IMG/VR virus record: IMGVR_UViG_3300047453_000229
Coordinates: 1-22,564 of that record
DNA length: 22,564 nt
Direction: 5' to 3' (one strand)
Source of the DNA: a virus
Each line of letters opens with the position of its first letter. Positions within the stretch are counted from its first letter, which is position 1. Below are positions 1-22,564 of this stretch, one piece after another. The notes beneath the pieces are model-generated. The model was not told the DNA's origin, did no database searches, and saw only the letters and a program-made list of their open reading frames with translations. Position numbers and translations under genes: made by a program.

Positions 1-308
1 AAGATTTGCGGAAGGCAGCAGAGGCAGAAGCAGCTCGTATTGAGCGTGAATTAGAAAACACTACTTTAAATAAATTTCTTAGAAATATTGAAAGTAGAAT
101 TTACGCTAATCTAAGTAAACAAATGGTGGACGCTATGTTTGCTGATTGTGGAGATACTTGCACTAATACAGGCTCAGCAGAGATCGAAGGCTCACAACTT
201 ACTTGGGTTAAAGATCCTACTACAGGCAGTATAACATTGACAATCGTTGGTGCGGACGGTACTACTACCGAAATCACTATACCAGGCGCAGGGGAGTTTA
301 ATTTCTAA
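1..308 (+). CDS. csgF: CsgF-like curli assembly protein, C-terminal part (5' truncated by window)
   Basis: The reading frame is open from the window edge to a TAA at 306-308, so only the C-terminal ~100 residues are visible and the true start lies upstream. In curli systems CsgF is the secreted factor that caps the CsgG pore and couples secretion to fibre nucleation at the cell surface. The visible part aligns by eye with the end of E. coli CsgF: a helical LxxFxxxIxSxI-like stretch (here LNKFLRNIESRI), then a beta-rich tail with the DPTTGSITLTIVGADG stretch and a terminal FNF where E. coli has TDF. The stop overlaps the csgG start in a TAATG, which implies translational coupling and strongly supports the assignment. 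The two cysteines in the middle (CGDTC) are not in E. coli CsgF. The upstream TTG at position 6 is unlikely to be the start. The identification is family-level, from remembered CsgF sequence rather than a database search. Confidence 0.78.
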   Translation, partial: DLRKAAEAEAARIERELENTTLNKFLRNIESRIYANLSKQMVDAMFADCGDTCTNTGSAEIEGSQLTWVKDPTTGSITLTIVGADGTTTEITIPGAGEFNF

Positions 309-1252
309 TGCGAATGATAAAGACGCTTTTACTATTTGGATTCAGTGTACTACTATTGCAGGGCTGTGCGACAAGCACTAGCTTGCAGATTCTAGAAGAC
401 ACAAAGGAATCACCAACAGTACAAGTTAGTCCGATTGAAGATAGGCTAGCGGCGGTTCCCGCTTTAGACGGACCAAAGATTACTATCGCTGTTTATGGTT
501 TCAGAGATGCAACAGGACAGCGTAAGCCGGCGGACAATATCGCCAACTTGTCGAGTGCAGTTACCCAAGGATCAGAGGTTTGGGTTATCAAAGCACTTCA
601 AGATGTAGGTAACGGCGCCTGGTTTGAAGTTGTAGAGCGTGTGGGTATGGATAATTTGATTAAAGAACGTCAACTTATTCGAAGTACACGGGAAGTTTAT
701 GAAAAACAACTTCCAAACGGTCCTACACCGTTAAAGCCTATGTTGTTTGCAGGGCTCATACTTGAAGGGGGAATTGTCGGGTATGATAGCAACACAGCAG
801 TAGGTGGTGCAGGAGCGAGATACCTAGGCGTAGGTATGCAGACTGAGTATCGAGTTGATACTGTGACTGTAGTAATGCGTTTAGTGAGCGTAAGCACAGG
901 GAAAGTGCTTATGAGTATAGCAACCGAGAAAACAATCGCGAGCTATAGGTCCGGAGCGGACATCTTCAAGTTTTTTGACTTGGGGACAAAACTTGTAGAA
1001 GCTGAAACCGGCTACAGTGTTAACGAACCAGTTAACTATGCGGTACGAGCAGCGATAGAACAGGGAGTAATTGAAATAGTTTCTGAAGGTGAAATTCGGA
1101 ATCTGTGGAAATTTAAAGACAAGACGTATACAGGCAAGTTGCCTGAAGTAAGACCATTGAAGTTAGAAGAAGCATTACTGAAGTGGCCCGATGCAAGATT
1201 AAATTGCAGTGCAGATGACTTATGTGTACCGATTGATAAAAACGAGGAATAA
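308..1252 (+). CDS. csgG: CsgG curli secretion channel, outer-membrane lipoprotein
   Basis: 314 residues. CsgG forms the nonameric outer-membrane pore that exports curli subunits (type VIII secretion). The N-terminus is a lipoprotein signal ending in the lipobox LQGC (Cys20). The family core is clear: ITIAVYGFRDATGQRK near residues 58-73, followed by WFEVVERVGMDNLIKERQ near residues 102-119, the most conserved CsgG stretch. The beta-strand region near residues 150-200 corresponds to the membrane hairpins. At 314 residues it is longer than E. coli CsgG (277); the extra ~40 residues form a C-terminal tail with a Cys pair (LNCSADDLC). The start overlaps the csgF stop. The gene is first in line before the curlin genes, as expected for a secretion operon. 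A phage-borne complete CsgG is unusual. I see no damage to the reading frame, so it is probably functional. Confidence 0.96.
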   Translation: MRMIKTLLLFGFSVLLLQGCATSTSLQILEDTKESPTVQVSPIEDRLAAVPALDGPKITIAVYGFRDATGQRKPADNIANLSSAVTQGSEVWVIKALQDVGNGAWFEVVERVGMDNLIKERQLIRSTREVYEKQLPNGPTPLKPMLFAGLILEGGIVGYDSNTAVGGAGARYLGVGMQTEYRVDTVTVVMRLVSVSTGKVLMSIATEKTIASYRSGADIFKFFDLGTKLVEAETGYSVNEPVNYAVRAAIEQGVIEIVSEGEIRNLWKFKDKTYTGKLPEVRPLKLEEALLKWPDARLNCSADDLCVPIDKNEE

Positions 1253-1268
1253 AATAAAGACGAAAGTC

Positions 1269-1273
1269 GAGGG
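1269..1273 (+). promoter_or_regulatory. Shine-Dalgarno GAGGG for curlin gene 1
   Basis: GAGGG lies 6 bases upstream of the ATG at 1280, within the 27-base gap after csgG. This is the only sizeable gap in the curli operon, so the major subunit gene has its own strong ribosome site rather than depending on stop-start coupling. Confidence 0.6.
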
Positions 1274-1279
1274 CACATT

Positions 1280-1999
1280 ATGAAAACATTTTTACGCATA
1301 TTACCTTTCTTGTTTATGGCTAACTTCGCTCTGGCTAATGATATCTATATTACCCAAGTAGGTGATAATTTAGACTTAGACCTAGTGCAAGATGGTACAG
1401 ACAACGAAATAGGTGATTCAACAACAGATTTTACAATCAAAGGCGACGATATGACGTTTAGCATTACACAAACGGGTAACACTAACACTATTGACGCAGT
1501 CATTAACGGAGCAGATTACACAGGTACTTGGGACTTCTTTGGGGACTCAAATGCTGTAACACTAAACTGTGATAGTTTAGGTTCAGCAGGATCAGGAAAC
1601 TGTGAAGAAGTAACACTAAACATTGATGGCGATGGTGATGATAACACATATACATTCAACATTGGTCAAACAAATGACGCTGGCGGAAGTACTATTGTTT
1701 TTGATGTAGATGGCGACAACAACGTTAATAATGTAACTGTAGATGGAATTGACAGTGTGATTACTGTAACTTCAGATAACTCAGCTTCACTAGCAACTAC
1801 AAGTGCTAACAGTGACGAGGGTAATGCTATTACTATTAACTCAAGCGGTGGTGCAAGTTTAGACGGACACGTTATTACGCTAAACATCACAGGCGGCGGT
1901 AGTACATATGATATTACACAAAGCGGTGTTGATGGTAGTACAATTGAAGCAACATTCACAGGCGACAGTCAAGACGTAGACATAACTCAGAGCGACTAA
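1280..1999 (+). CDS. Curlin-repeat secreted protein 1 (CsgA/CsgB-like amyloid subunit)
   Basis: 239 residues with a Sec signal peptide (MKTFLRILPF...NFALA, predicted cut before Asn20). The mature protein is acidic, rich in Asp, Asn, Thr, Ser and Gly, and contains no long hydrophobic segment. Curlin-type strand-turn units with Ile-x-Gln and Gly-Asp/Asn turns occur at the N-terminus (IYITQVGDN, then LVQDGTDNEI), near residue 60 (FSITQTGNTN) and at the C-terminus (YDITQSG ... VDITQSD). The middle keeps the alternating beta pattern but has lost most Gln residues. Curlin subunits are exported through CsgG and polymerise into extracellular beta-solenoid amyloid. It sits one base before the FecR-domain gene and begins its mature part almost exactly like the second curlin protein. 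Whether it is the major subunit or a nucleator cannot be decided from sequence. Confidence 0.85.
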   Translation: MKTFLRILPFLFMANFALANDIYITQVGDNLDLDLVQDGTDNEIGDSTTDFTIKGDDMTFSITQTGNTNTIDAVINGADYTGTWDFFGDSNAVTLNCDSLGSAGSGNCEEVTLNIDGDGDDNTYTFNIGQTNDAGGSTIVFDVDGDNNVNNVTVDGIDSVITVTSDNSASLATTSANSDEGNAITINSSGGASLDGHVITLNITGGGSTYDITQSGVDGSTIEATFTGDSQDVDITQSD

Positions 2000-2000
2000 G

Positions 2001-3128
2001 ATGAAATTCTTAGTTCTTACATTTACCATTATCCTGACTACTTTCTCATATGCTAATGCACAAATTGGCACAGTGACTGAGCTCAAAGGATCTGGCGAAA
2101 TTGTACGTGAGAGCAACATAGTTGGCAACAGCCAAGGCACTCCTTTAGAGTCAATGGATACTGCAAGAACCAAACGTGGTAAAATGCGTTTAGACTTTAT
2201 TGACGACACTAGAGTAGATGTTATTGACAACAGTATACTAGTCATAGACGACTTTGTATATGATCCATCTAGTGGAACAGGTAAACTAGATATGAGAGCC
2301 GCACTAGGTACAGTGCGTTATGCAAGTGGCCAAATTGCTAAAAACTCAAGACAAAATGTTAGAGTGCGTACACCAAGCGCAACTATCTCTGTACGTGGTA
2401 CAGACTTTATTATGGTTGTAGATGAAATTGGCGGCTCAATGGTAACACTATTACCTAGTTGTGATGCCGCAGGGTTTTGTGTAACAGGTGAAATTAAAGT
2501 AGAAACAGACGAAGGCTTTGTTGTAATGAATCAAGCATTTCAAGCAACACAAGTTTCACACAGTGGACAACTTCCTAGTAAGCCTGTAATTCTAAGTATC
2601 GGTGAAGAACAAATAACAAATTTACTCATATTAAGAAAAAGGACTGTGATAGACGAAGAAGAAGATCAAATACGTAAACGTACACGTAAGATGTTTGAGT
2701 TTCTCGATATTGATGCATTAGAGTTTGATGATTTAGATGAAGATGCATTAGCAGAAAGCATTAAAGATATATGGGCAACAGAGTTAGATCACGGAGCAGA
2801 CTATTACTTAGGCGAACTGTTAGTTGATATGATAGATCAATTAAATGCAGCACTATCGGCATTATTTAGAGATGAGCTCAAAGCACAAAACAAACAGTTT
2901 TTTGAACAACAGCAAGGCGGCTACGATGACAAAACTCGTATTACATTACAAATAAGAGATCCTAGTTGGATAGTAGAAAGAACGAGTACAGACGTAAATA
3001 ACTATATGCGTTTAAACTTAAATCAAGAATATGGATATAATATAAACATTGAACAAAGCGACGAAGCAGTATACGAATATAGATTGGGTGCAGGTAATAA
3101 CTCAATAGACGTATCGCAGAGACAGTAA
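2001..3128 (+). CDS. Secreted FecR-domain protein with curlin-like C-terminal tail
   Basis: 375 residues. Signal peptide MKFLVLTFTI...SYANA with a cut predicted before Gln21. Residues ~50-155 match the FecR fold: GKMRLDFIDDTRVDV, GTVRYASGQI, then the signature VRTPSATISVRGTDF. In bacteria FecR domains act as periplasmic sensors or as parts of surface structures. Residues ~205-325 form a charged, mostly helical region rich in Glu/Asp. The last ~30 residues (NINIEQSDEAVYEYRLGAGN, then SIDVSQRQ) follow the curlin strand-turn-strand pattern with Gln at the expected spacing and end like the two flanking curlin proteins. I infer that the protein may dock to or nucleate the fibre. It lies between the two curlin genes with a 1-base gap upstream and a TAATG overlap downstream. 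There is no transmembrane segment, so a classical anti-sigma FecR role is unlikely. Confidence 0.85.
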   Translation: MKFLVLTFTIILTTFSYANAQIGTVTELKGSGEIVRESNIVGNSQGTPLESMDTARTKRGKMRLDFIDDTRVDVIDNSILVIDDFVYDPSSGTGKLDMRAALGTVRYASGQIAKNSRQNVRVRTPSATISVRGTDFIMVVDEIGGSMVTLLPSCDAAGFCVTGEIKVETDEGFVVMNQAFQATQVSHSGQLPSKPVILSIGEEQITNLLILRKRTVIDEEEDQIRKRTRKMFEFLDIDALEFDDLDEDALAESIKDIWATELDHGADYYLGELLVDMIDQLNAALSALFRDELKAQNKQFFEQQQGGYDDKTRITLQIRDPSWIVERTSTDVNNYMRLNLNQEYGYNINIEQSDEAVYEYRLGAGNNSIDVSQRQ

Positions 3129-4324
3129 TGAAACTAACAGGAACACATTTAGGAATAGCAGTTATACTAACTTACTTTGTTAGCCAATCCTGTATGGCCA
3201 ATGAAATTTATGTAAACCAAGTTGGTGACAATACTAACTTGACTATCACACAAGAAGGTGATGATAATACAATTACTGGTCTGTCAGGCGGCACTAGCAA
3301 AGCAACAATTAGTGGCAATAATACTAGCTCAACATACGACCAAGACGGTGATCGTAATGCTATAAAAGTTTACAAGTCTGCAGGCAACGGTATTACCGAA
3401 GTAACTCAAACAGGCAACGACAACGAAGCATTTTTAGACTGTCACGGTAATAATTGTGTGCTTGACGTTACACAAACAGGAAACGACAACTATGTTTCAG
3501 CTGAAGTTGGCAATGGTGGCGACTATGATCAAAGTATTACAATTACACAAAATGGTGATGATAACTTAGCTGTAGTTGAAGCAAACGGAGATGACAATAC
3601 TATTGTTATTGACCAGGACGGCGACAATCATATGGTGTATGGCTACGGCAACACACCACTTACCGGCGATAGAAATACATTAACACTAACACAAGACGGA
3701 ACACAATACGAACAAGCAGAAATTTCTGTTATAGGAAATGACAACACAGTAGATGGTTATCAAGGTGGCAGTGGCGAAAGCAACTTTGGTAGACTAGTAT
3801 TAATGGGCGATGATAACAACGTAAAAATGTGGCAGGGCAAGCAGTTAGATGGTACTACTGATTCAGTAGAAGGCGGAGACCACAACGCATATGTTGCTAT
3901 TGCGGGAGACAATAACGATTTTCATTCAGCACAAACTGATCAAGCCGCAACCTGTTGTTGGGCAGCAAACGATTTGTTCGCTGGTATAATTGGTGACGAC
4001 AATGAAGTAACCTTATCACAACGTAAAAATGGTGCTCACACAATGTATGTTAACATAGACGGAGACGACAATAATGTTGACGTAGCGCAAAATGGAAACC
4101 AAGGCTCAACATACCTTGATCTTGACATAGAAGGCGACTACAATCTAGTTGACGTAAATCAACACGGTGGAGGCGCACACAGTGCAACTATCGACTTGTC
4201 AAGTACATATGGCCCAGCATATAACTTTAGTTTAGAACAACACAGCAATTCAGCAAAATCATACTCAATGACAAGTATATGCACTAACCCCGGCGGTTGT
4301 AGCATTAGCGTAACTCAGTACTAA
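3128..4324 (+). CDS. Curlin-repeat secreted protein 2 (large CsgA-like amyloid subunit)
   Basis: 398 residues with a signal peptide (cut predicted after SCMA, before Asn25). The mature part is a long array of curlin-type units: beta strands with I/V-x-x-Q alternating with turns of the type G-D/N-D-N. I count about sixteen such turns (for example QEGDDNT, QTGNDNE, QNGDDNL, QDGDNH, MGDDNN, EGDYNL), against five repeats in E. coli CsgA. The final residues, SISVTQY, resemble the end of a curlin repeat. Cysteines occur in close pairs (CHGNNC, CCW, CTNPGGC), which could form disulfides after export; E. coli CsgA has none. The N-terminus after the signal (NEIYVNQVGDN) is nearly the same as in curlin protein 1. 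Exported probably by the CsgG encoded upstream. It ends the operon, and its TAA stop is part of a TAAATACT motif. Confidence 0.9.
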   Translation: MKLTGTHLGIAVILTYFVSQSCMANEIYVNQVGDNTNLTITQEGDDNTITGLSGGTSKATISGNNTSSTYDQDGDRNAIKVYKSAGNGITEVTQTGNDNEAFLDCHGNNCVLDVTQTGNDNYVSAEVGNGGDYDQSITITQNGDDNLAVVEANGDDNTIVIDQDGDNHMVYGYGNTPLTGDRNTLTLTQDGTQYEQAEISVIGNDNTVDGYQGGSGESNFGRLVLMGDDNNVKMWQGKQLDGTTDSVEGGDHNAYVAIAGDNNDFHSAQTDQAATCCWAANDLFAGIIGDDNEVTLSQRKNGAHTMYVNIDGDDNNVDVAQNGNQGSTYLDLDIEGDYNLVDVNQHGGGAHSATIDLSSTYGPAYNFSLEQHSNSAKSYSMTSICTNPGGCSISVTQY

Positions 4325-4330
4325 ATACTA
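4322..4330 (+). promoter_or_regulatory. T4-late-promoter-like motif TAAATACTA overlapping the curlin stop codon
   Basis: TAAATACTA begins with the TAA stop of the curlin gene. The 8-mer ending at 4327 (ACTAAATA) matches 6 of 8 positions of the T4 late -10 TATAAATA. The same TAAATACT core recurs at four other gene boundaries in this window. If used, transcription would begin near 4333 and run into the genes at 4367-7419. Function is inferred. Confidence 0.45.
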
Positions 4331-4353
4331 CTGACAGAGGGCAAGACTGTCAG
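4331..4353 (+). promoter_or_regulatory. RNA hairpin between curli operon and downstream genes
   Basis: A perfect 7-bp inverted repeat, CTGACAG (4331-4337) and CTGTCAG (4347-4353), encloses a 9-base loop. It is not followed by a T-run, so it is not a standard intrinsic terminator. It may be a processing or mRNA-stability element at the end of the curli transcript or in the leader of the next gene. Confidence 0.5.
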
Positions 4354-4366
4354 AAAGTAGGGCTAG

Positions 4367-4849
4367 ATGATCGATCCATTCACCGCCGTAGCCGCGGCAA
4401 CAACAGCATTCAACACAGTTAAAAAGTTTGTACACGCTGGCCAAGAATTTGAAAACTGTATGGGACAAATGGGCAAGTGGTACACTAGTGTATCTGACTT
4501 CCGCAAAGGTCAGCAGATGCAAAAGAATCCACCAATATTTAGAAAACTATTATCCGCAGGCTCAGTAGAAGAAGAAGCACTCAATCTCCTTATCCACGAA
4601 AAGAAAATTATGGAGATGGAAAAAGAATTACAAAATATGTTGAATATGCGTTTTGGTTTTGGCACTTGGGATGAGCTGAAAGAAATGCAACGTAAGATAC
4701 GTGCTAAACGTGAACGTGAAGTGTATAGACAAGCAGAAGCAAAGCAGGCATTAATAAACGGTGTTGCTATTACTTTATTACTAGGAGCGTTAGTTAGTAT
4801 GCTTGGAGGATTGTTTTATTTCATACTAAAGGCCAAGGGAATGATCTAG
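4367..4849 (+). CDS. Unknown protein with C-terminal membrane segment
   Basis: 160 residues, not recognised. The N-terminal third starts with an Ala/Thr-rich helix (residues 1-20). Residues ~65-127 are highly charged and likely helical or coiled coil (KKIMEMEKELQ, KEMQRKIRAKREREVYRQ). A single hydrophobic segment at ~131-154 is followed by a short basic tail (KAKGMI). The layout is that of a tail-anchored membrane protein with a long cytosolic helical part. It is the first gene after the curli operon and a hairpin, and overlaps the next gene by one base. A virion-associated or lysis-related role is possible but unproven. The start ATG follows AGGG (4359-4362) at a workable distance. Confidence 0.7.
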   Translation: MIDPFTAVAAATTAFNTVKKFVHAGQEFENCMGQMGKWYTSVSDFRKGQQMQKNPPIFRKLLSAGSVEEEALNLLIHEKKIMEMEKELQNMLNMRFGFGTWDELKEMQRKIRAKREREVYRQAEAKQALINGVAITLLLGALVSMLGGLFYFILKAKGMI

Positions 4850-5067
4850 TGATACACGCATTTATGCTAGTAGTGTTAATAGCAGACGCACAACAACCGT
4901 CGCCTATGTATTTTAGAAGTATAGATGTTTGTCAATACTATGCAAAACGTATACCAAGACAGTACGGAAACTACGGATCAAAGTATCTAGTACCCAAGGA
5001 ACATAGAATAACTGCTTATTGTAAGCCTGTAAAAGTGCAAGACGGACCTTACATATACGATCATTAA
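4849..5067 (+). CDS. Small unknown protein, GTG start, possible export signal
   Basis: 72 residues starting with GTG that shares its first base with the upstream stop (TAGTG). AGGG lies about nine bases before the start. The first ~14 residues (MIHAFMLVVLIADA) form a short hydrophobic stretch that could be a signal peptide. The rest has two cysteines about 30 residues apart (SIDVCQYYAKR and AYCKP), several Tyr and basic residues, compatible with a small disulfide-bonded exported protein. No family recognised. It ends with a double stop TAATAA that leads straight into a TAAATACTT motif. Confidence 0.6.
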   Translation: MIHAFMLVVLIADAQQPSPMYFRSIDVCQYYAKRIPRQYGNYGSKYLVPKEHRITAYCKPVKVQDGPYIYDH

Positions 5068-5076
5068 TAAATACTT
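5066..5076 (+). promoter_or_regulatory. T4-late-promoter-like motif AATAAATACTT
   Basis: AATAAATA (5066-5073) matches 7 of 8 positions of the T4 late -10 element and continues with CTT as in the extended T4 consensus. It overlaps the stop codons of the previous gene. Only four bases separate it from the ATG at 5078, so a start 6 bases after the element would fall within that codon. Confidence 0.5.
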
Positions 5077-5077
5077 T

Positions 5078-5383
5078 ATGAAATGGATACTAGAATTATT
5101 TTTAAAGGATTATGTAGACGAACTTGTGGACAAACGGTTTCAGGAGAAAATGTATGAGCAATACCTTTACACCCGCAAACAAGAGCTTAGTCAAAGAATT
5201 GAAAAAGTCAGAAAAAATCTCGATACACAAGCACAGGGGATTACGCAGAACACAAACGGAACAGTACTGCCCAGTAGTAACATTCGACGGAGTAACAGCA
5301 AATCCAACATACAAGTCACGCCCGATACGCCACTAAGTGATGCAGAGAAAATGAAACAAAAATTAATGGGAATTAAAAAATGA
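5078..5383 (+). CDS. Small charged protein of unknown function
   Basis: 101 residues. The N-terminal half is an amphipathic, probably coiled-coil helix (DYVDELVDKRFQEKMYEQ, TRKQELSQRIEKVRKNL). The second half is low-complexity, rich in Ser, Asn, Thr and Pro, and ends in a basic helix (EKMKQKLMGIKK). No family recognised. There is no clear Shine-Dalgarno before the ATG; the start is only four bases from a late-promoter-like AATAAATA, so the mRNA may be leaderless or the gene may be read from an upstream transcript. It overlaps the cyclase gene by four bases (ATGA), suggesting coupled expression and perhaps a joint function. Confidence 0.6.
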   Translation: MKWILELFLKDYVDELVDKRFQEKMYEQYLYTRKQELSQRIEKVRKNLDTQAQGITQNTNGTVLPSSNIRRSNSKSNIQVTPDTPLSDAEKMKQKLMGIKK

Positions 5384-7419
5384 AACGACTACTAAGCCCT
5401 TGGTGGGCATTGATAACACTAGGGATATTAGTATACGCATTTGCAAATCCAAGTAACTTCTTACAAAGTATCAAACTAAACTATTTTGATCAACTTATAG
5501 TTAACCAAGAACCAACACAAAATAATATCTTTGTAGCAGAAATTGATGATGCTGCATTAGACAAGTACGGACAGTATCCTTTTCCACGTAACATATACTC
5601 GGACATTATTATTGAATTATTTAACAAAGGCGCAGGTCTTGTTGTATGGAATATAATGATGCCTGAAGTAGATAGACTAGGAGGCGACGAAGATCTTGCA
5701 CTTACACTAAGTCAATTTCCTGTTGTCCTAGCAAGTCGACCCAGCGACAAAACTAAGAACGAGCCAATCAATCCTGGGGCAGCAATCATTCAACCTCAGT
5801 TCCTAGATCAGTTATTGCCATACGGCGGCATAATTGCTAACATTCCAGAACTTGAGGACAATAGTGTTGGTGCTGGCATCGTTTCAACTGAGCCGGAGAT
5901 AGATGGGGTGGTGAGAAGAATGCCTACTATCGCCGTCGTAGACGGTACACTATATCCTAGTCTAGCACTAGAGACACTACGTGTTATCGCAGGCGACCCT
6001 AACTTCCAAATCAAACTAAATCAGTTTGGTGTTGAGAAAATGCGTATACCAAAGTTTGGCGTTATACCTACTGACAGCGAAGGTCGTGTATGGATAGACT
6101 GGAGTCAACGTTCACATCGTATGAGTGTTACTGAAGTACCTAAAGATTTACAAGGCGCAATAGTAATAGTAGATGTAACTGCCGCAGGTATTGCTAATCC
6201 TGTACCAACAGCAACAGGCGCACAGTATGCAGGTACTACACAAGCGGCTGTACTAGGTACAATGTTTAATGGTACAAACATACAACGTCCTGATTGGGCA
6301 CCGACAGCAGAGCTTATAGCACTCGTAGTAGGCGGGCTATTGCTTATACTTTTAAGTCGCTGGATGCTTGTAGGACTTGCTACAACAGTTTTACTAATAG
6401 GCGGAGTTGTGCCCTACAGTATATACACATACGCAACAGAGAAGCTGTTATTAGACGTTACAGCGCCTGTTATAGTGTTTATTGTAATCGCATTGCAAGT
6501 ATATGGTATCAAATTTGTACGAGAATTCTTAGAGAAGCAAGCAATAAAGAAACAGTTCGCAGGCTATGCATCACCTACTGTAGTGCGCTTATTACAGGAA
6601 AATCCAGCACTTATCAAAGACGGTATGAAGAAAGAAGTTTCGATTTGTTTCTCAGACCTAAGAGGCTTTACACCACTAGGTGAATCGTTTGGTGATGATG
6701 TAAAAGGCCTAACTAAAATTATGAATGGCTATATGGATGCTATTACACAGCCTGTACTAGATGCAGACGGAATGATTATTAAGTATATTGGCGATGCAAG
6801 TATGCACGTACACAACGCACCTATCAATGATCCGCAACACCCTAAGTCAGCAGTACAATGTGGATTAGATATGTTAAAAGCAGTGGAGAAGTTTAATGAC
6901 AAAATTACAGCAGAAGGCAGGCCGCCTGTTGGTATGGGTGCCGGCATCAATACTGGCCTTGGGTATCTTGGAGAAATGGGAAGTACACAACGACACAGTT
7001 ATGATGTCCTCGGAGACGCAGTTAGTACAGCCGCTCGTATTGAAAGCAAATGTAAAGAATACGGATGTGTATTACTTGTTGGAGATGCGACATATCAACA
7101 AACTAAAGACGACTTCTTCTACTTAAAAATAGACGACTTAGCAGTTAAAGGTAAAACAGTAGGCATTGGTATTTGGACAGTACTAGACGGTATGAATAGT
7201 AAGTCAGATATAAAAAGTAAACAAATGCACGAACAAATGTATGAAGCGTATCTTGCACAAAAGTTTGACGAAGCAATATACATATGTGAAAGATTAGAAA
7301 GACATTTTAACGGCAAAATGGCAGGATACTACAAAATGTGGATAGAACGCTGTGAGTATCAAAAGACTCAAGACTTACCTACAGATTGGAACGGCGTGTT
7401 TATTGCAACTACGAAGTAG
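5380..7419 (+). CDS. CHASE2-domain class III adenylate/guanylate cyclase, membrane-bound
   Basis: 679 residues. Order: N-terminal membrane helix (~8-23); an extracytoplasmic CHASE2 sensor domain (~30-300, with VAEIDDAALDKYGQYPFPR and GGIIANIPELEDNSVGAG); three membrane helices (~307-378); then a class III nucleotide cyclase domain (~415-600). Catalytic features by analogy with mammalian cyclase: metal-binding Asp426 (FSDLRGFT) and Asp472 (KYIGDA), adenine-selecting Lys468 and Asp542 (SYDVLGD), transition-state Arg553 (AARIE). The usual Asn of that last motif is Ser549 here, which may lower activity. The Lys/Asp pair argues for ATP rather than GTP, giving cAMP. This is the architecture of bacterial environmental-sensor cyclases and is very unusual in a phage. 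It overlaps the preceding small gene (ATGA) and lies one short block after the curli operon. A role in modifying host cAMP signalling is inferred. Confidence 0.95.
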   Translation: MKRLLSPWWALITLGILVYAFANPSNFLQSIKLNYFDQLIVNQEPTQNNIFVAEIDDAALDKYGQYPFPRNIYSDIIIELFNKGAGLVVWNIMMPEVDRLGGDEDLALTLSQFPVVLASRPSDKTKNEPINPGAAIIQPQFLDQLLPYGGIIANIPELEDNSVGAGIVSTEPEIDGVVRRMPTIAVVDGTLYPSLALETLRVIAGDPNFQIKLNQFGVEKMRIPKFGVIPTDSEGRVWIDWSQRSHRMSVTEVPKDLQGAIVIVDVTAAGIANPVPTATGAQYAGTTQAAVLGTMFNGTNIQRPDWAPTAELIALVVGGLLLILLSRWMLVGLATTVLLIGGVVPYSIYTYATEKLLLDVTAPVIVFIVIALQVYGIKFVREFLEKQAIKKQFAGYASPTVVRLLQENPALIKDGMKKEVSICFSDLRGFTPLGESFGDDVKGLTKIMNGYMDAITQPVLDADGMIIKYIGDASMHVHNAPINDPQHPKSAVQCGLDMLKAVEKFNDKITAEGRPPVGMGAGINTGLGYLGEMGSTQRHSYDVLGDAVSTAARIESKCKEYGCVLLVGDATYQQTKDDFFYLKIDDLAVKGKTVGIGIWTVLDGMNSKSDIKSKQMHEQMYEAYLAQKFDEAIYICERLERHFNGKMAGYYKMWIERCEYQKTQDLPTDWNGVFIATTK

Positions 7420-7624
7420 ATTTGTGTTTTAATAACAAAGCATTGACTTCGTCTGTTTTAACTAACCAACCACTTTCATTAACAATAAAAACATCACCTG
7501 GCTTGTATAGCCAATGGTCTCTAGGTGAACCATCACGGGCAACTCCCATTACTTCGCCGGGGTAGTCTCCTTTGACTGTAAAGTTCTCGCCTGCTTGATC
7601 AATATTATAATCAACCCACATCAT
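7409..7624 (-). CDS. Small unknown protein on the minus strand
   Basis: 71 residues. It is supported by a strong Shine-Dalgarno (GGAGG on the minus strand at 7638-7634) nine bases before the start, and by its position one base after the upstream minus-strand gene. The protein is short and beta-rich in appearance (ENFTVKGDYPGEVMGVARDG, then a KPGDVFIVNESGWLVKTDEV segment), which might be a small barrel, but no family is recognised. There is a second in-frame ATG directly after the first (MM). The end overlaps the end of the + strand cyclase by 11 bases in a convergent arrangement. It is one of only two minus-strand genes in the window. Confidence 0.7.
   Translation of the reverse strand: MMWVDYNIDQAGENFTVKGDYPGEVMGVARDGSPRDHWLYKPGDVFIVNESGWLVKTDEVNALLLKHKSTS
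7411..7452. terminator. Possible bidirectional hairpin at the convergent gene junction
   Basis: ACGAAGT (7411-7417) pairs with ACTTCGT (7446-7452), and inside it TTTGT (7421-7425) pairs with ACAAA (7435-7439). The structure covers the ends of the + cyclase gene and the - gene at 7409. The runs of T or A around it are short, so termination is only a plausible role. Confidence 0.35.
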
Positions 7625-7625
7625 T

Positions 7626-7898
7626 TTATAAAACCTCCACTAGTTTTGCTCTATTATATTTAAGTACGAATAATGTTGCTTGTTTAGAATTTGGTATGTC
7701 TACATAAATGTCACACCGGCAATAAGTGTCGCCCGGCATAGTTTGACTTTCACTACGTAGGAACACCCAGTCCCATCCGTTTGACTCTACAGTTTTGAAA
7801 ATATCTTCGCCTACTTCTCTACGCACCCAAATTATTTCCATCTGTGAATTTTTATGTGTCCACTTGTATTCGCAGTTTCCTAAGTAATATCGTATCAT
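7626..7898 (-). CDS. Small unknown protein on the minus strand, start uncertain
   Basis: 90 residues from the ATG at 7898, or 71 from the in-frame ATG at 7841 (MEIIWVRREVGEDIF). The sequence alternates hydrophobic and charged residues (WDWVFLRSESQ, CRCDIYVDIPNSKQATLFVL) and looks like a small alpha/beta protein; no family recognised. An exact TATAAATA on the minus strand (7911-7904) lies just upstream. With T4 spacing, transcription would start at or next to base 7898, making the longer form leaderless. Neither candidate start has a good Shine-Dalgarno. The gene is followed after one base by the 7624-7409 gene, so the two form a minus-strand pair. Confidence 0.6.
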   Translation of the reverse strand: MIRYYLGNCEYKWTHKNSQMEIIWVRREVGEDIFKTVESNGWDWVFLRSESQTMPGDTYCRCDIYVDIPNSKQATLFVLKYNRAKLVEVL

Positions 7899-7903
7899 AC
7901 TTC

Positions 7904-7911
7904 TATTTATA
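7904..7911 (-). promoter_or_regulatory. Exact T4-type late promoter element TATAAATA, minus strand
   Basis: The + strand reads TATTTATA, so the minus strand carries an exact 8 of 8 match to the T4 late -10 element. It points at the minus-strand gene pair. The expected start, about 6 bases downstream, coincides with the ATG at 7898. It forms a divergent pair with the element at 7953. Confidence 0.6.
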
Positions 7912-7952
7912 TTATATACGTAGTTATTGATATTACAAATAAAGAAGTTTTA

Positions 7953-7963
7953 TATAAATACTT
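7953..7963 (+). promoter_or_regulatory. Exact T4-type late promoter TATAAATACTT
   Basis: TATAAATA (7953-7960) followed by CTT matches the extended T4 late consensus. It lies 47 bases upstream of the ATG at 8008 in a gene-free divergent region and probably drives the two holin-like genes. A start near 7966 would give a leader of about 40 bases with a hairpin and a strong ribosome site. Confidence 0.7.
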
Positions 7964-7971
7964 TAGTAAGC

Positions 7972-7989
7972 AGAGCGTGAGGGCGTTCT
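7972..7989 (+). promoter_or_regulatory. Leader hairpin upstream of the holin-like gene pair
   Basis: AGAGCG (7972-7977) and CGTTCT (7984-7989) form a 6-bp stem with one G-T pair and the loop TGAGGG. It sits between the late promoter and the GGAGGG ribosome site (7994-7999). A stability or translation-control role is possible. Confidence 0.35.
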
Positions 7990-8007
7990 ACCTGGAGGGA
8001 ATAATGT

Positions 8008-8286
8008 ATGGACTTTCTAACATTAGTTGGTGAAGTTGGTTTTCCTATAGCAGGCGCTTTAGCAGCTGGTGGATTTGTTTTTTTAACACTACGCTTTATT
8101 TTAGCCGGCGTCACTGATAGTGTAATGACACTAAAAGGTATTATAGGATCACTAGATAATAGAGTACAAACAATGAACAACGATCTTGTTAAGATCGATG
8201 CTCTAATGAGTCACGCCCTTGAAGTTAAACCAAACGTAGATAGAATTGCAGCCAATGAAGGCAAAGACGATGCAAGGAGAGACTAG
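8008..8286 (+). CDS. Holin-like small membrane protein, copy 1
   Basis: 92 residues: a short N-terminal part, one hydrophobic segment (~10-35, starting at VGFPIAGALAAGGFVFLTL), then an amphipathic helix with a coiled-coil look (GSLDNRVQTMNNDLVKIDAL) and a charged tail. The pattern of GFP-[IV] at the membrane entry plus a cytosolic coiled coil resembles the BhlA/UviB class of small holin-like proteins, but the similarity is by pattern only. GGAGGG lies 8 bases before the ATG. An upstream out-of-frame ATG (8004) is ignored. It has the same layout as the next gene and lies behind a strong late-type promoter, consistent with late expression in lysis or virion assembly. Confidence 0.7.
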   Translation: MDFLTLVGEVGFPIAGALAAGGFVFLTLRFILAGVTDSVMTLKGIIGSLDNRVQTMNNDLVKIDALMSHALEVKPNVDRIAANEGKDDARRD

Positions 8287-8631
8287 TTGGAAGATATAGT
8301 TATAGAACAAGGAACTACTATTGGTTCAATGATCAGTGACTATGGTTTCCCTATTATTGCTGCAATGGGTATGGGGTATTTTATATTCTTCATATGGCGT
8401 TGGGTAACTGAAGTTATTGATCCTGTCATTGGCGAAACAATGGGTACACTTATTAAACTTGTTGATCGTGTGCGTATGCTTGACAACGATATGATTCGTT
8501 TGAATACTAAACTTAGTATGGTACTAGAACACAAAGCTAAACTTGATAAAGAACGCAGAGCTGAACTAGAAGAAATAATCAACAAATACACAGACAAACA
8601 TAACGATCCTTTTGATTCAACCGGAAAATAA
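8287..8631 (+). CDS. Holin-like small membrane protein, copy 2 (TTG start)
   Basis: 114 residues with a TTG start directly after the stop of copy 1 (TAGTTG). GGAG (8276-8279) in the end of copy 1 can serve as its ribosome site. Layout as in copy 1: SDYGFPIIAAMGMGYFIFF membrane segment (~18-41), then a cytosolic helix with the shared pattern LVDRVRMLDNDMIRLNTKL (copy 1: SLDNRVQTMNNDLVKIDAL), and a longer charged coiled-coil tail. The two are evidently paralogues from a tandem duplication. Possible roles are holin/antiholin or virion membrane proteins; I cannot decide between them. Confidence 0.7.
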   Translation: MEDIVIEQGTTIGSMISDYGFPIIAAMGMGYFIFFIWRWVTEVIDPVIGETMGTLIKLVDRVRMLDNDMIRLNTKLSMVLEHKAKLDKERRAELEEIINKYTDKHNDPFDSTGK

Positions 8632-8636
8632 AAAGG

Positions 8637-8665
8637 TTGACTTTTCCTTAACTATATATTATACT
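8637..8665 (+). promoter_or_regulatory. Sigma70-type promoter for the peroxiredoxin gene
   Basis: TTGACT (8637-8642), 17-base spacer, TATACT (8660-8665). The start is expected near 8672 and a Shine-Dalgarno AAGGAG follows at 8686-8691. It marks the switch from late-type to sigma70-type promoters in the window. Confidence 0.75.
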
Positions 8666-8696
8666 TAAACTGTAATTAGACAACTAAGGAGAATCT

Positions 8697-9245
8697 ATGA
8701 TCGAAGGATTTAAAATTCCTCACGTAACATTTATGACTAGAGTTCGTGATGAAAGCATTGGCGGAGATAATCCGTTCCGTTGGGAAGAAAAAACTACAGC
8801 AGATTATTTTGCAGACAAGCGTGTAGTACTGTTTAGTCTACCAGGAGCATTTACTCCTACGTGTAGTACATATCAGTTACCAGGGTTTGAAAAGCACTAT
8901 AAAGCAATTAAAACAATGGGCATTGACGAAGTGTATTGTATGAGCGTAAACGATGCGTTTGTAATGAATGCTTGGGCAAAATCACAAGACATTCAACACG
9001 TAAAAGTTATTCCAGATGGTTCAGGCAACTTTACTAGATTTATGGGTATGCTAATTGGTAAGAACCACTTAGGCTTTGGCAATCGTAGTTGGCGTTATAT
9101 GGCAATTATTAATGATGGCGTAGTTGAGAAATGGTGGCAGGAACCTGGCATTAACAATGACGGCACTGACAATGATCCATACACTCAATCAACACCTGAA
9201 AATTGCATTGCATACTTAGACAACGAAGAAATTTCAATTGACTAA
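8697..9245 (+). CDS. Peroxiredoxin, Prx5-like
   Basis: 182 residues. Thiol peroxidase that reduces hydrogen peroxide or organic peroxides. The active site PGAFTPTCS gives the peroxidatic Cys56 with Pro49 and Thr53; the conserved Arg is probably within NRSWRYMAIINDGVVEKW, the usual strand-turn-strand of this family. The phrase VFSLPGAFTPTCS-like and the NDAFVMNAW stretch are hallmarks of the Prx5 subgroup. It is slightly longer than usual (about 160) because of a C-terminal extension ending ENCIAYLDNEEISID. Cys in VYCMSV and ENC could act as resolving cysteines. A good promoter and AAGGAG site precede it, so it is probably well expressed early. Phage peroxiredoxins are known in marine myoviruses; the likely role is protection of the infected cell from oxidative stress. 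It overlaps the next gene by 8 bases. Confidence 0.95.
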   Translation: MIEGFKIPHVTFMTRVRDESIGGDNPFRWEEKTTADYFADKRVVLFSLPGAFTPTCSTYQLPGFEKHYKAIKTMGIDEVYCMSVNDAFVMNAWAKSQDIQHVKVIPDGSGNFTRFMGMLIGKNHLGFGNRSWRYMAIINDGVVEKWWQEPGINNDGTDNDPYTQSTPENCIAYLDNEEISID

Positions 9246-9780
9246 TTATGAGTATTACAATTGGAGTGCGCTCATTGACGACAGTTCAAGAGAGCAATGT
9301 GCTAGAGATATCAAAAGCACAGTTGCCCAAGGTAAGTTTTGGGACAACAGCCCTCCCTATCAGACTAACATAAACATTTTTACTTTGCCAGGTCAACACT
9401 GGACAAATCTTAAAATGAGTTTTATTTGGAGTTGTTTTGCATATATGCAAAGAGAAGTTCAAATACGAGCTGTTAAGAGCTGGGGTTATATGACTTCACT
9501 CCAACGTGCTGAAAATAGAGACATACTTTGGCATAACCATATACGTCCTGATGCACAAGTGTTGAGTGGAGTATTCTACTTGTATATGCCACCTAACATT
9601 AACTTAGACACAGCAGGAACAGAATTTGCGCCAAATGGTGCAAATGATCCAGATAGCTTTCACTTTGCACCTGCAAAGATAGGACACTGGATTATATGGC
9701 CGGGTAAGGAATGGCACCGCCCGGGTATCTTACAATCACAAAAGGATCGGTTTATTGTAGCAGCCGATATGGAGTACTAA
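9238..9780 (+). CDS. 2OG-Fe(II) oxygenase-like protein 1 (TTG start)
   Basis: 180 residues if TTG at 9238 is the start; no ATG lies close by in frame. Key features: WHNHIRPDAQVLSGVFYL (His99, His101), which follows the WH-x-H-P...LSGVYYL pattern of phage 2OG-Fe(II) oxygenases (PF13759-type), then WPGKEWHRPGI (His160) and DRFIVAAD (Arg171), the expected distal His and 2-oxoglutarate-binding Arg. These enzymes hydroxylate or demethylate proteins, nucleic acids or small molecules; the substrate is unknown. The first ligand pair is not the textbook HxD, so metal binding should be treated with caution. Overlaps the peroxiredoxin end by 8 bases, suggesting co-expression. A second member of the same superfamily is encoded at 17058. 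Confidence 0.75.
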   Translation: MTNYEYYNWSALIDDSSREQCARDIKSTVAQGKFWDNSPPYQTNINIFTLPGQHWTNLKMSFIWSCFAYMQREVQIRAVKSWGYMTSLQRAENRDILWHNHIRPDAQVLSGVFYLYMPPNINLDTAGTEFAPNGANDPDSFHFAPAKIGHWIIWPGKEWHRPGILQSQKDRFIVAADMEY

Positions 9781-9781
9781 A

Positions 9782-10507
9782 ATGGCAACAACTGAAGAGA
9801 AACAAGAATTAATTGACGACATCAAAGGTCCTCGCTTTTATCGTGTTACCTTATGGGGATACGGCGGCGAATCGGCATACATTCCATTGACTACAGAACA
9901 GTATGAATTCTGGAGTAATCACATCGACGAGTTTGGCGACAGTGATGTAGTTCAATATATGGTTAGTGAAAGTGATGATGAGCCGGAGTTCGAGGATATG
10001 GAAGTTGTTCCTCCCGAAGCTGACTTTATGAAAGATGAAGAAGGCGACTACAGCAGTTGGTTTGAGCATCATAAAGAACTAGAGCACCAATGGGGTGTTG
10101 CATATAGTGAAGCAAACATTACAATTGAAGAAGTTGAAAACGATGATTACAACGCAGACACTATTCAGGAAGTAGTTGAAGGTGAGTCATTAGAAGCGTG
10201 GGTAGATGAAATCCAATCCAGTGATGACTACGAAACTGAAATTGTTAAAATGGGCGTATCTGACTATGAAGAGTGGACAGCTGAGCATATCCTACAGTTT
10301 TATAGTGCAGAAAAGGGCCAGTTCTTTGATGCTATTATTGAAACAACTGGCGAGTTTGATCCAAAGAAATTAATGATACATACAAGTGAGTATGCTAACG
10401 GTGATGACACTGTTACATCAATCGAGTATGACGGTGAAGAACTTGTTAATAATGGCGGCGACTCAAATGGCAAAGGCTATTACGTATATGTATGGAGCAA
10501 CGAATGA
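9782..10507 (+). CDS. Very acidic unknown protein
   Basis: 241 residues, not recognised. Extremely rich in Glu and Asp over its whole length (for example ESDDEPEFEDMEVVPPEAD, EEVENDDYNADTIQEVVEGE), with aromatic residues spread between. The N-terminal ~40 residues have an ordered look (FYRVTLWGYGGESAYIPLT) and the last ~40 another beta-like section ending YYVYVWSNE. The charge could mean DNA mimicry or binding of a basic partner, but that is speculation. It starts two bases after the oxygenase and overlaps the next gene in an ATGA, so it belongs to the same transcription unit from the 8637 promoter. Confidence 0.7.
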   Translation: MATTEEKQELIDDIKGPRFYRVTLWGYGGESAYIPLTTEQYEFWSNHIDEFGDSDVVQYMVSESDDEPEFEDMEVVPPEADFMKDEEGDYSSWFEHHKELEHQWGVAYSEANITIEEVENDDYNADTIQEVVEGESLEAWVDEIQSSDDYETEIVKMGVSDYEEWTAEHILQFYSAEKGQFFDAIIETTGEFDPKKLMIHTSEYANGDDTVTSIEYDGEELVNNGGDSNGKGYYVYVWSNE

Positions 10508-10719
10508 GTGAACAAAAAGTTTGGGAATACAAAGTAGAAGATATTTTTGAAGATATTCCAGGTGATTTAGAGAATATTAATATGAATATTCCGGAAGAAA
10601 TTAGAGAAGCAATGGGCGTAAAGCCAGGGGATCCAGTGAGAATACTTTGGGGAGATCAAGGTACTATCAAAATTGAAAAGATTACCCAAGAAGAATACGA
10701 CGAAAACGCTTCAAAATAA
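10504..10719 (+). CDS. AbrB/SpoVT-like small DNA-binding protein
   Basis: 71 residues from the ATG at 10504, preferred because it forms an ATGA overlap with the upstream stop and has GGAG at 10494-10497; an ATG at 10492 would add four residues. The core NIPEEIREAMGVKPGDPVRI followed by the WGDQGTIKIEKI strand is the swapped-hairpin AbrB/MazE pattern (IP-x-E-I/L-R-x-x-x-G-[VI]-x-x-GD). Such proteins bind DNA as dimers, either as transition-state regulators or as antitoxins. No toxin gene is adjacent. The overall charge is acidic, so DNA binding would rely on a few basic residues. Last gene of the unit that starts at 8697. Confidence 0.6.
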   Translation: MSEQKVWEYKVEDIFEDIPGDLENINMNIPEEIREAMGVKPGDPVRILWGDQGTIKIEKITQEEYDENASK

Positions 10720-10734
10720 TTGGTAAACTATTTC

Positions 10735-10763
10735 TTGACAATCTACTACTCTGATTGTATACT
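10735..10763 (+). promoter_or_regulatory. Sigma70-type promoter for the SprT-like gene
   Basis: TTGACA (10735-10740), 17-base spacer, TATACT (10758-10763). The next ribosome site AAGGG (10782-10786) precedes the ATG at 10794, so the start codon of that gene must be 10794 and not an upstream TTG at 10755 inside the promoter. Confidence 0.8.
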
Positions 10764-10793
10764 ATATGTATAGTAAGCAATAAGGGCACAACT

Positions 10794-11228
10794 ATGTTTA
10801 TAACTGTTACAGGCGGATCAAAACTACAAAAACAATACGCAGAAAGTATGGTAGAGTTTTGTGTTAAGACTCTTATGCCTCGTATGCGGTCGCTTGATGT
10901 TAGTGTAAAACTATGCAAGCCTAAAGGTGCCTTGGGTTACTGTTTAGAAGGCGACACCAAGAGAGAGTTTGAGCTCGAAATTGATAAAACACAACCTATG
11001 CGTAAGTTGCTAGAAACAATAGCACACGAGATGGTACACGTTAAGCAATTTGCTAGACGTGAAATGCACCCTGAGACAGATGAATGGTATGGCAAAACTT
11101 ACAATCCTAAGAAAGTAAGTTACTGGGACCTACCGTGGGAAATAGAAGCACACGGACGTGAAGTAGGATTATTCATCCGTTGGGCAGAGGCAAATGATTT
11201 AGGCACAGAAGAATGGACACAAGAATGA
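10794..11228 (+). CDS. SprT-like zinc metallopeptidase
   Basis: 144 residues from the ATG at 10794; an open frame continues upstream to a TTG at 10755, but that lies within the -10 region of the promoter. The zinc motif HEMVH (78-82) is followed by an acidic/His segment PWEIEAHGRE (Glu118, His120) that can supply the third ligand, as in SprT-like and related phage peptidases. In cells SprT/Spartan proteins cut proteins crosslinked to DNA; the phage version may act in DNA repair or be a general protease. It starts its own transcript and overlaps the next gene in an ATGA. Confidence 0.8.
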   Translation: MFITVTGGSKLQKQYAESMVEFCVKTLMPRMRSLDVSVKLCKPKGALGYCLEGDTKREFELEIDKTQPMRKLLETIAHEMVHVKQFARREMHPETDEWYGKTYNPKKVSYWDLPWEIEAHGREVGLFIRWAEANDLGTEEWTQE

Positions 11229-11683
11229 ATAAAGAAGATTTTTATCACGATTTTTTATTAATACGTAAAATGAAGGCTCCGACTAACAAGCGTTATCGTA
11301 TGCTAGGAGAGTTGTTTGCTGTTAATCCTAATGCTTGGCAAGTGGTAGGTATTACTGAAGATGCATTAGCAGTATTTGCCAAGCACGACTTTAAACGTGT
11401 AAGTCGGATGGGTATCAATCGCAGTCATCTAGTAGATCGTGTAAAAACATATACCACTATGCTTGAAGGTCCTCTTATGGAGTGCGACGAATGGTGGAAC
11501 TTTTATGTAGAAAACGACAAAACTATTCTAGCAACATCAACAGAAAATATGAGCAAAGGTGAATGGAGCAAAGTGTATGCTGTAGATCCAAAATTAGGCC
11601 TTTTTAAAAGTCAAGGATTTGCTTGGCAACATAAAGATCTAGAGATAAATTTTTTAAAAGAAACACGGGTGGACACACAATGA
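11225..11683 (+). CDS. Unknown protein
   Basis: 152 residues from the ATG at 11225, which shares ATGA with the upstream stop; ATG 11213 in the same frame would add four residues. It is a compact mixed protein with a basic N-terminal half (IRKMKAPTNKRYRMLGELF, KHDFKRVSRMGINRSH) and an aromatic-rich C-terminal half (CDEWWNFYVENDKTIL, KGEWSKVYAVDPKLG). No family recognised. The first residues MNKE are the same as in the next gene. It lies between the SprT-like gene and a larger unknown gene and overlaps both in ATGA junctions, so all three are probably made together. Confidence 0.65.
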   Translation: MNKEDFYHDFLLIRKMKAPTNKRYRMLGELFAVNPNAWQVVGITEDALAVFAKHDFKRVSRMGINRSHLVDRVKTYTTMLEGPLMECDEWWNFYVENDKTILATSTENMSKGEWSKVYAVDPKLGLFKSQGFAWQHKDLEINFLKETRVDTQ

Positions 11684-12873
11684 ATAAAGAGCGTGAATTT
11701 ATTAATTATTTTAAAACTAAAGTTGATGCCCGGTATCAACGCAGTCAAGATAAGGACAAGCAAAATCATCACGTGACTATTCGTGACGTAAGCAGTGAAG
11801 AAGTGTTTACAGCATTGGAAGCTGAAGGCTATACTTTGTCCGAAAGCAGTCGTACACATAGTAGTGCATACGTTGGCAAAAAGATTGTGTATAATAACAA
11901 CGATATCTATGTTGTTGTGCGTGACAAAAATTCTAGCGGTGTTCATTATATGAAACGCAAAGACGTTACTCCAGATCGCATTGGACTAGGTGGACGTACT
12001 TTTGATAACACAGAACATATGCGAGCTGTAATACACAAAGGCCTAACGCAGTGTACTACAATGGAAAATACTATTGCTCTAATGAGTATTCTTGATGCTG
12101 TTGACCACAACAGCGAATTTAAGAACACACACGTATTAGCCGCAGACAAGAGTCGTATCACAAGTGACTTTGGTGAAGTAGTAAGTGCGTATGTACGAGT
12201 AAAGAACGGTAAAGAAGTTTTCTTTCCTAAAGAAAGTAACTATCCTGGTGTAGACTTTTTTGCAGGAGGCGTAGGAGTAAGTGCTAAAGGTGACAAAGGT
12301 AGTAGTCGTCTAAGTACTATTGATTATGCAGAGCAAATTAATGAGCTTGGTGACAGTAATGTAGAAAGTGTGTTCAAACATCTTAGTCAGCGTCAAATAT
12401 TTGATATGATAAATGTAGCCGCAGATGCTTGCCCACAACTTAAATATTGGAAAAGCAAGCTAGGGAAAATTACACAAGATGCTATGGCAGCATATATTCA
12501 AGACAACACATATGACACATACTTAGATGATGTGCGAGCGTGTCAAGATGGTGCAGGTATTGCTATTCCTAAAAAAGAAGAACAGTGCCGAGTGTATTGG
12601 AGCAAAGGCGACATTAATCCATTATTGTTTACGTTTTGTACACTAATAGATCGTTACTACAGTGTACAAAACGCTGTCGCAATCAGTGAAACAGTTGCTG
12701 AATTGTTTAAAGAAAGTGATATTGAGTTTGAATACTTTGACTACAATATTGAAGACAGCAGTATTAGTATTAACATTCTTCCTATTACACAGTACACACA
12801 GTGGAAAATTAACTACTGGGGCAATGCCGCGAATGCGTTAAATAATTGGCCAGCAGTTGAAGGAATTGGTTGA
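11680..12873 (+). CDS. Unknown 397-residue protein
   Basis: Not recognised. Soluble, without signal or membrane segments. A stretch near residues 190-215 (GVDFFAGGVGVSAKGDKGSS) has the look of a strand-turn with a basic-Gly motif such as occurs at nuclease or nucleotide-binding sites, but no complete motif is present. The C-terminal third is acidic and rich in Asn, Ile and Tyr (FEYFDYNIEDSSISINILP). The gene overlaps its upstream neighbour in an ATGA. Its TGA stop (12871-12873) is part of the TTGACA of the next promoter. It is the last gene of the unit beginning at 10794. Confidence 0.65.
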   Translation: MNKEREFINYFKTKVDARYQRSQDKDKQNHHVTIRDVSSEEVFTALEAEGYTLSESSRTHSSAYVGKKIVYNNNDIYVVVRDKNSSGVHYMKRKDVTPDRIGLGGRTFDNTEHMRAVIHKGLTQCTTMENTIALMSILDAVDHNSEFKNTHVLAADKSRITSDFGEVVSAYVRVKNGKEVFFPKESNYPGVDFFAGGVGVSAKGDKGSSRLSTIDYAEQINELGDSNVESVFKHLSQRQIFDMINVAADACPQLKYWKSKLGKITQDAMAAYIQDNTYDTYLDDVRACQDGAGIAIPKKEEQCRVYWSKGDINPLLFTFCTLIDRYYSVQNAVAISETVAELFKESDIEFEYFDYNIEDSSISINILPITQYTQWKINYWGNAANALNNWPAVEGIG

Positions 12874-12897
12874 CAAATCAGTAGTAGATGCTATAAT
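12870..12897 (+). promoter_or_regulatory. Sigma70-type promoter with embedded stop codon
   Basis: TTGACA (12870-12875), 16-base spacer, TATAAT (12892-12897). The TGA in the -35 is the stop of the upstream gene. Both the -35 neighbourhood and the initially transcribed bases are repeated at the promoter at 20648. Confidence 0.8.
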
Positions 12898-12929
12898 AGC
12901 TATATTAATTAGGCAATGAGAGGCACACA

Positions 12930-13670
12930 ATGTACGTTACAGCAAAACCAAGTTACTCACGTAAGACGTTTAATCATAAGGATAATGTTCCGTTGAAGAC
13001 AGTATCTACACAAGAAGCACTTGCAATGGCGTGTGCCGCACAACGCATTAATGGTTCTTATATTAAAGACACCCGTAGGTTTAGTGAAGCAGAAAACAAA
13101 ACACAGTTCTCTAATAAAGAGATTGTGAAGTTTGCATTCCACGGTGATCCATCTTATTTGCCTACAGATTATGTAAAGCCTACTCCAACTGAAGAAGACT
13201 ACGCTCAAGTAGCAGAAATTCAAAAGTGGATGCGCCGATATGTAATGCTAGGACTTGCAGATTTAGATGATTTCAAACGTGATATGATCAACAGTGTATC
13301 AGCTGATGTTGTACCTGTAAACAACTTAGGTCGTATTGCATTTATTCCTGAGTTTGTAAAACGTGATCAACACGAAACAGGACTTACAAAAGAAATCCGT
13401 ATTGAGTATCGTAACAGTCAATACCTAGGCAAAGAAAAAGATGTTGTTGAAGGTGTTGCTAAGATCCTTGACAAGCGTTACAGTTCACAGTGGGAGAGCT
13501 ACAACTACACAGCAGTTATAGATGGTAACCTTGTTAGCTTTATGAACAAGTTTGAACACAACGTAGGTGATATGAAACGTATCAAAGCAAAGGTCAAAGC
13601 ACAAGGCACAAACAAATTGTTTAGTGCCAACGAAACACGTCTAAATTATGTAAAAATATATAAGGTCTGA
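12930..13670 (+). CDS. Unknown 246-residue basic protein
   Basis: Not recognised. It has a promoter of its own and starts 33 bases after the -10. The protein is basic at both ends (YSRKTFNHKD; KRIKAKVKAQGTNKLF) with a helical central part (DYAQVAEIQKWMRRYVMLGL). The sequence KEIRIEYRNSQYLGKEKDVV suggests a beta-hairpin next to a helix. Absence of signal and membrane segments points to a cytosolic, perhaps nucleic-acid-associated role. GAGAGG (12917-12922) serves as the ribosome site. Confidence 0.7.
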   Translation: MYVTAKPSYSRKTFNHKDNVPLKTVSTQEALAMACAAQRINGSYIKDTRRFSEAENKTQFSNKEIVKFAFHGDPSYLPTDYVKPTPTEEDYAQVAEIQKWMRRYVMLGLADLDDFKRDMINSVSADVVPVNNLGRIAFIPEFVKRDQHETGLTKEIRIEYRNSQYLGKEKDVVEGVAKILDKRYSSQWESYNYTAVIDGNLVSFMNKFEHNVGDMKRIKAKVKAQGTNKLFSANETRLNYVKIYKV

Positions 13671-13679
13671 TTGTGCCGG

Positions 13680-13688
13680 TAAATACTT
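13680..13688 (+). promoter_or_regulatory. TAAATACTT motif, late-promoter-like
   Basis: TAAATACTT, preceded by GG, lies 23 bases before the ATG at 13712 in a gap between genes. Its 8-mer GGTAAATA matches the T4 late element at 6 of 8 positions. It is one of five copies of the TAAATACT core, all at gene boundaries. Confidence 0.35.
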
Positions 13689-13711
13689 GCACACAAACAA
13701 GGAGAAAGACT

Positions 13712-13921
13712 ATGAGTAAAAAAATTACTTTTGAAGAATCCTTAGAAGACGACGAATGGGGACTAATTATAGACAGTAAGGGCAACTTGAAAGGTTTGTT
13801 TATTCCTGATGGTGCTAACGAAGATAACGTACCTGACAGTATTATTCAGTTATGCTGTAAACAATTTGATATTGACCCTGAAGAATTTAATACAGAAGAA
13901 AGGCCTCCGCTCTTACACTAA
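13712..13921 (+). CDS. Small acidic unknown protein
   Basis: 69 residues from the ATG at 13712, chosen because AAGGAG (13699-13704) lies 7 bases upstream; the frame opens further upstream at 13673 without a ribosome site. The sequence is acidic (EESLEDDEWGLIIDSKGNLK) with a short central strand region and a Cys-Cys pair (IQLCCKQF). No family recognised. It overlaps the next gene by one base (TAATG). Confidence 0.65.
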   Translation: MSKKITFEESLEDDEWGLIIDSKGNLKGLFIPDGANEDNVPDSIIQLCCKQFDIDPEEFNTEERPPLLH

Positions 13922-14310
13922 TGGATAAGAAAGACGCAGACAAATGGTGGGATTCATTGAGCGAAGAAGAGCGCAAGAAAGCGTTCTTTTCAGTGTGCTA
14001 CCGTATATACGAATCAGAAATAGTTGATAGAGGGTCTTACAAGTTTGCCCTCTACGACAAATTTAATTTTACACCAGGTGATGGTTCCTTTGGGCTAGGT
14101 ATAGAGTGTGGCTTTAAAGCACTTCACGACCAACTTGCAGATGTAATAGGACAAGATGGAACTAGCGATGTTGAAACCATCGAACTTGTTGATAGACCAA
14201 ATAAAGATTTTATTGTAAAAGAAGTTGACCAGTTAACACAATCATTGAGAGTCCGATTAGACCGTATGGACAAGACTCTCTCAATAGTTATAGAAAATGA
14301 AAGATTATAG
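13921..14310 (+). CDS. Small unknown protein
   Basis: 129 residues. Helical N-terminus (DADKWWDSLSEEERKKAFF), a Gly/Phe-rich middle (FNFTPGDGSFGLGIECGF), and a helical C-terminus (VDQLTQSLRVRLDRMDKTL) that looks like a coiled coil. Not recognised. It overlaps the next gene by 14 bases. The series 13712-15836 is a run of tiny tightly overlapping genes typical of the early region of large phages. Confidence 0.6.
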   Translation: MDKKDADKWWDSLSEEERKKAFFSVCYRIYESEIVDRGSYKFALYDKFNFTPGDGSFGLGIECGFKALHDQLADVIGQDGTSDVETIELVDRPNKDFIVKEVDQLTQSLRVRLDRMDKTLSIVIENERL

Positions 14311-14563
14311 AAAAATGAGCGAAGAAGCAAAGTTAATTCTCATCACCGACTTTATTGAGCAAAAACTACGGAAAGAACAAGAACTAGAATATTATCTAAA
14401 AGAACTTACTGAGTTAAATCGTAAAATTGGATTCTTACGACAAGAAGTAGATCTAACAAACACTATTATTAATATGATTAAACGTGAACAAGTATACGAT
14501 ATCAAAGAAGAAATGATTGCAAACAACGAAAACAAACTCATAGGCGGAAGTGCTAGTGAGTGA
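14297..14563 (+). CDS. Small coiled-coil protein of unknown function
   Basis: 88 residues, almost entirely helical with strong heptad character (EQKLRKEQELEYYLKELTEL, NRKIGFLRQEVDLTNTIINM). The ATG at 14315 (MSEEAK) is an alternative start; neither has a convincing ribosome site, and translation may be coupled to the gene upstream. No family recognised. Confidence 0.55.
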   Translation: MKDYRKMSEEAKLILITDFIEQKLRKEQELEYYLKELTELNRKIGFLRQEVDLTNTIINMIKREQVYDIKEEMIANNENKLIGGSASE

Positions 14564-14798
14564 TATGTTTGAAATTACTAATGAGGCTGTTGCAAACTTA
14601 GTTACACTTGCTAAAGAAGGTGAGTCAATGGATCCTATAGACTGGGGTGACTTGAACATTACCAAAGACCAAGCATATGTAATGATGGCAACACACGTAT
14701 TAGAAATGGAAAGAAATCACTTGACAGATGGCGCAATTATTGTTAAACTACTTGTAGAGAACTTTGTTTTAAATTTAAAACTGTTAGGAAAAAGATGA
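14556..14798 (+). CDS. Small unknown helical protein (GTG start)
   Basis: 80 residues from GTG 14556, chosen because AGGCGG (14542-14547) is 8 bases upstream; GTG 14550 and ATG 14565 are in-frame alternatives. Mostly helical, slightly acidic at the N-terminus (EITNEAVANLVTLAKEGESM), no signal or membrane segment. No family recognised. The end overlaps the next gene in ATGA and contains a weak promoter-like pair. Confidence 0.55.
   Translation: MSDMFEITNEAVANLVTLAKEGESMDPIDWGDLNITKDQAYVMMATHVLEMERNHLTDGAIIVKLLVENFVLNLKLLGKR
14721..14749 (+). promoter_or_regulatory. Weak sigma70-like promoter inside a gene
   Basis: TTGACA (14721-14726), 17-base spacer, TAAACT (14744-14749). The -35 is perfect and the -10 is a weaker match. 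It lies within the 14556 gene and could drive the genes at 14795 onwards, including clpP. Confidence 0.35.
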
Positions 14799-15025
14799 AA
14801 AGTGTAATATACGAAAAGACAGCAATGCTGACGAACACACGAAGCGAAGTTGCAGTCGAAGCTGAAGTTGATAATATGCGAGAAAACGAATCATTAGATG
14901 CATATATTGCAACTAATAAAATTAAAATGAAATGGAACGGCAAGGTATATGTAGGCAATGCTCACGGTATGGAGTTTACTACTCCTGGTCCTGCCGGACG
15001 TTTAGTTAATGGGAGGAACTTTTAA
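14795..15025 (+). CDS. Small unknown protein
   Basis: 76 residues, starting in an ATGA overlap and preceded by AGGAAAA. Part resembles a small beta domain (MKWNGKVYVGNAHGMEFTTP) following an acidic helix (EVAVEAEVDNMRENESL). No family recognised. It overlaps the next gene by one base. Confidence 0.6.
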   Translation: MKSVIYEKTAMLTNTRSEVAVEAEVDNMRENESLDAYIATNKIKMKWNGKVYVGNAHGMEFTTPGPAGRLVNGRNF

Positions 15026-15219
15026 TGAATACAAAATTTGACGGACCATTTGTAAGTGCGTTCGAAACAGACCCAGAAGGGGTTGTTAAACAAGAACTAG
15101 TTACATATCGAGTCAAAGACGGTATGTTGCGTAAAGAAACAACAACACGTAAATTTAATTCGGATCAAACTGACTGGCACGATTCACAATCAGTTGATCC
15201 TATGATGGAGATCAAATAA
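15025..15219 (+). CDS. Small unknown protein upstream of clpP
   Basis: 64 residues with a good ribosome site (GGGAGG at 15011-15016). It is polar, with two likely strands ([20 protein letters not shown]) and an acidic, Asp/Ser-rich C-terminus. Not recognised. The stop shares a base with the clpP start (TAATG), so the two are probably translated together. Confidence 0.6.
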
Positions 15220-15836
15220 TGCCTTTAGTACCTATGGTAGTTGAGCAAGAAGCTCGCGGCGAACGTTCATACGACATTTACAGTCGTTTGATGAAAGACA
15301 GAATCATTATGCTTAATGGTCCTGTAGAAGATAATATGGCTAATTTAATTGTAGCACAACTATTGTTCTTAGAGTCAGATAATCCTGACAAAACAATTAA
15401 CTTGTACATCAACTCGCCCGGCGGTGCTGTAACAGCAGGATTAGCTATCTATGACACTATGCAGTATATTAAAAGTGATGTAAGCACTATTGTAATGGGG
15501 CAAGCCTGTTCAATGGGTTCATTCCTAGCAATGGCTGGTACTCCAGGCAAGCGTATTGTATTGCCAGAAGCACGTACAATGATTCACAGAGTGTCAAGCG
15601 GTACACGAGGTACTAGTGGTTCAGTACACGTACAAGAACTTGAAATGGAAGATGCTATTCGTTCGTTTGAAGAGTCAAAGAAAGTAAACAAGCGTCTTAC
15701 TGAACTTTATGTGCGTCATAACACAGCAGGCAAAACATACGAAGAACTGTTTGAAACAATGAAGTTTGATACATTCCTTACAGCACAAGAAGCAGTTGAC
15801 TACGGTCTTGCTGATAAAGTTGTGGACAAACGATAA
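15219..15836 (+). CDS. clpP: ClpP-type serine protease subunit
   Basis: 205 residues. ClpP forms a two-ring barrel that degrades proteins fed by ClpA/ClpX-type unfoldases. The catalytic triad is present: Ser98 (GQACSMGS), His123 (MIHR) and Asp184 (KFDTFLT), aligned with E. coli Ser111, His136 and Asp185 of the precursor. The INSPGG oxyanion motif is at 64-69. It begins at the position of the mature E. coli enzyme (PLVPMV after Met), so it has no propeptide to remove. Between His and Asp there are about 12 more residues than in E. coli, within the handle region ([20 protein letters not shown]). No Clp ATPase is in the window, so it would use the host unfoldase. A phage may use it to redirect host proteolysis or to process virion proteins. 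Confidence 0.96.
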
Positions 15837-16000
15837 TGGCTGAACCAGTAGACGTAAGTAAGAAACATTTTTATATTAGTCTTGTTAAAAGTGCAGTACG
15901 TATCGCAGGATGTGTAGTTGCTCTAGCTACAGGCGCTTGGGGTTGGTTAGCCGCTGGATTACTAGTTGGTGAAGTATTAGGAATTTTGGAGGAACTATGA
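15836..16000 (+). CDS. Small membrane protein of unknown function
   Basis: 54 residues. The start ATG overlaps the clpP stop (TAATG) and the stop overlaps the next start (ATGA). After a short polar N-terminus ([20 protein letters not shown]) there is a long hydrophobic stretch (~21-52) with Gly and Ala that can span the membrane once or as a short hairpin. The tight overlaps on both sides support that it is translated. No family recognised. Confidence 0.65.
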   Translation: MAEPVDVSKKHFYISLVKSAVRIAGCVVALATGAWGWLAAGLLVGEVLGILEEL

Positions 16001-16434
16001 ACGACTATAAAGAGAAACAACAGGACCTAACTGAGTTGAATGCTGACGGCAATAGAGAACGTGGACGCTACGGTGAAGACTTATCTGTGACTGATACAGT
16101 AGCGGCACTCAAAGGTATTCCTACTCGCGATGAGTTAATGGAAATGCTACGTAAAGAGGTAATTGTAGTTACATTTAAAAAATTAAATGGTGACGAACGT
16201 ACAATGCCTTGTACACTTATTCCACAGTTTCTTCCACCTGCTAAAAAAGACGAAGCAATTACACAAAAGAAAGTCCGAGAGATATCAGATAAAGTCTGCG
16301 CAGTTTGGGCAGTTGAATCAAAAGGATTTCGCAGTTTCCGCTATGACCGTGTAACCAAGATAGAAGTCATTGATGCAAATGATTACAAAATAAGACTTGG
16401 TGAATTTTGGAAAGAGGTTGACATCTTAATGTAG
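15997..16434 (+). CDS. WYL_2-like (Sm-like SH3 barrel) phage protein
   Basis: 145 residues. The C-terminal ~95 residues (LRKEVIVVTFKKLNGDERTM, then VCAVWAVESKGFRSFRYDRV) match the small beta-barrel proteins of T4-like phages annotated as WYL_2/DUF2693, where a strand with V-x-F-x-K-x-DG-x-x-R is followed by VWD-x-x-x-x-GWRSFR. Function is unknown, with nucleic-acid or ligand binding suggested by the fold. The N-terminal ~45 residues are polar and probably flexible. GGAGG (15989-15993) is a good ribosome site. The 3' end of the gene contains the -35 of the next promoter. Confidence 0.7.
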   Translation: MNDYKEKQQDLTELNADGNRERGRYGEDLSVTDTVAALKGIPTRDELMEMLRKEVIVVTFKKLNGDERTMPCTLIPQFLPPAKKDEAITQKKVREISDKVCAVWAVESKGFRSFRYDRVTKIEVIDANDYKIRLGEFWKEVDILM

Positions 16435-16446
16435 TAGTGCTATAAT
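16418..16446 (+). promoter_or_regulatory. Sigma70-type promoter for the HAD phosphatase gene
   Basis: TTGACA (16418-16423), 17-base spacer, TATAAT (16441-16446). The -35 lies in the coding end of the previous gene. The expected start, near 16453, coincides with an ATG, so the working start codon is more likely TTG 16483. Confidence 0.78.
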
Positions 16447-16482
16447 GTAACTATGTTAAAGACAAGCAAAAGAGGGAACGAT

Positions 16483-17058
16483 TTGAAAAATAAAGTAATA
16501 CTAGTAGATTGTGACGGTGTACTCCTTGACTGGGAATATGCATATGACCAATGGATGTTGCGGCACGGTTATCCAGTTGTTGTACCAGACGTTTATCAAA
16601 TGGATATCAAGTACGGATTGGATCGTGCAGAAACAAAACGTCTAGTTCGTATGTTTAATGAAAGTGCGTGGATACGTAAACTACCACCACTGAGAGATGC
16701 TATTCATTATGTTAAAAAACTACATCAAGAACACGGATACATTTTTCACGCTATTACTAGTTTGAGCAATGATGACTATTCACAACATTTGCGTACAAAG
16801 AATTTACGTGAACTGTTTGGAGATAGTGTTTTTGAGAAGTATGTGTATCTTGATACAGGTGCAGACAAAGACCACGAGCTTGTAAAGTATGAAGGAACTA
16901 ACTGTTATTGGGTTGAAGACAAACCACAAAATGTAGACTGTGGCATTAACTTTGGCTTAGATGGTATCCTTATTGCACACACGCACAATGAAGACTATAC
17001 CGGCGATGCAGTACGTGTTGCAGGATGGAAAGAGATCTACGAGATTGTGACAACTTAA
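16483..17058 (+). CDS. HAD-superfamily phosphatase, 5'-nucleotidase-like
   Basis: 191 residues from TTG 16483, preferred since AGAGGG (16471-16476) lies 6 bases upstream and the ATG at 16453 would be at the transcription start. Motif I is VDCDGVLLDW (Asp9 nucleophile, Asp11), motif II AITSLS (Thr/Ser), motif III probably a Lys in the KDHELVKYEG stretch, and motif IV YWVEDKPQN with acidic Glu-Asp for magnesium. The size and the cap-like helical section after motif I resemble phage and cellular 5'(3')-deoxyribonucleotidases; a role in nucleotide metabolism is likely but substrate preference is inferred. It overlaps the following oxygenase start by one base. Confidence 0.85.
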   Translation: MKNKVILVDCDGVLLDWEYAYDQWMLRHGYPVVVPDVYQMDIKYGLDRAETKRLVRMFNESAWIRKLPPLRDAIHYVKKLHQEHGYIFHAITSLSNDDYSQHLRTKNLRELFGDSVFEKYVYLDTGADKDHELVKYEGTNCYWVEDKPQNVDCGINFGLDGILIAHTHNEDYTGDAVRVAGWKEIYEIVTT

Positions 17059-17651
17059 TGCAAATTTATGTTGAATCATTATTTCCTACGGGTGTAATGA
17101 TTATTGATAACTTTATTGACGAACACGAATGTGATGAAATACTTACTTACATTCGTGGTTTAGATATGCATCAACAAGACGATACTGTTCCTGTTAATGC
17201 AAAAAGTTCTTTTGACGGTGTAACAGACATTGTAAAAGATATATCAGAACATACAGCAGTAGATGATTTTTATGATCGTACTACATTTGCACTCAATGAG
17301 TATGCAAACGTAATTGGTCAGCCTGAGCTTAAACTAAGCAACAGTTGGTCTCATATACAGTACGAAGGTAGTTACGTTGTAGATCATACTCATCCAAATT
17401 CAAAAGTTTCCGGAGTGTTATATCTAAACACTTCTAAAGATAGTAATAACCTAATTTTTAAGAATCCGAATCCGTATTCTAAAATTGATGCACCGGTTAA
17501 AGGTACTGACTTTAATTTTACAATAAACGAGATTCCGGTAGGGAACGGCCGGTTGGTTATGTTTCCAAGTTGGTTAGAACACGGGTCTAACTATAACATT
17601 AACAAAACCCAAGGGAGAACTATGATTAGTTTCAATAGTTTAGTAAAATGA
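17058..17651 (+). CDS. 2OG-Fe(II) oxygenase-like protein 2
   Basis: 197 residues from ATG 17058 (TAATG overlap); an in-frame ATG at 17025 inside the previous gene would add 11. Begins with a typical prolyl-4-hydroxylase-like entry (LFPTGVMIIDNFIDEHECDE). Ligands: VVDHTHPNSKVSGVLYL (His110, His112) and MFPSWLEHGS (His175), with Arg187 in QGRTMISFN as the likely 2-oxoglutarate binder. This matches the PF13759 family widespread in marine phages (HxHP...SGVxYL and FPSWLxH). The substrate is unknown. It overlaps the next gene in an ATGA. Related in fold to the protein at 9238 but closer to the family pattern. Confidence 0.85.
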   Translation: MQIYVESLFPTGVMIIDNFIDEHECDEILTYIRGLDMHQQDDTVPVNAKSSFDGVTDIVKDISEHTAVDDFYDRTTFALNEYANVIGQPELKLSNSWSHIQYEGSYVVDHTHPNSKVSGVLYLNTSKDSNNLIFKNPNPYSKIDAPVKGTDFNFTINEIPVGNGRLVMFPSWLEHGSNYNINKTQGRTMISFNSLVK

Positions 17652-18061
17652 AAACATTAGCAATAACAGCATTGGCTCTAGGGCTAACAGCTACATCTGC
17701 ATTTGCAGAAACAGTAACAGACCACTATAAAACTATTATTGATCAAAAACCTTACACTGTAGAAGTATGCAAGACAGTACAAGTAGGCGGCGGCAATAAT
17801 ACAGAAGGAGCCATTGTTGGTGGCCTAATTGGTGGTTTAATTGGTAACCAGTTTGGTAAAGGCGACGGTAAAGAAGCCGCAACTGGTGTAGGTGCAATCA
17901 TTGGAGCAATCCAAGGTGGCAAAAGTAACGGTCCAGTAAGAACACAACAACAGTGTCAATATGAAACACGTTACGAAGAATCGACACGAGAAGTTTACAG
18001 TCATTCGATTGTAACTTTTACATACAACGGTAAGCGACAAAGTCTAAAGTTTATCAAATAG
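17648..18061 (+). CDS. Exported glycine-zipper protein (17 kDa antigen/SlyB-like)
   Basis: 137 residues with a Sec signal peptide (MKTLAITALALGLTATSAFA, cut before Glu21). There is no lipobox Cys, unlike the related lipoproteins. Residues ~53-92 form a glycine zipper (GAIVGGLIGGLIGNQFGKGD, GVGAIIGAIQGG) of the Rick_17kDa/SlyB type, expected to pack in the envelope. The rest resembles the C-terminal beta part (QQQCQYETRYEESTREVYSH, ending FTYNGKRQSLKFIK). Similar proteins are found in bacterial envelopes and some marine phages; the role here could be modification of the host envelope. Cys pair at 41 and 103. Overlaps the oxygenase in an ATGA and is followed after six bases by tRNA-Ser. Confidence 0.8.
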   Translation: MKTLAITALALGLTATSAFAETVTDHYKTIIDQKPYTVEVCKTVQVGGGNNTEGAIVGGLIGGLIGNQFGKGDGKEAATGVGAIIGAIQGGKSNGPVRTQQQCQYETRYEESTREVYSHSIVTFTYNGKRQSLKFIK

Positions 18062-18067
18062 AAATAC

Positions 18068-18158
18068 GGAAGCGTGGCTGAGTGGTTTAAAGCACCCGCC
18101 TACTAAGCGGACGAAGGTTAATAGCCTTCCTAGGGTTCGAATCCCTACGCTTCCGCCA
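18068..18158 (+). tRNA. tRNA-Ser (anticodon ACT), CCA encoded
   Basis: Acceptor stem GGAAGCG with CGCTTCC, discriminator G, then CCA. Long variable arm (GAAGG with CCTTC) of the class II type used by Ser, Leu and Tyr. The anticodon loop reads CTACTAA between CCGC and GCGG, giving ACT (Ser, codon AGT). Bacteria normally use GCT here, so the A at position 34 is odd. The outermost anticodon-stem pair is C-A. Confidence 0.88.
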
Positions 18159-18181
18159 ACAACCTGCGAAAGGATAGTTAA

Positions 18182-18424
18182 GTGGGAAGAGTTTTTATCG
18201 AAGAAGCAATGGATGCTACTGGCATTAATAGAACTAACTTAGTAGGCGTATGCGCTCACTTAGTTAGAACACGACAAGCAACTAGTGCCGCTGATGCATT
18301 ACGCAGGCTCGAAAACGGAGAGTTTGATAAAGCTGAATTAGAAGAACAAATGATTCAGTATTACCAAACGGAAAAGACTGTAGAAGAACCCATTCTAACT
18401 GAGGACTTCGATTTACCTGACTAA
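18182..18424 (+). CDS. Small unknown protein (GTG start)
   Basis: 80 residues from GTG 18182; GAAAGGA (18168-18174) is the ribosome site. Predominantly helical: VFIEEAMDATGINRTNLVGV, then ADALRRLENGEFDKAELEEQ, with an acidic C-terminal tail ending FDLPD. It contains one Cys. No family recognised; the size and helix content are compatible with a small DNA-binding or adaptor protein. It lies between tRNA-Ser and tRNA-Thr. Confidence 0.6.
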   Translation: MGRVFIEEAMDATGINRTNLVGVCAHLVRTRQATSAADALRRLENGEFDKAELEEQMIQYYQTEKTVEEPILTEDFDLPD

Positions 18425-18431
18425 GTACTGT

Positions 18432-18509
18432 ATGGTAAATAAGTGTCCAGAATGTAAATTTGAATTAGACAGCAACGACTTCTGTCCGATTTGTAGAGTA
18501 AAAAGATAG
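18432..18509 (+). CDS. Zinc-ribbon microprotein candidate (25 residues)
   Basis: The short frame reads MVNKCPECKFELDSNDFCPI followed by CRVKR. Two CPxC knuckles (CPEC and CPIC) nine residues apart are a complete zinc-ribbon site within 25 residues. No good ribosome site is visible. The stop shares its last base with tRNA-Thr. A real gene is plausible because the motif is so specific. Confidence 0.45.
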   Translation: MVNKCPECKFELDSNDFCPICRVKR

Positions 18510-18584
18510 CCGGCGTAGCTCAGTTGGTAGAGCAACTGATTTGTAATCAGTAGGTCACGAGTTCGAATCTTGTCGCCGGCACCA
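18509..18584 (+). tRNA. tRNA-Thr (anticodon TGT), CCA encoded
   Basis: Acceptor GCCGGCG with CGCCGGC, discriminator A, CCA at 18582-18584. Anticodon stem ACTGA/TCAGT encloses TTTGTAA, anticodon TGT for codon ACA, which is very common in this window. T-arm GTTCGAATC is standard. Confidence 0.95.
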
Positions 18585-18591
18585 TAATAAA

Positions 18592-18667
18592 GCGGGTATA
18601 GCTCAGTTGGTAGAGCGTCAGATTTCCAATCTGAATGTCGCAAGTTCGAACCTTGTTGCCCGCTCCA
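18592..18667 (+). tRNA. tRNA-Gly (anticodon TCC), CCA encoded
   Basis: Acceptor GCGGGTA with TGCCCGC, discriminator T (typical of bacterial Gly), CCA at 18665-18667. Anticodon stem TCAGA/TCTGA encloses TTTCCAA, anticodon TCC for codon GGA. Confidence 0.93.
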
Positions 18668-18689
18668 ATTTTTAGAAAGGAGTCACGTT

Positions 18690-18839
18690 ATGAAACAGAC
18701 GAAAGAACAACGTGATGCTATTATTGCAGAAGCAGTTGCAACAGCAAGGGCACACACAGCAGAATTAAATGCTGGTCCAATGAAGCATACACTTCGTAAA
18801 CGTGCTAAGTTAGAAGCAAAGCAATCAAGACGTAGATAA
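18690..18839 (+). CDS. Small basic unknown protein
   Basis: 49 residues with a strong ribosome site (AAAGGAG, 18676-18682) 7 bases before the ATG. The N-terminal half is an Ala-rich helix (EQRDAIIAEAVATARAHTAE); the C-terminal half is strongly basic (LRKRAKLEAKQSRRR) and suited to nucleic-acid binding. No family recognised. It lies between tRNA-Gly and tRNA-Met/Ile. Confidence 0.6.
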   Translation: MKQTKEQRDAIIAEAVATARAHTAELNAGPMKHTLRKRAKLEAKQSRRR

Positions 18840-18854
18840 TTCACGCTAGATTTA

Positions 18855-18930
18855 GGTCCTGTAGCTTAGTGGTTAAAGCCCCCCGCTCATAACGGGTTGA
18901 TCGTAGGTTCAAATCCTACCGGGACCACCA
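18855..18930 (+). tRNA. tRNA-Met or tRNA-Ile2 (anticodon CAT), CCA encoded
   Basis: Acceptor GGTCCTG with CGGGACC, discriminator A, CCA at 18928-18930. The anticodon loop CTCATAA gives CAT. The first pair is G-C, so it is not an initiator. The D-loop AGTGGTTA resembles the lysidine-modified Ile2 type, but elongator Met cannot be excluded. Confidence 0.9.
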
Positions 18931-18940
18931 AAATAAAAGA

Positions 18941-18969
18941 TTGACACCTAACACGTTCTATGTTAGTAT
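18941..18969 (+). promoter_or_regulatory. Sigma70-type promoter for membrane protein genes
   Basis: TTGACA (18941-18946), 17-base spacer, TAGTAT (18964-18969). It starts 11 bases after tRNA-Met/Ile and is followed by an AAGGA ribosome site (18991-18995) for the ATG at 19003. Confidence 0.65.
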
Positions 18970-19002
18970 AGTATATAAGAAACAAATAGAAAGGACCCTA
19001 AG

Positions 19003-19308
19003 ATGAGAGAATGGGTATATAATTGTTGGAATGTAGTAATGGATCATAATAAGAATCCGTTGAGTAATATTCCAGATTTCAGTACACGACATATGATTAT
19101 GCAAGTCCTTGCTTGGATGTGGTGTATTGTATTTGCTATTATTGTTGGTAGTATGTGGGCAGGAGTGTTTAGTATGATTTTACACGCACTACTATTAGCC
19201 GCAATTGCAGTAACAGTAGCAACATTCGAAACAGCCAAACGCCGACCGACAGCATTTCGTAGCGATAACGGAATCAACTCACGTGGCTTTGGTGGCGAAC
19301 ACGAATGA
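19003..19308 (+). CDS. Small membrane protein with two membrane segments
   Basis: 101 residues. Two hydrophobic segments at about 32-52 (MIMQVLAWMWCIVFAIIVG) and 54-75 (AGVFSMILHALLLAAIAVTV) are separated by only a couple of residues. N-terminal and C-terminal parts are polar; the tail ends FRSDNGINSRGFGGEHE. No family recognised. It has its own promoter and overlaps the next small membrane gene in an ATGA. Confidence 0.65.
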   Translation: MREWVYNCWNVVMDHNKNPLSNIPDFSTRHMIMQVLAWMWCIVFAIIVGSMWAGVFSMILHALLLAAIAVTVATFETAKRRPTAFRSDNGINSRGFGGEHE

Positions 19309-19445
19309 GCGATCCAAACGAACCGTATCACAACGACGGCGCCATACTAGCATTTTTAGTTATTGCTTTTACTATGGTAGCACTACCAATCATTATCGGA
19401 ACATCAATGGGTTGGTTTAACCTATTTGGAATATTAGGATTATAA
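19305..19445 (+). CDS. Small membrane protein of unknown function
   Basis: 46 residues starting in an ATGA overlap. After a polar start (MSDPNEPYHNDG) comes one membrane segment (ILAFLVIAFTMVALPIIIG) and a short Gly/Phe tail. It shares the GMVxLP/TMVALP feature with the next gene, suggesting that the two are related. Confidence 0.55.
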   Translation: MSDPNEPYHNDGAILAFLVIAFTMVALPIIIGTSMGWFNLFGILGL

Positions 19446-19446
19446 A

Positions 19447-19608
19447 ATGAGCGAGCAAACAAACTATTGCACAACCAAAGGCCTAGGTTGGGCTTTCTTG
19501 ATTATCATCATTGGTATGGTAGGATTGCCTATACTCGGCTCAGCGATTGCTTATCCAGATAATTGTAAGCAAAGTATTCTTATTCCGTGTATAGGTTTAG
19601 AAAAATAA
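19447..19608 (+). CDS. Small membrane protein of unknown function
   Basis: 53 residues, one membrane segment (GWAFLIIIIGMVGLPILGSA) and a C-terminal part with two cysteines (DNCKQSILIPCIG) next to one near the N-terminus (NYCTTKG). The ATG follows the previous stop after one base. The Pro in the membrane segment lies where the neighbouring gene product also has it. No family recognised. Confidence 0.55.
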   Translation: MSEQTNYCTTKGLGWAFLIIIIGMVGLPILGSAIAYPDNCKQSILIPCIGLEK

Positions 19609-19610
19609 AC

Positions 19611-19619
19611 TAAATACTT
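19611..19619 (+). promoter_or_regulatory. TAAATACTT motif, late-promoter-like
   Basis: TAAATACTT lies two bases after the stop of the previous gene and five bases before the ATG at 19625. The 8-mer ACTAAATA matches the T4 late -10 at 6 of 8 positions. Confidence 0.4.
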
Positions 19620-19624
19620 TTACA

Positions 19625-19795
19625 ATGTTTAATGCGGTAAAAGAAATCATATGGCATTTAACCTGCACTCAATGTAAGGGCTGGTTTACATTCGCTACTA
19701 TGGAAGACAAGTATTGCATTGAACGAACAACCTTTCATTGTCCACATTGCGGCAAAAAAGGCAGAGCAGATAACACCCTAGATTCTAACAAATAG
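19625..19795 (+). CDS. Small zinc-ribbon protein
   Basis: 56 residues. Two metal-binding knuckles: Cys14-x2-Cys17 (CTQC) and Cys39-x2-Cys42 (CPHCG), the classic zinc-ribbon pairing, with an extra Cys at 31 and His at 11 and 38. Zinc ribbons usually contact nucleic acids or other proteins. No clear ribosome site; the start lies only a few bases from a TAAATACTT motif. No family assigned beyond the fold. Confidence 0.65.
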   Translation: MFNAVKEIIWHLTCTQCKGWFTFATMEDKYCIERTTFHCPHCGKKGRADNTLDSNK

Positions 19796-19807
19796 TGGAT
19801 ACATATT

Positions 19808-20299
19808 ATGGCTCAAAGAACATTACATACATTTGGAACGGCTAAACCTAACACATTTGCAGATATTTACGTAGATAAAAAATTGTGTTATAGTGGCCTA
19901 GCACAGACTGGACTACTGTTTAGTTTTACTACTGATGTTAAGAAACACGGATTTGTAAGTATTACAATTGATGTAAAACAAGGTAGTATTACACTTGGTT
20001 ATAATCGTGTTACATATCCTGCACTTATTAAAGGAAAGCCTGGCTTTATTAATATGCCGCAACCAATTGTACAACCAACTTTGGAAACTGAAATTACGGA
20101 AAGTTTTACATACGAACATTATATGTTTAATGGACCTACACAATGGATAATTGACAGTCCTACAAACAACGACGAAACTCAAGTAGTAGATAATTTTTAT
20201 AAAGCCGCGGCAACAGGATTTATTTCTCCAGACTGGCAATATAAAAATGAACCTGTAGACATAAACAATTTAGGTTATGAATTGTTAATTAGTGGTTGA
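19808..20299 (+). CDS. Unknown beta-rich protein
   Basis: 163 residues, not recognised. The N-terminal two thirds alternate short strands (FADIYVDKKLCYSGLAQTG, FVSITIDVKQGSITLGY), reminiscent of a small jelly-roll or beta sandwich. The C-terminal third is acidic and aromatic (YEHYMFNGPTQWIIDSPTNN, ending NNLGYELLISG). No signal or membrane segment. Its TGA stop lies within the -35 of the next promoter. Confidence 0.65.
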   Translation: MAQRTLHTFGTAKPNTFADIYVDKKLCYSGLAQTGLLFSFTTDVKKHGFVSITIDVKQGSITLGYNRVTYPALIKGKPGFINMPQPIVQPTLETEITESFTYEHYMFNGPTQWIIDSPTNNDETQVVDNFYKAAATGFISPDWQYKNEPVDINNLGYELLISG

Positions 20300-20324
20300 C
20301 AGCGATAAATAAAGATAGTATAGT
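20296..20324 (+). promoter_or_regulatory. Sigma70-type promoter for a short transcript
   Basis: TTGACA (20296-20301), 17-base spacer, TATAGT (20319-20324). The TGA of the -35 is the stop of the upstream gene. A GATAAATA (20304-20311) inside the spacer matches the late -10 element at 7 of 8 positions, so the site could be used in both phases. Confidence 0.7.
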
Positions 20325-20355
20325 ATATACATACTAAGAAACAAGGAATAGATAA

Positions 20356-20421
20356 GTGTTAAGAACAGTACAACAATATATTATAGATTGGTGCCAACCG
20401 TTACGGAGGGGTATGTCTTAA
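20356..20421 (+). CDS. Possible 21-residue peptide in the small transcript
   Basis: GTG start with AAGGA (20343-20347) 8 bases upstream, encoding MLRTVQQYIIDWCQPLRRGM then Ser and a TAA. The ribosome site and promoter suggest that it may be translated, but the coding evidence is thin at this length. Confidence 0.35.
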   Translation: MLRTVQQYIIDWCQPLRRGMS

Positions 20422-20450
20422 CGCGACTTTATAAAAAAGTTATTTTAGAT

Positions 20451-20487
20451 AAGCCCCTAGTAATTAATTTTATTAGGGGCTTTTTTT
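20451..20487 (+). terminator. Strong rho-independent terminator
   Basis: AAGCCCCTA (20451-20459) pairs with TAGGGGCTT (20474-20482), with four further weak pairs inside, followed by a run of seven T (20481-20487). It ends the short transcript starting near 20331. tRNA-Trp starts at the very next base. Confidence 0.9.
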
Positions 20488-20561
20488 GTCGGTGAAGTGT
20501 TACGGTAGCACGTCAGTCTCCAAAACTGAAAGCCGGGGTTCGACTCCCTGCACCGATGCCA
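20488..20561 (+). tRNA. tRNA-Trp (anticodon CCA), CCA encoded
   Basis: Acceptor GTCGGTG with CACCGAT (first pair G-T), discriminator G as in bacterial Trp, CCA at 20559-20561. Anticodon stem TCAGT/ACTGA encloses CTCCAAA, anticodon CCA. The 5' end abuts the T-run of the terminator. Confidence 0.92.
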
Positions 20562-20565
20562 ATAT

Positions 20566-20640
20566 TGGGGAATGGTCTAGAGGTAGGACGACTGTTTTTG
20601 GTACAGTAGATCGTAGGTTCGAATCCTACTTCCCCAGCCA
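20566..20640 (+). tRNA. tRNA-Gln (anticodon TTG), CCA encoded
   Basis: Acceptor TGGGGAA with TTCCCCA, discriminator G, CCA at 20638-20640. Anticodon stem ACTGT/ACAGT encloses TTTTGGT, anticodon TTG for codon CAA, which predominates among Gln codons in the curlin genes. Confidence 0.93.
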
Positions 20641-20647
20641 ATTTTGG

Positions 20648-20676
20648 TTGACAAATCGTATATAATCGTATATAAT
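20648..20676 (+). promoter_or_regulatory. Sigma70-type promoter with tandem -10-like repeats
   Basis: TTGACA (20648-20653), 17-base spacer, TATAAT (20671-20676). A second TATAAT lies at 20661-20666. It drives the metallophosphoesterase gene at 20713. Confidence 0.8.
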
Positions 20677-20685
20677 TGTATATAT
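20656..20685 (+). repeat. Three tandem 10-base units (TCGTATATAA-type)
   Basis: TCGTATATAA, TCGTATATAA, TTGTATATAT. The 10-base period, one helical turn, places the -10 elements on the same DNA face. It may be a result of slippage or a designed flexible/melting region. Confidence 0.8.
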
Positions 20686-20712
20686 TAATTAGGCATACAA
20701 GGGCATAAGGCT

Positions 20713-21231
20713 ATGACAACATTCGTAATCAGCGATACTCACTTTAACCACGCAAATATTCTTGACTTTAAAGATTACATTGGCAAGCCGTGTAGAGAGT
20801 TTGACAGTGTTGATCATATGAACCAGTGTATGTTAGACAACTGGAACGATACAGTTGGTCCAAAAGATACTGTTATTCACTGTGGTGATGTTCTTTTTGG
20901 TCTTGACAAGGTTGATTGGTTAACAGCAAACTTTGCAAAGTTGCCTGGTAAGAAAAGACTTGTTCTTGGCAACCACGACAACGTAAAGCACCTTGCACCG
21001 TTCTTTAAGGATATCCAGTTATGGATTGATTTAAGTGATAAAGGATTAATCTTTACTCACACACCGTTGCACCCTAGCACACTTGCTGAGAAGCATAGGT
21101 TTGGTGATGGAGACTTATTGAATGTACACGGACACATTCACACTAATCCTTCACCGGACGGACCATACAAATGTGTTTGTGTTGAGCAAATTAACTTTAC
21201 TCCGTTAGATATAGACAGTTTGAGGGCGTGA
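20713..21231 (+). CDS. Calcineurin-like metallophosphoesterase
   Basis: 172 residues with all the motifs of the family: SDTHF (Asp8, His10), CGDV (Asp59), LGNHDN (Asn87, His88, Asp89), FTHTPLH (His116) and VHGHIHT (His139, His141, His143). These bind two metal ions and hydrolyse phosphoester bonds of nucleotides, nucleic acids or phosphoproteins. The short size and the GHIHT ending resemble YfcE/phage phosphoesterases; the substrate is unknown. AAGGGC (20699-20704) can serve as ribosome site 8 bases before the ATG. It has its own promoter and overlaps the next gene by one base. Confidence 0.93.
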   Translation: MTTFVISDTHFNHANILDFKDYIGKPCREFDSVDHMNQCMLDNWNDTVGPKDTVIHCGDVLFGLDKVDWLTANFAKLPGKKRLVLGNHDNVKHLAPFFKDIQLWIDLSDKGLIFTHTPLHPSTLAEKHRFGDGDLLNVHGHIHTNPSPDGPYKCVCVEQINFTPLDIDSLRA

Positions 21232-21383
21232 TGGCTAAGAAAGTTAGGCGCCCTCAAGCACCTAAAGTTAGGAATTGGGTAGCAAAACAAGTTCGTGATT
21301 TGGACGGACCTTTTCGTCCAAAGGTAATTAAAAATAAACGTAAGAAGAAACCTAAGTATAACAAGATAGATTGGGATGAGTAA
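21231..21383 (+). CDS. Small very basic protein
   Basis: 50 residues. Ribosome site GAGGG (21222-21226), ATG overlapping the previous stop. Strongly basic over most of its length (MAKKVRRPQAPKVRNW, IKNKRKKKPKYNK) with an acidic end (IDWDE); such a composition suits binding DNA or RNA. No family recognised. Confidence 0.6.
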   Translation: MAKKVRRPQAPKVRNWVAKQVRDLDGPFRPKVIKNKRKKKPKYNKIDWDE

Positions 21384-21669
21384 AATGAAACTAAAAAATT
21401 TAGATATGCTACAAACTATATCTCCAATGGGCGTACAAGCTATTGTTGACTTTGGCAAGTACGAACTTAGTATCGTTAAGAACGAAGCATCATACGGCAA
21501 CAAACAAGATCTGTATGAGATTGCTGTTTTTAAAGGCAATGACCAAGTAGAGCTGCCTGGCATTACCAATGAAGGTGATACAGTAAAAGGATGGTTGACA
21601 TCAAGTGATGTTGATGCTATACTAACTAAAATGTATACAATAACAGGCACAGAAGGCAAACAAATATGA
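21376..21669 (+). CDS. Unknown protein preceding the DNA ligase
   Basis: 97 residues from ATG 21376 or 94 from ATG 21385, one base after the preceding stop; neither has a strong ribosome site. It looks like a small beta-rich domain (VQAIVDFGKYELSIVKNEAS, LYEIAVFKGNDQVELPG) followed by a helix (SSDVDAILTKMYTIT). No family recognised. Its 3' end contains a promoter for the ligase gene, which it overlaps in an ATGA. Confidence 0.6.
   Translation: MSKMKLKNLDMLQTISPMGVQAIVDFGKYELSIVKNEASYGNKQDLYEIAVFKGNDQVELPGITNEGDTVKGWLTSSDVDAILTKMYTITGTEGKQI
21595..21623 (+). promoter_or_regulatory. Sigma70-type promoter inside a gene, for DNA ligase
   Basis: TTGACA (21595-21600), 17-base spacer, TATACT (21618-21623), within the coding sequence of the preceding gene. 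The start would be near 21630, about 36 bases before the ligase ATG. Confidence 0.72.
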
Positions 21670-22564
21670 AAACACAACCACAAGACATTATTAAGCGTTT
21701 AGAAGATCACAACGGTCGACTAGAAAAAGAAACAATTATATTCGGCGCAATGGGCGAAGGATTAGATGAATTTTTTGAAGGTGTACGTATGGCACTTGAC
21801 CCACTTGTAACATTTGGTGTTAAGCAAGTTCCAGAACGTGACGAAACACCTGAGCGTGGACAAGGTCTTATTTGGAGAGATTTCAAAGTACTTGCCGATC
21901 AACTTATCAATAGAGAGCTTACAGGCCACGCGGCACGTGATGCTATTGAATTGGTAATGAGTGTTGCTACTGTTGAGCAGTGGAATGGATTCTATCGTAG
22001 AATTTTAATCAAAGATTTGCGTTGTGGTGTGAGTGAGAAAACAATAAACAAAGTTGCTAAAAAGTTCGACGGCAAGTATAGCATACCTACGTTTACTTGT
22101 TCACTTGCACACGACTCAGCTAACCACGAAAAGAAAATGGTTGGTAAGAAACAGATTGAAATCAAACTAGATGGTGTTCGTGTTATTACTATTATCCAAG
22201 GCGACAAAGTAGAAATGTTTAGTCGTAATGGTAAACAGTTTCATAACTTTGGACACATCATTGCAGAGATTGAAGCTGTAATTAAAGATTACCCTGTACC
22301 TTATCCGCTTGTATTAGACGGAGAAGTAATGAGTGCTAACTTCCAAGACTTAATGAAGCAAGTACATCGCAAAGACGGTAAGCAATCAACTGATGCTGTA
22401 CTACACTTGTTTGATACTATTCCATTAGGTTGTTTTCAAAACGGATCTTGGGATAAGCCACAGAGCTTTAGGAGCCTTATTACTAACCATTGGGTACGTG
22501 ATCACCAAGCAACACTACAGCACGTACAAGCGTTGGACTGGGAAGATGTTGACTTGGACACACC
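21666..22564 (+). CDS. ATP-dependent DNA ligase, N-terminal part (3' truncated by window)
   Basis: 299 residues visible, starting in an ATGA overlap. The adenylation motif I is IEIKLDGVR, with Lys167 as the AMP-accepting residue; motif III-like LVLDGEVM follows, and FSRNG is motif Ia (SRNGK). The N-terminal ~140 residues are helical (ELTGHAARDAIELVMSVAT, YRRILIKDLRCGVSEKTINK), like the DNA-binding region in T4 gene 30 ligase. Seals nicks in DNA during phage replication, recombination and repair, using ATP rather than the NAD+ of most bacterial ligases. Motifs IV and V lie beyond the window. Supports a T4-like replication module downstream. Confidence 0.95.
   Translation, partial: MKTQPQDIIKRLEDHNGRLEKETIIFGAMGEGLDEFFEGVRMALDPLVTFGVKQVPERDETPERGQGLIWRDFKVLADQLINRELTGHAARDAIELVMSVATVEQWNGFYRRILIKDLRCGVSEKTINKVAKKFDGKYSIPTFTCSLAHDSANHEKKMVGKKQIEIKLDGVRVITIIQGDKVEMFSRNGKQFHNFGHIIAEIEAVIKDYPVPYPLVLDGEVMSANFQDLMKQVHRKDGKQSTDAVLHLFDTIPLGCFQNGSWDKPQSFRSLITNHWVRDHQATLQHVQALDWEDVDLDT

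Follow-up and report, generated by a model that had tools for sequence, protein, structure and literature searches.

The enterobacterial curli system (csgBA-csgDEFG) includes CsgE, a periplasmic gate that is not essential there, and the E. coli curlins carry a CsgG-targeting segment at the mature N-terminus. In pelagimyophages a partial curli operon was published in 2020 (Zaragoza-Solas, PMC7029224), as an earlier note on the DNA analysed here, made by a model from the letters, had indicated. The order csgF-csgG-csgA/B-fecR-csgA/B-cyclase was published in 2022 for pelagimyo- and pelagipodophages (Wittmers, PMC9599517), so the FecR gene and the cyclase linkage, which the same note had thought possibly new, were already described. 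One survey reported phage curli genes at each of its 65 ocean stations (PMC9599517). The paper on the Methylophilales phage Melnitz judged csgA/B to be missing (PMC9004378), but in the Melnitz record itself a FecR protein and two proteins with curlin repeats are annotated. In the literature, no phage curli module was found to have been assayed for amyloid, secretion or signalling. The module is thus not new in kind and has counterparts in T4-like phages that infect SAR11 and OM43 bacteria; the constant small membrane proteins o92 and o114, the late promoter motif, the re-reading of the FecR protein, the bacterial FecR-CHASE2 pairing and the Ser-for-Asn cyclases go beyond these published accounts.

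The window, a stretch of 22,564 nucleotides from IMG/VR record IMGVR_UViG_3300047453_000229, is a genuine marine virus contig; in addition to its IMG/VR record, six tRNAs and phage-family genes, e.g. an ATP-dependent ligase, mark its viral origin. Contig L002 shares 99.6% DNA identity with it across 3822 nt, and contigs L016 and L018 carry homologues of the curli, cyclase, peroxiredoxin and 2OG-oxygenase genes in the same order. Since these independent contigs repeat the junctions, the window is not chimeric. No riboswitch was found in it. As candidate T4-like traits, the late-type motif TATAAAT lies within the 22.5-kb window and the gp23 capsid gene was found on two of the longest module-bearing contigs. 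On most module-bearing contigs gp23 was not found, probably because the contigs are fragments.

The proposal of a curli operon on a phage was confirmed by profile matches of the window genes (Table 1), by the viral contig and by the presence of the module in HTVC008M and Melnitz. Positions 1-4324 hold csgF (5'-truncated, read from 3 to 308), csgG, curlin-1, the FecR-domain gene and curlin-2, in the order and tight packing noted before, with 1-base overlaps or gaps of 1-27 nt. The operon had been taken to end there; it runs on through the CHASE2-cyclase gene (5380-7419) and, by synteny, the small membrane-protein genes (8008-8631). These eight module genes co-occur in 29/29 well-flanked loci with distinct CsgG genes. 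The 160-aa gene is linked to the module in only seven of the 29, and the 72-aa ORF again adjoins it in relatives. The window has the hallmarks of a type VIII (curli) system, i.e. a CsgG lipoprotein, CsgF and curlin-repeat subunits with Sec signals, and follows the published pelagiphage T8SS gene order.

Table 1. Features of the curli module and its surroundings in the window
Feature	Position	Strand	Evidence
csgF, 5' end cut by window edge	1-308	+	PF10614 E=6e-7; 99.6% DNA match to L002
csgG, outer-membrane lipoprotein pore, lipobox LQGC	308-1252	+	PF03783 E=6e-49
curlin-1	1280-1999	+	PF07012 0.007 in window copy, below cut-off; conserved termini
secreted FecR-domain protein	2001-3128	+	PF04773 3e-7
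curlin-2, seven curlin repeats	3128-4324	+	PF07012 4e-21
160-aa protein, C-terminal membrane segment	4367-4849	+	phrog_32327
pair of short ORFs (72 aa, 101 aa)	4849-5383	+	ORF list
CHASE2-domain class III nucleotide cyclase	5380-7419	+	PF05226 5e-31, PF00211 3e-16
second TATAAAT copy, divergent	7905-7911	-	
T4-type late promoter motif TATAAAT, 5' of small membrane-protein pair	7953-7959	+	
o92, 92 aa: one membrane segment + helical tail	8008-8286	+	phrog_18771
o114, paralogue of o92, same architecture	8287-8631	+	shared PHROG

A full-length copy of csgF lies on L002 (9540-10001), encoding 153 aa with a signal peptide (PF10614 1.6e-11). CsgG, for which a profile search had been suggested as a check, matched PF03783 (Table 1); the window protein could also be aligned to CsgG chains of solved E. 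coli structures in the PDB (E=6e-52), and a lipobox-like motif is present in 55/60 phage CsgG. The window belongs to a phage CsgG lineage distinct from that of HTVC008M and Melnitz. At the constriction Leu replaces Phe56 in 60/60 and small residues replace Tyr51; these changes were dropped as a phage-specific trait, being partly common to alphaproteobacterial CsgG. CsgE (PF10627) was not found in 19 long records, two of them complete phage genomes, in a search that detected the positive control. The earlier wording of a complete set of secretion genes thus needs qualifying. Without CsgE, gating must differ from that in E. coli.

Homologues of curlin-1 match PF07012 in 23 of 29 cases (best 6e-10). 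The protein has a Sec signal (curlin signal peptides were judged by inspection), the mature N-terminus NDIYITQVG and the C-terminus DITQSD; its AlphaFold model is all-beta (mean pLDDT 82), and a fold search with it gave no significant match. Curlin-2 scored 1.5e-12 and 5e-9 against the NCBIfam CsgA/CsgB models, below cut-off. The mature N-terminal motif N[DE]IY[IV]xQxG, found in 58/58 curlin-1 and 33/46 curlin-2 proteins, occupies the place of the CsgG-targeting segment of the E. coli curlins. A C-terminal ending 'hydrophobic-x-hydrophobic-x-Q' is shared by curlin-1 (58/58), curlin-2 (35/46) and the FecR protein (53/55), against a background of 2/750; sampled bacterial curlins often have it, whereas bacterial FecR proteins do not.

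In the AF2 model of the FecR protein a signal helix (residues 2-18) leads straight into the FecR beta domain, after which come a helical linker and curlin-like C-terminal strands (about residues 307-373). The top fold match is the cell-surface signalling domain of PupR (6ovk, E=0.002). PF04773 was matched in 40/40 phage members, and beyond FecR no Pfam domain and no recognisable anti-sigma part was found in the 40. An iron regulator of the FecIR type was rejected: the FecR domain is present, but a cytoplasmic anti-sigma domain and a membrane anchor before it are not, and the published label 'iron regulator' is probably wrong. The curlins' mature N-terminal motif is absent from the protein. HMM and profile scores of the tail against the curlin repeat are slightly above controls and weakly positive, and Pfam recognises no curlin in the tail of any of the 40 members. 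Of the FecR fusion noted earlier there remains a tail that resembles the curlin repeat and is phage-specific, bacterial matches covering the FecR domain alone. In Alphaproteobacteria FecR-domain genes neighbour CHASE2 genes in 28/120 cases (about 0.6 expected); the pairing is thus bacterial, and gene neighbourhood marks it as an older bacterial partnership.

The CHASE2 protein has the features of a class III adenylate cyclase, with the CHASE2 sensor, both metal-binding residues (Asp426/Asp472), the adenine-type Lys468 and Asp542 and the transition-state Arg553. Ser549 occupies the transition-state Asn position, which is Ser in 39/39 phage cyclases and Asn in 25/25 bacterial homologues; with this substitution in every phage cyclase examined, cyclase activity is putative. 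In the Burkholderia BiofilmReg operon a periplasmic FecR-domain protein is paired with a CHASE2 kinase (PMC5192318), and the signal for Sinorhizobium CHASE2 cyclases arrives via an outer-membrane barrel (PMC13001267).

The proteins o92 and o114 (about 92-127 aa) are present in 29/29 well-flanked relatives. The former is the module's most conserved protein (median pairwise identity 71%) and, within the phage collection, is confined to curli-bearing phages. Both fall in one PHROG (24/24 members); resemblance to a PHROG holin family (4/24 members, best 1e-4) and to YvrJ (8/24 members, best E 0.094) is weak. By position and size they are probably the published 'HK' preceding csgF; no HisKA or HATPase match was obtained in Pfam or NCBIfam, and the label 'histidine kinase' is probably wrong. 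MW574966, the accession cited in PMC9599517, had no curli gene within the 45 kb inspected.

Chance alone would give 8.6 copies of TATAAAT in the window, which has two. Upstream of the first module gene, at a distance of up to 150 nt, the motif occurs in 21/27 and 12/39 loci, against about 0.028 expected per locus. In HTVC008M and Melnitz it precedes 11/39 structural and 2/40 replication genes (p=0.006). Expression of the module is probably late in infection.

The reading that we favour, with modest confidence, is a phage-borne type VIII module for late export of curli-like fibres, monitored by the FecR protein and the cyclase. Late in infection CsgG and CsgF would export the curlins, and these would assemble into amyloid on the infected cell. 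In the periplasm, where the FecR protein would stay, its FecR domain would act as an envelope signalling module and its curlin-like tail would contact the fibre or its subunits; the CHASE2 domain would sense this state, which the predicted cyclase would pass on as a cyclic nucleotide. The phage would probably benefit through aggregation of cells and virions or their retention near release, published as 'sibling capture'. Fibre export is supported by the family and fold assignments of every gene, the 29/29 linkage, the curlin motifs, the FecR-CHASE2 pairing with its Burkholderia and Sinorhizobium precedents, and TATAAAT; it is weakened by the missing CsgE, the FecR tail without a Pfam curlin match and the Ser-for-Asn cyclases. 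It also counts against this reading that OM43 cultures infected with Melnitz showed no clumping (PMC9004378). A more speculative form, which we regard as rather doubtful, is a self-monitoring machine of eight genes for amyloid export, different from any bacterial curli system, in which the tailed FecR protein would report export to the Ser-substituted cyclase and o92/o114 would take the place of CsgE or link export to lysis.

Lysis control, proposed for Melnitz (PMC9004378) and extended here to o92/o114, is a serious rival, albeit an unlikely one: CsgG would serve as an outer-membrane pore and o92/o114 as holin-like proteins, timing or assisting lysis without fibres. The small size, single membrane segment, weak holin and YvrJ similarity and obligate linkage of o92/o114 agree with it, as does the late-type motif. 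However, it leaves two conserved exported curlins, a secreted FecR protein and a cyclase unexplained, CsgG is in the outer and holins in the inner membrane, and about half of the loci have o92/o114 on the other strand and a long way from csgF. An early amyloid coat that blocks adsorption of competing phages (PMC9599517) would use the same parts list, but the late promoter places the product at a time when exclusion is less useful, and we consider it improbable. Still less probable is a CsgG pore admitting larger nutrients or cofactors to the periplasm, with FecR taking part in iron uptake control (PMC7029224, PMC9599517), which would fit the lack of CsgE; the curlins would be superfluous, a signal peptide but no recognisable anti-sigma part was found in the FecR protein, and no FecI or TonB receptor was seen among the window genes. 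A chimeric contig or bacterial chromosome, named earlier as what would overturn the phage reading and suggested by close matches at three loci in bacterial MAGs, is ruled out with near certainty by the repeated junctions and the recurrence of the module in complete phage genomes; one of the MAGs holds four different phage copies, the Pirellulales copy is on a 6.9-kb contig, as fits binned phage contigs, and bacterial contigs searched with one protein as query matched only in such MAG-binned phage copies.

If the preferred reading, late fibre export, is true, cells that are among the most abundant in the ocean could stick together during infection. The question is narrowed by probable late expression, by two published labels that are probably wrong and by the older bacterial FecR-CHASE2 partnership; the cultured phages HTVC008M and Melnitz are at hand for work on it.

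Among known systems, the pelagimyo- and pelagipodophage cluster, including that of HTVC008M, agrees with the window in gene order, marine phage origin and absence of csgE; the window differs by three extra small ORFs between curlin-2 and the cyclase. In the window o92/o114 lie downstream of the cyclase, in the cultured phages upstream of csgF. Melnitz resembles the window in having all eight genes, an o92 80% identical and a late-type motif before o92. With enterobacterial curli the phage module shares CsgG, CsgF and curlin repeats; it lacks CsgE in the 19 records and adds FecR, the CHASE2-cyclase and the small membrane pair. A bacterial ancestor of the whole module was sought and rejected, in agreement with PMC9599517, since 0/5 sampled chromosomal alphaproteobacterial csgF/csgG loci had FecR or a CHASE2-cyclase within about 9 kb. 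Proteobacterial FecR and CHASE2 pairs likewise encode a secreted FecR-domain protein beside an inner-membrane CHASE2 sensor; compared with the Burkholderia type, the phage FecR protein has its own curlin-like tail, and a predicted cyclase takes the place of the kinase as output.

The five genes from csgF to curlin-2 lie almost abutting on the plus strand of the window, and the curlin repeat was matched in Pfam by 23 of the 29 curlin-1 homologues. The window, a virus record, carries six tRNAs and phage-family genes. Its gene junctions are reproduced on independent contigs, so it is not chimeric. CsgG scores above the Pfam cut-off. The curli operon on a phage described in the earlier note is borne out by the virus record, the Pfam matches and the same gene order in cultured phages.

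Curli-module genes and further features of the window
Feature	Position	Strand	Remark
csgF	3-308	+	cut by window start; passes Pfam cut-off
csgG	308-1252	+	passes Pfam cut-off
curlin-1	1280-1999	+	just under Pfam cut-off; homologues match curlin repeat
FecR-domain gene	2001-3128	+	passes Pfam cut-off
curlin-2	3128-4324	+	passes Pfam cut-off
CHASE2-cyclase	5380-7419		3' of curlin-2
o92	8008-8286	+	92-aa small membrane protein
o114	8287-8631	+	114-aa small membrane protein
Metallopeptidase-like ORF	10755-11228		putative; weak DUF6782
397-aa ORF	11680-12873		no family match
ClpP	15219-15836		

The sister viral contig L002 (99.6% DNA match) carries in a row upstream of csgF (2836-8066) IMP dehydrogenase, a GroES-like ORF, GroEL, Hsp20, ClpS, heme oxygenase and a ferredoxin-dependent bilin reductase. 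With the ClpP of the window, this is an unusually large chaperone/protease/bilin set for a phage.

The phage search proposed in the earlier note, run with tblastn, found CsgG homologues of 49-53% identity in pelagimyophage HTVC008M and in four isolates of Melnitz, a phage of Methylophilales (OM43). The gene order in these records is that of the window. In pelagimyophages csgF and csgG were reported in 2020, with a proposal of 'sibling capture' (PMC7029224); the central claim was therefore right but already published (PMC7029224, PMC9004378). CsgE, also to be sought, was found in none of 19 records searched. The CsgG tree places the window copy in a phage clade separate from sampled alphaproteobacterial CsgG and from HTVC008M and Melnitz, with long branches that make finer placement unsure.

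Several other CsgG-bearing records were encountered. Brevundimonas phage Kabachok (L092, 7854-8744) and four relatives, all jumbo phages, have a CsgG/HfaB-like gene with no CsgF or curlin match nearby, perhaps a phage version of holdfast-anchor genes. The 1499-bp record OR851715.1 ('Salmonella phage S.Kent 1-2-1') has a csgG 42% identical to that of the window and is probably a piece of host DNA wrongly labelled as phage. Phage curli contigs also occur inside bacterial MAGs, four different ones in the single bin Rhodobacteraceae Water_Bin34 (L085, L086, L104, L107) and one in a Pirellulales MAG (L084). These are likely binning contamination and could distort surveys of bacterial curli.

TATAAAT is the core of the T4 late promoter. 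Of the loci beginning with o92, 21 of 27 have it no more than 150 nt ahead of their first module gene, as do 12 of 39 of those beginning with csgF; the chance expectation is about 0.028 per locus. In HTVC008M and Melnitz it precedes 11/39 structural genes versus 2/40 genes for replication or metabolism (p=0.006). HTVC008M has it 13 nt before csgF and likewise before a baseplate gene. By chance the window should hold 8.6 copies; it holds just two, which form a divergent pair ahead of o92. In L002 one copy lies 26 nt upstream of csgF. Late promoters had been sought in pelagimyophages and not found (PMC7029224); for Melnitz, the TATAAAT motif was used in PMC9004378.

The FecR protein is modelled as a signal peptide followed by the FecR domain, then a helical linker and, at the C-terminus, a beta region. 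Its best fold match is the PupR cell-surface signalling domain (E=0.002). Across 40 members Pfam gave no second convincing domain, which means that these proteins lack the anti-sigma part of FecIR regulators. The C-terminal strands repeat with a period of about 21 residues ending N-x5-Q, like curlin repeats. A 'hydrophobic-x-hydrophobic-x-Q' ending within 3 residues of the stop is present in 53/55 FecR, 58/58 curlin-1 and 35/46 curlin-2 proteins, but in 2/750 background ORFs; it is frequent in sampled bacterial curlins and absent from bacterial FecR proteins, whose matches cover the FecR domain alone. A curlin-like tail is thus suggested rather than proven, since the profile comparison with curlin is weak. 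Many alphaproteobacterial FecR matches (L140-L168) lie in very large ORFs of up to ~6900 aa, suggesting that bacterial FecR domains are often part of surface-protein systems.

FecR with CHASE2 is an old bacterial neighbourhood, because across 385 alphaproteobacterial genomes 28 of the 120 FecR matches listed, in genomes with a listed CHASE2 match, lie within 6 kb of one (~0.6 expected). The two also adjoin in a biofilm operon of Burkholderia (PMC5192318). Both metal aspartates, the adenine-type Lys468/Asp542 and Arg553 are retained in the phage cyclase, which has Ser549 where 25/25 bacterial homologues have Asn. Loss of the equivalent Asn reduces turnover in mammalian cyclases. Activity of the phage enzyme is therefore putative.

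All eight genes (csgF, csgG, curlin-1, fecR, curlin-2, the cyclase, o92 and o114) are present in every one of the 29 unique CsgG loci whose flanks reach at least 4 kb upstream and at least 7.5 kb downstream; these loci were picked by CsgG similarity, and more distant modules may differ. In 16 loci o92, o114, csgF and onward share one strand, and in 13 o92/o114 lie past the cyclase on the opposite strand. The window, with o92/o114 past the cyclase on the same strand, has a third arrangement, inverted relative to contigs L016 and L018. Among 50,697 phage records o92 is confined to the six with the FecR gene, and it exceeds every other module protein in conservation (median pairwise identity 71% versus 68% for CsgG). 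Judged by sequence, o92 and o114 are paralogues, both matching phrog_18771, each aligned as a single membrane segment plus a helical tail. Position, size and paralogy point to them as the probable 'HK' of PMC9599517; domain-family searches found no histidine-kinase catalytic domain in either. They weakly match YvrJ and a PHROG of holins, and this holin-like look lends weight to the rival reading, in which the module acts in lysis, a role proposed in 2022 in a study that did not see clumping (PMC9004378).

The more likely role is fibre export. For the module, the parts and their order are established, as are the export signals, the motif of late-promoter type and the conservation. Late in infection, curlins would exit via CsgG/CsgF and form a fibre, while periplasmic FecR would monitor export or fibre formation and signal via CHASE2. 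The benefit may be that cells and virions aggregate or are retained.

The window system is a real and interesting further member of the published phage module. The observations on o92/o114, timing, FecR and the FecR-CHASE2 pair refine that module and question two published labels, 'iron regulator' and 'histidine kinase'. Melnitz was said to lack csgA/csgB (PMC9004378), yet its record MZ577097.1 (52015-54809) lists within the operon a FecR protein and two proteins with curlin repeats.
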